In this document: in pieces, positions 1 through 64,000 of the stretch
Layout: each line of letters starts with the position of its first letter
How positions within the stretch are numbered: position 1 is the stretch's first letter
From: Rubripirellula amarantea
GTDB taxonomy: Bacteria > Planctomycetota > Planctomycetia > Pirellulales > Pirellulaceae
Assembly: GCF_007859865.1 (NCBI RefSeq)
Contig: NZ_SJPI01000001.1
Location: forward strand, 3,605,241 to 3,669,240
DNA length: 64,000 bases
Direction: 5' to 3'
Program-made: the position numbers and the translations under genes
Notes under the pieces: generated by a model
The model's database searches: none
What the model was told of the DNA's origin: nothing
The model's input: only the letters and a program-made list of their open reading frames with translations

Positions 1-891
1 GAGGGAGTGTGTGACAGCGGAGCCTGTGCCGATCCTTGCGGTCCAAAATGGACGACCAGTGCTTGGGGATTGTTCCTTGACCGCGATGCTCCGTCGGGCG
101 GTATTCCGTTGGTTTCACAAAACGCTGGTTCGACGCTGCTAACCACCGATGATCTGGAACCATCGACGGGTTCGGGTTTCGGCGTTTCGTTAGGTTTCGC
201 AAGAACAAAGGGTTCTCGCTTTGAGTTCACCTTCTTAAATTCCGATTGGGACTTGTCCAACGGACTAGCGGGCAACGGTAATTTGAATTCGGTTTTGGGA
301 ACCGTTGATTACACGTTGGCGGATCGTATCGACATTAGTTACGACTCTGAAATCCAAAGCTTTGAATTGAACCATTGGGTCGACACCAACGCAAACTTCT
401 CTTGGATGTTCGGTGCTCGATACTTTTCTCTTGACGAATCGTTTCGACTTACCGGTACTGACGGCAACTTCGTCAGCAACTACGACATCGACACCCAGAA
501 CGATATGTTCGGCGGTCAACTCGGTGCGTCGATCGAAGAGACGATTGTCGCCGGTTTCCTGCGAGGACATGTAACCGGCAAGGTTGGGATTTTTGGAAAC
601 GAGGCGAGTTCAGACTCGATGCTTCGTGACGTCAACAACACCGTTGAGTTTCGCAGTTCTTCCGTCAGCAACACCGACGCGGCCTTCTTGGGTGACGTCG
701 ATGCGGGCATCACCGCGTGCGTTAGCGAGATGTTCCAGGTTCGAGCCGGCTATCAAATGCTATGGCTTAATGACGTTGCCTTGGCACCAGAGCAGTTTCA
801 AGGCAATGCTGCTAGTCCCGAGCAGCCAATCAATTCGTCCGGCAAGCTTTTCATGAGCGGTGCCTATATCGGTGCCATGATCAGTTGGTGA
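1..891 (+). CDS. BBP7-like outer-membrane beta-barrel protein, 5' end outside window
   Basis: The reading frame is open from base 1, so the start and probably a signal peptide lie upstream. The GTG at base 7 is unlikely to be the true start. The first visible residues are Cys/Gly-rich (CDSGACADPCG), as in the Cys-rich region of the barrel protein at 30.9-32.5 kb. The remainder alternates polar and aromatic residues as in a beta-barrel. Near the C-terminus the segment GYQMLWLNDVAL matches GYSFIYFDNVAL in the second protein, which supports one family. The family resembles planctomycete BBP7/Lpg1974-like pore-forming outer-membrane proteins, inferred to sit in the outer membrane. No terminator is evident after the stop. 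Its substrate or role cannot be read from the sequence. Confidence 0.8.
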   Translation, partial: EGVCDSGACADPCGPKWTTSAWGLFLDRDAPSGGIPLVSQNAGSTLLTTDDLEPSTGSGFGVSLGFARTKGSRFEFTFLNSDWDLSNGLAGNGNLNSVLGTVDYTLADRIDISYDSEIQSFELNHWVDTNANFSWMFGARYFSLDESFRLTGTDGNFVSNYDIDTQNDMFGGQLGASIEETIVAGFLRGHVTGKVGIFGNEASSDSMLRDVNNTVEFRSSSVSNTDAAFLGDVDAGITACVSEMFQVRAGYQMLWLNDVALAPEQFQGNAASPEQPINSSGKLFMSGAYIGAMISW

Positions 892-1110
892 TTGGCAACT
901 AGTTTGTCGCCTTGATAGCCTCATGGCGATGCCGACCTAAGCTTCGTCGAATCGAGCATGTGTGCGTATTGTCGCGTCCTTGCGGCGATGTAGCACGATT
1001 CATTGAGGCAACTGCCGCGTTTTCGAAACGGCACAGCCTTTGCCACTGATGGCTTTCTCTTGAAAGCGCCGATACGGTCGGTCAGTCATCAGCAAGCAAT
1101 AGGGTTTCGT

Positions 1111-2766
1111 ATGTGCAGGCAACGCAAGCATCAATGTCGAATAGGAAAGTTCGAAGCTTTGGAAGGTCGGCGCTTGTTGGCTGCTAATGTCGCAGCATCC
1201 TATTCGGACGGCGAACTAGTGCTTGCTGGATCGTTCGACGACGACCACTTGTCCATCGAGGCGAACCCGGCGACCCGGCATGTGATTGTTCGAGGTCGTG
1301 ATGGAACGCTCATCAACGGACGATCAGCCATTGGTTTCAATGCGGTTAGCGACTTCAAAGTGAATCTGAAGGGTGGCGAAAACGAAATCGTAATGCAGTC
1401 GTCCACGTCCGCGATGGCTGTATTCGACACGTTGAATCTTCGCGTCGGAAATGGAAGCGATGTCGTTTGGGTCGACAAAATGCGATTCACCGAATCATCG
1501 ACCATCGTGACACTACGTGGTGATGACTTAGTCGTCGTTTCCGACTCTCAACTATCGAACCTTCGCTTGAACGTCGGCCTAGGCGACGATGGCGTGCAAT
1601 TGATCGATAATCGAATCGATGGCAGTTCGCGATTAGTTAGCGAAGGCGGTAGCGATTCAATCGACATCCGTAGCAACACATTTCTAAACTCGCCGCTGTA
1701 CGATCGCTTTCTCATTTCGGCTGGGGAAGGTGACGACAACATCAACTTCGTTGCCAACACCATTCGCACTCACAGCGATGTTTGGATCGACGGTGGCGGT
1801 GGAAACAACTCTGGACTTATTGAAGGCGTCACACCGCTTTCATTTGAGGGAACGTCGCTCAGTGGACCCTGGCGAGCGGTAGATGGAATACGTTCGAATC
1901 CCGGTTGGATCAAGTATGAAACGTTACACGATGCGTCCACGCACGATGTTACGGTCACGCTCGTTAACGGTCGAGCTAATATCATGGGAACGCAGTTCGA
2001 CGATCGGATCTTTGTCGACACGCGATTGAGGTCGGGTGGGCGTCAGGAACTTACCGTTCGAGGCTTACCGGGAACGACGATCAACGGCGAAGAAACGTTG
2101 GTGCTTGACCACGTCGACATGATTGTCTTGAGTCTCTTCGGAGGCGACGACTTGTTCTCGATGAGCGACTTACAGCGTGGACTAGGAGTCCAGAATACCA
2201 CCTACGAACGGTTCGACGTTGATTTAGGCGGCGGCGATGACTTCTTCCAAATCGTATATCCTCGAGTCACGGGCGTCTTCTCGGTGATCGCAGGCGACGG
2301 CGACGACTATGTCAGCATCAATCGTGTTGATGCCACTCAGTTGGTCGTTGAGGCTGGGAATGGAGACGACGCGGTCGAGGTGAACCTTTCTTCGATCGAT
2401 TCGCTAACAGTGCGTGGAGGGGAAGGCAGTGATACGTTTGATCTGATCAACAACAACTTCGCGACCTACTTGGTGACCATCCACGGCGAGGCTGGCAATG
2501 ATACGTTGATTTGGGACCAAAACCTGATCATCGGCGATCCTCTTTTAATCGTGAGTGGTGGGACGGGAACGGATACGCTGTTTTACGACAATCGAAACTA
2601 TCGCAGTGGAATCCGGATGGGACCGAGCATCATCGGGAGTGAATTTGAGGACAGTCTGCTCGACCCATTTGTTTGGCCCGACAATCAAGATCCGATGAGT
2701 CTGCACCCGCTAGATTACCTCTGGCGGCTTTACGGTCGGCTCGTGCCAACCTGGGACGAGCTTTAG
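1111..2766 (+). CDS. LEPR-XLL secreted protein with RTX-like beta-roll repeats
   Basis: This is a 551-residue protein from the ATG at 1111. The frame is open back to a TTG at 1003, but the ATG places a basic stretch directly before FEALEGRRLLAA, as in the other LEPR-XLL proteins here. The motif is known in planctomycete exported proteins, probably as part of an export signal. The body has about ten spaced repeats of the form GxGxDxh (GNGSDVVWV, GEGDDNINF, GDGDDYVSI, GEGSDTFDL, GNDTLIW and similar). These are spaced more widely than classical RTX nonapeptides and suggest a parallel beta-helix or beta-roll that could bind calcium. No enzyme domain is visible. The C-terminus ends WRLYGRLVPTWDEL. 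Function is unknown; a surface or secreted structural role is inferred. Confidence 0.82.
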   Translation: MCRQRKHQCRIGKFEALEGRRLLAANVAASYSDGELVLAGSFDDDHLSIEANPATRHVIVRGRDGTLINGRSAIGFNAVSDFKVNLKGGENEIVMQSSTSAMAVFDTLNLRVGNGSDVVWVDKMRFTESSTIVTLRGDDLVVVSDSQLSNLRLNVGLGDDGVQLIDNRIDGSSRLVSEGGSDSIDIRSNTFLNSPLYDRFLISAGEGDDNINFVANTIRTHSDVWIDGGGGNNSGLIEGVTPLSFEGTSLSGPWRAVDGIRSNPGWIKYETLHDASTHDVTVTLVNGRANIMGTQFDDRIFVDTRLRSGGRQELTVRGLPGTTINGEETLVLDHVDMIVLSLFGGDDLFSMSDLQRGLGVQNTTYERFDVDLGGGDDFFQIVYPRVTGVFSVIAGDGDDYVSINRVDATQLVVEAGNGDDAVEVNLSSIDSLTVRGGEGSDTFDLINNNFATYLVTIHGEAGNDTLIWDQNLIIGDPLLIVSGGTGTDTLFYDNRNYRSGIRMGPSIIGSEFEDSLLDPFVWPDNQDPMSLHPLDYLWRLYGRLVPTWDEL

Positions 2767-3129
2767 GGCCTCGGTGGGGGCCGTCAACGGCGATCGCCTC
2801 GAGGGACAAGGAATACCTAGGGACCAGCGTTTTAGGGCCATCTGGATGAGCAGGCGACGTTAGGGAGCCCCAGAGTTGACGGCAGCCTGGTGGCAATAGC
2901 AAAGTTGACGGCAACCTGGGTGATAGCCGGAAAGGCCGACACGAGCGAGGCCAGATGCCGGGATGCCGAGATCTGGAGATGACACTGCGGCGGCTTCTTC
3001 CCAGCCGTCTTGCGAGGTCGACCTCCAAAGCGGTCTGGGCCGGTCCGTCTGCCAAATTTCGATCTGGCGACACAGTGGGGCTGCACTGTAGAAACCAAGT
3101 CGGGAAACTCCGTTTAGGAAATAAGGACC
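2767..3129. other. Intergenic region upstream of fliM
   Basis: I find no convincing gene here. It holds a 16-base direct repeat with one mismatch (2875-2890 and 2904-2919, GTTGACGGCA[G/A]CCTGG) and a 10-base palindrome at 2789-2798. The last bases contain a purine-rich stretch (AGGAAATAAGGA) that serves as ribosome-binding site for fliM. A 171-codon minus-strand frame crosses the region but has no recognisable content. Confidence 0.5.
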
Positions 3130-4167
3130 ATGTCCGAAGAATCACTCAGCCAGAACCAAGTCGAGAGCCTGCTAAAGGCGATGGAGTCGGTGGATTCGGC
3201 TCCGACCAAGCCAGAGCAGCCAAAATATAGCAACGAGCACAGTGCGACCGCACGCAGCAAGCAATCCTCGATTTTGGGTGCGGGAGCCCGCGTGACGGCC
3301 TATGACTTCAAGAGGCCTGAACGAGTCGGCAAAGAGCAAATGCGGGCGATGCACTCGCTGCATGAGTCTTTAGCGCGAAATTTCGGGGCGGCGGTCTCGG
3401 GCATGCTGCGCACGATGATCGAAGTCAAACTGTTGTCAGTGGATCAATTGACCTATAGCGAGTTCGTTTTCAGCCTCGATAACCCTAGCTGTTTCAATGT
3501 CTTGTCCGCTTCGCCGCTGGAAGGCAACTGGATTCTCGACATCTCGCCCACACTGTCTTATGCGATCATCGACCGAATGCTCGGTGGCGACCCCGATCCC
3601 AACGACACCATTCGACGTCCGCTTACGGAAATTGAAACTCGTTTGATGGGACGCGTCGTAGAGCTGTTTCTAACGCAACTCAAGACATCGTGGGAGAACA
3701 TCGTCGAGCTCGAATTTGGGATCGACAAGGTCGAAAGCAATCCTCAATTGGTGCAAATCGTACCGCCCAACGAAGTCGTGATTTTGGTGGGCTTGGAAGT
3801 CGCGTTGGGCAAGAACCGCGGAATGCTGAACCTGTGCATTCCGTTCAATACCATCGAAGGGTTCAATTCAAAGCTGTCTCGCAATGGTTGGGTCGGCTAC
3901 GGAAAAGCCAATCCGTCGGAGGAGACTCGCGATCGAATCTCGCACAGCATGAGCGATGCACCGGTGGACATCACGGTGACGCTTGCACGATCGAAGATCA
4001 AAACGGCGGACTTGCTTGAGCTGGCTGTTGGCGATGTGATCACGACTGAAAAAGCGGTCACCGCTTCCATGGAGCTGGCGGTTCAGGACGTACCGAAGTT
4101 CAACGCACGAATCGGCGCCTTCAAGGGCAAGAAGGCCGTCCGCATTGAATCCGTGATCGAGAGATAG
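3130..4167 (+). CDS. fliM: Flagellar motor switch protein FliM
   Basis: FliM is a component of the cytoplasmic C-ring switch that binds phospho-CheY and sets rotation direction. At 345 residues the length is normal. The N-terminus carries the CheY-binding type motif LSQNQVESLLKAM, followed by the FliM middle domain from about residue 55 (YDFKRPERVGKEQMRAMHSLHE, shown here only in part as a landmark: YDFKRPERV) and a C-terminal SpoA/surface-presentation domain (about 265-340, containing VDITVTLARSKIKTADLLEL as landmark). ATG at 3130 follows a good purine-rich ribosome-binding site. No other flagellar or chemotaxis gene lies nearby, so this fliM stands alone here. Minisatellite repeats begin five bases after the stop. 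Confidence 0.95.
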   Translation: MSEESLSQNQVESLLKAMESVDSAPTKPEQPKYSNEHSATARSKQSSILGAGARVTAYDFKRPERVGKEQMRAMHSLHESLARNFGAAVSGMLRTMIEVKLLSVDQLTYSEFVFSLDNPSCFNVLSASPLEGNWILDISPTLSYAIIDRMLGGDPDPNDTIRRPLTEIETRLMGRVVELFLTQLKTSWENIVELEFGIDKVESNPQLVQIVPPNEVVILVGLEVALGKNRGMLNLCIPFNTIEGFNSKLSRNGWVGYGKANPSEETRDRISHSMSDAPVDITVTLARSKIKTADLLELAVGDVITTEKAVTASMELAVQDVPKFNARIGAFKGKKAVRIESVIER

Positions 4168-4171
4168 GGTT

Positions 4172-4234
4172 TTCAGGTCTCAGGTCTCAGGACTCAGGAC
4201 TCAGGTCTCAGGACTCAGGTCTCAGGACTCAGGT
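4172..4234. repeat. 7-base minisatellite, nine units
   Basis: Nine consecutive 7-base units of the form CTCAGG[A/T] begin five bases after the fliM stop; the first unit has one mismatch. The alternation of final A and T is irregular (T,T,A,A,T,A,T,A,T), which suggests past unequal copying. It sits in the convergent gap between fliM and the HU gene. Confidence 0.93.
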
Positions 4235-4277
4235 GAAGCTCGTTACGCGATTGCTGTTGGCGACTTCCCAGGGCCCC

Positions 4278-4356
4278 GGTGCGTTGGGACCGGTGCGTTG
4301 GGACCGGTGCGTTGGGACCGGTGCGTTGGGACCGGTGCGTTGGGACCGGTGCGTTG
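4278..4356. repeat. 14-base minisatellite, five full units plus a partial one
   Basis: The unit GGTGCGTTGGGACC is repeated five times without change at 4278-4347 and followed by nine bases of a sixth. It lies 44 bases after the 7-base array and just beyond the HU terminator. Perfect identity of the units suggests recent expansion or active homogenisation. Confidence 0.95.
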
Positions 4357-4368
4357 ACGTTTGGCCAT

Positions 4369-4412
4369 AAAAAAACCGCAGTGACGTGGCGATCGTACCA
4401 ACGTGACTGCGG
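4369..4412 (-). terminator. Rho-independent terminator of the HU gene
   Basis: On the minus strand a 12-base stem (arms 4401-4412 and 4376-4387, one internal mismatch) is followed by a run of seven T (A run 4369-4375 on the plus strand). It begins about 30 bases after the HU stop codon. Confidence 0.9.
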
Positions 4413-4443
4413 CTTATCAGATGAATCTGGGTCGAGAAACGAC

Positions 4444-4767
4444 TTAGACCATTTCCTTCAGGCCCTTCAAAGGACGAATGGCAAGCTTCTTGGTAGCGGG
4501 TTTTGGCTTGAGCCAGATTTCTTCGCCGTTGGCAGGGTTGCGGCCCTTGCGCTTTGGCTTTGCAGGAACGTCCTTCAGAATGATCTTGCACAGGCCAGGG
4601 ATCGCGAATTGACCAGGACCACCCTTGGAGATGGCCTTGTCGATTTCGGCGGTCAGTGCATCAAACACTGCTGCGACGTCCTTTTTCGATAGTTCAGTCG
4701 ATTCAGCGATGTTCGCCAAAATCTGAGTCTTGGTCGGTGCCTTCGGTGCTGCGGCAGCTTTCGCCAT
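4444..4767 (-). CDS. HU/IHF family DNA-binding protein
   Basis: This 107-residue protein is a histone-like nucleoid protein that bends and compacts DNA as a dimer. After an Ala/Lys/Pro-rich leader (MAKAAAAPKAPTK) it has the HU alpha-helical part (TKTQILANIAESTELSKKDV as landmark), then the beta-arm with the signature GRNPANGEEI and a basic C-terminus. The frame extends 43 codons upstream, but the ATG at 4767 gives the normal HU length and follows a GAAGAAGG element. The basic N-terminal leader is longer than in E. coli HU. A strong terminator follows, so it is probably a single-gene transcript. Confidence 0.93.
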   Translation of the reverse strand: MAKAAAAPKAPTKTQILANIAESTELSKKDVAAVFDALTAEIDKAISKGGPGQFAIPGLCKIILKDVPAKPKRKGRNPANGEEIWLKPKPATKKLAIRPLKGLKEMV

Positions 4768-4960
4768 GGGGTGAACCTTCTTCAGTAGCAAGGGGATGGG
4801 ATGGGCCGGCAAAAATTTCCGTCCACGTGTTTTGTACGGGCAAAGTGTTAAGTCCGCGAAGCAATCGTTGCAACCCGGCTTTCGCCAAAAAACCAACGAT
4901 TTGCGGGCTTTCCATTATGGGGGCTTGACGGACCACTAAACAACCGATCTCGGATTATCG

Positions 4961-7900
4961 TCAAGCAAGCTCGCCCAAGACAGTGTCGATTCCCTCTTCA
5001 CTAAGCGTTTTGCTCTCGCTTAATGAATCGGCCGTTCGTGACTGAAGAGTCAGTTGTTCACTCACCGATTGCATCGCTGCATCCACGGAAACATCGTTAT
5101 TTGCGGTGTTTTCGAAGGATGCGGTCGCTGGCGAATCAACTAAGTCGGCAGGAGTATCAGTCCACACGTCCGCTTCACCGGTGGATAACACCAATGCCGA
5201 CGACGAGGAACCTTCGGGCGCTGGTGCGTAGACATTTTCCGCACTAGTCGACGAAACTGCTGCCGATTCGGCCTCGGGGACCGTCGATCCGAGCGTCAAA
5301 GAATTCGTGCTGGCAGCCGAATTTGCCGCAATTTCAGCCGATTCAGACGCCGTTTGGGTCAGCAAACTCGCTGCCGCAGTGGTCGTCGTCGTTGATGTCG
5401 TCGTGAACTCGACTTCGCTTTCTTCGACACTGACCTTGTACAAACGCAGGCCGTCGACTTCGCCGCGAGCTTCCACGCGGCGGTCGTTGGAAGCCGGAAG
5501 CGTGACTTCAATGTTCTCGACCTCCGACGTCGTGGCGTCGGTCAGCGTGCCTCGAATCGTCAGGTTCTGGCCGGAAGCATCCAATTGAGCCGTCGCGTTC
5601 TCGATGGTATCCGTCGACGGCGTGGTTGTCGTCATCAGACTCGATTGGCCGGGAGCCACGGCGACTAACAACGATTGCCGCGGCGTGGACCGTAGGAAGT
5701 CGCGAATCGAAATGTACTCCGGTCGCAGTGTGCCCAATGTGCTCTGAATTGTGGCATTGCCATCGTCGGCGTCACTGGAAACGGGAATCGACTGAGCTTG
5801 TTCGCCGCCCACCAAGAATGGAATAGCGGGAACTTCGATCGTGTATTCGCCTGGCAACACACCTGGGAAGGACACACCTGTGCTGGAAGCCGTACCGGCA
5901 ACGTTGACCTCTTCACCAAGAATGTTGTTGCCTCGCAGCATGATGTTCGATGAGCCTAGTCGAAGTGCCGATGATCCCGTGATCGAGTAAACGATGTCGC
6001 GAGCAACGTAGTCGAGTACCGTAATCGAGATCGTGCCTGTCGCGGTCATGCCCGTCGAGTCCGCAACCGTGTAAGTAAACGAATCGCTTCCCGAGAACGT
6101 CGCCGATGGTGGCGTGTAGAACAGGCGACCGGTTGCAGAATCTAACCGCACAGATCCGCCCGCGGTTGTCGAAGCATCGAAGGTCGACACCGAAAGCGTT
6201 TCACCACTGTCGACGTTAATCGCATTGTCGAGTTGGAACACGACGGTTTCACCGGCACCGCGATTAAGCGTTTGGGTGAGGTTGGACGCTGGAGGCGGAT
6301 CATTCACAGCAGCAACGGTGAACGTCGCGGTTCCCACCGCAATCCCACCGCCAGTATCACGAATCGTGTAGGTCACCGTTTCGACACCGTTGAAGTTTGC
6401 TGCGGGAGCATAACGAATGGTGTTACCGTCGGCGCTAACCGAAGCCGTTCCGCCTTGCGAAGGAGTCCCCACGCTGTTGACGACAAAGGCTTGATTGTCG
6501 GCGTCCCGCGTGTCATTGGCTCGCACATCGTAAGTCGTCGACGCAGCGTCCTCGGTGATCGAGAATGAGTCATTGACTGCGGTGGGCGGATCATCCGCCG
6601 TGATCACGGTCACGTTAACCGAAACCGTTGTCGTCAATGTTCCGTCGCTTAAGGTGTAGGTAAAGCTATCGCCACCCACGTATCCAGCGGCCGGTGTGTA
6701 GACAAGCGCGTTGTTCGTCGAATTGATCGTGACGGTGCCGCCATTGTTCGGCGTTGAAACGGCCGTGATGGTCAATGTTTCGCCAGTGTCGGGAGCACTA
6801 CTGTCGTTGGCGAGGACATCAAGCGTATTGTTGGTCGAGTTCTGATCCACGGTGACTGAATCGGCAACACCGGTCGGTGGGTCATTCACACCGGTGACCG
6901 TTACCGTCACCGATGCATCTTGCTGAATCCCGGTCGAGTTGCTGACTCGGTACGTGAACACGGCATTGCCGACAAAGTTCGCTGCGGGCGTAAAGTTGAC
7001 GCTGCCACCCGAAAGTGCAACGGTGCCGCCAGATGCCGGTTGTGTCACCGAAACAATGCTAAGCGAACCAGTGCCGGTCACTTCGTCATTAGCGAGGACG
7101 TCGAACGAAGTCGTTGCCGAGTCCTCAGCAACGGTAAACGTATCGGGTCGGACGATAAAGTTTTGTCCGATCGCGAGCGAAACGCTTCCATACGAGATGC
7201 TGTCTTCGGCATCGATTCGTTCGTCGACACCGAAGATCAACGTTTCGCTGTTGCTGTCCGTCGCCGGTGCACTGCGAATCGTGACACTGCCTGATGCGAT
7301 TGCTTCCATTTCGATCGTGGCGATCAAACTCTGGGCTTCATTGGTGGCTTGAAGCTGGCTGCTAACCGCACCGAGTTCGTCAATGATGCCTGTGCCAAAC
7401 GTTCCCTTTCGAGTCAACGTAAAGTCATCGGCATACTGGATCGGCGTACCAGCGACCCGTCGAACGAGTGTGCTGTCGAACAGGATGTCGGCATAGGCAG
7501 CGAACACGCCGGGTTTGTTGAACAAGCGAGCATCAGCAGCGGTGAATGTTAAGAGGAATTTTTGACCAACATCAAGTGAAGTGATCGCGTTGCCTTGGGT
7601 ATCCGTCACTCCCAACAAGATCTCAACCAACGGTTCTCCCGCGACGGCAACATTGAACGATTCGCTTCGAACATTGCCAGCGGCATCGGTTAACTTGATC
7701 GCAAACGATTGACTTCCCAATTGAGATTCAACGGGGGACCAATTGATCACACCGGTGCTCGCATTGATTGTCGCACCAGTAGGGCCGCTGGTGATTTCGT
7801 AAACCAAGCCGGTGCCCTCTTCGGTGCTGACCAAGTCCGATATGTACGGACGTCCGACATTGGCGGTTTTCAGTGCCGATGCGACCACGGAACTCGGAAG

Positions 7901-9847
7901 CGTCCGGTCGTAGTTGATTGTGATAGCCGGTGACAAACTGCTGGAATCGGTTCCAACTTTGGATCGAGCAGCGACGTTGTAGGTGCCGGTTCCCAAAGCA
8001 GCGAAGTTGTTCGTGGTCACCACTGCGGTAGTGCCACTTGCGACCACCGTACCCAAGACGACGTTGTTGGCCGTATTGACCAATTCGATTTGCTGGCCTG
8101 CTACCGTGCCTGATACGAGGAAGCTAAGTGTGCCCGCATTCGTAATGTTGTCGGTGTTACTGATGCCCGTGTCTGAACCAGCTTGCAAGTCGATTGATGT
8201 TGGCGTGATCGCGCCTTCACCTTCAAACGTGAACTGGATCACTTCCGTGTCGACCGGGGAACTCGCGCTGGCACGAACCCCAACCGTGACTGAGACATTT
8301 CCTTCGAAGCCAGAAACTGGCGTCACGGTCAATTGACCGGTCGTGGGATTGACGTTCACCGTGGCATTGTTCGATGTGGTGCTGGCGAAGTACTGCACCG
8401 GGTCGCCTTCGACGTCAACGCTGCTGAGCGTCAGCGTGGCTGGTTGATTGCCGCTAACGGGCGTCGGTGTTGGAATATCGAGCAAGTAGGGTTGGCCATT
8501 GCTGTTGGTACCGGTGTCGGCGACCACGGTCACAGCAACGGTTTCCGAGAAGGAATTCCCGTTTGAATCGGTGACTGTGAAAGTCACATTGGTGGTTCCG
8601 GTTTTGTTCCCAACGCCTTTAAGCATCACAACCGAATTTTCGGTGTCGTCGAATACGGTTACCGATTCGATAACAACATCCGTCACCGGCCGATTTTCGG
8701 TGGTGTTGTTGACGGCCGTCGAACTGATTGCTTCACGAACATCAAAGCCTTCGACCAATTGACCAAACACGGAATGGTTGAAGTCTAGGTGCCGCGTGTC
8801 GGTTTCGGTAATGAAGAACTGCGAGTTGTTGGTGTCGTCAAGCGAAGTCTTCGCGAACGACAATACTCCTTCACCGATGTGCTGCAGATCAGGATGGAAT
8901 TGATCGCTGAACGTGCCGAGAGTAGACCCGAGCGAACCACTGCCATCGGGACTGCCAGTTTGCAAGACGAAGCCATCGACGACGCGGTGGAAAATCTGTC
9001 CGTCATAGAAACCGTCCTCGGCCAGTTCAATCACTCGTCCGGCCGGGCGTGGCGCACGTTGTTCGAACAACTCGAACACCATGTCGCCATAGGTGGCCAT
9101 GTCGATTCGAATCGAACGGTTGCCTGTCAGAACCGTGGCGGTCAGCAGCGTTGGGTCTTCGACGGTGACCGTGGTGGTCAGGGGGCCGTTGCCCGGATCG
9201 TACGCATCTACCGGCACGTGAAGCGGAGCGCCTGATCGAACCGTCAAATCACCAATGGTTTGGATCGTGGGCTGGTCCGATGTCGGGATCGGAACCTCGG
9301 CGGCGGCGCTAAGGGCCGCGAGTGATTGAACGCCCGTCAAACGAGTGCCGTTGGGAAAGTCCCAAGTTGGGATCTCGACGATATTCAATTGGGTGGGACC
9401 TGCGATTGGCAAGAATTGCCGATTGGCATCGGTCACTTCGGTGAACGGAAGGTCATCTTTTCCGTCGGCGAAGAGCTCTTTTTGAGCCGTGCAAGCGGGA
9501 CACCAATGCGCACCATAGAACTCAACGCCCTTGGCAGCCAAGTCTTTTGCAAACTGGACCAAGTCAGGTGCTGCTTCACCTTCGCCGACGCCCTCGAGCT
9601 GTAGCCCACTGGTCTGGCTAGCCACTTCGCTGGAGGAACTGGTGCCGTCAGTGAACAAAAGTTCCATGTCGCCCGCCATCAATTGACGTTTTTCGAGCGA
9701 TTCGAGTAACAGTCGGCCTCGCTTGGGTTCAGCGGGCGAGTCCGAGCCTGGCGAGAACAAGCCCCCGAGCAATCGGCTAAGCGAAAGACGAGATTTTGAA
9801 TTGCGATTGGCTTTCGGAGTCATCGAATGACTGGTTCGTGAAGGCAT
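4961..9847 (-). CDS. Giant LEPR-XLL surface protein: VKOR-type thioredoxin, cyclophilin, cohesin-like and tandem-95 domains
   Basis: This 1628-residue protein appears to be a secreted or surface folding/adhesion protein. In order: a LEPR-XLL-like motif (LESLEKRQLMAG, residues 48-59); a thioredoxin-like domain (about 93-190) with CPAC at C116/C119 and the cis-Pro motif IPTW at 159-162, most like the thioredoxin domain fused to VKOR enzymes; a cyclophilin peptidyl-prolyl isomerase domain (about 243-400) that keeps R288, F293, Q296 and H358; Ig-like segments (about 400-730); a cohesin-like domain (about 736-895); four tandem-95/cadherin-like repeats with the DVLAND motif or a variant (about 897-1280); and a Ser/Thr/Ala-rich tail. 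The C-terminus ends EGIDTVLGELA. ATG at 9847 gives a basic N-terminus as in its relatives. No transmembrane VKOR domain is present. Client proteins are unknown. Confidence 0.88.
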   Translation of the reverse strand: MPSRTSHSMTPKANRNSKSRLSLSRLLGGLFSPGSDSPAEPKRGRLLLESLEKRQLMAGDMELLFTDGTSSSSEVASQTSGLQLEGVGEGEAAPDLVQFAKDLAAKGVEFYGAHWCPACTAQKELFADGKDDLPFTEVTDANRQFLPIAGPTQLNIVEIPTWDFPNGTRLTGVQSLAALSAAAEVPIPTSDQPTIQTIGDLTVRSGAPLHVPVDAYDPGNGPLTTTVTVEDPTLLTATVLTGNRSIRIDMATYGDMVFELFEQRAPRPAGRVIELAEDGFYDGQIFHRVVDGFVLQTGSPDGSGSLGSTLGTFSDQFHPDLQHIGEGVLSFAKTSLDDTNNSQFFITETDTRHLDFNHSVFGQLVEGFDVREAISSTAVNNTTENRPVTDVVIESVTVFDDTENSVVMLKGVGNKTGTTNVTFTVTDSNGNSFSETVAVTVVADTGTNSNGQPYLLDIPTPTPVSGNQPATLTLSSVDVEGDPVQYFASTTSNNATVNVNPTTGQLTVTPVSGFEGNVSVTVGVRASASSPVDTEVIQFTFEGEGAITPTSIDLQAGSDTGISNTDNITNAGTLSFLVSGTVAGQQIELVNTANNVVLGTVVASGTTAVVTTNNFAALGTGTYNVAARSKVGTDSSSLSPAITINYDRTLPSSVVASALKTANVGRPYISDLVSTEEGTGLVYEITSGPTGATINASTGVINWSPVESQLGSQSFAIKLTDAAGNVRSESFNVAVAGEPLVEILLGVTDTQGNAITSLDVGQKFLLTFTAADARLFNKPGVFAAYADILFDSTLVRRVAGTPIQYADDFTLTRKGTFGTGIIDELGAVSSQLQATNEAQSLIATIEMEAIASGSVTIRSAPATDSNSETLIFGVDERIDAEDSISYGSVSLAIGQNFIVRPDTFTVAEDSATTSFDVLANDEVTGTGSLSIVSVTQPASGGTVALSGGSVNFTPAANFVGNAVFTYRVSNSTGIQQDASVTVTVTGVNDPPTGVADSVTVDQNSTNNTLDVLANDSSAPDTGETLTITAVSTPNNGGTVTINSTNNALVYTPAAGYVGGDSFTYTLSDGTLTTTVSVNVTVITADDPPTAVNDSFSITEDAASTTYDVRANDTRDADNQAFVVNSVGTPSQGGTASVSADGNTIRYAPAANFNGVETVTYTIRDTGGGIAVGTATFTVAAVNDPPPASNLTQTLNRGAGETVVFQLDNAINVDSGETLSVSTFDASTTAGGSVRLDSATGRLFYTPPSATFSGSDSFTYTVADSTGMTATGTISITVLDYVARDIVYSITGSSALRLGSSNIMLRGNNILGEEVNVAGTASSTGVSFPGVLPGEYTIEVPAIPFLVGGEQAQSIPVSSDADDGNATIQSTLGTLRPEYISIRDFLRSTPRQSLLVAVAPGQSSLMTTTTPSTDTIENATAQLDASGQNLTIRGTLTDATTSEVENIEVTLPASNDRRVEARGEVDGLRLYKVSVEESEVEFTTTSTTTTTAAASLLTQTASESAEIAANSAASTNSLTLGSTVPEAESAAVSSTSAENVYAPAPEGSSSSALVLSTGEADVWTDTPADLVDSPATASFENTANNDVSVDAAMQSVSEQLTLQSRTADSLSESKTLSEEGIDTVLGELA

Positions 9848-10151
9848 CGTGGATCTTAGGGAAAAGCGTGTTCGTGCGTGTCGAAACAGTGGGTTATCGG
9901 GAGGAGTGTCGGCACGGCAAAAGCAGCAAGACGAATAAATTCCTCACAACCGATATTGTTTACCAAATTGGAATTTTGGGTCCACAGAACAGGATGAGAT
10001 GTCCTCAGAGTACGCTCGAGTTGGCGACGATAGCTCTCGAAAAAACGACAACCCGGCGTGAAACTTGATCGGTTGGACGGCCAACCGCCTCGATGGTTCC
10101 CGCAAAAGTGTCGTCAAAGATGGGGGATTGAGCCCCGGAACCACCCGGGCT
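9848..10151. other. Intergenic region between the giant surface gene and uvrA-like gene
   Basis: This stretch should hold the promoter of the minus-strand giant gene. I see no gene and no clear promoter hexamers. At its left-to-right end lies the hairpin that follows the uvrA-like gene (10130-10152). Confidence 0.4.
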
Positions 10152-10152
10152 C
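10130..10152 (-). terminator. Possible terminator hairpin after the uvrA-like gene
   Basis: On the minus strand a nine-base stem with one mismatch (GAGCCCGGG / CCGGGGCTC, five-base loop) begins at the last base of the stop codon. There is no T run after it, so it may be only an mRNA 3' end stabiliser. Confidence 0.45.
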
Positions 10153-13004
10153 TAGCCGGTACGACGTTTCCAGGTATCCCTCAGCACTTGGCCGGTCAGG
10201 CTCCGTTTGACCTTGGCGATTTCTTTGGGTGAGCCCGTCGCCACGACGTCACCCCCGTCCGCGGCTGCACCGGGGCCCAGGTCAATGATGTAATCGGCCG
10301 CCTCGATCAACATCGCGCTGTGCTCGACGACCAGCAGGCTATGCCCGTCGTCAATCAACGCATCGAAGCAATCCACCAAACGCACGATGTCAGCGAAGTG
10401 CAAGCCCGTGGTCGGTTCGTCCATGATGAACAGCGTGCGTCGTCGGGACGCCGAAGCAAGAAACGCGGCAAGCTTCAACCGCTGGCCTTCACCACTGGAA
10501 AGCGTCGTCGCGGGCTGGCCTAGTTTGATGTAATCCAACCCGACTCGTTTCATGATGCTAAGCCGGTCCTGCACCTTGTCCTGCCCGCGAAAGAACGAAG
10601 CAGCCTCTTGGACGCTCATGTCTAGCACATCGGCGATGGATAGGTCGCGATAACGAACGTCTAAGATTTCGTCTCGGTATCGCGTCCCCTGACACGACGG
10701 GCACTCCATCGACACATCGGCTAAGAACTGCATGTCGACTTCAAGTTGACCAGCACCCTCACATTGTGGGCACTGACCTTTCGCACTGTTAAAACTAAAG
10801 TGACCCGGACTCAGGTTTCTAGTTCTCGCTTCCACGGTGCCCGCGAATACTTTGCGGATTGCGTCAAACGCTTTCACATACGTCACGGGCGCACTTCGGG
10901 CACTGCGGCTGATAGGCGATTGGTCTACCAGCAAGCAATCTTCGATCGCACCGAGCCCTTTGATATGCTCGTACGGCAATGGCTTCACACTGGCATCGCC
11001 ACGTCGATTTCGAATCGCCCCGTAGAGCGTGTCCTGAACCAAAGAGCTCTTGCCACTGCCGGAAATGCCGGTCACCAAGCAGAGCAGCCCAAGCGGGAAT
11101 TCAACGTCGATCTTCTTGAGGTTGTGACCGCTTGCGCCAGAAAGTGAGATGAATCCACGAGGCGTTCGAACTTCGCGATCACGAAGCGTCCATCCGCGTT
11201 GATTCGACAAGAATTGTCCGGTCAGACTCTTGGCATCGGAGATAAGCTCGTCGCTCGTACCTTCAAACGTCACTTCGCCACCACGCACACCCGCTTCAGG
11301 GCCAATTTCGATCACGTGGTCAGCCAAGCGAATCATCGTCTCGTCGTGCTCAACTACGATCACGGTGTTTCCGCGATCGCGCAAGCCGACGATTGCGTGC
11401 GACAGGCGTTCGACGTCGATCGGGTGCAAGCCAGCCGTTGGTTCATCAAGCACATAAAGCATGTTGACCAGGCTACTGCCCAGGGCGCTTGTCAACGCGA
11501 CTCGTTGCGTTTCACCACCCGAGAGTGTTCGTAGCGGACGATCGAGTTGCAGGTAACCCAGTCCAACGTCTTGCAGGTAGCCAAGGCGATCGACAATCTG
11601 CTCGCGAGGTTCATCAGCGATGGCTTGCTCACGAGCTGCAAGGCTCACGTTTCGAAAGAAGTCTTTGGCCTCATCCGCCGACATCGACAACGTGTCGGCG
11701 ATGTTGCGTTCACCGATTCGATAAGCCAAAGCTTCTGGCTTGAAACGCTTGCCATGACAATCGGGGCACGGGAAGTACGTTTTGAAACGCGAAGCGAAGA
11801 TACGAACGTGCATCTTGTACTTCTTGCGTTCCAGCCAAGCAAAGAAACCATCCAGGCCGCCAAACTTTCGTTCCGGCACGCCTTGTTGAATCAGCTTCAA
11901 GTGCTTCTTTTTAAGCTTCTTGAAAGGCACGTCGACAGGCAGATCATAGTCGTCCGCGAGAGCCAGCAGTTCATCCAGTTCATGGGCATACGATGGAGTG
12001 TTCCAGACAGCAAGAGCGCCCTCGGCCAACGTCAAGTTCTTGTCGGGAACCACCAAGTCCATGTCGACATCGACAACGTCCCCAAAGCCCTCGCATGTCG
12101 GGCAGGCACCCAGCGGGTTGTTGAAATTGAACAACCGTGGCACGGGGTCCGGATAGTCAATGTCACAAACATCGCAGCGTTGATCTCGGCTGATCACTCG
12201 CCGCACCCAAGTTTTGCCATCGACTTGAACCGTTGCGGTATCACCGCCGGCGATATCACTGGAAAAGCTGGTCAAGACGATCGCACGGCCGTGCCCTTCA
12301 TTCATCGCCGTTTCGAGTGACTCGGTTAGTCGAGACACTTCGTCACTTGAGGTAACACGGTCGACGATGACCACGATTTCGATGCCGCCTTTCTTGACCT
12401 TGGCGGCAAGACGCCCTCGATCCTCGTCGGATAAGTGAAACGTTTCGCCCCCGGCAACCAATCGCAAGTAACCTTCCTGTTGCAGGCCGAGCAAAATTTC
12501 GCTGGCTGCCGTGCGATTGGATAGCCAGATAGGAAAGCCGATCATGGAACGGCTCCCTTCAGGCATCTGGGTCATTTCGTCGGCAACGACACCTGGATCG
12601 TCGGCCACCACGGGATTACCGCACGAATAACAAAACAGCTTCGCGGCTTTGGAAAACAGCAAACGCAAATGGTCAGCGATTTCAGTCGCGGTTGCCACGG
12701 TGCTGCGGTTGGTTTTCGATCCGCCGGCGCGTGTGACTGCGATCGCAGGTGGAATGCCTTCGATTTTGTCGCAATCCGGTTTATCGATTCGCTGAAGGAA
12801 CTGTCGCGTGTAGGCCGAGAAGCTCTCGATGTAACAACGCTGGCCTTCCGCGTAGAGCGTGTCGAGGGCTAGCGAAGTTTTGCCGGATCCCGACAGACCA
12901 CAGATCGCGATCAATTTGCCTCGCGGAACATCGACATCGATGTTCTTAAGGTTGTGAACGCGACATCCGCGAACGGAAATGTGGCTGTGCAAATCAGTAC
13001 TCAT
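10152..13004 (-). CDS. uvrA: UvrA-family excinuclease ATPase, divergent
   Basis: UvrA recognises damaged DNA and loads UvrB in nucleotide excision repair. The 950 residues form two ABC ATPase modules: Walker A GLSGSGKT and GISGSGKS; signatures [11 protein letters not shown] and [11 protein letters not shown]; Walker [14 protein letters not shown] and [13 protein letters not shown]. Zinc-binding Cys pairs occur in both halves (CDVC/CPTC, CPQC/CPSC) plus FCYSCG. Several segments depart from canonical Uvr[13 protein letters not shown] replaces NPRSTVGTVTEI, and RSAPVTY replaces RSNPATY. It may therefore be a UvrA paralogue, with a canonical uvrA elsewhere. ATG at 13004 overlaps the thrS stop by 11 bases, which suggests translational coupling; the in-frame extension to 13079 lies inside thrS. 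Confidence 0.9.
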
Positions 13005-15216
13005 CGCCGACGGCGGACGATTCGACCGATGCCGCCGCGCTGGCACCTTGCACCACTTGGCGAACGGAACGGTCGGCAATTTCCTTTTGCAAACGAGCGA
13101 TCGCTTCCGCCGTTGGCATGGATCCTAGGTCGCCATCGATTCGGTCTCGCAGGGCAATTTGACCGGTTTCGGCTTCCTTGGGTCCAACGACGGCCATGTA
13201 ATTGACCAGGTCCAATTGTGCGTTACGGATCTTCGCTTGCACCTTGCCACCGGTGTTGTCGACGGTGGCTTTCAAACCCGCATCGCAAAGTTGTCGGCAA
13301 ACCGCAGCAGCGTACTCGAGCGACTTGTCGGACAATGGCAGCACACGGATCTGTTCAGGCGACAACCACATGGGGAAAGCGCCGGCGAAGTGTTCGATCA
13401 ACATGCCAGTGAACCTTTCGACCGAACCAAATGGGGCGCGGTGAATCATCACGGGGCGGTGAGCACTGTTGTCGGCACCGTTGTATTCGAGCTTAAAACG
13501 CTCGGGCAGGTTGTAATCGAGTTGAACGGTTCCGAGTTGCCACGAACGGCCGATACAGTCACGGACCATGAAGTCGGCCTTGGGGCCATAGAATGCCGCT
13601 TCGCCTGGTTCTTCGTTGAAGTCCAAACCGGAGTTTTCTAGCACGCCACGAAGCGCGCCTTCGGCGTGGTCCCAGTTCTCTTCGCTTCCAACGTACTTGT
13701 TGCTGTCAGGATCGCGTAGTGACAGTTGCACGCGGTAGTCCGTCAGCCCGACTGCGTTGAGTACGAATTTGGTCAGCTCGATGGTGGCCTTAAATTCTTG
13801 CTCGACTTGGTCGGCGGTACAGAAAATGTGGGCGTCGTCTTGAGTCAATCCACGAACGCGAAGCATCCCGTTAAGTTCGCCGGTTTGCTCGTGGCGATAC
13901 ACGGTGCCGAACTCGAACAATCGCATCGGCAATTGCCGGTACGATCGTGGCTGGCTCTTGAAGATGTAGCAGTGGTGTGGGCAGTTCATGGGTTTGAGCA
14001 GGTAACGCTCGTGTTCATGTTGCCAAGCATTCAGCACGTCGCGTTTCTTGTCCGACGATGCCGATGGTTTGTAGTCGGGCAGCTTAACGCCAAACACTTC
14101 CGCGGCCGCAATCAACTTGTCTTCGTCGTCACTGGAAAGCTTGTCATCCTTGAGTCGTTCGCTCCATGCATCGAGCATGCCACCAACTTCGCTACCGAAC
14201 AACGGCGCAAATTGGCTGTCACGATAATACGGAAAGTGACCGCTGGTTTCGTACATCTCCACGCGACCAATGTGTGGCGAGTAAACCGGATCGTAACCGC
14301 GCGACAGTAATTCCTTGCGCAAGAAATCTTCCAGTGCAACTCGAACGCGAGCGCCCTTGGGCAACCACAAGCACAAGCCTTGGCCGACTTCGGGATTGAT
14401 TGAAAATAATCCGTGTTGTTTGCCCAGCACTCGGTGATCGCGTCGCTTCGCTTCTTCGATCTGTTCAAGGTAAGCAGCGAGTTCTTTCTTGTCGAAGAAC
14501 GCGGTGCCATAAAGTCGTTGCAGACTGCGACCGGAGGTATCACCTTTCCAGTGCGAACCCGCGACGCTCATCATTTTGATCGCCTTGATCTTTCCGGCGT
14601 CGGGAATGTGAGGACCGCGGCACAGATCAACGAATTCACCCTGACGATAGAAACTAAGGGTCTCTTGATCGGACAAGCCGGTTTCGATGTGTTCGACCTT
14701 AAGGTCTTGGTCGAGGTCGGCGCATAGCTTGCGAGCTTCATCCCTGGGAACCGAGAAACGTTCGAACGGTTCTTTGTCCTTGATGATCTTCTTGATTTCG
14801 GCTTCGATCTTGGGGAAGTCCTCTTCGGTCAGGCGATGTTCCAGATCGAAGTCATAGTAAAAGCCGCCTTCGGTGGTCGGACCAAACGCCAAGGAGACGC
14901 CTTTGTAGAGTCGCATGATGGCGCGAGCCATGACGTGCGCGGCCGAGTGACGCAGCACACCGAGCGCCTCGGGATCTCGCGAAGTGAGTAGCTTCAGTTC
15001 CAGCGGGCCGTCGGTTTGGTCGGCTAATTCTTCAAACGTTCGAAAAGCGTCAACGATCTTTCCGTCGATCTCGGCCGCGATAACGCTGCGGGCCAGACCA
15101 TCGCTGATGCTGCGAGCGATGTCCATTGGCGTGGTTTGCGGCGGATGCTCGCCAAGGGTGCCATCGGGGAGTTTGACTTGGATGTTGGCTGAAGGAACAG
15201 AGGGGCTCGTGGTCAT
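12994..15216 (-). CDS. thrS: Threonyl-tRNA synthetase
   Basis: ThrRS charges tRNA-Thr with threonine in the cytoplasm. The 740 residues show, in order, the TGS domain (from about residue 12, [14 protein letters not shown]), the editing domain with HSAAHVMAR and the second zinc/editing motif GSHWKGD, the class II core ([44 protein letters not shown]), and the C-terminal anticodon-binding domain. About 60 extra residues (about 337-400) sit between motif 1 and MNCPHH, rich in charged residues, where E. coli ThrRS has a short loop. ATG at 15216 is preferred over the in-frame ATG at 15258, because the latter lies inside a leader hairpin and gives a non-homologous leader. The stop overlaps the start of the uvrA-like gene. 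Confidence 0.95.
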
Positions 15217-15248
15217 GACGTTCGTTAGGTGTCCTAAAAGGATGGTTG

Positions 15249-15274
15249 GCACTCGCATACCGATGGCGAGTGCT
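15249..15274 (-). promoter_or_regulatory. Stem-loop in the thrS leader
   Basis: An eight-base perfect inverted repeat (GCACTCGC / GCGAGTGC, arms 15250-15257 and 15266-15273 approximately) lies about 35-60 bases upstream of the preferred thrS start. It covers the alternative ATG at 15258. It may act on thrS translation, by analogy with structured thrS leaders, but no tRNA-like or T-box pattern is evident. Confidence 0.4.
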
Positions 15275-15343
15275 TAAATAACGTGTTTCGATGGGTTGAG
15301 GCTAGGCAAGTTGACGCTTCGCGGCGGGGACCGTTGCGTTGGA

Positions 15344-15412
15344 CGGCAAGTGCCGCTGACGCTCTGCGGCAAGTGCCGTTGACGCTTTGCGGCGAATGCT
15401 TTGCGGCGAATT
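15344..15412. repeat. Imperfect 23-base tandem repeat upstream of thrS
   Basis: Two 23-base units starting CGGCAAGTGCCG[C/T]TGACGCT (15344-15366 and 15367-15389) differ at two positions and are followed by degenerate shorter copies (CGGCGAATGCTTTG and CGGCGAATTCCG). The array lies in the 555-base gap between thrS and the gene at 15772, a region with no convincing gene. Confidence 0.75.
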
Positions 15413-15771
15413 CCGTGTGGTGCAATCGTGGTAGCGGTAACCCGGATGCCAGCGACATTAGCCCCGGGCATCCATTGGAACACGTTTCGAGGTGGTCTCG
15501 ACGAGACAGGATGATGGTCGCACCGCGATATCGTCAATCCCGATCTGTCCAGAACTGACCGCGTAATCGTCACAGATCGCTTAACGGTACAGGTTTCTGT
15601 TCTCGCCAAGAATTCACTAACCGCCGCCGATTAACAGTGGTAGACCGACGTGGTGAGACACTCCGACCCAGGATTGGGTTCGCCGCGTTCGTCCGATGCC
15701 CTTCCATCCTTCCCGATTTGATTTGCACCTTTCGTCCTGAATGACCAGGCGAGAAAGCACCGAGCCAGCTC

Positions 15772-16071
15772 ATGTCGATGTACCGCAATCGCTTCTTCCT
15801 CGCCGGAGTCCTGCTGATTCTGTTGGGGATTCAATTCCGAATGGTTGATTCTTTTGTTCTTAATGAGTCGACGACCCGCATGCTCGCTCGCGTAACCAAG
15901 AGCACCCCTGTGGCGGATAATTCGTCGATGTCGAACTTCATGATGTCGGTTCACCCCAAGCCCATGAAGCGAGTGACCCCGCCTCGCTGGCTCGGTTTGG
16001 CAATGATTGCGGTGGGGGCTGTGATGAGCTGCCACGCTTTGGCGTTGCCCCGCCAGCAACGCCACGACTGA
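15772..16071 (+). CDS. Small two-helix membrane protein of unknown function
   Basis: The 99-residue product has a hydrophobic helix at about residues 8-20 (FFLAGVLLILLGIQF) and another at about 74-92 (WLGLAMIAVGAVMSCHALAL). Between them is a polar 50-residue stretch, presumably extracytoplasmic or cytoplasmic depending on topology. I do not recognise the family. The ATG at 15772 is followed by a second in-frame ATG two codons later. No strong ribosome-binding site is visible. A 178-codon frame runs on the opposite strand but is Arg/His-rich with no domain, so this strand is preferred. Confidence 0.62.
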   Translation: MSMYRNRFFLAGVLLILLGIQFRMVDSFVLNESTTRMLARVTKSTPVADNSSMSNFMMSVHPKPMKRVTPPRWLGLAMIAVGAVMSCHALALPRQQRHD

Positions 16072-16378
16072 GATCAAGCATCGACTCAGCGGTGCTTCGC
16101 TGCCCCACCAGCGATGCACCCACCTACGAGTCCCCTGCTCGTTTGAAAGTCGCCCCACCCTGTTCAAAAGTCACCAACCCGTTCACGCCACTGTCGCCTC
16201 TCGATTGAGTTCCGCTTCTCGATCGCGTCCGATAGTCCCGCCAGCGTGAGCACCTGACCCGGCGGCCGCATACGGACCTACCCTCCCTCCCGTATGTGGC
16301 CGCCCCGGCCAGGATCTTAGGTCTTCATCCGCCAAGATCCGCCGGGCGTTCCCCCTCAACGTCAACGAAAGTTCGCAC
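16072..16378. other. Intergenic region with strong stem-loops
   Basis: No gene is seen. It contains a 15-base-pair stem at 16261-16304 (listed separately) and a second perfect seven-base inverted repeat, GGATCTT at 16312-16318 with AAGATCC at 16334-16340. Both are upstream of the secreted-protein gene starting at 16379. Confidence 0.6.
16261..16304 (+). promoter_or_regulatory. 15-base-pair stem-loop between two small genes
   Basis: GGCGGCCGCATACGG (16261-16275) pairs with CCGTATGTGGCCGCC (16290-16304); as plus-strand RNA this is complete with one G-U pair and a 14-base pyrimidine-rich loop. It lies about 190 bases after the small membrane protein gene and 75 bases before the next start. It could be a terminator without a T run, a structured leader, or a copy of a dispersed palindrome. 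Confidence 0.65.
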
Positions 16379-17128
16379 ATGCTTCTGCTGCCAATCATCC
16401 TCTGGTGGGCTGACTCGCCGTTTCGATTCGCGTTTGGCCGATCCCGGCGAATCGTTTGCGCGTTGAGCATTCTTGCCATTATGGCGATGGGGGCACTCGA
16501 TGCGGACAACACGATGGCGGATGACCGACATGGCTATGAACATCGTGGTTTTCACGAATCACTCAATGAAGACGCGTTCTCTCGCAAGACAGCCGAAGAG
16601 CAGCCTCAAGCAGAGGACTCGGTAGTTCGCGAAGGAACGCTCATTCCCCCCACCGATGGAAGAATTGTCATGCTTGGCCGACGTTGGGCATTCGTTCCGC
16701 AAGCGGTGGTTGGCGCTCAAGAGGATGACGACCCCATCGCGATCGGTGACGACCGATTAAGGCGACAGGACTTGTCGACAATGGAATGGAAGAACCGAGC
16801 ACTATCAAGCATCGCACGATCCGAAGCGGCTTCGGGTGCCGAGCGAACCATCACTCGATTGCGATTTAGCACCGGCGGAATGTTTGGTCCCGTGAAAGTC
16901 GTTTCCACCCGTGACAGCCAACGCGAGCAACGCAAGATCGCAAGCGTCAATGAAGTTGCCGAAGGAAGGCACTGGATCCTGGCTGAAAACTTGATGCTAC
17001 AGCGAATTGTCGAATCCATTCGAGCCGACGCGCAAGACGATCGCTGGGTGATATCTGGAAAAGTCACCGAATTTTTCGGCGAAAACCGAATGGTCATTCG
17101 AACGGCGCAAAGGTCCGACTCGGAGTGA
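16379..17128 (+). CDS. Secreted hypothetical protein
   Basis: The 249-residue product has a basic segment followed by a hydrophobic helix (about residues 25-40, IVCALSILAIMAMGAL) and a plausible signal-peptidase site near ADNTMADD. This suggests export to the periplasm or a membrane anchor. The mature part is acidic and Arg-rich, with a segment IPPTDGRIVMLGRRWAFVP at about 90-108 and a C-terminal part with alternating hydrophobic residues that could be a small beta domain (RWVISGKVTEFFGENRMVI). I recognise no family. A downstream start is possible because the first 20 residues form an unusual W/F-rich leader. It lies upstream of the STAS gene on the same strand, but 148 bases separate them. 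Confidence 0.75.
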   Translation: MLLLPIILWWADSPFRFAFGRSRRIVCALSILAIMAMGALDADNTMADDRHGYEHRGFHESLNEDAFSRKTAEEQPQAEDSVVREGTLIPPTDGRIVMLGRRWAFVPQAVVGAQEDDDPIAIGDDRLRRQDLSTMEWKNRALSSIARSEAASGAERTITRLRFSTGGMFGPVKVVSTRDSQREQRKIASVNEVAEGRHWILAENLMLQRIVESIRADAQDDRWVISGKVTEFFGENRMVIRTAQRSDSE

Positions 17129-17276
17129 ATCGACGCCGTAGGAGCTCGGTAAGTTAAATTATGCAGGTATTATTGGGCTAATCAGTACCGCGAAGCCTGC
17201 TGCAACCGTTTGCACAATTTCGATGCTTACTCTACTGTGAGTTAAATCTTACGGCGGAAATGAGCGATCGGATCCC

Positions 17277-17657
17277 ATGCAGAGTAATGACGAATACCTA
17301 AAAGTAGTCAAGCAGGGAAGCGAGACCACGGTCTCGATTCCACAGCACCACCTCAGCCGTTGTGAGAGTGCCCGCAAGCTTTCTAGCGACGTTTGTTCGC
17401 TTGTCGAAGAAATTGCTGAGTGCGACGGCAGCGATGATGAACAATCGCATCTGAACTTGGATTTTGCTTCGGTCGACCGCATCACGAGTGCGGGTCTCAA
17501 CGGCTTGATCCGAATGAACACCAAGTTTCGCAGCCACGGTGTGCGATTGGTGTTAGTGAACGTTCCCACTCCGGTGCGTGAAGTGTTCGAGCTCACCCGA
17601 CTAGAGCGAATGTTTGAGTTCGCAGCGGGCGACGACACGCGACCAATTCTTGGCTAG
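17277..17657 (+). CDS. STAS-domain protein (anti-anti-sigma type)
   Basis: The 126-residue protein consists of a single STAS domain. Such proteins are usually partners of anti-sigma kinases (SpoIIAA/RsbV type) in stress or developmental switches. The phosphorylation loop is present as FASVDRITSAGLNGLIRM (residues about 62-79), with the Ser of TSAGLNG in the position of the phosphorylatable Ser. The segment VRLVLVNVPTPVREVFEL follows, as is typical of STAS. No anti-sigma kinase, phosphatase or sigma factor gene is adjacent, so its partner must be elsewhere. The first 20 residues and an acidic insert (EIAECDGSDDEQ) are unusual for the family. Confidence 0.85.
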   Translation: MQSNDEYLKVVKQGSETTVSIPQHHLSRCESARKLSSDVCSLVEEIAECDGSDDEQSHLNLDFASVDRITSAGLNGLIRMNTKFRSHGVRLVLVNVPTPVREVFELTRLERMFEFAAGDDTRPILG

Positions 17658-17696
17658 CGTTAAGCTGCGTTGGTTCCGCCGGTATCGACCCGCGTT

Positions 17697-17740
17697 TAGC
17701 GACGGTTTTAGCCGTTCGCGACCGTTTTAGCCGTTGACAG
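17697..17740. repeat. Short direct repeat before rimO
   Basis: CGACGGTTTTAGCCGTTCG is followed directly by CGACCGTTTTAGCCGTTGA, a tandem pair of about 19 bases with few differences. It lies 30 bases before the rimO start and may be part of its leader. Confidence 0.6.
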
Positions 17741-17768
17741 AAGGCCTTGCACAGCCAACGCTAGCGGC

Positions 17769-19184
17769 ATGCAATTACCCATCGTTTCCGAAACCAACAC
17801 CATGCCCTCGCGGGTCGCCAAAGACGGCGAAGGTCCGCGCGGTCGGTACGCCGTTATTAGCCTCGGTTGCCCCAAGAATCTCGTCGATACCGAGCAAATG
17901 TTAGGTCGCCTCGACGAAGACGGCTATGCGATGGTGGATTCCGTCGACGATGCCGACTTTGTGGTCGTCAATACATGCGGTTTCATAGACTCCGCTCGTG
18001 AAGAGTCGCTCGGCGCCATCGACGAAATGCTCGCGCTCAAACGTGCTGGCAAAATTCGCAACGTCGTCGTCACCGGATGTTTGGCCGAACGCCAGCAAGG
18101 CAAGCTGCTTGAAGCCCGCCCTGAAATTGATGCGATGATCGGCGTCTTCGGACGCAATGAAATTGTTTCGGTGATCGATCGGCTGCAAGCTGGCATCGAC
18201 GAGCAGGCCAAGGTCTTCCGCCCGGCGCCCATTCGTCCGCTTTCCGATGCGGTCCGCCGGGCTGTCACGCCTCGGCACTTTGCTTATCTGAAAATCAGTG
18301 AAGGCTGCGATCGGCTATGCACCTTTTGCGCGATTCCAAAAATGCGAGGCAAGCATTACAGCAAGCCAATCGATCAAGTCGTCGATGAAGCCAAGCGGTT
18401 GGGCGATAGCGGCGTCCGCGAAGTCGTCGTTGTGGCGCAAGACACCACGTACTACGGCAAAGACTTATATGGCGAGCCAAGGCTTACCGAGTTGCTAACG
18501 CAGCTCGATAAGATTGATTCCATCGATTGGATTCGCTTGATGTATTTCTATCCGATGTACATCGATGACCGCTTGATTGACACTCTTGCGGGCAGTCAAC
18601 GAATTTTGCCTTACATTGACATGCCGTTGCAGCACGCCAGCGATGCGATGCTGAAGCGAATGTCCCGCAAGACCACTCGTTCATCTCAGGAAGAAATCCT
18701 GGGCAAGCTTCGCTCGAGGATTGATAACTTGGTCATGCGAACCACGTTGATTGCTGGTTTCCCCGGCGAGACCGACGATGATGTCGATCAGTTGTGCGAT
18801 TTTGTTGCCCAGCAGCGTTTTGAGCACTTGGGTGTGTTTACGTATTCAGTAGAAGAGGATACGCCGGCGGCTCGACTGCCTAATCGTGTACCTGAAGAAG
18901 TCGCGCTTGAACGTCAGGGGCGGATCATGGAAATTCAGCAACAAGTCGCCTTCGATTGGAATGAGTCTCGTGTTGGCACCGTCGAAGACGTCATCATTGA
19001 TTCTCCGCTAGACGATCAACCCGGTGTTTGGATCGGGCGGACCAAGAGTGAAGCCCCTGATATCGACGGTGTTGTCTATGTGTCAGGTGTCGATCCCGAT
19101 AGCCCGATTGAAGTCGGTACAATCGCGCAGTGCGAAATTGTCGCTGCGGATGGCTACGATCTAGTGGCCGCGCCGCTGTCTTAA
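17769..19184 (+). CDS. rimO: Ribosomal protein S12 methylthiotransferase RimO
   Basis: RimO is a radical-SAM enzyme that adds a methylthio group to an Asp of ribosomal protein S12. The 471 residues contain the N-terminal UPF0004 domain with its cluster-binding Cys in [21 protein letters not shown] and VTGCLAER. Next come the radical-SAM CxxxCxxC motif (CDRLCTFC, about residue 180) and a C-terminal TRAM domain. The motif [10 protein letters not shown] with downstream [13 protein letters not shown] is characteristic of RimO rather than MiaB. ATG at 17769 gives the longest product; an in-frame ATG at 17802 would still leave a full domain. A pgsA gene follows after about 150 bases on the same strand. 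Confidence 0.95.
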
Positions 19185-19332
19185 GACGCAATACGTTGCG
19201 TTTGAGTCGTCAATTGAGGAAAACGGAGTCACCAGCGCCACTGCTCGCGCTGTCTCTCCCACCTTGGCGGGCTCTACAGGATCGGCGACAACATGGGTTG
19301 ATCGCGGGTGCTTCGTGATCGAGTCTACAAAA

Positions 19333-19920
19333 ATGACAATGACCTCAGACATGCGTTCCCCTTCACGCTCCGTTTACAACGTTCCCAATGCGTTAACGAC
19401 CGTCCGTTTCGGATTGGCCATCGGTGTGATGGTGCTAATCCCGATGGGAATGCAGTTTGCCGCGTTAGTGCTGTTTGTGATCGCCGTCTCGACCGATTGG
19501 ATGGATGGTTATTGGGCTCGCAAGTATGGACAAGTCACGAAGTTCGGACGAATCTTCGACCCCTTTGTCGACAAGATCATCATCTGCGGCACGTTCATCG
19601 CGTTGGTCGAAGTCGTGGGTTCAGGTGTCGCTTCCTGGATGGCGACCACCATTGTTGCTAGGGAACTGCTTGTCACCAGTTTGCGAGGCATGATCGAAGG
19701 CAGCGGCGGCGACTTTTCCGCGAATCAACTCGGCAAGTGGAAAATGGTGCTGCAGTGTGCCGCAGCGATCACGATTCTTTTATCGTTGCTTTATCCAGCC
19801 ACGGTTTGGTTAGGTTATCTCGGGCAAACGTTCCTGTGGTCGGCAATCGCTTTGACGATCTATTCCGGATACGTGTATGTCATCGCAGCCGCGGGCGTGC
19901 TTCGCAAAGACGTGAGCTGA
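19333..19920 (+). CDS. pgsA: CDP-diacylglycerol-glycerol-3-phosphate 3-phosphatidyltransferase
   Basis: This inner-membrane enzyme makes phosphatidylglycerophosphate from CDP-diacylglycerol and glycerol-3-phosphate. It has the CDP-alcohol phosphatidyltransferase signature DG(x2)AR(x8)G(x3)D(x3)D, seen as DGYWARKYGQVTKFGRIFDP with the last Asp three residues on. Four to five hydrophobic segments are visible. The 195-residue length from the ATG at 19333 is typical; the frame is open 23 codons upstream to 19264, but that leader has no family resemblance. The CPBP protease gene starts three bases after the stop, which implies co-transcription. Other CDP-alcohol transferases (for example phosphatidylserine synthase) are less likely given the NVPNALTTVRF start. 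Confidence 0.9.
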   Translation: MTMTSDMRSPSRSVYNVPNALTTVRFGLAIGVMVLIPMGMQFAALVLFVIAVSTDWMDGYWARKYGQVTKFGRIFDPFVDKIIICGTFIALVEVVGSGVASWMATTIVARELLVTSLRGMIEGSGGDFSANQLGKWKMVLQCAAAITILLSLLYPATVWLGYLGQTFLWSAIALTIYSGYVYVIAAAGVLRKDVS

Positions 19921-19923
19921 ATA

Positions 19924-20856
19924 TTGACCGCGGCGGAAACCCTTAATCTGATCAATTCGCTTTTGCTCAGCGCCGCTGTGGTTTGCTTGGTGATGTGGAT
20001 AAGGGTCGTGTACCAGCACCGAGGCCAACTCGGTGAGGTGCTTGCGTCGTTGGTGCCTGCTCGCCAGCGGTGTTTTCCATTTTGGAATGCTGGCGACGCC
20101 CTGATCATGTTCGGATTGATGATGGTGCTCGCGGGTGTGGCTCAGTCATATCTGTTGAGCCAGGGCGTCTTGGTACGCCAACCGATCGAAACAGACCCGC
20201 CACTAAGCGATGCGCAAACAGCGGCCAACCAATACGTCCTAATCGCCATTTCCCTTGTCGTGGGATTGATGGCCTTGGGGGTAATGTTGGCGTTCTTTCG
20301 ATCTCGATCCGACAAACTGCTCGATCGTTTGGGACTTAGGGTTCGTCGTGGTGACGTCGTGCTAGGACTCAAAGCGTCACTAATGGTGTTGCCACCGGTG
20401 CTTGTGATTAGTGGTCTCTTGAACCTAGTGATTCCCTACGAGCATCCGGTGCTTGAGATCTTGGCAGGCATCGACTCGGTTCCCAAGTTGGTCTTGGTAT
20501 TCGTCACTACCGCCATTGCCACACCTCTGGTCGAAGAGTTTTTGTTCCGAACATTATTGATCGGCGGCTTCGAACGGCTTGCTCAAGCGATGCAAGTTGG
20601 CGATCTGCAACAGTGGGAACGAGACCAAGGTGATCAACCATGGAAGGACCGTTTTGATTGGCCCGTCATCGCATCAAGCTTTATCTTTGCAATCATGCAC
20701 TTCGGTCACGGGGCCGCGCCAGTACCGCTTTTTGTGCTGGCACTCGCGTTAGGCTACTTATACCGAAGAACGGGCAGCATCGTTGCACCGATTGTGGTCC
20801 ATATGGTGCTTAACTCGCTTACATTGATCGTCGAGACCTTGCGGGTCAACACTTAG
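19924..20856 (+). CDS. CPBP family intramembrane glutamic endopeptidase
   Basis: The 310-residue membrane protein has about eight hydrophobic segments. It carries the CPBP/CAAX-protease motifs EEFLFR (about residue 203, the EExxxR motif), FAIMHFGHG (about 258, FxxxH) and HMVLNS near the C-terminus (HxxxN). The family includes Rce1-like and bacteriocin-immunity proteins; its substrate here is unknown. It starts with a TTG three bases after the pgsA stop, so translational coupling is likely. A later ATG would remove the first membrane helix. It converges with the ctp gene on the other strand, with 61 bases between the stops. Confidence 0.88.
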   Translation: MTAAETLNLINSLLLSAAVVCLVMWIRVVYQHRGQLGEVLASLVPARQRCFPFWNAGDALIMFGLMMVLAGVAQSYLLSQGVLVRQPIETDPPLSDAQTAANQYVLIAISLVVGLMALGVMLAFFRSRSDKLLDRLGLRVRRGDVVLGLKASLMVLPPVLVISGLLNLVIPYEHPVLEILAGIDSVPKLVLVFVTTAIATPLVEEFLFRTLLIGGFERLAQAMQVGDLQQWERDQGDQPWKDRFDWPVIASSFIFAIMHFGHGAAPVPLFVLALALGYLYRRTGSIVAPIVVHMVLNSLTLIVETLRVNT

Positions 20857-20917
20857 CGGCTTTCAAAAGCAACAACGTTGCTTCGACGTTCAATCAACCG
20901 ACCAATCCGTCTCGAGT

Positions 20918-22675
20918 CTATTTGCCAACATTAAGTTGGCTGATCATTGGTCGTCCGCTGATTTGCATGACAGCACGTTGCAAGACCGAGTCTTCGCGAT
21001 CAAGCGTGATGTGACCTTGCGAATCAGGGCGAGCGGCGATGTGAGTCGGTTCAACTTCGATCGTAGGCATCACGCCGTTTTGGCTGATCGCTCGGCCGCT
21101 AGGTGAGTAGAACTTAGCGGTGGTCAAACAGAGCCCAAACTTCGCGGATTGCATACGGAAGATTCCTTGAACGCTTCCTTTACCGTAACTTGTTTCGCCA
21201 ATGATTTCACCACGACGCGAATCAGCAATCGCACCGGCGAAGATTTCACTTGCACTGGCACTGTCACCGTCGATCAGAACCGCCAAAGGGATGCTCCAAG
21301 TGTTCGGGCGATGAGCTTTGTAGTCGTAGTTTTCGCGAACGTTGCGTCCGCGAGTCGTCACGATCGGACCTTCGCTGATGAAACGATCGGCTACTTCAAC
21401 CGCTGCGGAAAGTAATCCACCGGGATTGCCACGAACGTCGATAATCAGCGAACGCATACCTTGACGATGCAGGTCCCAAAGAGCTCGTTCAACATCGCGG
21501 GTCGTCGTTTTTTGGAAGTTGGTCAGCCGCAGGTACCCAACGCGATTTTCGGGATCCACGAAGTGAACATTTTCGACACAGGGAACTTCGACTCGACGTC
21601 GTTGAACGTTGATCGTTCGCTCGACACCCTGAGCACTGACAACATCAATGGCAACGTAGGAATGTTCAGGACCGCGAAGCAGATCGGCAACGTACTCGGG
21701 GTCGTTGCTTTCGGTTCGCTCACCGCCGACGCCAATGATTTTTTCGCCACCGAGCAATCCGGCTTCCGCTGCGGGTCCACCGGGGATCACCGACAAGACT
21801 TGTAAGTAGTCAGTCTTGGCTTTCAGTTCCACGCCGAGTCCCACGAAGTTTCCTTCGATGTTGGAAAACATTTCATCAAGCTGGCTTGGTGAAAGCAAGC
21901 GAGTGTAAGGGTCGAGCGTCGAAACGGCACCGCTAAGGTATTCCAAAGCGACCGCCGTACCTGACAAACCAAGTTCAGCGTTGGCACGTTGAGCAACCGT
22001 CGACACTGCGGCTCGCAAATCGAAACGGGTGGCAGTGCTGCGGCTTTGCAATTGGGTGTGAATCGAATTCCTAAAGTTAGCGATCGCTTCACGATTGGTA
22101 TTAGGAAGCACTCGGTCAACGAAAGCGTCTTCGTTAAGGGCGACTTCGAGCGCGGCGGTGCCGTGTACCAAAATGCGAGCCCAATCGACGTCGTCGACGT
22201 AGTGAGTTTGCAAGTTCGCAAGGATTTCGGAATACAAGTCCAGGGCTTCGTTCGTGCTAAGCTCGCGAAGAGACTGCAGATAGCTTTCGTCTTTGAAACG
22301 TCGGTTGACGTCGTAGTAAAGACGGCTGATCACCATTCGCTGGTAAAGCTGCGCGTCTTGCGGGAACTTGCGAGTGAATTTCTCGTAGTGGCCGATCGCT
22401 TCGCCCCACATCCGAGCACGCTCAAATTCGAGGCCCTTGGTCAGAGCCGATTGAATCTCGTTGGCTGCATTGTTGTTGGCTCCCTCGATACTAAAAGGAG
22501 TTGCATCTTGCACGACCGATCGGGTCTGCATGGTGGACTGAGCATCAGCCACCGACATTCCCTGAATGAAGAATAATAGAACGAATGCCATGACTGGCAA
22601 TGCGGTCGTGCGACGAGTCGAAACAGCGGTGCAGACTGACTGAGCAGGGCTAACCTGTTGAGCGACAAAATCCAT
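20918..22675 (-). CDS. S41 family C-terminal processing protease
   Basis: This 585-residue periplasmic protease trims or degrades proteins from their C-termini. A hydrophobic signal segment (about residues 27-43, LPVMAFVLLFFIQGMSVADA) follows a basic stretch. A helical, TPR-like region occupies about 60-220. A PDZ domain (about 270-350) has GLGVELK and GGPAAEAGLL. The peptidase core carries the catalytic Ser in DGDSASASEIF and the Lys in GETSYGKGSVQ. The fold order (helical N-part, PDZ, S41 core) matches CtpA/Prc-like enzymes. A stem-loop lies about 36 bases upstream of the ATG. It may process exported planctomycete surface proteins, but that is inference. Confidence 0.92.
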   Translation of the reverse strand: MDFVAQQVSPAQSVCTAVSTRRTTALPVMAFVLLFFIQGMSVADAQSTMQTRSVVQDATPFSIEGANNNAANEIQSALTKGLEFERARMWGEAIGHYEKFTRKFPQDAQLYQRMVISRLYYDVNRRFKDESYLQSLRELSTNEALDLYSEILANLQTHYVDDVDWARILVHGTAALEVALNEDAFVDRVLPNTNREAIANFRNSIHTQLQSRSTATRFDLRAAVSTVAQRANAELGLSGTAVALEYLSGAVSTLDPYTRLLSPSQLDEMFSNIEGNFVGLGVELKAKTDYLQVLSVIPGGPAAEAGLLGGEKIIGVGGERTESNDPEYVADLLRGPEHSYVAIDVVSAQGVERTINVQRRRVEVPCVENVHFVDPENRVGYLRLTNFQKTTTRDVERALWDLHRQGMRSLIIDVRGNPGGLLSAAVEVADRFISEGPIVTTRGRNVRENYDYKAHRPNTWSIPLAVLIDGDSASASEIFAGAIADSRRGEIIGETSYGKGSVQGIFRMQSAKFGLCLTTAKFYSPSGRAISQNGVMPTIEVEPTHIAARPDSQGHITLDREDSVLQRAVMQISGRPMISQLNVGK

Positions 22676-22710
22676 GCGCTAAAGCTTCCATTGAGCACCA
22701 TCGGGGAGGA

Positions 22711-22739
22711 CCTCGGATTTGGTTCAAGCAAACCCGAGG
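22711..22739 (-). promoter_or_regulatory. 11-base-pair stem-loop in leader of the ctp-like gene
   Basis: Arms 22711-22721 and 22729-22739 pair over 11 bases with a seven-base loop. On the minus-strand RNA the single non-identity becomes a G-U pair, so the structure is complete only in the sense of the ctp-like transcript. It lies 36 bases before the ATG and lacks a T run. Confidence 0.55.
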
Positions 22740-23076
22740 AAAGCCAAAGCAAGAGATGCTCAGAATGCTTGGCCAAGGAAACATAGGTCACGATTTGTGC
22801 CTGGTCAAAAAACCAACGCGGTGCTTATTCGGAACAGTCTGCCTGAGTGTTCCAAGTGGGCACCTCGTCCCACGGTCATCAGGTTTGTTCCGATTGATTC
22901 GACAAACTAGTTTCACGCGTGAGCGTTTCACAGGTCCATCTTGTCATTCACCGCTGCGCTTCCCGGCGCAAGTTCACTCGCAATCAACGTTGTTGGGGCG
23001 AGTAGTGGCGTCACATTCACGATAGGCAGTGTCTACCTCGGTGGCAACGAACCAATGATCAAGTTGAGGATAAATG

Positions 23077-23106
23077 TTGACACCCGTCCGTACTGATTCC
23101 TACTGT
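23077..23106 (+). promoter_or_regulatory. Candidate sigma-70 type promoter of the lipase-like gene
   Basis: TTGACA (23077-23082), an 18-base spacer and TACTGT (23101-23106). The -35 box is consensus; the -10 matches at the three key positions. The first 11 bases, TTGACACCCGT, are identical to the promoter candidate at 35943. Confidence 0.45.
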
Positions 23107-23211
23107 CCATCATCCACCGTTGAGACGGTTGGTTCTTATTTCCATCGAAAACAGTATTTCCTTTCGAACTCAGCATCTCTTTTCGAACACAACCCTGTTC
23201 TTTAGGCCAGG

Positions 23212-25425
23212 ATGCAACGTCGCTCTAAACACGACGATGACACGAACGACGCGCCAACACGCGCGGGCGTGAAACATGCGCACGCGCCAAAGGTTTCTCA
23301 AGAGCCTTACCAAGGCTTCATTCAACCTGCACCCGTTCTGCTGACACGGTGTAGCCTTCGGGCGATGTGGGCCAGTTTGACGTTGTGCGTGTTGATCGGA
23401 TCGTTTTCAGGGTGTGTAACGCCGAACTATCTTGCCAATCGCAAAGTTCGCGAAAACGCTTTGGCTTCCACGTTGAATTTGGTCAGCCGGAAAGGTCCTC
23501 AGATCAGTGAACGCACGTGGAACACGATGCGACGCTATGACTTGGATTCTCGTTACGACGCCGATCGCAAAAAATGCTTCGCTTACATCCGCGAACGCAT
23601 TATCGAGATTCCTGACGCAGAGCTGATCTATGCTCTTAGCGAGTTGTCTTACGTGGAAGGGAAACGGGCCGAGCGAGCAGGGAATGCCTCGGATGCATTG
23701 AACCATTACGGCGTGGCACTGACTAACAGCTACGACTACCTCTTCAGCAAAGACTTGGGAACGACTCGCAATTTCTATGATCCTCAGTTTCGAGGTGCTT
23801 GTGACCTTTACAACGAGTCGCTCGAAGACACGCTGCGATTGTTGTGCAGCGAGAATCAGATCCAGCCAGGGCAAACGTACACCATCAAGACTCCGGACCG
23901 TGAGTTCGTTGTGCGTACCGAGATGCGTGGGCAATGGAAAGCAAATGAGTTTGATCGCTACGAATTTGTGAGCGATTACGAAATTGAAACACTTCGAAAT
24001 CGACACACGACCTACGGGCTTGGCGTGCCTTTGATCGCGGTTCGAAGACCTCAAAACGAGGGCTCGGATCGTCCAGAGGCTGAAAACTACTACCCGAAGG
24101 GCCTTTCCTATGCCGTGACCGCATTGATGCGATGTGTGCCCGAAAAAACGGGTGATCGGCCGGGGCAATCCAAGACTTGTGTGCTGGAATTCTTTGATCC
24201 ACTGACGGCAAACCAGATCCAACTCGCTGAACAATGGGTCCCACTCGAAACCGACCTAACAACACCGCTGGCCTACTTCTTGGACTCACCAGAGTTTCGA
24301 AAACGCAATGAGGCTACCGAAGGACTACTCAATCCAGCCGACTCGTTGGAAAAGAGCGGGCTGTACATGCTTGAGCCCTACGATCCAGACCGCATACCGG
24401 TGTTGATGGTCCACGGATTGTGGTCGAGTCCGATGACATGGATGGACATGTTTAACGACCTGCGTAGTTTTCCAGAGATTCGCGAACGATATCAGTTCTG
24501 GTTCTACCTCTATCCGTCGGGACAACCGTTCTGGATCAGTGCGACGCAGTTGCGCGGGGACTTAATGGCGATGCGGAAGGCATTTGACCCTCATCGCCGC
24601 GACAAACCGCTCGACGAAATGGTCCTTGTCGGTCACAGCATGGGCGGATTGGTCAGCCGAATGCAAACGATCGATTCAGGCGATGAGTTCTGGAAGATCG
24701 TTAGCGACCAACCGGTCCAAAATGCCGATCAGGCGATTGCCAAGTTGAAGGGAGATCCAACGGACCGCAATCGATTGGTGAGCACACTGTTCTTTCGTCC
24801 GAACTCTTCTATTCGTAGGGTGATCACGATCGGAACACCACACCGCGGCAGTGAGTTCGCTAATGATTACACGCGATGGCTCGCCAGAAAGTTCATCAAA
24901 TTACCATCGCGAGCAATCTCGACGGGCAATCGTTTAGCTGAAAACAACCCCACGCTCTTCAAAGACACGCAGTTGTTGACCGTTGCCAATGCGATTGACT
25001 CACTCGCGCCCGAGTCACCGATTTTTCCGGTCATGATGAGAGCCAAGCGTGCTCCGAATGTGAAATACCACAATATCATTGGTGTGCTCGAAGATCCGTC
25101 CTTCGTCCAAGCCCGAGCGGGCAGCGGCGATGGGGTGGTGGAGTACGCAAGTGCTAAGATGGATGATGTCGAAAGCGAATTGATTGTCGATTCCGATCAC
25201 ACGAAGATTCACATGACGCCCAAGGCTATCTTTGAGGTGCGTCGTATATTGCTGGAACATTTGAAGACCGTTGATGCGAACGACCGAGTCGCTCTTCGAA
25301 CGGAATCCGAATTAGATCCAGATGTAATTTCCCGTCCTTTAGATCAAGGAATGGGAGTTCATGATTATCGCGGCGTTGATAAAGTCGAAGTGAACGATTT
25401 TAACCCGGCTACGCTTCAGCGGTAA
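23212..25425 (+). CDS. Lipoprotein alpha/beta-hydrolase (esterase/lipase-like)
   Basis: The 737-residue protein is probably anchored to a membrane as a lipoprotein. A hydrophobic segment ends in the lipobox-like FSGC (Cys about residue 68). Because about 50 polar residues precede it, the true start may be the ATG at 23365 (MWASLTLCVLIGSFSGC). The C-terminal half is an alpha/beta hydrolase: oxyanion motif VLMVHGLWSSPMTW (about 399), nucleophile elbow GHSMGG with Ser at about 476, and likely catalytic Asp in GSGDGVV and His in DSDHTKIH (about 663). The N-terminal 300 residues are not recognised. Family members include triacylglycerol lipases and PGAP1-like esterases; the substrate is unknown. 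It converges with csrA. Confidence 0.87.
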   Translation: MQRRSKHDDDTNDAPTRAGVKHAHAPKVSQEPYQGFIQPAPVLLTRCSLRAMWASLTLCVLIGSFSGCVTPNYLANRKVRENALASTLNLVSRKGPQISERTWNTMRRYDLDSRYDADRKKCFAYIRERIIEIPDAELIYALSELSYVEGKRAERAGNASDALNHYGVALTNSYDYLFSKDLGTTRNFYDPQFRGACDLYNESLEDTLRLLCSENQIQPGQTYTIKTPDREFVVRTEMRGQWKANEFDRYEFVSDYEIETLRNRHTTYGLGVPLIAVRRPQNEGSDRPEAENYYPKGLSYAVTALMRCVPEKTGDRPGQSKTCVLEFFDPLTANQIQLAEQWVPLETDLTTPLAYFLDSPEFRKRNEATEGLLNPADSLEKSGLYMLEPYDPDRIPVLMVHGLWSSPMTWMDMFNDLRSFPEIRERYQFWFYLYPSGQPFWISATQLRGDLMAMRKAFDPHRRDKPLDEMVLVGHSMGGLVSRMQTIDSGDEFWKIVSDQPVQNADQAIAKLKGDPTDRNRLVSTLFFRPNSSIRRVITIGTPHRGSEFANDYTRWLARKFIKLPSRAISTGNRLAENNPTLFKDTQLLTVANAIDSLAPESPIFPVMMRAKRAPNVKYHNIIGVLEDPSFVQARAGSGDGVVEYASAKMDDVESELIVDSDHTKIHMTPKAIFEVRRILLEHLKTVDANDRVALRTESELDPDVISRPLDQGMGVHDYRGVDKVEVNDFNPATLQR

Positions 25426-25436
25426 CTAAACCGCTG
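25417..25436. terminator. Hairpin overlapping the lipase-like stop codon
   Basis: A perfect seven-base inverted repeat (CAGCGGT / ACCGCTG, six-base loop) spans the stop codon and lies between the convergent lipase-like and csrA genes. It has no T run and may serve as a weak bidirectional terminator. Confidence 0.4.
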
Positions 25437-25453
25437 CGTTCAATCCGCTGCCA

Positions 25454-25843
25454 TTAACTCGCTGCGACGTAACCCGACAGCGGTGCTCGCTTCAGTTTCA
25501 CGTTGTCGCCGTTTCGCGATACTGTCCCGACGAACAGTTCAGCTTTTGTCGCAGCTTCAACCGATTTAGCGGCGACGCGGTTGACGCTCTTCTCAGCCTT
25601 CTTTGCCGTGACCTTTAGCGACTCGGGATGAGCGAATACTTCAGCGACTGGGTCGATCGCTGAGTACTCGGCTTCGCTTTCGCTCGCGACGTCATGGCTT
25701 TGAAGTTCGCCGCGAATGACTCGGACCTCACGTGGGGCTTCGATCCCGATTCGGACTTGGCCGCCTTTGATACGGACCAAGGTGATCTTGATGTTGTCGC
25801 CGATAAGAATTTGTTCGTCAGCTTTTCGTGTAAGAACCAACAT
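25454..25843 (-). CDS. csrA: Carbon storage regulator CsrA with extended C-terminus
   Basis: CsrA is an RNA-binding dimer that blocks or stabilises mRNAs at GGA motifs. The first 60 or so residues match the family closely: MLVLTRKADEQILIGDNIKI, then RIGIEAPREVRVIRGEL with the RNA-contacting Arg. CsrA is normally 60-75 residues; this one has 129, with a tail rich in Ala, Lys, Val and Ser (KVTAKKAEKSVNRVAAKS as landmark) that has no known domain. Two ATGs lie six bases apart (25849 and 25843). The second places the AAGGA ribosome-binding site at a normal eight-base distance, so 25843 is chosen. In many bacteria CsrA controls flagellin through FliW, but no such genes lie nearby. Confidence 0.93.
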   Translation of the reverse strand: MLVLTRKADEQILIGDNIKITLVRIKGGQVRIGIEAPREVRVIRGELQSHDVASESEAEYSAIDPVAEVFAHPESLKVTAKKAEKSVNRVAAKSVEAATKAELFVGTVSRNGDNVKLKRAPLSGYVAAS

Positions 25844-26371
25844 GGGCATGTTCCTTTGCCAAAACGTTTGAAAGTAAGAGAGTTTCGAGTCTTCCGTGAA
25901 GGTTGGTTGGAAGATGAAAGGTGCTAATGCACGCACCGTGCCAAAACGTGCCCAGAATCGCCCGGGAAAGTCGTAACCTGTTTGATGGTAACGCGTTAGG
26001 TTTATTGCTTAAGAAGTGGTCGGCTTTCTGCGGCGGTTTCCATCCCATTGCCAATGGAAACATCTACAAACGTTTGCAACGAAGGGCTGGATTCTTAAAG
26101 AACTCGCATGGGTTCAATTGACGTGCGAGCGAAACCATTGCTCGGTGGGTGATTCGTTTTGCGATTTGTTCCGAGGCCACGGTTCTAGTGAGTGACTCGC
26201 TGCCGCCTGCATTGATGTTTCCTTCGGAAATTTGCGATCGAGCGACTCTCCTCGGCATGACTCGTTTTCATCTTGAGTCAATTTTCAAATTTCCCTAATC
26301 TTCGCAGCAATGCCTGCTGGCATGAAGCCTTTTGGCAAGATCCAGGAAGTTGGTTCAAAGGAGTGACCCCC
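25844..26371. other. Divergent intergenic region between csrA and the parvulin gene
   Basis: This region presumably holds promoters for both genes. I see no gene. A perfect eight-base inverted repeat (GTTTCCAT at 26036-26043 and ATGGAAAC at 26054-26061) lies about 190 bases upstream of csrA. The ribosome-binding site AAAGGAG (26357-26363) precedes the ATG at 26372. Confidence 0.5.
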
Positions 26372-28192
26372 ATGCCGTTGCAAATTGCCCGACTCAAATC
26401 GTGGCTCCCGTCGTTCATTCGTTTCCTTCCGCAAACGCTAATCTTGGCGGTTGCCTTGGCAGTGGTCGTGAGCGACGTCGCCGCTCAGGAAACCAATCGC
26501 CAACCCAATGCGGGACAGCAAAATCCCAGCGTGGTGGCGGTCGTTAACGCTGATCCCATCACTCGCAAGACGCTCGGTGATCGCGCGGTGGAACGATATG
26601 GTGTCGACGTGCTCGACAACATTGTTAATCGCCACTTGATCATGCAAGCTTGCCAACACAACGGCATCACGGTCACAGAAGCGGAAGTTGCCGCAGAAGT
26701 TCAGCGACTCGCCGCGAAGTTTGGTTTGTCGATGGACAGCTATTTGAAGCTGTTGCAAGAAGAACGCGACATTTCACCCAATCAATACAGTCGCGAAATC
26801 ATTTGGCCGATGCTGGCGCTTCGTCGTCTTGTTGCCGATCAAGTGCAGGTAACCAATGAAGAATTCAATCGAGCGTTTCTTGCCCAGTTTGGCGAAGCAG
26901 TCAAGTGCCGCTTGATCATGCATGAAAGCCGAACCGAAGCTGACAAGATTCTTGCGGCGGCGAAAGCGGATCCAACCCAATTCGGTAATCTCGCAAAGAA
27001 GTTCAGCCAGGACGAAGCCAGCGCCAGTGTTGGAGGATTGATTCCACCGATTCGTCGTTACAGTGGCGACTCTCGCTTAGAGGATGCCGCGTTCGCTCTC
27101 GAAGACGGCGGTGTTTCAGAGTTGTTGCAACTGGGCGACCAGTGGATCTTCCTGCAAGCGGTCCGTCGCTTGCCTGCCGCGACGCCCAGCGCCCAAGCGA
27201 TGCCAGCGATCAAGGAACAAATCACAGATCGCATCCGTGACGAGAAGATGCGATCGGCAGCCACCGAGCTGTTCGCCAAGCTGCAAACCGAAGCCCAAGT
27301 GGTGAAGGTGCTCGGCGATGAAGAAAAGATGCGTCAATACCCTGGTGCTGCTGCGATCATCAACGGACAACAGGTCACGATCGCTTATGTCGCTGAAGAG
27401 TGCATCAGCAAGCATGGTGAGGACGTTCTCGAAGGAGAAATCAATCGCAAGTTGTTGATGCAAGCCTTGCGTGCCTCAGGTAAGGAAGTGGCCGATCAAG
27501 ACATTCGTGCCGAGATCGAGCGAGCGGCAACCAGTTACGGTTTCGTTGGTAAGGACGGCGGACCCGATGTTCAAGCCTGGATGGAATCCGTGACCGCCGA
27601 CGGCAAGGTAAGTGAACCGATCTACATCGCCGATTCGGTTTGGCCCAGCGTCGCACTGACCAAGTTGGTCGAAGACAACGTGCAAATCACTCAACAAGAC
27701 ATGCAGGAAGGGTTCGAAGCCGCCTTCGGTCCTCGGGTGGAAATACTCGCGATCGTGCTCAGCGATCAACGTAGTGCTCAGAAGATCTGGGAAATGGCTC
27801 GCGACAACCCAACCGACGATTTCTTTGGCAAGCTTGCCGAGCAGTACAGCGTTGAACCCGTTTCGGCGTCCAACATGGGCAAGGTGCCACCGATTCGCAA
27901 GCACAGTGGCCAGCCGGCCGTAGAAAAGGAAGCGTTTTCATTGAAGCCGGGTGACCTTAGCGGCATCATCGCGACGGGCGGAAAGTACATCATTCTGCGT
28001 TGTCAGGGGTTCACCGAGCCATTGGTTCGCGATCCAGCGTCCGTGCAATCGGAGCTCACGCGAGATTTGCAAGAAAAGAAATTGCGAGAGTCAATGGCCG
28101 CGAAAATAGACGAACTTCGCAAGAACGCCGAAATCGACAACTTCTTCACTGCATCGAAGAAGAAAACGCCTCGAGTCGCCGCCAAACCCTAA
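26372..28192 (+). CDS. Exported parvulin-type chaperone/isomerase with two SurA-like modules
   Basis: This 606-residue protein is a periplasmic peptidyl-prolyl isomerase/chaperone. The ATG at 26372 follows a strong AAAGGAG; a 33-codon upstream extension has none. A signal peptide (TLILAVALAVVVSDVAAQ) ends near residue 42. Two homologous modules follow. Module 1 has a SurA_N-like helical part (VVAVVNADPITRKTLGDRAV) and a PpiC domain (FGNLAKKFSQDEASASVGG...IPPIRRYSG). Module 2 repeats both (AAIINGQQVTIAYVAEECIS; FFGKLAEQYSVEPVSASNMG...VPPIRKHSG). Parvulin domains normally end with a conserved His/Phe core, only partly recognisable, so chaperone activity without isomerisation is possible. Likely clients are outer-membrane barrels such as the BBP7-like proteins here. 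Confidence 0.9.
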   Translation: MPLQIARLKSWLPSFIRFLPQTLILAVALAVVVSDVAAQETNRQPNAGQQNPSVVAVVNADPITRKTLGDRAVERYGVDVLDNIVNRHLIMQACQHNGITVTEAEVAAEVQRLAAKFGLSMDSYLKLLQEERDISPNQYSREIIWPMLALRRLVADQVQVTNEEFNRAFLAQFGEAVKCRLIMHESRTEADKILAAAKADPTQFGNLAKKFSQDEASASVGGLIPPIRRYSGDSRLEDAAFALEDGGVSELLQLGDQWIFLQAVRRLPAATPSAQAMPAIKEQITDRIRDEKMRSAATELFAKLQTEAQVVKVLGDEEKMRQYPGAAAIINGQQVTIAYVAEECISKHGEDVLEGEINRKLLMQALRASGKEVADQDIRAEIERAATSYGFVGKDGGPDVQAWMESVTADGKVSEPIYIADSVWPSVALTKLVEDNVQITQQDMQEGFEAAFGPRVEILAIVLSDQRSAQKIWEMARDNPTDDFFGKLAEQYSVEPVSASNMGKVPPIRKHSGQPAVEKEAFSLKPGDLSGIIATGGKYIILRCQGFTEPLVRDPASVQSELTRDLQEKKLRESMAAKIDELRKNAEIDNFFTASKKKTPRVAAKP

Positions 28193-28224
28193 GCTGGGTG
28201 ACTCAACGGCAAACCGGACATTTC

Positions 28225-28272
28225 AAGCCCAGGATCCTCGAATTTACTTCGGGAACCCCTGGGCTTTTTTTT
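28225..28272 (+). terminator. Rho-independent terminator after the parvulin gene
   Basis: AAGCCCAGG (28225-28233) pairs with CCTGGGCTT (28258-28266), followed by an uninterrupted T run to 28272. It lies 33 bases after the stop codon. Confidence 0.93.
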
Positions 28273-28355
28273 GTGTCTGACCGACAATGACGCTTCCGCG
28301 ATAATCTTTACGACTTTCCTTTGAACCCCTTTCAGCGGTTGCCCCGCCCGTCGAT

Positions 28356-29636
28356 ATGACCGATCCAAAGTTTAACGATACTCCTAACATCGACGCTCCC
28401 TCAATTGATCCCCCGACGACGGACCCAGAGCCGAAGCCGTTTGTGGTTGAGTTTGCATCGCGAGTGAATCGTCTGCCGCCTTACATGTTTGGCCGGATCA
28501 ATAATTCGCTATACCAGAAGCGCCGAGCTGGGGACGACGTGATTGACCTGGGGATGGGCAACCCGTCGGATCCACCCGACCAAGTCGTGATCGATAAGCT
28601 GAACACAGCCGCGATGGACCCCAACAACCATGGATACAGCAAATCCAATGGCATCACGAACCTGCGTCGTGAACTAGCAAAGAAGTACGATCGCAAGTAC
28701 GGGGTCAGCCTTGACCACGAGCACGAGATCATTGCGTGCCTGGGTAGCAAAGAAGGCTTTTCGCACATGTGCTTGGCATTGATGGGGCCTGGTGACACGG
28801 CGATGATCCCGTCCCCCTATTTCCCCGTCCACATGTACGGAGTGATCCTAGCATCCGGGAACGTTGTGTCGCTTGACGTAGCGGATCCCGACAAGTTCCT
28901 TCGCAATGTTGCCTACACTTGCGAGAACATGGAACCGCGTCCGAAGGTGTTGATCGTCAACTATCCTCACAACCCATCGTCAGCGGTTGTCGAACCCGAC
29001 TTCTTTGTTGACGTTGTGCGACTGGCAAAGAAGTACGGCTTCCTGGTCATTCACGACTTCGCTTACGCCGACGTGGCATTCGACGGTTATCAACCACCAA
29101 GTTTCCTGTCAGCGCCGGGTGCCAAGGACGTGGGCGTTGAGTTCACGACCATGAGCAAGGGATACAACATGGCCGGATGGCGTGTTGGTTTTTGTGCTGG
29201 CAACGCCGAAATGGTTCGTGGTTTGGGAACGATTAAGGGCTACTACGACTACGGAATGTTTCAGGCTATTCAAATCGCCGCGATCGTGGCGTTGCGAGAG
29301 ACTGAAGAAAACGTACTCAAGCAATCGCTGATCTACCAAGGACGACGCGACGTGTTGGTTAGCGGTCTGCGTAGGCTCGGTTGGCAACTCGAATCACCGA
29401 AGGCCGGAATGTTCGTATGGGCCCAGATTCCTGAACCGTGGCGTAGCTCGATGAGCACCATGGAGTTTGGTATGAAATTGCTTGAAGAAGGCAATGTCGC
29501 GGTCAGTCCCGGTAGCGGCTTTGGGGCTGCGGGCGAAGGCTATCTTCGGATGTCATTGGTCGAAAACGAGCAGCGCCTTCGTCAGGCCGTTCGCCAAATC
29601 GCCAAGTGCTTGGCTCCAACGGCAGTGTCTTCATAA
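28356..29636 (+). CDS. Class I/II aminotransferase, AlaC-like
   Basis: This 426-residue PLP enzyme resembles the AlaC/YfdZ group of glutamate-pyruvate transaminases, which also includes LL-diaminopimelate aminotransferase-like proteins. Visible landmarks are [11 protein letters not shown] (about residue 65), [29 protein letters not shown], the PLP-contacting [12 protein letters not shown], and the Schiff-base Lys in [15 protein letters not shown] (about 265). The first 28 residues are Asp/Pro-rich and not part of the fold. It stands alone between a terminator and a convergent aldo/keto reductase gene, so its physiological substrate cannot be fixed by context. Confidence 0.88.
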
Positions 29637-29787
29637 CCGGGTTTCTGTATCACCGGTGAATAGTCTCCGGTGGATAGTTACCGATGATTGGTCACAAGTG
29701 CTTGGTCACAAAAGATTGCCGCAGCTGGGGTGAGCCCAGCCGGTAACCTCGTTAGCCTGGATCCCCGCCAGGGCAAGCCGCGGTGAC

Positions 29788-30711
29788 CTACGTGTCGCTA
29801 ATTTCAATCGACTTTCCACGGTCGAATGATTCTTTCAGACGAAGGACATCCTCGGCAACTTCGCTGTTTAATTTTCTGGCTGCTGCTAGTTCCCGAATCT
29901 GTTCCGGCCGACGGGCGCCCACTAGTGTGCCCGTCACGCCCGGTTGAGACAGCACCCAACCGACGGCAAGTTGCGACACGGTCATGCCATGCCGGTCGCC
30001 GACTTCGCGAAGCCCATCGACTAGGCAATGAGCCCGTTCGAGTTGTTCACCTTGGAACACGTCATACCCGGGGCGCGAATCACCATCGGCAAAAACGTGA
30101 TCTCGTTTGATTGCTCCGGCCAACAAGCCCTTCATCAACGTCCAGAAACAATAAACTTCGCTTCTGAGTGTTTGGGCGGCAGGGATGAAGTCCGCCAGCA
30201 TATCGGTCTGCAGCAAGTTGAGCGGGCACTCGACGGCGTCACATCCGTCGACACTTGCAAATGCCTGCACCTGAGCGACATCGGCGTTGCTGATCCCAAC
30301 GCGGTCACACAGCCCCCGTCGACGTAGATCGGCAATTGCTTGCGCTGACGTTTCGATGGGCACGTTGGGGTCAGGGCTATGTAAGAAGAGAACATCAAAT
30401 CGGTCCGCGTTCATGCGTCGAAGCGACAACTCGGCGTCGGCGGTAAGTTGCCCTGGCGATCCATCCACCACACGCTTGCGATCTGTTGTCCAACGTTGAC
30501 CGACCTTGCCTATGACCGTGTAACGGTCACGTTGACCCGCGATAGCTTCGCCCAAATATCGGTCACTTTCACCGTCGTAACCGTAGCTAAACGCAGTGTC
30601 GAATGCGGTGATCCCGCAATCAATGGCGGTTTGGATGGTTTGGCGAGCGTCCTCGGGGGTAACGCCCACGGTGGTGATGCCGGCGATGGGCCATAGTCCA
30701 AGGATGATCAT
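29788..30711 (-). CDS. Aldo/keto reductase
   Basis: This is a 307-residue NADPH-dependent TIM-barrel oxidoreductase. The catalytic tetrad can be seen: Asp and Tyr in AFDTAFSYGYDGESDRYLG, Lys in VIGKVG and His in LFLHSPD. The C-terminal cofactor loop is present as TGTLVGARRPEQIRELA. ATG at 30711 (MIILGLWPIAG) is chosen because the upstream in-frame extension to 30771 overlaps the terminator of the next gene's region and lacks homology. The family is broad, so its substrate is not predictable. No obvious operon partner. Confidence 0.88.
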   Translation of the reverse strand: MIILGLWPIAGITTVGVTPEDARQTIQTAIDCGITAFDTAFSYGYDGESDRYLGEAIAGQRDRYTVIGKVGQRWTTDRKRVVDGSPGQLTADAELSLRRMNADRFDVLFLHSPDPNVPIETSAQAIADLRRRGLCDRVGISNADVAQVQAFASVDGCDAVECPLNLLQTDMLADFIPAAQTLRSEVYCFWTLMKGLLAGAIKRDHVFADGDSRPGYDVFQGEQLERAHCLVDGLREVGDRHGMTVSQLAVGWVLSQPGVTGTLVGARRPEQIRELAAARKLNSEVAEDVLRLKESFDRGKSIEISDT

Positions 30712-30773
30712 GCAAATCACGTCAGTCTGAAAAACGAAATGAAGATGTCGTGAAAAGTGGCGACGATCCAACT

Positions 30774-30807
30774 AAAAAAAGCGTGCGAAGATTTCTCCTC
30801 GCACGCT
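30774..30807 (-). terminator. Rho-independent terminator of the BBP7-like gene
   Basis: On the minus strand a perfect nine-base stem (arms 30799-30807 and 30780-30788) with a ten-base loop is followed by seven T. It begins about 80 bases after the stop of the barrel gene. Confidence 0.93.
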
Positions 30808-30887
30808 CTATCTTAGGCGTATTCGACTCGGGTGCAGTATTCCCGAAATATGCTAGGCACCTGAGCCGGATGGCTCAAGGTTATTCA

Positions 30888-32468
30888 CTAGAAGTCGATC
30901 GTGAATCCAAGGTCGACGCCTTGGACGAACAGACTTGAATCGTCGATCTGAACACCGTTGTTGTTTGCACCGCTACCGATGTCGTTGCCGTTCACGTTGC
31001 GATCAATCACATCACCTGTCAACGCTACGTTGTCGAAGTAGATGAAGCTGTAACCAACGCTCAAGGCGACATTAGGGCGGAACTTGTAAGCCAGCTTGAA
31101 GTTGGCTTCCGGTGCGAAAGCGAATACGTCACGCGATCCGTCGATGGGAGTCGAACCGGCAAGGATGCCTCCGGCGTCTTCAACGCCGTTGATGATCGAG
31201 CTACCGCGGACACTCAGTCGCTGGTTCATGTTTCCAAGGTGAACCTTGGTCAACGAGCTGGCGATCCAACGACCTCGCTTCATGGTCATGTCGAAGCCGA
31301 GTTGGCCGCCATTGAACTCATTCATGGTTTCGAAACGATCCGCGAACGTCAATCTATCGCCAATCGCGGTGCCTGGATCTGGGTTAGCAGTGATTTCCGA
31401 GGTGCTGCGAATGTTCAGCGAGTTGTCGATGTCAAAGTGTGAGTAACCGCCGATGAAATCGAGGCTGCAGCTCTTTGAGCATCCGAATCGCAGACGTGCG
31501 TAAGCTTCCGCAGCCCAGATGTCGAGCGAGTCTTCACCAATGATGGTGCCGGCAACATCAGGACCAACCGGTGCACCGGTCGCAGCGATCACAACCGCGT
31601 CTTCGGTACCGAAGTCGTTGTTGAAGAATGATCGGCCGACGGACATGTTGTCGCCGTTGCCGGTGAATCCGTATGAGTCTTCGCTTTCATTAAGGATCCA
31701 GAAGCGACCGCCAACACCAACGTTTTCTGACAACCAAATACCCATGTCAGCTCGGAAGCCGGGGGTAAGTTCGCCCTTGAAGTCGTTACCGAACACCGTG
31801 TTGACGTTGTCAACGTTGGTTGCGATATCGAGATCGTTCGGAAGCGATGGCAAGGTGCCAGCGTCGGAAGTCGTGATTAACGACGGTGAATCGCGATCTT
31901 GGCCGAACCACAGCAAGAACTCCATGGTCGCCCAAGTGTTGCTGTTGCCTTTGTTGAACAAATTGGTCATTCGGCGACTGGTGCCGCAGGAAGAACCAAA
32001 CGATGATCCGCAACCGCCGTCGCAGGACGATGCTCCACATCCGCAGCTCTCTTCGATGCCACAGCTGATTTCCATGCTGCCGCATCCGCCATCGCACGAA
32101 GCAGTGCCGCAGTCGCAGCTCATGCTCGAGTGGTGCGACACGGGTTGAAGCTGGCGACCGTCGATCGGTGCGTAAGTCTTTTGACTCACGACACGTTGGC
32201 GAACTTGCGGACGGCTAACCGTTCGGTATTCGCGGTGTGCAACGGGGGCCACGTCGGCTTCGTAAGCTTCGTCGGCGTAGTTCTGATCGAAATCAGCTTC
32301 GTCGTTGTAAGCGTTTTCGGTGTAGGCGGCGTCTTCGCCGAAGTAAGCTTCTTCGCCGTAACCGGGCAAATCGCCGATCACCGAGCTACCATCACCTGCG
32401 GTTACCATGCTAGAACCTGACAGCAACACTGCTGCGATCGCTAGCCTTCTCATCAGTTTAGTCTTCAT
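30888..32468 (-). CDS. BBP7-like outer-membrane beta-barrel protein with Cys/Gly-rich segment
   Basis: The 526-residue protein has a clear signal peptide (MKTKLMRRLAIAAVLLSGSS, cut near VTAGDG). An acidic stretch (about 30-75) follows, then a Cys/Gly-rich region (about 115-165) with repeated CDCGxxxCDGGCGS-like units holding about 14 Cys. The rest (about 175-526) is a predicted beta-barrel ending in Phe (GVDLGFTIDF), which is typical of outer-membrane barrels. The segment GYSFIYFDNVAL matches the partial gene at the window start. It has its own terminator and a 240-base upstream region, so is probably transcribed alone. The Cys cluster may crosslink or bind metal at the periplasmic or outer face. 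The permeated solute is unknown. Confidence 0.87.
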   Translation of the reverse strand: MKTKLMRRLAIAAVLLSGSSMVTAGDGSSVIGDLPGYGEEAYFGEDAAYTENAYNDEADFDQNYADEAYEADVAPVAHREYRTVSRPQVRQRVVSQKTYAPIDGRQLQPVSHHSSMSCDCGTASCDGGCGSMEISCGIEESCGCGASSCDGGCGSSFGSSCGTSRRMTNLFNKGNSNTWATMEFLLWFGQDRDSPSLITTSDAGTLPSLPNDLDIATNVDNVNTVFGNDFKGELTPGFRADMGIWLSENVGVGGRFWILNESEDSYGFTGNGDNMSVGRSFFNNDFGTEDAVVIAATGAPVGPDVAGTIIGEDSLDIWAAEAYARLRFGCSKSCSLDFIGGYSHFDIDNSLNIRSTSEITANPDPGTAIGDRLTFADRFETMNEFNGGQLGFDMTMKRGRWIASSLTKVHLGNMNQRLSVRGSSIINGVEDAGGILAGSTPIDGSRDVFAFAPEANFKLAYKFRPNVALSVGYSFIYFDNVALTGDVIDRNVNGNDIGSGANNNGVQIDDSSLFVQGVDLGFTIDF

Positions 32469-32712
32469 AAAATTGTCTCTTACAGTCCGGGAACACTGAT
32501 TGACTGGTATAAGGGTTTCGACGCAATCAACCGGTTTATGCAGAACAGCCGTTAGGCTAGGCAGAGTCGAGCCAAATTACCCATCTTGGTGAATGAAGAC
32601 GCTAAGGTTTGCCTATCATTCCTAGAGCCGACGTTAAAATGAAGTTTCACGCGATCATCAGCGAATTTTCCCCCCGAATGTCCTGTTTCTTTTCTTCGTA
32701 AAAGTGGTTTCG

Positions 32713-34926
32713 ATGGCGACTGAGCCGACCAATTCTGAAACACAGAGCGATCCGCCCGCCGGCAGTGCCAACGCGGGGCAGTTAGCTGCGAGTGATACAG
32801 CCGTGGATCATCCCACCGCTGGCAATGTCATGTCCCCGGATCAATCTCCCTCGAGCGGACCTATGTCGAGCGGACCTAATATGATTGCCGCTGACGAGAG
32901 TGTTCCCGACCCTACGGCACCCAATCCGCCGTCCTCTGGGGGCAGCGATAGCGAAGCGAATAAGCGACGAGCCAACGATACCGGCCGCACGTTGTCGATG
33001 TTCTCTCGCCAGGGATTTCGCCCCGCGATGTTTCGTTGGAAACGTCAACTCGAACAAGTCAACGCTCTTGAACCGGTGTTGAAGAACGAAGATGACGCGA
33101 CACTAAAAAAACGATCATTGGCGCTACGATATCAGGCCATGGCCGGCGAAAAGTTGTCGTCGCTTTTGCCCGAAGGATATGCCTTGGTACGCGAAGCCGG
33201 GCGTCGCGCGTTATCGATGCGGCACTATGACGTGCAAGTCATCGGCGGCATCGCATTGTTTGAAGGCTACATCGCCGAGATGCAGACGGGTGAAGGTAAA
33301 ACTTTGACTGCGACGTTGCCGTTGTATCTGCATTCATTGCTGGGCAAAGGTGCTCACTTAGCCACGGTCAACGACTACCTTGCCAAACGTGATGCCGAGT
33401 GGATGGAACCGCTCTTTCGGTTGCTTGGCGTGAGCGTGGGGATCATCCAAACGCCGGATGACCAACCCGCTCGACGAAAGTCGTACGGAGCCGCGATCAC
33501 TTACGGAACGGCCAAGGAATTCGGATTTGATTTCTTGCGTGACCGATTGTTGTTGCGTGCTCAGAACCGATTGCAAACTGAGATGCTCGGCGATGGCGGT
33601 GCTGGATTCGGCAGCAGTGGTGATGAAATTGTGATGCGAGGAATGCACTTCTGTTTGGTCGACGAGGCCGACAGTATCTTAATCGACGAAGCCAGGACGC
33701 CGTTGATCATCGGTAGCATCGAAGACACCGTCCGAGATCAAATCGTCGAGACGTATCACTGGGCGTCGGACCATGCGCCCGGTTATGAGATCGAAGAGCA
33801 TTTCACGATTGACCCCGAGACCAAGCAGTACGAATTGACGTCCCGTGGTCGGCAACGAGTTCGCGCTCTTCCCAAGAGTGACCTTGTCCGGACGATGGGG
33901 CTTGTCGATTTGTACGAATACGCTGAGCGAGCGATCAAAGTGCATCGTGAGTTTCTGCTCGATCGCCAATACGTCGTGCGACCTGGCGACAAGGGCATCG
34001 ACGAAATTGTGATTGTCGACGAGTTCACGGGGCGATTGGCTGAGGGACGGAAATGGCGCGACGGAATTCACCAAGCCATCGAGGCGAAAGAGAAGATCGA
34101 AATCAGCGTTCCGACCGGTCAAGCCGCTCGAATCACGGTTCAGGATTTGTTCCTTCGTTACCCCAACTTGGCCGGCATGACAGGAACGGCAGCTACCAGT
34201 GCACGCGAATTACGTCGGATCTATCGAACGCCAGTGCTGAGAGTTCCCACAAACAAGCCGCCAAAGCGAAAGCGGCTACCTGACCGCGTGTTTGGAACGA
34301 TGGAACGCAAATTTGCCGCCATTGTCGCAGAGATTGCGGAAGTTCACGCAGAAGGTCGACCGATTTTGATCGGAACTCGTTCCATCGATAAGAGCGAAAT
34401 CTTGTCGAAAATGCTGAATGAACTCGGCATCGAGCACCAAGTCTTGAACGCGAACAATGTTGAACAGGAAGCCGAAATTGTCGCTGCGGCCGGCGGGCAT
34501 GCCAAGGTTACCGTGGCAACCAACATGGCGGGTCGCGGAACCGACATTAAGTTGTCCGACGGTGTTGAAACCGTTGGCGGGATGCACGTGATTTGTACTG
34601 AACTCCACGATGCCGCCCGGATCGACCGTCAGTTGATCGGTCGTTGCGGACGCCAAGGTGACCGTGGTTCTTATCGCCAGTATTTGTCGTTGGACGATGA
34701 TATTCTCAAGAGTGGCTTGGGAATGAAACGTGGGGACAAGCTGAAAGAACAGGGCGAGTTGATGGGTGGATCCGCCGACCGCCTAGCCAAGCTGTTCCGC
34801 AAGGCCCAACGCAAAGTCGAACGCAAACACTTTCGTGATCGGATGGTGCTGATGCATCACGAGAAAGAACGCAAGAAGATGCAGCGTGAAATCGGTCAGG
34901 ACCCTTATCTGGACACGCCAGACTAG
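32713..34926 (+). CDS. Short SecA-like translocase ATPase
   Basis: The 737-residue protein has the SecA motor domains. Walker A is MQTGEGKT (about 190-197), Walker B LVDEADSILIDEART (about 315), followed by GMTGTAATSARELRRIYRTP and ATNMAGRGTDIKL. The preprotein cross-linking region lies between. A low-complexity Ser/Pro/Asn-rich extension of about 95 residues precedes the motor. Unlike canonical SecA (about 900 residues) it stops inside the helical scaffold (KAQRKVERKHFRDRM...) and lacks the helical wing and zinc-binding SecB-type tail. It is thus a SecA paralogue, in that sense SecA2-like. ATG at 32713 is preferred to GTG 32704. No SecY or accessory Sec gene is adjacent; its clients are unknown. 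Confidence 0.88.
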   Translation: MATEPTNSETQSDPPAGSANAGQLAASDTAVDHPTAGNVMSPDQSPSSGPMSSGPNMIAADESVPDPTAPNPPSSGGSDSEANKRRANDTGRTLSMFSRQGFRPAMFRWKRQLEQVNALEPVLKNEDDATLKKRSLALRYQAMAGEKLSSLLPEGYALVREAGRRALSMRHYDVQVIGGIALFEGYIAEMQTGEGKTLTATLPLYLHSLLGKGAHLATVNDYLAKRDAEWMEPLFRLLGVSVGIIQTPDDQPARRKSYGAAITYGTAKEFGFDFLRDRLLLRAQNRLQTEMLGDGGAGFGSSGDEIVMRGMHFCLVDEADSILIDEARTPLIIGSIEDTVRDQIVETYHWASDHAPGYEIEEHFTIDPETKQYELTSRGRQRVRALPKSDLVRTMGLVDLYEYAERAIKVHREFLLDRQYVVRPGDKGIDEIVIVDEFTGRLAEGRKWRDGIHQAIEAKEKIEISVPTGQAARITVQDLFLRYPNLAGMTGTAATSARELRRIYRTPVLRVPTNKPPKRKRLPDRVFGTMERKFAAIVAEIAEVHAEGRPILIGTRSIDKSEILSKMLNELGIEHQVLNANNVEQEAEIVAAAGGHAKVTVATNMAGRGTDIKLSDGVETVGGMHVICTELHDAARIDRQLIGRCGRQGDRGSYRQYLSLDDDILKSGLGMKRGDKLKEQGELMGGSADRLAKLFRKAQRKVERKHFRDRMVLMHHEKERKKMQREIGQDPYLDTPD

Positions 34927-35044
34927 TGTGAATCCAGACCATCGTGATTCCGAACTGCGTGTTCAAACTCGCGTTCTCACCAGGGATCTTGCCAGACTGA
35001 CAATGGCGGTCTAGCTAGAACGCGTCGTTTGACGTTGTCCTCAA

Positions 35045-35815
35045 CTAGGAAATCGACAGCACTTGGGATGCTGACTTGCGATCCGCGCAATGTACCGGGA
35101 ATGTCGCTCCCAACACCTGGTGGTGAGTGGCGATTGCGACGGCGGGATCGTTATTCTGTTCTGACAAGTGCCCCAGGCAGGCCCATTTTAATCGTTCGGT
35201 TTGAGCGAACCGCAGCACTTCGGCGCAATCCTGGTTCGACAGGTGCCCCCGAGGTCCTCGGATACGAGCTTTCAAGAACTCGGGATAAGGTCCTTTTTCC
35301 AGAAGTTCTGGGCAATAGTTGCTCTCGATGATTAGCGCGTCCAGGGATGAGACCACCGCTGGCAGTCCATCGAAGATATGGCCTAGGTCCGTCAAGATTC
35401 CGAAACGATGGTGACAATCGTCCACCACGAACACAACTCCATCCACCGCGTCGTGGGGGGTGCAGATGGATTCGACTTGGACATTGCCAAAGGTTAGGGT
35501 GTCGCCGGCGTCGAAGTGACGTACGTCGGAAAGCTTTCCGATCTTGATCCTTCGACGGGCCTCATCGAAGGTCTTTCGGGTGACATAAACGGGCAACCCG
35601 AACTTTCGGTGAAACGTGCCCATTCCGCAAATATGGTCGCGGTGGTCGTGGGAAATGATCAGGGCATCGCAGTCGCGGATGTCCTTCCCATGCTCGGCCA
35701 GCCGCATTTCGGCGGCCCTCCCGCTGATACCGGCGTCAAAGAGTAGCCGAACGCCCTTGGTTTCGACGTAAATGCAGTTGCCACTGCTTCCTGATTGCAA
35801 TGAGATCACTTCCAT
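35045..35815 (-). CDS. MBL-fold metallohydrolase, YycJ/WalJ-like
   Basis: This 256-residue protein has the metallo-beta-lactamase fold and metal ligands SHDHRDH (about residues 55-61), a later His in CTPHDAVDG, and Asp in GILTDLGH. The N-terminus, LQSGSSGNCIYVET, and spacing resemble YycJ/WalJ, a double-strand DNA exonuclease linked in Firmicutes to the WalRK system and to mismatch repair. No two-component genes are nearby. It converges with the SecA-like gene. The nuclease role is from the family and not shown by context. Confidence 0.87.
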   Translation of the reverse strand: MEVISLQSGSSGNCIYVETKGVRLLFDAGISGRAAEMRLAEHGKDIRDCDALIISHDHRDHICGMGTFHRKFGLPVYVTRKTFDEARRRIKIGKLSDVRHFDAGDTLTFGNVQVESICTPHDAVDGVVFVVDDCHHRFGILTDLGHIFDGLPAVVSSLDALIIESNYCPELLEKGPYPEFLKARIRGPRGHLSNQDCAEVLRFAQTERLKWACLGHLSEQNNDPAVAIATHHQVLGATFPVHCADRKSASQVLSIS

Positions 35816-35942
35816 GGTGGAAAGTTATACCGTTCCCGAGCATTTCGGGCACCCAGCAATCTAGGTTGACTCCCTTAAAACCCGCATCATCGGTCCTGGC
35901 CGGGGATTTGGGTTGGGAATGCCGGTTTTCACGCCGAATTCG

Positions 35943-35972
35943 TTGACACCCGTTTTTCCGCGTAACTATACT
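35943..35972 (+). promoter_or_regulatory. Sigma-70 type promoter of the coiled-coil membrane gene
   Basis: TTGACA (35943-35948), an 18-base spacer and TATACT (35967-35972) lie 88 bases before the ATG at 36061. The -35 is consensus and the -10 differs at one position. It is the clearest promoter in the window. Confidence 0.72.
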
Positions 35973-36060
35973 TCGGGAGACGTTCGGTCTCCTGGATCTT
36001 GATCCAAAGCGCTCAGTCTACGTCGTCTCTTGTCGATCTTGTCGTTAACGGAATTCACAC

Positions 36061-36909
36061 ATGACCCTCATCGGGAAAGCATTCACCGCTCTGGTCCTGA
36101 TTCTCAGCGTGATCTTCATGGCCCTCGCATTGGCCGTGAACGCATCGCACCGGAATTGGCGAGACGTCGTCTTAACGGGCGTTAACGGCCAGCCAGGCCT
36201 GAAGTCTCAGATCGAATCGAAGATTCAAATCAACGAGCAACTTCGCGATTCGCAAGAACGCATCCAAGCGGCATTGAACCGCGAACAAGCATCGCGTCGA
36301 ACGGCCTTGGCTGCTCTGCAAACGCAACTCGACCAGCTTCGCGGCGAACTTCAAAACAGCGAATCGACGGTCCAAAAACTCACCGCACAAGTTCAGGAAC
36401 TGTCGCAAACCGACCTCAGCCGTGCTCAAGAACTTGAGCGACTCACCGGCGAGAACGCGAAGCTTCGCGAATCAGTTCGCACCGAACAACAAGACCGCGA
36501 CAAGCTGTTCACTCAAACACTTGAGCTGACTGACCAAATGAACAAGCTGCGTGGCTTCAAGGTCCAACTTGAAGAACGCAATCAACAACTGATGAGCCAA
36601 GTCACGCGATTCGAAGAAGTAGTCGCATCCAAAGGCATCGATATTCACGCACCATTAGACGGTGCTCCGCCAGAACGAAATGGTGTGATCTTGGAAGTCG
36701 ATCGTCCTCGCCGTTTGGTTTTGGTTTCGATTGGTGCTGATGAAGGACTTCGCAAAGGACACATGCTAGAAGTCACCCGCAAGGGTCGTTACGTCGGCAA
36801 ACTAAAGATTCGTAATACCAAGCCAGACCGAGCAGTTGCCGAGATCTTGGAAGACTACAGCGAAGGCATCTTGCAGGAGAACGACCGTGTCGACACAACT
36901 CTCGACTGA
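36061..36909 (+). CDS. Membrane-anchored coiled-coil protein with C-terminal beta domain
   Basis: The 282-residue protein starts with an N-terminal membrane helix (about residues 8-27, ALVLILSVIFMALALAVNAS). A continuous heptad-like coiled coil rich in Gln, Glu, Arg and Leu follows (about 48-195). It ends in a compact domain of about 75 residues with beta character (GVILEVDRPRRLVLVSIGAD, GLRKGHMLEVTR, GKLKIRNT). The layout membrane-helix/coiled-coil/beta domain recalls MreC-like scaffold proteins, but I see no specific MreC motif, so homology is not claimed. The following small membrane protein gene overlaps it by 23 bases. Its own promoter lies upstream. Role unknown; an envelope scaffold is a guess. 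Confidence 0.83.
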   Translation: MTLIGKAFTALVLILSVIFMALALAVNASHRNWRDVVLTGVNGQPGLKSQIESKIQINEQLRDSQERIQAALNREQASRRTALAALQTQLDQLRGELQNSESTVQKLTAQVQELSQTDLSRAQELERLTGENAKLRESVRTEQQDRDKLFTQTLELTDQMNKLRGFKVQLEERNQQLMSQVTRFEEVVASKGIDIHAPLDGAPPERNGVILEVDRPRRLVLVSIGADEGLRKGHMLEVTRKGRYVGKLKIRNTKPDRAVAEILEDYSEGILQENDRVDTTLD

Positions 36910-37078
36910 GAACCGGAAGCAACCGCCAAGTATCTACACGGTCATGCTATTCCTTGCCATGATCTTCTTGTTGATCGCCGTGGTCGCGATGTTCATTGAA
37001 CTAGGCCGGTGGTATCCCGAGCTTTACAACACGCAAAGTGCAATGCCTACTGGCATGATGACGTTGTTCTCGCTGTAA
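36887..37078 (+). CDS. Small single-pass membrane protein coupled to the coiled-coil protein
   Basis: Translation from the GTG at 36887 gives 63 residues with one strongly hydrophobic helix (about 19-39, YTVMLFLAMIFLLIAVVAMF) and a short polar tail. An AGGAGA element at 36875-36880 lies six bases before the GTG, inside the end of the coiled-coil gene, so the two overlap by 23 bases and are probably translated together. The upstream in-frame extension to 36836 would lie fully within the previous gene and has no ribosome-binding site. I do not recognise the family. The tight coupling suggests a partner of the coiled-coil protein. Confidence 0.78.
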   Translation: MSTQLSTENRKQPPSIYTVMLFLAMIFLLIAVVAMFIELGRWYPELYNTQSAMPTGMMTLFSL

Positions 37079-37113
37079 CGCCAATTCGCGGCATTGATAA
37101 CTAACGCTGATAA

Positions 37114-38061
37114 CTAACGCTGCTGCAATTGCTGTAGCGCCTGCTCCGGATCGCAACCCTCGCTCATTTCGATGTGGCGAATCTCTTTGAACGATCGGAA
37201 CCAAGTTTCCTGACGCCTCGCCAATCGGCGTGTGTGAGCGGCGACTTGTTCTTTGGCGGTGTCTAGATCAATCGTGCCATCAAGGTGCTCGATGACCTCG
37301 CGATAACCGACGGCTTGCCGAGCGGTTCGTGACATGCCACCGGGACGATCCAATAGCGACTGGACCTCGCCAACAAGTCCAGCTTGGAACATCGCCTCCA
37401 CCCGCTCGTTGATACGGGCGTGCAATTGATCGCGCGGCCACATCAATGCGTTCACGTTGCACTGATCAGGCGACACCTGCTTTTCAAACTGGATTTGGCG
37501 ATGACTAATCGGCACACCCGTCGCCCGAGAAACTTCTAACGCGCGAATCATCCGACGAACATCATTGGTATTGATTCGATGTTCAGCCAACGGATCAACT
37601 TGGCGTAGCCGTTCGCGCAGGGCCTCGACACCGTGCTCTTGGACATCACGTTCCACTGACTTGCGGAATTCCCAATCAGCGGGCGGTCCCGGATCAAAAC
37701 CTCTTAGGATTCCCTTCAAGAACATCGGGGTGCCACCGACAAAGATCGGGACTTTGCCACGAGAGCAGATTTCGTTGACGGCTTGGTGAGCAGCACGCAT
37801 GTAGCAAGCGACGCTGAATTCCTCGGCAGGATCCACCAAGTTGATCAAATGGTGCGGTACGCGAGCGATCTGGTCGGCGGTTGGTTTGGCCGTCCCGATG
37901 TCCATGTCGCGATAAACAGCGATGGAATCGAGCGAGAGGATTTCCCCACCGACACGTTCCGCCCAATCCAACCCCAGCGAACTCTTACCCGACGCGGTAG
38001 CACCGGTGAGCACGTAAGCTTTATCAATTAGGGGAGGAAACGTGGTTTCAGCGTCCTGCAT
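37114..38061 (-). CDS. miaA: tRNA dimethylallyltransferase MiaA
   Basis: MiaA adds a dimethylallyl group to A37 of tRNAs reading UNN codons. The 315-residue protein has the P-loop GATASGKSSL near residue 20, the substrate motif LSLDSIAVYRDMDIGTAKP (here the usual DSxQVY is DSIAVY), VPHHLINLVDP and GGTPMFLKGILRG, all as in the family. ATG at 38061 is preferred to the upstream TTG. The usual Gln of the DSxQVY motif is replaced by Ala, which is unusual. RimO, another tRNA/ribosome modification enzyme, lies 18 kb away, so no operon is implied. Confidence 0.93.
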   Translation of the reverse strand: MQDAETTFPPLIDKAYVLTGATASGKSSLGLDWAERVGGEILSLDSIAVYRDMDIGTAKPTADQIARVPHHLINLVDPAEEFSVACYMRAAHQAVNEICSRGKVPIFVGGTPMFLKGILRGFDPGPPADWEFRKSVERDVQEHGVEALRERLRQVDPLAEHRINTNDVRRMIRALEVSRATGVPISHRQIQFEKQVSPDQCNVNALMWPRDQLHARINERVEAMFQAGLVGEVQSLLDRPGGMSRTARQAVGYREVIEHLDGTIDLDTAKEQVAAHTRRLARRQETWFRSFKEIRHIEMSEGCDPEQALQQLQQR

Positions 38062-38292
38062 CGTTATCAATCTGGATTCGTCAAGGAGCAAGCAAAGTTG
38101 GCAAAAGCCTAGTGCAATTCGCGCGAACCCAGCAAGAAGGTGTTAAAATTAACTATTCGCCTGGCCCGGTGTGTCACTTGGCAAGCGAGCCACTAGCCTG
38201 TCGCGTTACGAGCCCGGTGTTTCACTGGACTTTTGATTAGCCAGCTTATTGTTCAATGGCGTCAACTGCCTCGATCGACCCCCAATGGTGTT

Positions 38293-38865
38293 ATGGGACT
38301 GACCTACTTCAAACGCTACCGGATGGAGTACGATCTCTGTGAGCCCGACGAGGGGATATTAGGGTCGCTCGTTTCGGCTGTCCCGTCGGGCTACGAGTTC
38401 GTGCGGTACAGCGACGGAGTATTGCGAGAACACGCGTTAGCAAAGTACGAGAGTTTTCGGTACGAACTCGATGCCAACGTGTTCCCTTGCTTGGGGCGTC
38501 GCGATGGTTGTCTGAGACTGATGAAAGAGATCACGTCGCGGAGTTCTTTCGTACCGGAGTCCACTTGGCTTTGTCGTTATCGCGATACGGACATTGGTAA
38601 ACTAATTCCGGTGGGCACGATCCAGGGGCTCGAGATTGACGGATGGGGTGCGATTCAGAACGTGGGTATCGATCCCCTGCATCGCAATCGAGGTCTCGGT
38701 GCGATCTTGCTTAGCAAAGCCGCCGAAGGGTTTCGATCCGTTGGGCTGACACGCATGCACTTAGAAGTTACCGTCGATAATTCGTCAGCGATTCGGTTCT
38801 ACGAACGCATCGGATTTCGACGAGCCCAAGTGGTCTACAAAGCCGCCGACGTCGTCGGCGCTTAG
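38293..38865 (+). CDS. GNAT family acetyltransferase
   Basis: The 190-residue protein has a C-terminal GNAT fold: GWGAIQNVGIDPLHRNRGLG carries the acetyl-CoA pyrophosphate loop (HRNRGLG), followed by LEVTVDNSSAIRFYERIGF, the typical end of the fold. The N-terminal 90 residues are not recognised. ATG at 38293 (MGLTYFKRYRMEYDL) is preferred to the TTG at 38233. The substrate (amine, amino acid or protein) cannot be deduced. It stands alone before a 670-base gap. Confidence 0.87.
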   Translation: MGLTYFKRYRMEYDLCEPDEGILGSLVSAVPSGYEFVRYSDGVLREHALAKYESFRYELDANVFPCLGRRDGCLRLMKEITSRSSFVPESTWLCRYRDTDIGKLIPVGTIQGLEIDGWGAIQNVGIDPLHRNRGLGAILLSKAAEGFRSVGLTRMHLEVTVDNSSAIRFYERIGFRRAQVVYKAADVVGA

Positions 38866-39536
38866 AGAAATGTTGCGTTTCGCGTATCGGTTATTTTAGG
38901 CGTCACTGCAAGTCACTCGCGAGCGTTAGTTTTGTCTACATCTCTGTATTGAAGTTTGGCAATTTGTCTCGTTTAAGATCATGCGGACAAATCCACCCTG
39001 GCTCTCGATCGGTTGCTTAAACGCCGTTATCCAAAACGATTCCATGATTGCTATCCGGCAGATTCCCGAATTGCATTCGACGGCCAATACCGTTGTGGAT
39101 CTAAGGGATTCGCCATGCCGGAATCGTTGACTATCGGATTGGCTTAAGCCTTGATTGAACGACGTAGGAAATAGCCAGTCACTTGAATCGACTTCAATCG
39201 ACGTTGGGAAGCCCCTGCCATAGAAATTAACACCTTCATTGTCTGTCGATTGCTACTCGCAATGGGCATGCAGCGACTCAACAAGTGCGGAACTGGTTGT
39301 CAGTCACGCTATCGCGATTGATGCGTGACTTCAAATTGGTAAGAGCGTTTTAGTATTCAAGCCAGTCAACTCGCAATCGATGATAACGCCGTTTGACTGC
39401 GAGACAGTCTCATCGCTTGATGTTGGGGCCCAAGGTCGTCAAGCAACGGTGCCAAGGTTTCACTGACACGATTCGCTATTGTTCAAATGCATTCGTGACT
39501 GATCGTGTGTGATTGAGTGTTCAAGGAGTATCTGAT
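38866..39536. other. Long intergenic region
   Basis: I see no gene, terminator with T run, or clear repeat. Composition is slightly more AT-rich than the flanking genes. Short reading frames lack ribosome-binding sites. It separates the GNAT gene from the 3' end of a giant surface gene on the other strand. Confidence 0.4.
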
Positions 39537-42500
39537 TCAGAACAGAAGCCACTCGAATTCGTCTCGAAGTACTTCGTCGACCGATTGGGAACGCTCGATG
39601 GAAGTTGGCGGTGCGAGATATTCGAACGACTCCGCACTTCCGCCACTTGCATTGACTGTGACCGTCACCGTGGCGGTATCAGTCCGCAAATCAAACGCGT
39701 AAGCACCGCCCGAATTATTGACGGGGCGGTTATCCAGCCAAGAACCAACAATGGCAACATCGCCATCCACGGCGACTGCAATTCCGTATTGATCAGCGGT
39801 TGTGACTTGCTCGTTGACCAGAATACGTGTTTGCTGCCATCCTGCGGTTAGATCTTCGAACAAGTACGCTTCACCCGAGTCCGAACCGCCAATATCGGCT
39901 TGCGGTGATCCAGCGACTATCCGATTACCATCAAACGAAACTGTAGTACCAAATCGGTCGCCAGCGATGCCGTCGTCGGCGAGTAACTTGGCTGTTTGGC
40001 CCCAGTTGTTCGAGCCACCCGTGTTTCGGTCAAACACATAGACGGATCCGACTTGGTTGAAACCACCTTCATCATCTAGAGGCGATCCTACAACCAGCGT
40101 TGTTCCATGGATGGAAACACTTGTGCCGAAGTTATCGCTTGCCATGGCGTCTGGGGCTTCGATAGCCTTGAGCTCACCCCAGAATTCTGTTCCGAACCGG
40201 TCACGTCGGAAAATATAAACGGCTCCTGTGTCAATCGCGACGCCATCATGTTTAAACGCGCCCACTGCGATGTCGTCGCCTTCAATCGAGACCGAATGTC
40301 CGAACCGATCGCCAGCTCCTTGGGTGCTGCCGGTTAACTTTTTGACTTGTCCCCAATTCGATACGCCACCTTCATCGCGATTGAAAACGTAAGCGGCGCC
40401 TGAAGCACTTCCTAGTGGATCGGCTGTACTAGCCCCAACGACAATTGTGTCGCCCGAGAGATCTATGCTGCGACCAAATAGATCGCGTTTGACGGTATCG
40501 TCACCGTAAATTTTCTTGACGCGTCCCCAATTGTCGACACCGCCTTCATTTCGATCGTAGATGTATACGGCACCTGCTCGGAATCCGAGGTCGCCGTCGT
40601 ATTGAGCGCTTACGGCGACGGTATCGCCATCAATTGCGACACTCCAACCAAACGATGTGTTGGCAACCGAGTCACCAGTAAGCTGAGCCACTTGAACCCA
40701 CGAGTTGGGATTAGTGCGTTGGTAGACAAATGCCGATCCTGCGTTCGTAAAGTTACCAGGATCATCAAGGAATGATCCCACCACTGCAAAGTCGCCATCA
40801 ACGTCGACGCTATAGCCGAACCGGTCGCCTCCACTCGCGGCATTGCTGACAAGTTCTGCATCGCTAATCGCGATCGAGTAATCAAACGAGTCTGTTCCAG
40901 TGAAGCCAACGTCTGGTGTGTACGTGAAGGTGCCATCGCCGTTGTCGACCACGGTTCCATTGTCGGCTTCTGTATGACTGACCACGTTTGCATTGCCGCT
41001 TGGTGCGTCGTTAGTTAGCACTGAAATTGAGACGTTCGTTTGTTGCGTCGTAAGCGCCGAGTCGTCAATGGCGTCCGGTCCTGGCGGATCAACGGTGATA
41101 GTCAACGTGTCCGAACCAGTGTCTCCATCCGAGTCCATCACAGTCACTGAGATCGTGTAGACGCCACCGACAGCGTAAACATGCGAAAGGTCCAGGTCCT
41201 CATTGGGGCCAAGGTTCACAATCACCGGGGGCGATCCATCGCCGTAGTCAATCGTGGCAGTTTGCGAATCGAAGGTTCCCGCATCCGCAATTGGAATCGC
41301 TAGTCGACTAAATTTACCAAACTGTGTTGGGGTAATTGTTTCTGACGCACCAAGCTCAATTGTTGGCGCATCGTTGGCTACGTCGAGCGTAAATGATTCC
41401 GTTGCAACTAAACCATCAGAGTCGGTGACGGTTAGCGTTACGACTTGAGTGTTCGGTCCATCCGCAACGCTGCCTGTCCAGGTCCACGTGCCGTCACCGT
41501 TATCGATAACCGTGCCGTAGTCTGTCGTGATCGTTGACGTGAAACGTAATGTTCCGGTGGTGCTGAGTGTCTCACCTTCGTCGCCAGCGATGACTGCATT
41601 ATCGGCGGAGATGAGTGGGAATGTGATTCGCCACGGTTCTCGCCCATGCAAACCGTCATCGGCGGCAAAGAAGAATTGGTCATCGACCACGGTGGGAAAG
41701 AACGCGTTGTAGGACACGTTTGGATAGACATCGACGGAATTGGTATTCGGAACCGGATGAATGTCATGAAGCAACTGCGTTCCCGCGGCTGTTCCATCAC
41801 TGACCCAAGGTTCGATACCGTTGACACCATCGTCGGCAAAAAAGATGAGTTTGTCGTGAAAGGCGGTGAGCCCAAACGGGTAATCGCTGTTCGTTTCAGG
41901 GTACAGGGTTCCGTCAAAAACATCTGCGACCACACTCGCCGTTCCGCTGTCGATCTTCCAAAGTTCAAAGTCCTGATCAACACTCGCGTCGGTGTAGGCG
42001 ACGAAGAAAAGTGTGTCACCGACGGCGGTCAACTGATCGGGGTTGCTGTACGTGTAGGCCGCCGATTCAAGATCCGCCACCATCGTCGTGCCCGTGATCA
42101 CTCCGCTGCCGTTTCGCGTCGTTCGCCAGATTTCGTCACTGTTGGCGGCAAAGTAGAGCTCGCCATCGTAGGATTCCATCGCACCAACGACACTGGAACC
42201 AACAGATGTCACAGCGTCAAGGTTGGTGGCTTGGTTGCCGTCAGCCACCCATAACAAATCCGCATCCGTGAAGAACAAGCGATTGTCATAACTTAGGAGT
42301 GCTGCCGGCTGATCCAACGTCGTGCTGGTAGCAACATCGAGTACCTTTTCCGTTGTTGTGCCGTCGCTCGTCCAAAGCTGAGTGATGTTGGACGAGTCTC
42401 GTGCGGTGAAGTAAACACGATTTCCCACTGCGGTCATGTTTCGAATGTAGCTCCCTGATATCCCCAGGTTAATGTCCTGCACGAACACCGTACCAGCGGC

Positions 42501-44516
42501 AGTTCCATCGCTCTTCCACAGTTCGTACCCGAGGTCGTTCAAAGAGGAATCTTGGGCGCGAGCGGTGAAAAATGCAGTCCCAGAGGCTACGGCGAAGTTA
42601 AACGGGTACGACGAAAACGAACCAGGAAACAGGTCTTTTAGTTGTGATGTTCCCGCCACGGTTCCGTCGGTCTTCCAAAGTTCATGGCCATCGGTACCCT
42701 GGCCCGAGAATAGAACGGTGCCATTGCCGAGATCTCCAACCGTATTTTCCGTACCGGAATAGGCGAATGGATAGGAATCGGCAATCTCGATGGTCCCAGT
42801 TTCCGTTCCATCGGACGTCCACAGCTTGCTTTGCGAGCGAAAGTACAACTGACCGTTTGCGGCAGCAGTTGATACGGGATACGACCCGGAACTGGAAACG
42901 TTGCTGGTCAGTTGAACCTTGTCGTTCAAACTACCCGAGGTCACAAATAAGTCTGGCTGGTCAGGTTCGGTAAAGAACAACTTGGTTGTCCCTGCAGTTG
43001 CCGAACCAATGCCGTAGTAATATCCGCCAATGGTAGGCTCGACCAGAATGGTACCCGAAGCGGTTCCGTCCGTCCGCCAAAGATCAGACGTCGCTTCGTT
43101 CTTGACAAAGTAGTAGTAGTTCGATGTTGTCGCCACAGGATCAAGACTCGAGCCAAAGTACCCAGCGGTCAGATCTGTGATGAGCGTCGTTCCTGCGGTG
43201 GTCCCATCGCTCTTCCACAGTTCATAACCATTGACTCCATCATTCGCTGTGAAAATCAGCGTGCCATTAAGATTCGTAAATTCACCAGGCTGACTGCCGT
43301 AGAGGTAGCTGTAGGCGGGATTGGTACCTTGAGCGATATCCTTGACCAGCACGACGCCGCCTGTCGTGCCATCGATACTCCAAAGCTCGGTGCCAACATT
43401 ATTGGTCGCGGCAGTATCCGTGGCTGCGAAGAACAGCTTGCCGCTAACGTCCAGCAGGTAGCTAGGGTATTCGACACCCGCGAGTTGCTGAGTTCCGGCG
43501 ACGGTTCCATCACTTGACCAGAGCGTTGGAGGTTCGTTTTCTTCATTCGCAACAAAGTACAACAGCGATCCCGACTCGGTCATCTGAGAAACATTGCTTG
43601 AATAGTAGGAACCATACCCGTTGAACCCAACGTTAATGTCATCAAGCAGAAACGTTCCGGATGCAGTTCCATCGCTGACCCACAGTTCTCGCCCTGAACC
43701 ATCGACATCCGCAGTGAAGAACAGCTTTCCGCCAGCTTCCACCATCGACTGCGGGTAGCTGCCGTAGGATCCATAGTACGACGCGCCGTCTTGCAGGTCT
43801 TTGACGATTTGCGTTCCTGACAGAGTACCGTCACTGGCCCAAAGCTCTTCACCGAGAGGATCGCCATTGACATCGACGCCTTCGTAATGAGTGAAGAACA
43901 GTTTGCCTCCAGCAGCCGTGAAATATCCGTCGAGTGGATTCGATGCGAAGTCATCTTTGATGATGACAGTCCCCATTGTGGTTGCGTCTACTTCGCCAAT
44001 CGCGTTTCCGCCGTAGCCAACTCCATAGGTGTAACTAAAGCCGCTAAAGAACAAATCTCCATCGACAACAGCTTTTTGACCAGATGCAACAAAGTCATCG
44101 ACCAATTCAAACGTGCCCGCGACAGTTCCGTCGGTGAACCAAAGTGAGTTGTGCGCCCACTCATAGGGAACGGAATCGTTCAGTGCAGTGGCATTAAACA
44201 CCAAGCCGCCGGCAAAAGGTTCGAAGCCATTGGGGTATGACGACGATGTACCCTCGTAAATGTCTGCAAGTCGAAACGTGCCGCTAGCGGTGCCATCGCT
44301 CCGCCACAATTCGGTACCAAATTCATCTTTGTTGGCGAAGATCGCGACATCGCCAATTGTCGCACTTTGTGTGGGGGCGGACGCAGAATTCGCACTGACG
44401 ATGTCTTGAACAAGGTTGGCGGCGAGCAACCGACGGTCTTCCAGAACTTCAAATTTGCGTCGACGATGTTTGCGGTGCTGGCTGACAGGACGACTACGGC
44501 GGAGGCGATCGGACAT
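39537..44516 (-). CDS. Giant LEPR-XLL protein with ELWxxDGT repeats, PKD/tandem-95 domains and FG-GAP propeller (paralogue B)
   Basis: The 1659-residue protein is inferred to be exported and surface-exposed. A basic leader precedes FEVLEDRRLLAA (about residues 24-35). Residues about 40-960 hold about 13 clear ELWxxDGTxxGT repeats (for instance ELWRSDGTASGT, ELWKSDGTAAGT) plus about five degenerate ones. Two PKD/Ig-like domains follow (about 965-1130), then a tandem-95 repeat (about 1135-1215, ISVLTNDAPSGN). Seven FG-GAP-type repeats end the fold (about 1222-1625, e.g. DRFGYSVDVDGDFAVVG, DNFGTSVSIHG). The C-terminus is VDEVLRDEFEWLLF. The gene at 45870-50813 has the same order throughout, so the two arose by duplication. 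It lies 70 bases after the TIGR03032-type gene on the same strand. Ligand unknown. Confidence 0.88.
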   Translation of the reverse strand: MSDRLRRSRPVSQHRKHRRRKFEVLEDRRLLAANLVQDIVSANSASAPTQSATIGDVAIFANKDEFGTELWRSDGTASGTFRLADIYEGTSSSYPNGFEPFAGGLVFNATALNDSVPYEWAHNSLWFTDGTVAGTFELVDDFVASGQKAVVDGDLFFSGFSYTYGVGYGGNAIGEVDATTMGTVIIKDDFASNPLDGYFTAAGGKLFFTHYEGVDVNGDPLGEELWASDGTLSGTQIVKDLQDGASYYGSYGSYPQSMVEAGGKLFFTADVDGSGRELWVSDGTASGTFLLDDINVGFNGYGSYYSSNVSQMTESGSLLYFVANEENEPPTLWSSDGTVAGTQQLAGVEYPSYLLDVSGKLFFAATDTAATNNVGTELWSIDGTTGGVVLVKDIAQGTNPAYSYLYGSQPGEFTNLNGTLIFTANDGVNGYELWKSDGTTAGTTLITDLTAGYFGSSLDPVATTSNYYYFVKNEATSDLWRTDGTASGTILVEPTIGGYYYGIGSATAGTTKLFFTEPDQPDLFVTSGSLNDKVQLTSNVSSSGSYPVSTAAANGQLYFRSQSKLWTSDGTETGTIEIADSYPFAYSGTENTVGDLGNGTVLFSGQGTDGHELWKTDGTVAGTSQLKDLFPGSFSSYPFNFAVASGTAFFTARAQDSSLNDLGYELWKSDGTAAGTVFVQDINLGISGSYIRNMTAVGNRVYFTARDSSNITQLWTSDGTTTEKVLDVATSTTLDQPAALLSYDNRLFFTDADLLWVADGNQATNLDAVTSVGSSVVGAMESYDGELYFAANSDEIWRTTRNGSGVITGTTMVADLESAAYTYSNPDQLTAVGDTLFFVAYTDASVDQDFELWKIDSGTASVVADVFDGTLYPETNSDYPFGLTAFHDKLIFFADDGVNGIEPWVSDGTAAGTQLLHDIHPVPNTNSVDVYPNVSYNAFFPTVVDDQFFFAADDGLHGREPWRITFPLISADNAVIAGDEGETLSTTGTLRFTSTITTDYGTVIDNGDGTWTWTGSVADGPNTQVVTLTVTDSDGLVATESFTLDVANDAPTIELGASETITPTQFGKFSRLAIPIADAGTFDSQTATIDYGDGSPPVIVNLGPNEDLDLSHVYAVGGVYTISVTVMDSDGDTGSDTLTITVDPPGPDAIDDSALTTQQTNVSISVLTNDAPSGNANVVSHTEADNGTVVDNGDGTFTYTPDVGFTGTDSFDYSIAISDAELVSNAASGGDRFGYSVDVDGDFAVVGSFLDDPGNFTNAGSAFVYQRTNPNSWVQVAQLTGDSVANTSFGWSVAIDGDTVAVSAQYDGDLGFRAGAVYIYDRNEGGVDNWGRVKKIYGDDTVKRDLFGRSIDLSGDTIVVGASTADPLGSASGAAYVFNRDEGGVSNWGQVKKLTGSTQGAGDRFGHSVSIEGDDIAVGAFKHDGVAIDTGAVYIFRRDRFGTEFWGELKAIEAPDAMASDNFGTSVSIHGTTLVVGSPLDDEGGFNQVGSVYVFDRNTGGSNNWGQTAKLLADDGIAGDRFGTTVSFDGNRIVAGSPQADIGGSDSGEAYLFEDLTAGWQQTRILVNEQVTTADQYGIAVAVDGDVAIVGSWLDNRPVNNSGGAYAFDLRTDTATVTVTVNASGGSAESFEYLAPPTSIERSQSVDEVLRDEFEWLLF

Positions 44517-44586
44517 GGGTGGGATCTCGAGTGGGCAGTTGCTGAAGCGGAAGGGAGTGAAGCTGAGCGATGAAAACGAAGGGCGG

Positions 44587-45687
44587 CTATGCGGAATTCT
44601 TGGGCAGTGGTGGGATCACCCACAATTCCTTGTCGTCACCTTCTAAGTTGGGGCTATGGATCACGGTAGGGAATCCTCCTGGGATAACTTCGACGGCGAA
44701 TACTTCCTCGACGTCGCTGGAAAATTGGAACCAAGCCACGCTGCGACCCGAATCCAAATCGACGACGGCCACGCCGCAGCGAAGTTTGTCAGCATGTTCG
44801 CCAATCGGTAGACCACCGAAAATATTGGTCTCGCGAATTTGCGACATGCCCACAAACGCGAACTGGCCTGCAAATGAAAGGCCACGCGTGTAACCGGGGA
44901 CTTGATCCACGACATCACTGGTGCCTGAAATCCTATCGACGCAGTTAATCTGCCCATGCCCTGAATTCAAGTACCACAGTTTGTCTTGGTAAAGCCGTGG
45001 CGAGTGCGGCATCGACAATCCGCACAGCAGGCTTTCGCCAGAACCCACGTCGATTAGAATTCCGCCGTTGGCTTTGTTCTCACGCCACCCACCACCTATG
45101 TCAGTCTGTCCCAACGCTGTTACATAAGCCGGCCCGCTTTGCCCCATAGCCATACCATTGAGATGGCAACGATCCTCAGGCGCAAGCTCAGATACAAACG
45201 AAGGCTTCCAACGAGGCACAAAGTTATGCTTGTCGTCAAAAGTACATAGGCAAGAAAACAACGTGTTGACCGCCCATAAGCTTCCTGCGTCGGCGCTTGG
45301 TCCTTGTGGTTGCCAAGCTAGGTCATGAACGCTGATATTGCCCGTGATATGTTGTTGTCGAGCGAGATAAGCGAACTTGGGATCTTGCCCAAGCGGATTA
45401 GGGATCGCTAGGCCATGTTCTGCTGGCAGATGCCAGATGCTTCGTCGTGTTCCGATAGCAAGCCGACGGGGACTGACGGCCATGCCCATCGCTTGCTCAA
45501 ATTTTTTCATCTCGACTGAAAGACGATCGTCAGCAAGCCGCTGAATCACAGCCACGCGTCCGAGTTTGTATGTCGATACTAACAGCGAAGCCCTGAGATG
45601 TTTCAGAATCGGAATGAACTCGCTTGAACACTGGTACTCGATAGTTTTCGAGCCAGCTTCTTGGTCGTCAGATGTTTCCAATTTCAT
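44587..45687 (-). CDS. TIGR03032-type protein of unknown function
   Basis: The 366-residue protein resembles the TIGR03032/DUF4915 family, soluble proteins predicted to form a beta-propeller. Landmarks are STYKLGRVAVI (about 37-47), FEQAMGMAVSPRRLAIGTR, VHDLAWQPQG, HLNGMAMGQSGPAYVTALG (about 180), MPHSPRLYQDKLWYLNSGHG and GYTRGLSFAGQFAFVGMSQI. No signal peptide or LEPR-XLL motif is present, so it is probably cytoplasmic, unlike its giant neighbours. It sits between the two giant paralogues on the same strand, with 70 bases downstream and about 180 bases upstream. The family has no known biochemical role that I can state. Confidence 0.85.
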   Translation of the reverse strand: MKLETSDDQEAGSKTIEYQCSSEFIPILKHLRASLLVSTYKLGRVAVIQRLADDRLSVEMKKFEQAMGMAVSPRRLAIGTRRSIWHLPAEHGLAIPNPLGQDPKFAYLARQQHITGNISVHDLAWQPQGPSADAGSLWAVNTLFSCLCTFDDKHNFVPRWKPSFVSELAPEDRCHLNGMAMGQSGPAYVTALGQTDIGGGWRENKANGGILIDVGSGESLLCGLSMPHSPRLYQDKLWYLNSGHGQINCVDRISGTSDVVDQVPGYTRGLSFAGQFAFVGMSQIRETNIFGGLPIGEHADKLRCGVAVVDLDSGRSVAWFQFSSDVEEVFAVEVIPGGFPTVIHSPNLEGDDKELWVIPPLPKNSA

Positions 45688-45869
45688 GGCTGCCTAATCA
45701 CGCTAGCTAGTAAGAATCAAACCTCTTCCAATGGGAGGAATGATTCTACCGCTAGCAGCGGGGGGCGGCAACGCAAAAGCGTTTCAAAAGGTATCACGAA
45801 GTCAAAGCAACGTGTTGTAGAAGCTTCATTCCGTGCTGTGAGCCGTCTAAGCGACGACGAATCGCGAAC

Positions 45870-48800
45870 CTAGAAAAGACCCCAATCGAGTTCAGCGGCC
45901 AAGACTTCATCGACAAGCTCGGCCGAATCGTTGGAACTCAGCGGGGCATAGAACTGTGGCAACTCGTTGTTGGCTGGATTCACTGTCACCGTTACGGTCG
46001 CTACATCGGTTCGCAGGTCGAACGCATATGCGCCGCCGGAATTGTTGGCAGGCCGATTGTCGAGCCAGGAACCCACAATCGCTGTATCACCACCAACTGC
46101 AACTGCGATCCCATACTGATCCGCTGTTGTGACTTGCTCGTTGACCAAGACACGCGTTTGTTGCCACACGCCACCGAGATCTTCAAAAAGGTAAGCCTGA
46201 CCAGAGTTATCGCCACCACCATCGGCTTGAGGTGATCCTGCAACGATGCGGGTGCCATCGATAGATACCGTGGTTCCGAAGCGGTCACCTGCGGATCCTC
46301 CATCAGCGAGCAACTTTGCTGTTTGTCCCCAATTGTTGTTGCCACCGGTGTTGCGATCATACACGTAGACGGACCCGAGCTGATTCACCCCGCCTTCGTC
46401 ATCAAGCGGTGCTCCGACGGCGACAGTCGTCCCTCGTATTGCGACACTCGTACCGAAATTGTCTGCTGCTGCTCCGTCAGGAGCTTCGAGAACTTTGAGT
46501 TCCCCCCAGTTGTCGACACCAAAGCGATCACGCTTGAATAGGTATGCCGCTCCGGAGTCATTACCCACACCGTCATGCCGAAACGCTCCGACGACGATAT
46601 GTTCGCCATCGATCGACACCGAATGCCCGAACCGATCGCCCGCGGCTTGCGTGCTACCCGTCAGTTTCTTGACTTGACCCCAGTTGTTCGCTCCACCCAT
46701 GTCACGTTTAAACACGTAGGCCGCGCCCGAAGCACTTCCCAAGGGATCCGCAGTGCTCGCCCCGACGACGATCTCGTCACCGGACAAGTCCACGGATCGA
46801 CCGAATAGGTCACGCTTGACGGTGTCGTCGCCATGCAGTTTCACCACTTGGCCCCAGTTATCGGGTCCACCTTCGTTGCGTCCAAACACGTAGACAGCAC
46901 CGGCTCGGAACCCGAGTTCTCCATCGTATTGAGCACTGACAGCAACCGTGTCGCCGTCGATTGCTACGCTCCACCCGAACGATGACTGGGCGACTGCATC
47001 GCCGGACAATTGTGCAACCTGCGTCCATGAGTTGGGTTGGGTACGCTGATAAACAAACGCTGAACCTGCGTTGGTCACACCACCCGGGTCATCTGAGTAA
47101 GCACCGACGACCGCGAAGTCTCCGTCGACATCAACGCTATAGCCTAAACGATCGCCAACGCTAGCAGTGCTGCTGACCAGTTCCGCATCGGTGATTGCAA
47201 TTGTGTAGTCGAATGAATCGGTGCCAGTAAAGCCAGTGTTAGGGGTGTAAGAGAATGTTCCATCGCCGTTGTCGGCAACCGTTCCGTTGGAAGCTTGGGT
47301 ATTACCAACGACGCCAACGTTCCCAGCAGGACTGTCATTGGGCAACACTGAAATCGTGACGTTCGTATTTTCGGTTGAAACGACTGCGTCATCGACTGCA
47401 TTTAATTCGGGTGGGTCAACTGTGACCACGAGCGTGTCAGATCCAGATCCTCCATCGGAATCAACTACATTCACGGTGATCGTGTAAACGCCCCCGGTGT
47501 TGTAATTGTGGAATAGATTTAGATCATCGTCAGGACCAAGATTGACTACGACCGGTGATGAACCATCACCGTAATCAATCGTGGCAGTCTGCGAATCAAG
47601 CACACCGGCATCGGCAATCGCAATTCCACTGCGAGAGAACGAACCATTCGCTGTTGAGGGAACCGTTTCGGGAGATCCCAGTTCGATCGTCGGGGCTGCG
47701 TTGGTTATGTTCAGATCGACCATTTCCACGGACGTAAAGCCATCCACATCGGTAACGGTCAGGGTTAACACCTGAGTGCCAGGGCCATCCGCGACGCTAC
47801 CCGTCCATGTCCAGGTGCCATTGGTGTTGTCGACCACGTTGCCAAAGTCGGCGGTGATCGTGGAAGCAAACTGAAGCGTACCCGTCGCTGTCAGAATCTC
47901 GCCCTCTTCACCAGAAACACTGGCAACATCAGCAGCAACTAATGGGAATGTAATTCGCCAAGGCTCTTGTCCATGGATGCCATCATCAGCGGCAAAGAAA
48001 AGCTGATCATCCATCGCGACAGGGAAAAAATTGTTGTAGGAGTACGCTCCATAAACATCGAGTGAACCTGCCTCAGGGATCGGAAGGACATCGTAGACCA
48101 TTTTCGTTCCTGCTGCGGTTCCATCACTAACCCAAGGCTCAATGCCGTGGATACCATCGTTGGCAAAGAAAACTAGTTTGTCTTGGAAGGCCGTCAAGCC
48201 AAAGGGAATGTCATCAACCGATTCCGAATACATCGTTCCATCGAAAACATCTTTCAGCAAGCTCGCCGCACCACTTTCGAGTTTCCACAACTCCAGATCA
48301 TCACCTAGCGATGCATCCGCATGCGCGACAAAGTACAAGGCGTTTCCAGCGGCAGTCAGTTCTTGGGGTAACGCATTAACGCCACCCGCAGCGTTCAGAT
48401 TTGCCACCATCGTGGTGCCCGTGATATTGCCGCTGCCATCGCGAGTTGTGCTCCAGATTTCGTCGTTACTTCCGTTGAAGTAAATTTCGTTGTTGTGGAT
48501 TTCCAACTCACTGACGTTGGAAGTGACGGAATCCAGGTTTGTCGCTTGATTGCCGTCGGCGACCCATAGCTTGCCACCTTGGACGAAAAACAAGCGGTCG
48601 TCAAAGCTGGTTAGCGAACTGGGATTCACGAGCGAATTGCTATCGGCAACGTTAGTTACCTTTTCGGTGGTCGTGCCATCGCTAGTGAAAAGTTGCATCT
48701 GCCAAGTAGGAAGATCACGAGCGATAAAATAAACCTGGTTTCCAACCACGGTCATTTTGTTAACCAGCGACGAACTGCTGGTATGAATGTTTTCAACCAG

Positions 48801-50813
48801 CACCGTGCCGGCTTCGGTGCCGTCGCTCTTCCATAACTCGAAATTGACATCGTTATTGGAACCGTCGCGAGCTCTTGCATAAAAGAACGCTACGCCGTTG
48901 ACGACGGCAAAATTAGTAGGTGAGGACGAAGTGTTGCCGCTGTAAAGCTCTTTCAATTGAGAAGTGCCGGCGACGGTGCCATCAGTCTTCCAGAGTTCGA
49001 AGCCGCTCGGTCCAAGTCCCGGAAACAACACGGTACCGTTGCCAAGGTCTCCGATGATGTTGTCTTGATCCGTAAACGCTGGGAACCTGAGGGTATCGGC
49101 AAGCACGATTGTGCCTGAATCCGTTCCGTCGGATACATACAGCTTTGCGTCAGAGACAAAGTAGATTTTGTCGCCAACCTGTGTCACTGACGTGGGAGCC
49201 GATCCTAAGCTCGAAAAGTTGTTGGTCAACTGAACCTTGTCATTGGTGCTACCGCTGGTCACGAAGAGATCAGGGGAATCGAGTTCAGCGAAGAACAATT
49301 TTGTATTGCCGGCAACTGACGTGCCGATGCCATTCTGCGTTCCTCCGATAGTGGATTCAACGACAACGGTCCCTGCTGCCGTACCGTCGGTACGCCACAG
49401 GTCGGTCGTTGCATCATTCTTGACGAAGTATGCATGACTAGATGTCGTCGCCACCGGAGTGATGTTTGAGCTGGATGCACTCGCCGTCAAATTAGTGATC
49501 AGTGAAGTGCCGGTTGACGTGCCATCACTGGTCCATAGCTCAGAACCATTGATGCCATCGTCTGCGGTGAACAACAGCGTTCCATTGAAGTTGGTGAAAT
49601 CTCCTGGTGAACTGTCGGCGGTCCCCGAATTAATATCTTTGACTAGGACGATACCGCCGGTCACACCGTCGATGCTCCATAGTTCGGTGCCTTTGTTATT
49701 TGACGCTGAAGTATCGGTAGCGGCAAAGAACAACTTGCTGTTGACGTCCAACAAGCCGTAAGGGTTTTCAACTCCGGACAGCTTTTGTGTTCCTGCTGTA
49801 CTGCCGTCGCTAACCCATAATTCGGCTGGCGACGAATCGTCGTCAAACGCAGTGAAATACAATAGCGATCCCGATGCAGTCAGATCGCTAGCGTTACTAG
49901 AATAGAAGTAGTAGTAGCCATCGTTGTTTGCGTCGATATCCTTAAGCAAGAATGTTCCGCTAACGGTGCCGTCGCTGACCCACATCTCTCGTCCAAATCC
50001 ATCGGACTCCGCTGTAAAGAAAAGCTTTCCGCCGGCAGCAGTTAGCGATTGAGGATACGAGCCATAGTCGTAATAGTAGCTTTGGCCAACTTGAATATCC
50101 TTGACCACTTTTGTGCCTGACAACGTGCCATCGCTAACCCAAAGTTCTTCACCTATCGGATCCCCGTTACCATCGCTGCCCTCGTCGTGGACAAAGAATA
50201 GTTTGTCGCCAACGGCAGCAAACTCTCCACTCATGGGAGTAGATTCAAAGTCGTTTTTGATGATCACCGATCCCAGTGTGGTTCCATCAACTTTGCCTAA
50301 CGCAATGCCGCCGGAACCGGCTCCGTAAGTATAGATTTCACCGCTAAAGAACAGATCGCTGTCAACAACGGCTTTGCTCACTGGCACAAAGTCATCGACT
50401 AATTGATAAGTGCCTACGACAGTGCCGTCGGTGTACCAAATCGCTGTTCTTGGTCCGCCCTCACCAGCCGATGCGTCAAAAGTCTCAGCTTCAAACACTA
50501 GACCGCCGGCAAAGGGAAGGAAGTTTCTTGGGTCAGAAGATGCAACGCCTTCATTGATATCCAAAAATCTCATCGTGCCCGCATTTGAGCCATCGCTGAT
50601 CCAAAGTTCGTTTCCATAGGTGTCTGCGTTCGCAAAGATCGCAACGTCGCCAATGGTGGCACTCTCGGTAGGTGAGTCCGACGCGTTTGTATTCACGAGG
50701 TCGGAAACCAGATTCGCGGCTAGCAAACGGCGGTCCTCTAGTGATTCAAAACCGCGGCGGCGAGCAAGACGTTGACGACGAGAGGTCGAGGATAAGCGCG
50801 AACGTTTTTTCAT
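45870..50813 (-). CDS. Giant LEPR-XLL protein with ELWxxDGT repeats, PKD/tandem-95 domains and FG-GAP propeller (paralogue A)
   Basis: The 1647-residue protein has the same layout as the gene at 39537-44516. A very basic leader (MKKRSRLSSTSRRQRLARRR) precedes FESLEDRRLLAA. About 13 ELWxxDGT-type repeats with degenerate copies fill about 40-955. Two PKD/Ig-like domains (about 957-1125) and a tandem-95 repeat (ISVLPNDSPAGN) follow. Seven FG-GAP-type repeats occupy about 1214-1615. The C-terminus is LVDEVLAAELDWGLF. ATG at 50813 starts the basic leader directly. Similarity between the paralogues runs through the whole length but with many changes, so the duplication is not very recent. It is the first gene of the minus-strand trio with the TIGR03032-type gene and paralogue B. 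Confidence 0.88.
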   Translation of the reverse strand: MKKRSRLSSTSRRQRLARRRGFESLEDRRLLAANLVSDLVNTNASDSPTESATIGDVAIFANADTYGNELWISDGSNAGTMRFLDINEGVASSDPRNFLPFAGGLVFEAETFDASAGEGGPRTAIWYTDGTVVGTYQLVDDFVPVSKAVVDSDLFFSGEIYTYGAGSGGIALGKVDGTTLGSVIIKNDFESTPMSGEFAAVGDKLFFVHDEGSDGNGDPIGEELWVSDGTLSGTKVVKDIQVGQSYYYDYGSYPQSLTAAGGKLFFTAESDGFGREMWVSDGTVSGTFLLKDIDANNDGYYYFYSSNASDLTASGSLLYFTAFDDDSSPAELWVSDGSTAGTQKLSGVENPYGLLDVNSKLFFAATDTSASNNKGTELWSIDGVTGGIVLVKDINSGTADSSPGDFTNFNGTLLFTADDGINGSELWTSDGTSTGTSLITNLTASASSSNITPVATTSSHAYFVKNDATTDLWRTDGTAAGTVVVESTIGGTQNGIGTSVAGNTKLFFAELDSPDLFVTSGSTNDKVQLTNNFSSLGSAPTSVTQVGDKIYFVSDAKLYVSDGTDSGTIVLADTLRFPAFTDQDNIIGDLGNGTVLFPGLGPSGFELWKTDGTVAGTSQLKELYSGNTSSSPTNFAVVNGVAFFYARARDGSNNDVNFELWKSDGTEAGTVLVENIHTSSSSLVNKMTVVGNQVYFIARDLPTWQMQLFTSDGTTTEKVTNVADSNSLVNPSSLTSFDDRLFFVQGGKLWVADGNQATNLDSVTSNVSELEIHNNEIYFNGSNDEIWSTTRDGSGNITGTTMVANLNAAGGVNALPQELTAAGNALYFVAHADASLGDDLELWKLESGAASLLKDVFDGTMYSESVDDIPFGLTAFQDKLVFFANDGIHGIEPWVSDGTAAGTKMVYDVLPIPEAGSLDVYGAYSYNNFFPVAMDDQLFFAADDGIHGQEPWRITFPLVAADVASVSGEEGEILTATGTLQFASTITADFGNVVDNTNGTWTWTGSVADGPGTQVLTLTVTDVDGFTSVEMVDLNITNAAPTIELGSPETVPSTANGSFSRSGIAIADAGVLDSQTATIDYGDGSSPVVVNLGPDDDLNLFHNYNTGGVYTITVNVVDSDGGSGSDTLVVTVDPPELNAVDDAVVSTENTNVTISVLPNDSPAGNVGVVGNTQASNGTVADNGDGTFSYTPNTGFTGTDSFDYTIAITDAELVSSTASVGDRLGYSVDVDGDFAVVGAYSDDPGGVTNAGSAFVYQRTQPNSWTQVAQLSGDAVAQSSFGWSVAIDGDTVAVSAQYDGELGFRAGAVYVFGRNEGGPDNWGQVVKLHGDDTVKRDLFGRSVDLSGDEIVVGASTADPLGSASGAAYVFKRDMGGANNWGQVKKLTGSTQAAGDRFGHSVSIDGEHIVVGAFRHDGVGNDSGAAYLFKRDRFGVDNWGELKVLEAPDGAAADNFGTSVAIRGTTVAVGAPLDDEGGVNQLGSVYVYDRNTGGNNNWGQTAKLLADGGSAGDRFGTTVSIDGTRIVAGSPQADGGGDNSGQAYLFEDLGGVWQQTRVLVNEQVTTADQYGIAVAVGGDTAIVGSWLDNRPANNSGGAYAFDLRTDVATVTVTVNPANNELPQFYAPLSSNDSAELVDEVLAAELDWGLF

Positions 50814-51363
50814 AACGGAAGCCTAAGAGAGGCAAAGATAAGAGACCGAATAGAAGAGACTAGATGCGAGCTGGCAAAAAAGACACCTCGAAGTTTGGGA
50901 AAGAAGTATACCGTAAATCCGAGCAAGGGTTTAATCTCAACCCTTCACCCCCGCCAGGGGCATGCTCATCTTTATATCCGGCCAACGTTTGAGCTTGAGA
51001 AGTTACTGAATTTGGCCGGACCGTAGAAAGCACGTTTGCCCGAGTCTTTCAAACTGGGGCGCTGGACTTGCCGCATTCTTCGAAGCGTCAGGCGGATCGC
51101 AATGGGAGCTCGCCATTGCGTAACGATTGCCTCACCAGCTGAGATTGCCCCTCCGGTAGAGGGTTTGCTAGGAGGGGGTAAGGACCCGGCAGGCAGCAAG
51201 AACAACGATGTTACCTGTCGATTCTTGTCGCTGATCTTGCGATTATCGTCGAACTACCGCGGCGGGTTAGCGAGCACCCGATAGCCCAGTCAGGTATGAG
51301 CATTCTAACGCGTAGACGGACGAAGGCTTCGTTGGTCGAGTTCTTCGCACGACGGCAAATGCG
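50814..51363. other. Intergenic region upstream of giant paralogue A
   Basis: No gene is convincing. It has a perfect seven-base inverted repeat, AAGGGTT (50925-50931) with AACCCTT (50939-50945), about 110 bases upstream of paralogue A. Another, CCCCTCC (51148-51154) with GGAGGGG (51171-51177), follows the ABC transporter gene and could mark its transcript end. Neither has a T run. Confidence 0.5.
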
Positions 51364-53373
51364 TTAGGCGGCGCGGCTCATTTCGGTGCCGCAGAGGCTT
51401 TGGTAGAAACGGTTGCTCTTGATCAGGTGGTTGTGACTACCTTCGGCAGCAACTTTTCCGGATTCTATCACGACGATGCGATCCGCCATTGCCAACGATG
51501 TTGGTCGGTGCGTGATCATGATGCCCGTGCGGTCGACGAGAAACTTTGCGAGTGCCTGGTGAATCAACTGCTCACTCTCAAGGTCAATCTGGCTGGTCGC
51601 TTCATCGAGGATCAAGATATCGGGATCTCGCAAGAATGCGCGTGCGAGTGCGATGCGTTGCATCTGGCCACCTGACAATCGCATCCCGCCACCGCCAAGC
51701 ATGGTCTTGTAGCCTTCGGGAGTTTTCTGACGAATGAAGTCATCGGCGAATGCCATCTTCGCGGCGCGGACCACGGCGTGACTATCGGCTCCGGGGCTAC
51801 CGTAGCGAATGTTGTTTTCGATCGTATCGTCAAACAATACCGTTCGCTGGGTTACCAATGCGATTCGTCGGCGTAGGTCGCGGGTTCGCATTTGATCGAC
51901 TGGCACATCGTCGAGCAAAACCTGGCCTGATGTCGGATCGTCAAATCGGCAAAGAAGGCTAATGAGTGTGCTCTTGCCACCGCCGTTAGGCCCGACGATC
52001 GCGATGGTTTCGCCGTGGCGAACGGTAAGATCGACACCCTGCAAAACCGTTGGTCCCGAAGGATATTGAAAGACAATGTCGTCGAACGAAATCTTGTGGT
52101 GAGGTCGTGCGACGGACTGAGGGTTCACCGGTTCGGAAACGCGAGTTTGGCGATCAATGATTGCATACACGCGTTCGGTTGCCGCAAGGCCTCGCTGCAA
52201 TCCCGCCCAAACCTCTGATAGTTTTTTAGCCGGGTCGGACGCTCCAATCAAAGCGGCGAAGAATGTCATCACTTGCCCAACGCCAAGCGGTTGGTCGGTC
52301 ATGCGAATGCCCAGCAAGTGCGTGCCTTGATGGACCGCTAGATAACCACCTGCCAATATCGCCATGGTGACGGTACAAATGCCGAGCATTTCGCTACTGC
52401 TGCGTGCAAGCGTGTTGTAGAACGCCATCTTCATGGACTTGTGATAGAACTTCGTCGTTCCGTGCTTAAACTTTGCTCGTTCGGCACCTTGCGTATTGAA
52501 CGCCTTGACCACACGGATGCCAGCGAATGAGTTGTTGAGCAGCCCGTACATCTGGCTCATCTCTTCCATTGCTCGTCGGCTCGCGCGACGGATCGCGCGA
52601 CTCATGTGATGCATCACTAGACCGGCAAGCGGTGTGATCACCATCACCAACAACAACAATCGCGGGCAAATGTAGGCTGCGATCGACAGGCAAACGAGCA
52701 TCTTCAGCGGTTCACGTATCAATCGGCCCAACAAAGCATTGATGCCGGTCGACACGTTAGAAATGTCATTGGTGAGTCGCGCGGTAAGATCAGCCGAACC
52801 GTTTTCGCCAAACGCTTCTAGATCCAGATGCAGCGTTTTCCGAAAGAACTCATTTCGCAAGTCCAATGAAGTGCGTTCGCTAACGTACTGGACTAGCATC
52901 AAGTTGCCACCGAGTGCGACGAGCTTGATGAAGGTTCCGAAAACCAGAAGTCCCATTAGGAACAAGAGCGTTGCGTAGGCCCCGTTGGGTGCGTACGCGT
53001 CAATCCATGGTTTGACTTTTTCGAGCGACGTGATGGAATTTGCGATCAGTGTCCGCTCGTAAGTCTCGCTTTCAACTTGCTGAAGCAGGTCGATCGATCT
53101 CTCGCTGCTGAGGTTCGCGGCGGACAGCTTTTGATTGAGTGCTTCTATTTGCTGATCTTTCGCGATCAGTTGCGTCTTGGCTTCCGCGATACGAAAGTCG
53201 TTGTAGTCGGCCAGGGATTCGTGTTCCTTGTCGAAAACGACTTCTACCAGCGGATACAGCACCGAGATGTTGGCACCCCAAAGAAGGGCGACGACAAGCG
53301 AAGTGAGCAAGATGCCAACGATGGCGGCACGTCGGCGTGCAGCGATGGCGAGAACGCGTCCAAAGTTTTTCAT
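51364..53373 (-). CDS. ABC exporter (half-transporter) with coiled-coil insert
   Basis: The 669-residue protein fuses a six-helix exporter domain to an ATPase, as in MsbA and related lipid or peptide exporters. ATPase motifs: Walker A VGPNGGGKST, signature LSGGQMQRIALARA, Walker B ILILDEATSQ and H-loop MITHRPTS. Between the first and second membrane helices lies an insert of about 90 residues (about 44-135) with heptad character (AKTQLIAKDQQIEALNQKLS as landmark), which would project to the periplasm. MsbA-like proteins normally have a short loop here. ATG at 53373 is preferred; the 23-codon extension to 53442 is not conserved in type. A lone half-transporter would act as a homodimer. Confidence 0.9.
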   Translation of the reverse strand: MKNFGRVLAIAARRRAAIVGILLTSLVVALLWGANISVLYPLVEVVFDKEHESLADYNDFRIAEAKTQLIAKDQQIEALNQKLSAANLSSERSIDLLQQVESETYERTLIANSITSLEKVKPWIDAYAPNGAYATLLFLMGLLVFGTFIKLVALGGNLMLVQYVSERTSLDLRNEFFRKTLHLDLEAFGENGSADLTARLTNDISNVSTGINALLGRLIREPLKMLVCLSIAAYICPRLLLLVMVITPLAGLVMHHMSRAIRRASRRAMEEMSQMYGLLNNSFAGIRVVKAFNTQGAERAKFKHGTTKFYHKSMKMAFYNTLARSSSEMLGICTVTMAILAGGYLAVHQGTHLLGIRMTDQPLGVGQVMTFFAALIGASDPAKKLSEVWAGLQRGLAATERVYAIIDRQTRVSEPVNPQSVARPHHKISFDDIVFQYPSGPTVLQGVDLTVRHGETIAIVGPNGGGKSTLISLLCRFDDPTSGQVLLDDVPVDQMRTRDLRRRIALVTQRTVLFDDTIENNIRYGSPGADSHAVVRAAKMAFADDFIRQKTPEGYKTMLGGGGMRLSGGQMQRIALARAFLRDPDILILDEATSQIDLESEQLIHQALAKFLVDRTGIMITHRPTSLAMADRIVVIESGKVAAEGSHNHLIKSNRFYQSLCGTEMSRAA

Positions 53374-53615
53374 GAGTAGCCGTAGGTGTCCCTCGGGGGT
53401 GCGATGCTGGTCTTGTACCAAAGCGGTCCCATGCCAAGCCACTGCAATTGTTTCACCGCATTGACACTTGCTCGCAAAACACGTCCTTGGTCGATTTGAA
53501 GCCGCAATTTCGTTGGTTTATCGCGTGTTTGGTGCGAAATTCGTCAGCATGCTCCGCTTGAATCTGCTGACGTGCCGACTTTTCGAGCCTCTACCCTTGT
53601 CGTTACCATCCTTGC

Positions 53616-54293
53616 ATGACAACGTTGCTTTTCGACATCGATGGGACCCTGCTGATGACTCACAACAGTGGGTCGGGCGCACTGAAACGGGCAATGAGCG
53701 AGGAATTTGGTCTCGTTAGCCCGGACGTGGACCTTGATTTCGGCGGGCGGACAGACCGCTCGATCCTGGTTGAACTACTCACTCGCAACCGAATCGATCC
53801 TACGCCGAAGAACCAAGAACGCCTGAGTCGGCGTTATGTAGATCTATTGCCGATTGTCTTGGTCGAACATGGCGGCGTCCTGTTGCCAGGTGTCACAGAT
53901 CTGCTGACACGCATCGGCGACTTTCCCGAAATGCAGAGCTACGTGATGACGGGCAATCTCGCTCAAACGGCTCGTATGAAACTCGATCATTTTCAGCTCG
54001 GCGACTTCTTCATTGACGTCTTTGGCGGCGATCACGACGAACACCGAAATGATCTCGCAAGGCGCGCCGCTCGGAAACTTCGTGACCTTCACGGGAAGAC
54101 CGACCACGACGAATTGATTGTGATCGGAGACACCGTCGCTGATATCGAGTGTGGGCATGCGATCGGTGCGAAGGTAATCGCGGTGGCTACCGGATCGCAC
54201 GTCCGCGAACGTCTCGAGGCTGCTAAGCCTCTAGCGGTGGTAGATGACTTATCGGACGCCGATCACTTGCTGCAAATCCTGAACGCTCGTTGA
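53616..54293 (+). CDS. HAD-superfamily phosphatase, phosphoglycolate phosphatase-like
   Basis: The 225-residue hydrolase has HAD motif I FDIDGTLL (residues about 5-12), motif II in YVMTGN, the Lys in DFFIDVFGGDHDEHRNDLAR replaced by a less typical arrangement, and motif IV VIGDTVADIECGHAIGAKV. The overall pattern fits haloacid-dehalogenase phosphatases of the Gph type. dinB starts seven bases after its stop, so the two genes are probably one transcription unit. A link to nucleotide or glycolate clean-up at damaged ends is possible but unproved. Confidence 0.88.
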   Translation: MTTLLFDIDGTLLMTHNSGSGALKRAMSEEFGLVSPDVDLDFGGRTDRSILVELLTRNRIDPTPKNQERLSRRYVDLLPIVLVEHGGVLLPGVTDLLTRIGDFPEMQSYVMTGNLAQTARMKLDHFQLGDFFIDVFGGDHDEHRNDLARRAARKLRDLHGKTDHDELIVIGDTVADIECGHAIGAKVIAVATGSHVRERLEAAKPLAVVDDLSDADHLLQILNAR

Positions 54294-54300
54294 GATTGTT

Positions 54301-55476
54301 GTGATACTGCACATCGATATGGATGCGTTTTACGCCGCAATCGAACAACGCGATCATCCCGAACTTCGCGGTCGCCCGGTCGTGGTCGGGGGATCGAGTG
54401 GCCGAGGTGTGGTGGCCGCTGCAAGTTACGAAGCCCGACGCTTTGGAATTCATTCAGCTATGCCTGGACGACGAGCCTTACAGCTTTGCCCGGAAGTCGT
54501 GTTCGTCAAAAGCCGTATTGATCACTACGCGGCGATCGGCAAGCAAGTGCGAGAGATCTTTTTGCGGTACACGCCGCTTGTCCAACCGTTGTCGCTTGAT
54601 GAAGCATTTCTGGACGTCACCGGCAGCGAACGATTGTTCGGTTCGGCGGCAAAAATCGGCCGTGAAATCAAAGCTGCCATCAAGATAGAGCTTGGCCTGA
54701 CGGCATCGGTCGGGGTAGCTCCCATCAAGTTTGTCGCCAAAATCGCTAGTGATTTGCAGAAGCCAGACGGATTCGTCGAGGTTGGTTCGCAAAGCGTTCA
54801 ATCGTTCTTGGATCCCCTGCCCGTCTCGAGGTTGTGGGGTGTGGGTAGGGTGGGGCAGGAACGATTGCATCGCATGGGGCTAAGAACGATTGGCGACTTA
54901 CGCGTTCGAGAATTGGACGACTTGAAGCGTAGTTTTGGGTCGTGGGGCGAGCATCTGTGGAAACTTGCGAATGGAATCGATGAGCGAAAAGTCGTACCCG
55001 ATCGCAATGCCAAGCAAATTGGTCACGAGCGAACTTTTCATGAAGACTTGACCGACGAAACGATGTTGATCGCCGTCGTGAGCTTCCTGAGTGAGCAGGT
55101 GTCTCGACGGCTTCGACGCAACAAACGCCAAACGCGTTGTGTCTCGATCAAGTATCGCCGTGATGACTTTCGCACCTTCGCCCGATCGGAAACGCTTCCT
55201 CGGGCGACGGATTCGACTGACGAAATCTTCCGCGTGGCGATCGCATTGCTGACTGAAATGCGGTCTCGTGAACCTCGGCCGGTGCGTTTGCTGGGGGTTT
55301 CGCTCAGTTCGCTTACCGACCGCGATGCTCCGCGGCAAATGTCGTTATTCGACTTGGCGGAAAACGAAACGAGCCAGCGAGAAGTCGACAAAGTGGTCGA
55401 TGGACTGCGAGACGCCATGGGCGATCAAGCCGTTTATCGAGCTACTAGTCATGATTGGATCAAGAAGAAACGCTAA
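54301..55476 (+). CDS. dinB: DNA polymerase IV (Y family)
   Basis: DinB carries out error-prone synthesis across DNA lesions. The 391-residue enzyme has the catalytic metal ligands in HIDMDAFYAAIEQ (residues 4-16) and LSLDEAFLDVTGS (about 97-110). It also has the steric-gate region FYAAIE, the helix-hairpin-helix part RLWGVGRVGQERL, and the little-finger domain. Near the C-terminus QMSLFD matches the beta-clamp binding motif. The GTG start at 54301 gives the expected N-terminus MILHIDMDAFY. It is coupled to the preceding HAD gene with a seven-base gap. I see no LexA box with confidence. Confidence 0.95.
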   Translation: MILHIDMDAFYAAIEQRDHPELRGRPVVVGGSSGRGVVAAASYEARRFGIHSAMPGRRALQLCPEVVFVKSRIDHYAAIGKQVREIFLRYTPLVQPLSLDEAFLDVTGSERLFGSAAKIGREIKAAIKIELGLTASVGVAPIKFVAKIASDLQKPDGFVEVGSQSVQSFLDPLPVSRLWGVGRVGQERLHRMGLRTIGDLRVRELDDLKRSFGSWGEHLWKLANGIDERKVVPDRNAKQIGHERTFHEDLTDETMLIAVVSFLSEQVSRRLRRNKRQTRCVSIKYRRDDFRTFARSETLPRATDSTDEIFRVAIALLTEMRSREPRPVRLLGVSLSSLTDRDAPRQMSLFDLAENETSQREVDKVVDGLRDAMGDQAVYRATSHDWIKKKR

Positions 55477-55642
55477 TGGGAAATCCCAAGACAGTGGAGG
55501 TCTCCGATCACAGCAAGCTTCGCATGACCCATCGCTCTTTCGAAAAATGATTGCTATTGATCGCCAATGAAGGTTTCGTTAACTCCCTGTGAACTCGAGC
55601 ATGATGCTCGACCAAATCGCTCGTTCACAAGGGATTGCTAGT

Positions 55643-56377
55643 ATGGACGCTGGAATTATCCGTATCGACAAGTCTAAAGTATCCGTCGCATGGCCCTACC
55701 GCCGAATCTTCCTGCACGCCATGTCGATCGGTGGCCTCATCGTGGCCGCACTCGTTGTTTGGGACCAGGCGACTGGCGGTGATTCCACATCATTAGTGCG
55801 AGAAAACGGGCTTCTTGAAAACGCTCAAATCGTCTTGCTCGGTGCAACGACCTTGGTCGGACTGGCATGCCTGATGCGTATTCCCAGCCGTCTAGGAAAA
55901 GACGCTGGGTTTTGGCGGTACGTTACCTTCGCCATCGTTTGCGTAGCAATGTTGGGATGTGTTCGCGAGATTCAAAGCATTGGTCCTGGCGACGGTTTCG
56001 ACGGTTTTGGTTTGCCAAGATTTGTCAAACGCATCATCTCTGGATCAACCGCGTTGGCTTTGGTGGTGATGACAGTGGTGGGCGCCTATCGCACACGGGG
56101 CCAATGGCTCTCGTTTACTCGGTTTGCCAACCTAGGCTTTCTTTGGCCTCTGTTGCCGTTTGTTGGTCTGTTCGTTGGTGCCGAAGTTTCTGAAGAACTG
56201 AACTGGGGGTTCGCCGAGGAATCCGTTGAAGTCATTGCCTACTCGATGATGCTAGTTACTACCGGATGGCTGCTTACCACCGATCAGTTGTCTGAAGAGT
56301 CCATGCGAAGCGAGGCAGACGTTGATGGCGTCGCCTACGATGACGACTCTGATCGTGACCAACGGATTGCCGCATAA
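55643..56377 (+). CDS. Integral membrane protein of unknown function
   Basis: The 244-residue protein has about six hydrophobic helices (landmarks AMSIGGLIVAALVVW, IVLLGATTLVGLACLM, VTFAIVCVAMLG, STALALVVMTVVGAY, NLGFLWPLLPFVGLFVG and VIAYSMMLVTTGWLL). Charged loops include EVSEELNWGFAEESVEV, which is a distinctive conserved-looking segment. The C-terminal tail is Asp/Ser-rich. ATG at 55643 has an AAGGGA element nine bases upstream; the frame also opens from GTG 55589 and ATGs at 55601 and 55604. I recognise no family. It lies about 160 bases after dinB and before the Cfa-type gene on the same strand. Confidence 0.75.
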   Translation: MDAGIIRIDKSKVSVAWPYRRIFLHAMSIGGLIVAALVVWDQATGGDSTSLVRENGLLENAQIVLLGATTLVGLACLMRIPSRLGKDAGFWRYVTFAIVCVAMLGCVREIQSIGPGDGFDGFGLPRFVKRIISGSTALALVVMTVVGAYRTRGQWLSFTRFANLGFLWPLLPFVGLFVGAEVSEELNWGFAEESVEVIAYSMMLVTTGWLLTTDQLSEESMRSEADVDGVAYDDDSDRDQRIAA

Positions 56378-56535
56378 AGCCCGAGCGAGCGAACCATTGT
56401 TGATTGTGGTTTAGGTTCTTGTGCCAATGGCTCCGTCGTGCCATTGGCTAAGAATTGATCTAACTCAAGACCGCTGAAGTTGCTACCGTCGGACAACTAT
56501 GCACGGAAGTCCACGCCGATACCGGAGAGCCCAGG

Positions 56536-57861
56536 ATGGGACACCCTTTTTCAGCCCAAACGCAAATTAACTCAATCAAGAAGATGCTCACCAGTGTGGC
56601 CGGGCCTCTGAACTTGAACGTATCCATCGAACTGTGGAATGGTGACCTGGTTCCACTGGGCCAAGAGACCGATGGCAAGTACATCATCAAATTGTCCGGT
56701 CCGGGCGTTGTTGGGTCGTTGATGCGAAAGCCAACCCTTGAAACTCTCGTGCGATTGTATGCGACTGGTCACATCGAATTCATCGGTGGTGACCTGATTG
56801 ATTTTTCCGAGGCATTGAAAACCGATCGAGCGAACCGCCACAAGCTGAAAGAAATCAGCAAGGCTGCGATGGCGATGCACTCTCTTCCATTCATGTTTGC
56901 CAAAACCGACATCCCCGAAATTGGCCACGGGTATGACGACGACATGGTGGGACGCGCCGAAGCGAAACGCAAAAACAAGGACTACATCCAGTTTCATTAC
57001 GACGTCGGAAACGATTTCTACAAGCTGTTTCTTGGCAAGGAGATGGCCTACACCTGCGGTTACTTCACCGACTGGAACAACACACTCGACCAAGCCCAGC
57101 ACGATAAGTTCGATATGATTTGCCGCAAGCTTCGGCTGGAGCCCGGCGATCGAATGCTCGATATCGGTTGCGGTTGGGGCGGATTGATCTTTCACGCCGC
57201 GCAGCACTACGGTGCCAAGGCTCACGGCATCACGTTGTCGCAGCAACAACACGACTTTGCAAAAGAAAAGATTGAACAGCTTGGCCTTCAAGACCAAGTC
57301 AGCGTCGAGATTTGCGACTACGCTGACCATCAAGGCAGCTACGACAAGATCTCGAGCATTGGCATGTCCGAACACATCGGCGTCGCCAACTATCCACGAT
57401 ACTTCGATAAGATCAACTCGATGCTGCGTGACCGCGGCGTGATGCTTAATCACGCCATCGCGCGGCGAGCTAAAAAGTCACAACGTCTTGCAAAGCGCAT
57501 TCGTCCCGAGCGCAAGTTCTTGCTCAAGTACATTTTTCCTGGATCGGAATTGACGCCCGTCGGCATGACCACCGACTTCATGGAGAATAGTGGCTTCGAG
57601 GTGCACGACGTTGAATCGTGGCGTGAACACTACGCTTTGACTACGCGTTTCTGGTGCAAGAACTTGTCCGCGAATAAAGAAGAAGCGATTCGTTTGGTTG
57701 GCCTTGAACGGTACAACTTGTGGGTTGCCTATCTTGCAGGCGCATCAGGCGGTTTTAGTGCCGGATCAATCAAGCTCTACCAAGTCGTGGCCACCAAGCG
57801 TGCCGCTAAAGGTCTGTCCGGAATGCCACCCACCCGCGAACACCTCTACCGCGCTGCTTAG
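56536..57861 (+). CDS. cfa: Cyclopropane-fatty-acyl-phospholipid synthase family methyltransferase
   Basis: This 441-residue SAM-dependent enzyme modifies unsaturated fatty acyl chains in membrane phospholipids, or methylates related lipids. The first 130 residues match the lipid-binding N-terminal part of Cfa (ELWNGDLVPLG, GHIEFIGGDLIDF). The Cfa landmark HYDVGNDFYKLFLG and AYTCGYF occur at about 155-180. The SAM site MLDIGCGWGGL lies at about 213-223, followed by GITLSQQQHDFA and SIGMSEHIGVANY. The usual active-site residues around the Cys of TCGYF are present. ATG at 56536 follows CCGGAGAGCCCAGG. The product could also be a methylated, non-cyclised lipid. Confidence 0.9.
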   Translation: MGHPFSAQTQINSIKKMLTSVAGPLNLNVSIELWNGDLVPLGQETDGKYIIKLSGPGVVGSLMRKPTLETLVRLYATGHIEFIGGDLIDFSEALKTDRANRHKLKEISKAAMAMHSLPFMFAKTDIPEIGHGYDDDMVGRAEAKRKNKDYIQFHYDVGNDFYKLFLGKEMAYTCGYFTDWNNTLDQAQHDKFDMICRKLRLEPGDRMLDIGCGWGGLIFHAAQHYGAKAHGITLSQQQHDFAKEKIEQLGLQDQVSVEICDYADHQGSYDKISSIGMSEHIGVANYPRYFDKINSMLRDRGVMLNHAIARRAKKSQRLAKRIRPERKFLLKYIFPGSELTPVGMTTDFMENSGFEVHDVESWREHYALTTRFWCKNLSANKEEAIRLVGLERYNLWVAYLAGASGGFSAGSIKLYQVVATKRAAKGLSGMPPTREHLYRAA

Positions 57862-57940
57862 AGTCGCAACCAACAACGTCGAGTTTACTTACTATTCTCG
57901 GCTTACCACGGTCTCAAGCCGTGCGACCGTAGAACCGGGG

Positions 57941-58010
57941 TGAACAACGTTGAACCGTGTTGAACCGTGTTGAACAACGTTGAACGTTATTGAACGTTAT
58001 TGAACGTTGT
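57941..58010. repeat. 10-base tandem repeat, seven units
   Basis: Seven exactly adjacent 10-base units of the form TGAAC followed by five variable bases (CAACGT-, CGTGT- and GTTAT/GTTGT-type endings) fill 57941-58010. It sits between the convergent cfa and phoU genes, 80 bases after the cfa stop and 33 bases before the phoU stop. Confidence 0.9.
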
Positions 58011-58043
58011 TCGCCGAAGTGACAAGACAAGAGGATGGCACGT

Positions 58044-58718
58044 CTACGGCGTGTCGAGGTAATTGTCGTGTTGGTGACGAACGATCTCGCCTTCGACAAG
58101 ATAGATCACGTCCTCGGCGACGCTTTCAGCCAAGTCAGCGATGCGTTCGAGGTGTCGCGAGGCGCTGAAGCAATGAATGCCAGGTTCGATCATTTGCGAG
58201 TCATCTTTCATGACATGATGCAATTGATCAATCACCATTCGATTGAGTCGGTCAACGTATTCGTCTGCCTTAATTGCCGTACGAGCTTTCTGGGCATCTC
58301 GTTCGACGAACGCGTCAAGCGACATTTTGACCATCGATGTCGTTGCCGACACCATTTCGTTAACTTCGTCGGGAACGGGGAACAGCGGAAACAGATCGAG
58401 AGACTTGCTTCGTTCAGCAATATTGCATGCTAGGTCTGCCATTCGTTCAAGCGCCGCGTTGACCTTCACGACCGAGATGAGCCAACGCATGTCAGTGGCC
58501 ACCGGTTGGTGCAAGGCAAGCAACTTCAGGCATTCTTCCTCGATGCGAATGTCGTTCTCGTCAACCTGTTCGTCGGTCGCGATCACGCGATCGGCCAAGT
58601 CGGCTCGACGTTCTACGAGCGAACGAACCGCCAATTGAATCATCTGTTCGACGACTCCAAATTGATCTACCAAGTCGCCTCGAAGAAGATACAGTTCGCG
58701 GTCGAGGTGTCGTGTCAT
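58044..58718 (-). CDS. phoU: Phosphate transport system regulator PhoU
   Basis: The 224-residue cytoplasmic protein consists of two PhoU three-helix repeats. The metal-binding type motif occurs in each half: DEQVDENDIRIEEECLK (about 49-65) in the first and ADEYVDRLNRMV in the second. LERMADLACNIAER and LERIADLAESVAEDV match the conserved helix ends. PhoU links the Pst transporter to the PhoR/PhoB sensor and prevents excess uptake. It is the last gene of the pstSCAB-phoU set, about 160 bases after pstB. No phoR or phoB gene is in the window. Confidence 0.95.
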   Translation of the reverse strand: MTRHLDRELYLLRGDLVDQFGVVEQMIQLAVRSLVERRADLADRVIATDEQVDENDIRIEEECLKLLALHQPVATDMRWLISVVKVNAALERMADLACNIAERSKSLDLFPLFPVPDEVNEMVSATTSMVKMSLDAFVERDAQKARTAIKADEYVDRLNRMVIDQLHHVMKDDSQMIEPGIHCFSASRHLERIADLAESVAEDVIYLVEGEIVRHQHDNYLDTP

Positions 58719-58881
58719 TTGCGTAACATAAGAAAGTTGGAATTGGTACCGCGCGTCGCTAGCAGCGGCAAATGAGTTGAAGCCGTTCTAGCACCGAACC
58801 GGCGACCAAGATCATGTTAGCGATCGTTCATGGTGAGCCGCTAACAAACCTGTAGACAAGGCAAATCCTGTCCACATTGGA

Positions 58882-59724
58882 TCAGCCGAAGCGACCGCGA
58901 ACGTAGTCTTCAGTTTGTTGATTCTTGGGTTTGGTGAATACCAGCTCGGTTTGTCCGAACTCGATCACGCGGCCTTCAAAGAAGAACGCGGTCTTGTCGC
59001 TGCAACGCGAAGCTTGCTGCATGTTGTGGGTAACGATGACGATGGTGTACTGCTCTCGCAATTCTTCCATCAAGTCTTCAATCGCAAGCGTGGACGCAGG
59101 ATCCAAAGCACTGCAGGGTTCATCCATCAACAGCAATTCTGGGCCGACGGCGATCGCGCGAGCGATGCAGAGGCGTTGTTGTTGTCCGCCGGAAAGTCCC
59201 AATGCTGGTTTGTGCAGGCGATCTTTCACTTCGTCCCAAAGCGCTGCTTTGCGAAGCGACCATTCGATTAAATCTTCCATTTCCGAACGGTTCAGCTTCA
59301 TGTGCAGCTTGGGGCCGAACGCGACGTTTTCAAAGATGGTCTTGGGGAACGGATTTGCTTTTTGAAATACGATTCCGACACGTCGGCGAAGATCAACAAC
59401 ATCGATCGACTTATCCAGCAGATTGATGTCGTTCATCTGGAGATTGCCGGTCGCTTTCGCACTCACAATCGTATCGTTCATGCGATTGCACCAACGCAGC
59501 AGTGTGCTTTTGCCACAACCGCTAGGACCGATGAACGCGGTAACCTCGTTCTTCGGGATATCAAGACTGATACCGTGCAGCGCCTGGAAGTCGCCGTACC
59601 ATGCGTTGAGATTTTGAATAGACAGCGAGATCTCGCTGGGCTTCGTGCCGGGCACAGTCCGGTCAGAAGACTTGATAGTCGGAGTGGACGCCACTGATGG
59701 AAGTTCCGTGGTCACTGATTTCAT
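58882..59724 (-). CDS. pstB: Phosphate ABC transporter ATPase PstB
   Basis: The 280-residue ATPase energises phosphate uptake through PstC/PstA. Motifs: Walker [15 protein letters not shown]-loop [18 protein letters not shown], signature [15 protein letters not shown], Walker [17 protein letters not shown] and switch His in [10 protein letters not shown]. The end [10 protein letters not shown] and [10 protein letters not shown] is typical of PstB. ATG at 59724 gives a 25-residue leader beyond the usual start; the extension to 59784 is not supported. Between this gene and phoU lies a GTTAGCG/CGCTAAC inverted repeat (58816-58822 and 58839-58845). Confidence 0.96.
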
Positions 59725-59808
59725 GATGTTGATGGGGGAATAAGCCTGCCGCAGTCTAGCACACCGTGCGAAAGATTCGGGCAAGTAGATGACCTTTGTG
59801 AAAAGTCT

Positions 59809-61152
59809 CTAACTAAGGGGTTTTTGCACTCTTTGACGAATAAATACGGCGATGCCGTTGAACGAAAGTAGGATCGCCAGCAGGACGATGATCCCCCCCG
59901 CAGCGATGTGGTGAAACTCTTCTTGGGGGCGGCTGGTCCAGTTGTAGATCTGCAGCGGCATGACAGTGAAATCGTCCATCAAATGCTGCGGAGCGTTACG
60001 GATATAGACAATTCCGGCAATGATCAAAATGGGTGCGGTTTCGCCGATGGCACGACTCATCGCAAGGATAGAGCCGGTCATGATTCCTGGAATCGCCGCT
60101 GGTAAGGTGACCGTTCGAACCACTTGCCACGGAGTTGCCCCCATCCCGCGAGCACCATCGCGAAGGGAGCTTGGGACGGCCCTTAGTGATTCTTGCGAGC
60201 TGATGATGATCACGGGCAGGATGACCAGCATCAATGTCATTGCGCCGGCTAAGACGCCTCGGCCAAACGGAAGCCGAAAGTAGTACCAACGTTTCTGGCT
60301 GACTCGGCCAGCCTGTGCGTCTTCAAAGATCGTGCTTTCCAACACTGACTCGTCTTCGGGGTACTCATCGTCGTAGCTGATCACGTTGATCTTTGTCGGC
60401 ACAAGCTTGCTATAGTCGATCAGCGAATTGCCGTCGGCGTCTTGAGCAAACATGTAAGCATTCATGCCCGATGACGGTTGGGTGATCTCCGCGCTCACGT
60501 CTGGCACTGGCAACAATATCGACCGGTCGCCTTCGCTAAAGAATTGGTCGTAATACTTCACGCCCATTTCAAGCCCCTGGTAGTTCTCGGTTGCCGATGT
60601 GTCGAACAGACCGAACATGGACACGAACGCGGTTAGACCCAAGATGCCGTAAACGACACTCGGGACACCGGCAAGATTGCTGATGTTGAGTTGGATCACA
60701 TCGTAAATCCAAGCAGCAAACTTGCTCTTGGGTTTGAATTCTTCGAGCAAGATGGCGGTGGCAATTCCGATTGGAAGCGTCATCAACCCACACAAGGCGC
60801 AAACCCAAATGGTTCCAAAAAGTGCCGGCCGAATACCAGCTTGGCTCGGATCAGGTTCAGGAGCATTCGTTAGCAGTTCCGGCGTTAGTGCTGGAATGCC
60901 TTGCGTTAAGATCGACGTCAATAGCCAGCCAAGTACGGCGACTGACACAGTTGCGGTAGCCACGCAAATCCAACGAAACGCTTTCTCTTTGAACTGGCGT
61001 CCGCGACTATCGCGAAGCGTGTATTGATTGCCACTGCCGGAACTCGAAGATGAACTCGAAGCTGTAGACGTGCCGCTATCATCGGCAGCACCTTCGATAC
61101 GATGACTGGGCATTTCGTTGGGGTCGCGTTCAGGTTGATCAGAGTGGCTCAT
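59809..61152 (-). CDS. pstA: Phosphate ABC transporter permease PstA with long periplasmic insert
   Basis: PstA is an inner-membrane permease subunit. At 447 residues it is about 150 longer than usual. The first 55 residues are hydrophilic and Ser-rich. The core shows VCALCGLMTLPIGIATAILL, NLAGVPSVVYGILGL and the ABC-binding EAA-type loop GARGMGATPWQVVRTVTLPA. An insert of about 115 residues (about 178-293) lies between membrane helices after FVSMFGLFD; it is acidic and Tyr-rich (YSKLVPTKINVISYDDEYPE as landmark) and probably periplasmic. The start codon overlaps the pstC stop by four bases (ATGA), so the two are translationally coupled. Confidence 0.93.
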   Translation of the reverse strand: MSHSDQPERDPNEMPSHRIEGAADDSGTSTASSSSSSSGSGNQYTLRDSRGRQFKEKAFRWICVATATVSVAVLGWLLTSILTQGIPALTPELLTNAPEPDPSQAGIRPALFGTIWVCALCGLMTLPIGIATAILLEEFKPKSKFAAWIYDVIQLNISNLAGVPSVVYGILGLTAFVSMFGLFDTSATENYQGLEMGVKYYDQFFSEGDRSILLPVPDVSAEITQPSSGMNAYMFAQDADGNSLIDYSKLVPTKINVISYDDEYPEDESVLESTIFEDAQAGRVSQKRWYYFRLPFGRGVLAGAMTLMLVILPVIIISSQESLRAVPSSLRDGARGMGATPWQVVRTVTLPAAIPGIMTGSILAMSRAIGETAPILIIAGIVYIRNAPQHLMDDFTVMPLQIYNWTSRPQEEFHHIAAGGIIVLLAILLSFNGIAVFIRQRVQKPLS

Positions 61153-62117
61153 TCGTATGCCTCGCGGTATCGTTTGCGAACCACGTTGCCAACCATGGTC
61201 AAGGACAGCGTGATGATGAACAGGGTGAAAGCAACGGCGTACATCGAGTAATACTCGGTGCCAAAGTTCGATACATCGCCGCCCGCCATTTGGACCATGA
61301 AGCCGGTCATGGTTTGAATTTCATCTCGCGGATCAAGAGTCACTTGTGGGCGTGAACCGCAAGCAATGGCGACGATCATGGTCTCGCCGATCGCTCTCGC
61401 AATCGCCAGCAGAAAGGCACTGATGATGCCGCTTAGGGCCGCCGGAATAATGACTTTGACCGTAGCGTCAAAACGAGTTCCTCCCATCCCGTACACTCCG
61501 TCCCGCAGCGATCGGGGGACAGCCTGCAAGGCGTCTTCGGCGAGTGAACAAACGGTTGGCAAGCAAAGGATGCCCACTGCTATTCCACCGCTGGTTGCGT
61601 TGAAAACACCGAAGCCGCTATGGAACCATTGCAGCGTCGGGGTGATCACCATCAACGCGAAAAACCCGTAAACCACCGTCGGCACGCCGGCCAAAACTTC
61701 CAGGACGGGTTTAAGCACGCCTCGCACACGCGGCGGAGCATATTCGCTTAAATACACCGCCGTGATCAAACCTAGCGGCAGAGCGATGCACATCGCGATC
61801 ACCATCACCGACATCGTGCCACTGATTAACGCCCAGATTCCAAAACTCTTTTGGTTACCGAGCAGTGGAGTCCACTGAGTCGAACCCAAGAAGTTGGCGA
61901 TCGTGACTTCATCGGCACGAAAGAAGTTGATCGTTTCGGTGACGAGCACGCCCAGGATCGCAACGGTGATCAAGAGCGAAAAAACGCCACACAAAAACAA
62001 GACGACGTACACGCCAAATTCACGGATGCGAACGCCAACAAGTGACTTGCGATCCGAGGCGTGCAATGCTCGAACGCGTTGGTCAAGGTCGAGCGTGTTA
62101 TCGGCGGAAGCCATCAT
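61149..62117 (-). CDS. pstC: Phosphate ABC transporter permease PstC
   Basis: The 322-residue inner-membrane subunit has six predicted helices. Landmarks are GVFSLLITVAILGVLVTETI, STQWTPLLGNQKSFGIWALI, EYAPPRVRGVLKPVLEVLAG, VPTVVYGFFALMVITP and the EAA loop DGVYGMGGTRFDATVKVIIP. The length and order match PstC. Two ATGs are adjacent at 62117 and 62114. The stop overlaps the pstA start (ATGA). It is separated from pstS by 84 bases that hold two stem-loops. Confidence 0.95.
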   Translation of the reverse strand: MMASADNTLDLDQRVRALHASDRKSLVGVRIREFGVYVVLFLCGVFSLLITVAILGVLVTETINFFRADEVTIANFLGSTQWTPLLGNQKSFGIWALISGTMSVMVIAMCIALPLGLITAVYLSEYAPPRVRGVLKPVLEVLAGVPTVVYGFFALMVITPTLQWFHSGFGVFNATSGGIAVGILCLPTVCSLAEDALQAVPRSLRDGVYGMGGTRFDATVKVIIPAALSGIISAFLLAIARAIGETMIVAIACGSRPQVTLDPRDEIQTMTGFMVQMAGGDVSNFGTEYYSMYAVAFTLFIITLSLTMVGNVVRKRYREAYE

Positions 62118-62143
62118 GTTGCAAAGCTACTTTCAAAACTGGA

Positions 62144-62192
62144 CCGCTCGACGAGCGAGCGGTTGAAACTGACGGCTCGCTTAGCGAGCCGT
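62144..62192 (-). promoter_or_regulatory. Two stem-loops between pstS and pstC
   Basis: Hairpin one: acggctcgc/gcgagccgt type arms (62172-62180 and 62184-62192), nine perfect pairs with a three-base loop. Hairpin two: CCGCTCG (62144-62150) and CGAGCGG (62156-62162), seven perfect pairs with a five-base loop. Both follow the pstS stop on the minus strand. Such structures often protect the 3' end of a binding-protein mRNA or attenuate reading into the permease genes. Confidence 0.82.
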
Positions 62193-62201
62193 TGATGAAC
62201 A

Positions 62202-63380
62202 CTACTTTCCGGTGTTCAGGTTCGAAGCTTGGAAGACTTTCGTCACCGGGCCTTCTCGCTTGTCACCTTCAGCGGTTAGGTAGTGAGTGCCAGCTTTTCG
62301 TGCGCGGGCGTTCTTCAAAGCGGTCTGGTAAACGTCCGCTGGCAATGCCACATACCCAGTTTGCTGAGCCATCGCGGGAGCGTTCTCGACATAGTAGGTC
62401 ACGAAACGCTTGACTTCTGGACGCGACAGCGATTTTACGTTGACGTAGATGAACAACGGGCGGCTGAACGGAGCGTAGTCACCGCTTTCGATTGTTTCGC
62501 TAGTCGGTGCAATAGGCTCGCCAAGTTCTGGGTTGACCACTGGCACAGCCTTCAGCTTATCTTTGTTCTCTTCGTAGTAGGCGACGCCAAAGAAACCGAT
62601 TGCCGATGGTGAACCTGAAACACCCGTTACCAAGACATTGTCGTCTTCGCTGGTGCTCATGTCAGATCGAAGCGATCCACTTTTACCGGCAACCACTTCC
62701 ATGAAGTAATCGAACGTTCCCGAGTCGGTGCCCGGTGCGAAGATTTTGATTTCTTTGTCGGGCCATCCATCACGAACAGCGGACCAAGATTTGGCAGCAG
62801 GTTCAGCGTTGAAGATCTTCTTAATTTCATCGACAGTCAAATGATCGACCCAGTCGTTGTCCTTGTGGACGACGATAGTCAGACCATCGTAAGCGACTGG
62901 AATTTCAACAAAGCTGACTCCCGAAGCTTTGGCGGCATCGAACTCTCCGCCCTTGATTGGTCGGGATGCATCGGAGATATCGGTTTCGCCTTTGGTGAAT
63001 CGTTTGAATCCACCACCGGTACCCGAGACACCGACGGTAACGTTCACGTTGGGAAACCTTTTGCCAAACTGGTTGGCCGCGGCTTCGCTGATTGGGAACA
63101 CGGTGCTACTGCCGTCGATTTCGATTTTACCTTGCAGTTCCGTGTTTACCTTGCCATCGCCGGCTGCGACGGTCGCCGAAGGAGCTTCGCCGTTGGCGGC
63201 GGGCATTTGTGCCGTAGCGGTGGTGTTGCTTGACGAACTATCGGCCGTCGATGTGCCAAGGTCGGTCGAGGTATCGACGGACGGTGTCGCCGTTGGTTCG
63301 CAACCAACGAAGGTCAGGGTGGCCAGGAGTAAGGCTGTGGTGCCGAAAATTCGGTACATGTTTGTGCAATCCATGGTCAT
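62202..63380 (-). CDS. pstS: Phosphate-binding lipoprotein PstS
   Basis: The 392-residue protein binds phosphate outside the inner membrane and delivers it to PstCA. A signal peptide ends in the lipobox-like TFVGC (Cys about residue 27), followed by a Ser/Thr-rich linker to about 75. The mature core starts IEIDGSSTVFPISEAAANQF, the phosphate-binding loop of the PstS/SphX type. VSGTGGGFKRFTKGETDISD and GVSGSPSAIGFFGVAYY are the other ligand-contact regions. ATG at 63380 is in a reasonable position for a lipoprotein signal. First gene of the pst set; a conventional Pho box was not recognised with confidence. Confidence 0.95.
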   Translation of the reverse strand: MTMDCTNMYRIFGTTALLLATLTFVGCEPTATPSVDTSTDLGTSTADSSSSNTTATAQMPAANGEAPSATVAAGDGKVNTELQGKIEIDGSSTVFPISEAAANQFGKRFPNVNVTVGVSGTGGGFKRFTKGETDISDASRPIKGGEFDAAKASGVSFVEIPVAYDGLTIVVHKDNDWVDHLTVDEIKKIFNAEPAAKSWSAVRDGWPDKEIKIFAPGTDSGTFDYFMEVVAGKSGSLRSDMSTSEDDNVLVTGVSGSPSAIGFFGVAYYEENKDKLKAVPVVNPELGEPIAPTSETIESGDYAPFSRPLFIYVNVKSLSRPEVKRFVTYYVENAPAMAQQTGYVALPADVYQTALKNARARKAGTHYLTAEGDKREGPVTKVFQASNLNTGK

Positions 63381-63643
63381 GGAAGTGGCAAGCCAGCCAA
63401 TGGAAATGGCGTGAGTGCCGGTAAAGATGAGGGTGGGCGACCGGCCTTAAACCGGCCTGCCTAACGTCTCAGCCAAGCTATCATCCGTCTTAACAATTGA
63501 CGAGACACACTTCGGCGAGGTTTCGATGAAGATTGGGTGAAGCCCCGTTTTTCCATGAAGTTTGACGTTTAGGCAATGTTTTTTGGGGCCTCAGACGCCC
63601 CTATCATTCTGTTACCGGCGGGCCGCTGGTATCTTCGAGTCCC

Positions 63644-64000
63644 ATGAGCAATCGGAATCACCACGTCGTCTACCCACTGAACCACTTCACCGTGCTGGAC
63701 ATCGTCGGAAAAGACGCTGCCGCGATCGTTCACAACGTCACCACGAACGAAATCAAGTCGCTCAAAGCGGGCGAATCAGGTAATCCGGGCGAAGGGCGTG
63801 AGACATTTATCACGGATGTTCGAGGCAAAACGATCGGCCATGGCTACGTTATCCGTCACGACTTTGGGTTCCGTTTCCTGGGGGCGGGTGACCAAGCCGA
63901 AACCCTCGCAGCTCATTTGGACAAATACACGATACGCGAAGACGCCGTGCCTCGCGCGATGACCGATTCGTACCAATCGCTGATTTTACCGGGGGGAATT
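63644..64000 (+). CDS. YgfZ/GcvT-like folate-binding protein, 3' end outside window
   Basis: Reading from the ATG at 63644 gives 119 residues without a stop to the window edge. The beginning, YPLNHFTVLDIVGKDAAAIV, then HNVTTNEIKSLKAGE and ETFITDVRGKTIGHGYVIRH, resembles the N-terminal part of GcvT/YgfZ tetrahydrofolate-binding proteins (GxDAxxFLhxxxTNDI...). YgfZ helps in iron-sulfur cluster maintenance, whereas GcvT is part of glycine cleavage; the fragment is too short to decide, though the lack of glycine-cleavage neighbours and the short N-terminus favour YgfZ. It is divergent from pstS. The rest of the gene is needed to place it. Confidence 0.75.
   Translation, partial: MSNRNHHVVYPLNHFTVLDIVGKDAAAIVHNVTTNEIKSLKAGESGNPGEGRETFITDVRGKTIGHGYVIRHDFGFRFLGAGDQAETLAAHLDKYTIREDAVPRAMTDSYQSLILPGGI

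Follow-up and report, generated by a model that had tools for sequence, protein, structure and literature searches.

What does a giant planctomycete protein of surface type do with a thioredoxin domain and a cyclophilin set one after the other behind an export motif? The question is raised by a gene in the window, by which we mean the whole stretch of 64,000 nucleotides of Rubripirellula amarantea DNA that was analyzed. The initial annotation had pointed there to a VKOR-type thioredoxin domain fused to a cyclophilin at 8648-9571. That segment, read on the minus strand, corresponds to residues 93-400 within the single open frame 4961-9847, and the sequence signatures named for it (FYGAHWCPACTAQKELF, EIPTW, and GVQSLAAL) are all present in the translation. 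The features that enter the argument are the following.

4961-9847, minus strand: whole gene, encoding a giant modular protein of 1628 aa (ORF and translation)
9665-9721, minus strand: planctomycete extracellular (LEPRxLL-type) N-terminal motif, residues 43-61 (Pfam PF07595, Planc_extracel)
9269-9580, minus strand: VKOR-partner-type thioredoxin domain, residues 90-193 (phmmer, family profile, Foldseek)
9491-9502, minus strand: CPAC motif with C116 and C119 (sole cysteines of the protein)
9362-9370, minus strand: cis-proline loop P160-T161-W162 (alignment invariance)
9119-9283, minus strand: probable first half of an Ig-like domain, about residues 189-243, boundary approximate (model strands; joined-half scans)
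8654-9106, minus strand: cyclophilin domain, residues 248-398 (Pfam, Foldseek, motif positions)
8513-8641, minus strand: probable second half of the Ig-like domain, about residues 403-445, boundary approximate (model strands; joined-half scans)
6281-8206, minus strand: Ig/cadherin-like repeat region, residues 548-1189 among the matches listed, with further stretches present (Pfam, NCBIfam)

Planc_extracel scores 27.4 bits at residues 43-61, above its cut-off of 25.5, which upholds the export motif of the initial annotation; judged by this motif, the protein is likely exported. An LExR-type motif lies upstream of the domain in 73 of the 80 loci that we call the named set (the best 80 of 133 relatives), some of the others starting at a contig edge, and the relatives' open frames are mostly >1100 aa. 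The repeat region matches the Pfam families Big_13, He_PIG, Big_9, and Cadherin as well as NCBIfam tandem-95. Residues 736-905 (7133-7642, minus strand) have no family of their own among the best Pfam stretches, and phmmer recovers the stretch in 61 loci of the named set (best 80 of 133), some of them contig-cut. Elsewhere in the window, two giant look-alikes of 1659 and 1647 aa (39537-44516 and 45870-50813, minus strand) have LExRxLL-type N-termini by eye, and a 366-aa gene lies between them; in Pfam at E ≤ 0.001, the giant at 39537-44516 matches solely FG-GAP (FG-GAP_2) and Ig/PKD/cadherin families. The N-terminus of a 587-aa protein at 1003-2766 (plus strand) shows, by eye, an LExR-like motif; Pfam gives nothing for this protein at E ≤ 0.001.

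On the whole 1628-aa protein, no Pfam or NCBIfam thioredoxin model matches at E ≤ 1. The isolated domain matches no Pfam family at E ≤ 1, and its NCBIfam matches are weak glutaredoxin-like ones (0.028 and 0.1) that fall far below the cut-offs. When 30 family members were scanned singly in Pfam at E ≤ 1, Thioredoxin_2 was found in 26 and Thioredoxin in 24, with a best value of ∼7e-5; in NCBIfam the commonest matches of the same 30 members were glutaredoxin types, with mycoredoxin in 27 (best 1e-4). A phmmer search of the PDB returns as its top hit the thioredoxin domain of Synechococcus VKOR (3kp8, 1.6e-13), the best other chain reaching 0.041, and a 30-row family profile finds the VKOR partner domain at 4.6e-19, with the next kind at 6.7e-5. 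The model of the domain (30 rows; pLDDT 93.8, pTM 0.83) points the same way: Foldseek hits 1-6 are all Synechococcus VKOR chains, 3kp8 superposes with a TM of 0.79 by query and 0.86 by target at 37% identity, and the later thioredoxins among the structure hits listed have TM ≤ 0.51. Judged against PDB sequences and structures, phmmer, the family profile, and the predicted fold thus agree that the VKOR partner type is the nearest. The thioredoxin assignment made earlier for residues 90-190 found no echo in the Pfam and NCBIfam thioredoxin models and was borne out by phmmer and the family profile through their match to the VKOR partner. The VKOR membrane domain had been described as absent, and no match to it was found in the protein or in its own genome.

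A cyclophilin with the key Arg, Phe, Gln, and His residues had been proposed for residues 240-400, and Pfam confirms it: Pro_isomerase (PF00160) covers residues 248-398 with an E-value of 1.2e-37 (130.1 bits against a cut-off of 21.7), aligned from model position 2 to 159 of 159. The active-site equivalents are R288, F293, Q296, Q343, F345, L354, and H358, among which we take R288, F293, Q296, Q343, F345, and H358 to correspond to R55, F60, Q63, Q111, F113, and H126 of human CypA. A model of residues 60-460, built from a 104-row alignment, has a mean pLDDT of 92.6 and a pTM of 0.88, and titles and aligned lengths identify all 50 of its listed PDB matches as cyclophilins or cyclophilin-containing complexes; among the Foldseek hits listed, the cyclophilin TM by target reaches 0.93. 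The identities of the thioredoxin and cyclophilin parts are near certain, and the match to the domain pair is far above chance level.

The same model shows strands on both sides of the cyclophilin, which is probably nested inside an Ig-like domain. In Pfam the joined flanks match Big_9 over nearly its full length at 0.0017 and He_PIG at 0.01, all below the curated cut-offs; taken singly, the first half matches nothing and the second fits the end of He_PIG better (0.00087) than the join does. On the next Ig-like domain, a profile of the joined flanks spans the junction at 2.8e-7, where the halves reach 2.2e-5 and 0.0016; on another Ig domain, the E-value of the second half by itself (4.1e-10) is better than that of the join (1e-8). 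Because these scans favor the join in part and the second half alone in part, we regard the nesting as likely, short of proven.

The pairing of thioredoxin and cyclophilin domains is conserved across many relatives. A query with both domains matches 149 of 149 genomes of the protein's own family, many of them through the cyclophilin part alone. The family set comprises 111 loci among the matches listed (30 and 74 fetched from the family search, 7 from a phylum sample), and 100 of these have a thioredoxin domain while 11 have the cyclophilin only; at least 3 of the latter (L201, L208, and L209) start right at the edge of a contig. The 100 thioredoxin domains among the matches listed divide into 89 with CxxC, 10 without either cysteine, and 1 that is cut inside the domain (L197). 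Counted by genome among the matches listed (n = 149), 87 have a CxxC copy, 4 have Cys-less copies only, 8 have only a cyclophilin part or a cut locus, and 50 have none; Cys-less and CxxC copies stand side by side in 6 genomes among these matches. The seven cyclophilin active-site positions are exactly kept in 80 of the 89 CxxC copies of the family set (among the matches listed).

The named set, the best 80 of 133 relatives, gives a similar picture. Both domains are found in 79 of its 80 loci, the exception (L102) ending at a contig edge, and 79 of the 80 are recorded as planctomycetes, L044 simply as a bacterium; carriers include Rhodopirellula baltica, R. europaea, Rubripirellula obstinata, Stieleria, Aeoliella, and Blastopirellula. 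CxxC is present in 75/80, a figure that is biased because one of the two search patterns demands CxxC, and the named and family sets are not independent since they share assemblies (e.g., L032/L003). Among these best 80 of 133, the thioredoxin-to-cyclophilin spacing is 52-61 residues in 77 of the 79 loci with both domains, and in 7/80 the frame runs for >300 residues before the domain is reached, a hint that the two domains move together. The phylum sample covered 392 genomes with ≤12 candidates scored per genome, and 23 genomes matched: 8 from the own family, 9 from one genus of another family, and 6 others whose matches by eye resemble ordinary thioredoxin/glutaredoxin proteins. As for the surroundings, an HU-like DNA-binding protein gene (4444-4896, minus strand) adjoins the 4961-9847 gene. 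Near the named loci (best 80 of 133), an HU-like gene was found in 33/80, FliM in 9/80, and uvrA and thrS in 0; uvrA starts ≤6 kb upstream here and is absent near the relatives, so the upstream side is not conserved in those loci whose sequence covers it. The 1003-2766 gene, which lies farther out than the flanks covered, had no counterpart near these loci either. No functional partner was seen in the neighborhood comparison of these 80 loci (best 80 of 133).

C116 and C119 are the only cysteines in the 1628-aa protein. Sixty-two named proteins (best 80 of 133) have both a complete frame and a recognized motif, and in 58 of them the cysteines after the motif are exactly the CxxC pair; of the other four, two are without cysteine, and L068 and L108 differ, L068 being the one single-cysteine copy of the named set (best 80 of 133). 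The two other giants of the window, similar at the N-terminus by eye, have zero cysteines, so a low cysteine content is the background there and the CxxC pair stands out.

As the best explanation of these observations, we propose, with a probability of roughly 0.45, an exported envelope foldase acting on envelope proteins. The N-terminal motif would direct export to the envelope or to the cell surface, where the thioredoxin domain would form, break, or reshuffle the disulfides of envelope proteins via C116-C119. The cyclophilin, probably held in an Ig-like domain, would turn the X-Pro bonds of the same clients, and the Ig/cadherin array would anchor or space the pair. Both folds, the CxxC present in 89/99 domains (among the matches listed), the retained cyclophilin set, the narrow range of the spacing, and the CxxC pair as sole cysteines after the motif in 58 of 62 named proteins support the foldase reading. 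It is weakened by the Cys-less copies (10/99 and 9/9, see below), by the varied middle of the CxxC, and by the four other cyclophilin places in the own genome, which mean that this protein is not the genome's sole prolyl isomerase candidate.

The Cys-less copies deserve a closer look. The initial annotation had tied its reading to the retention of the catalytic residues among relatives; this holds for most of them, and the residues are lost in a minority, namely, 10/99 family domains and 9/9 copies of a genus of another family. P160, which we take to be the thioredoxin cis-proline, and W162 are invariant in the 104-row alignment, and W115, Q122, P160, and W162 are unchanged in 17/17 rows that are without both cysteines. 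On a quick tree of the 104 proteins, with the motif columns left out, the CxxC state changes at least 10 times by the fewest-changes count; with the single-Cys row counted as lost there are 11 changes, 7 of them forced by well-supported branches. The changes nearly always take both cysteines together, and the cis-proline never changes. From the VKOR-type ancestry of the domain, we infer that they are losses and not gains. Between the two cysteines, 25 different residue pairs occur (family set, among the matches listed), which implies a loosely tuned redox potential. In the genus of another family (L119 and L121-L128), where both cysteines are missing in 9/9 copies, all seven cyclophilin positions are kept in 1/9 and at least one is changed in 8/9, two of these eight differing at a single position; its protein is a candidate double pseudoenzyme. 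A link between CxxC loss and cyclophilin change was considered and dropped: the raw counts before ancestry (86/86 CxxC rows intact at five positions, 8/18 rows without full CxxC changed) looked strong, but the median sign-test p is 1 once ancestry is allowed for, the differing pairs being too few for significance.

Since some relatives have lost the cysteines, the domain must do something besides redox chemistry. In thioredoxins, the backbone of the substrate is bound by the cis-Pro loop, and as this loop is kept in the Cys-less copies, these may still bind peptides; the domain would stay on as a peptide-binding module around the unchanged loop. Perhaps, then, most carriers have a redox-active domain, and in some it serves for binding only. 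The same observations lend themselves to a second explanation, which we consider unlikely: a structural surface protein or modular adhesin that took in its two enzyme folds for binding, with catalysis incidental or serving self-folding. The giant Ig/cadherin array fits such a protein, as do the repeated changes of the CxxC state beside an unchanged cis-Pro and Trp and the altered cyclophilin active site in 8/9 copies of one genus. However, CxxC is found in 89/99 family domains and the cyclophilin set is exact in 80/89 (among the matches listed), and the retention of both in an otherwise cysteine-free protein points to selection on the pair.

If the pair does act as a foldase, its redox supply matters. 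At E ≤ 0.001, the models for VKOR, DsbB (PF02600), DSBA (PF01323), and Thioredoxin_4 (PF13462) have no match in the own genome; in 14 control genomes, the models matched in 3 (VKOR), 6 (DsbB), 8 (DSBA), 9 (Thioredoxin_4), and 10 (DsbD_TM). The own genome has one DsbD_TM place, whose frame ends in its own CPNC thioredoxin-like part. The lack of a VKOR, DsbB, or DsbA match together with the one DsbD leads us to favor DsbD-fed reshuffling or small-molecule oxidation over a quinone-linked oxidase. It also bears on a third explanation, a role in reductive or oxidative stress in which the DsbD-reduced thioredoxin domain would repair oxidized surface thiols with the cyclophilin as an unfolding helper. 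The genome does encode a DsbD_TM protein with a CPNC end, and the VKOR and DsbB models found no oxidizing partner there, but no direct link ties DsbD to the protein, and DsbD may serve cytochrome maturation instead; we hold this role to be quite improbable.

VKOR itself is above the cut-off in 55/149 genomes of the family. Many VKOR domains of these genomes sit in frames of 400-640 aa, and the 14 VKOR loci scanned (L210-L215 and L235-L242; 6 long-frame, 8 short-frame) have no match to the thioredoxin profile. That the thioredoxin domain works in trans with a separate VKOR, as the fused domain does in cis, is very improbable even though the VKOR partner domain is its nearest relative in sequence and fold and VKOR occurs in 38/87 genomes with a CxxC copy against 17/62 without (CxxC copies among the matches listed; odds ratio 2.05, Fisher p 0.058, ancestry ignored): the own genome has no VKOR match and 49/87 genomes with a CxxC copy have none either, which contradicts such a partner as a general rule.

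The likely clients of the proposed foldase would be envelope proteins, with the cysteine-rich YTV proteins as the best candidates. YTV has 30 matches in the own genome and occurs in 148/149 family genomes and 0/14 controls; four YTV stop-to-stop frames hold 21, 24, 32, and 55 Cys, two of them being cut by the locus end. PMC8567305 places cysteine-rich YTV proteins in planctomycete wall preparations and cites König 1984, Liesack 1986, and Hieu 2008. Cysteine richness and presence in wall preparations are what suggested envelope clients to us. Co-occurrence adds nothing here and was set aside as support: YTV is in 148/149 genomes, whereas 50/149 are without the protein or a cyclophilin-only relative (among the matches listed), so YTV does not depend on the protein. 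A bolder version, that in Pirellulaceae without DsbA, DsbB, and VKOR the protein would be a main envelope disulfide handler, a bacterial single-chain PDI-cyclophilin counterpart that matures cysteine-rich wall proteins beyond the cytoplasm, strikes us as distinctly doubtful.

Among the matches listed in the open-access literature, no title or abstract concerns such a thioredoxin-cyclophilin fusion. What is new is how the domains are combined: each is known by itself, and their arrangement here is conserved. Members of the family have cysteine-rich wall proteins, yet the Pfam models for the usual disulfide-making enzymes find nothing in the own genome; the conserved pair behind the export motif offers a concrete candidate, open to experiment, for the handling of wall-protein disulfides. 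In addition, repeated cysteine loss with the fold kept offers a natural series of how a thioredoxin may become a binding-only domain.

Several known systems share parts of this arrangement. With the thioredoxin domain of Synechococcus VKOR (3kp8/3kp9), the R. amarantea protein has in common the CxxC, the PTW loop, and a TGV-SL-AL segment; the Synechococcus domain carries two further cysteines in the phmmer alignment that are absent here, and it is fused to VKOR, whereas here no VKOR domain is matched and the domain sits in a giant exported-type protein. With the cyclophilin-type prolyl isomerases (PF00160), it shares a near-full domain match and the catalytic set, but here the domain is probably inserted in an Ig-like domain and is paired with a thioredoxin domain. 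The planctomycete LEPRxLL Ig/cadherin surface proteins have the same export motif and repeat array; the two look-alike LExRxLL-type giants of the window are cysteine-free, unlike the thioredoxin-cyclophilin protein. In the endoplasmic reticulum, PDI and cyclophilin B bring disulfide chemistry and proline isomerization to secreted clients as separate eukaryotic proteins; the pairing of predicted activities is similar here, on one bacterial polypeptide.
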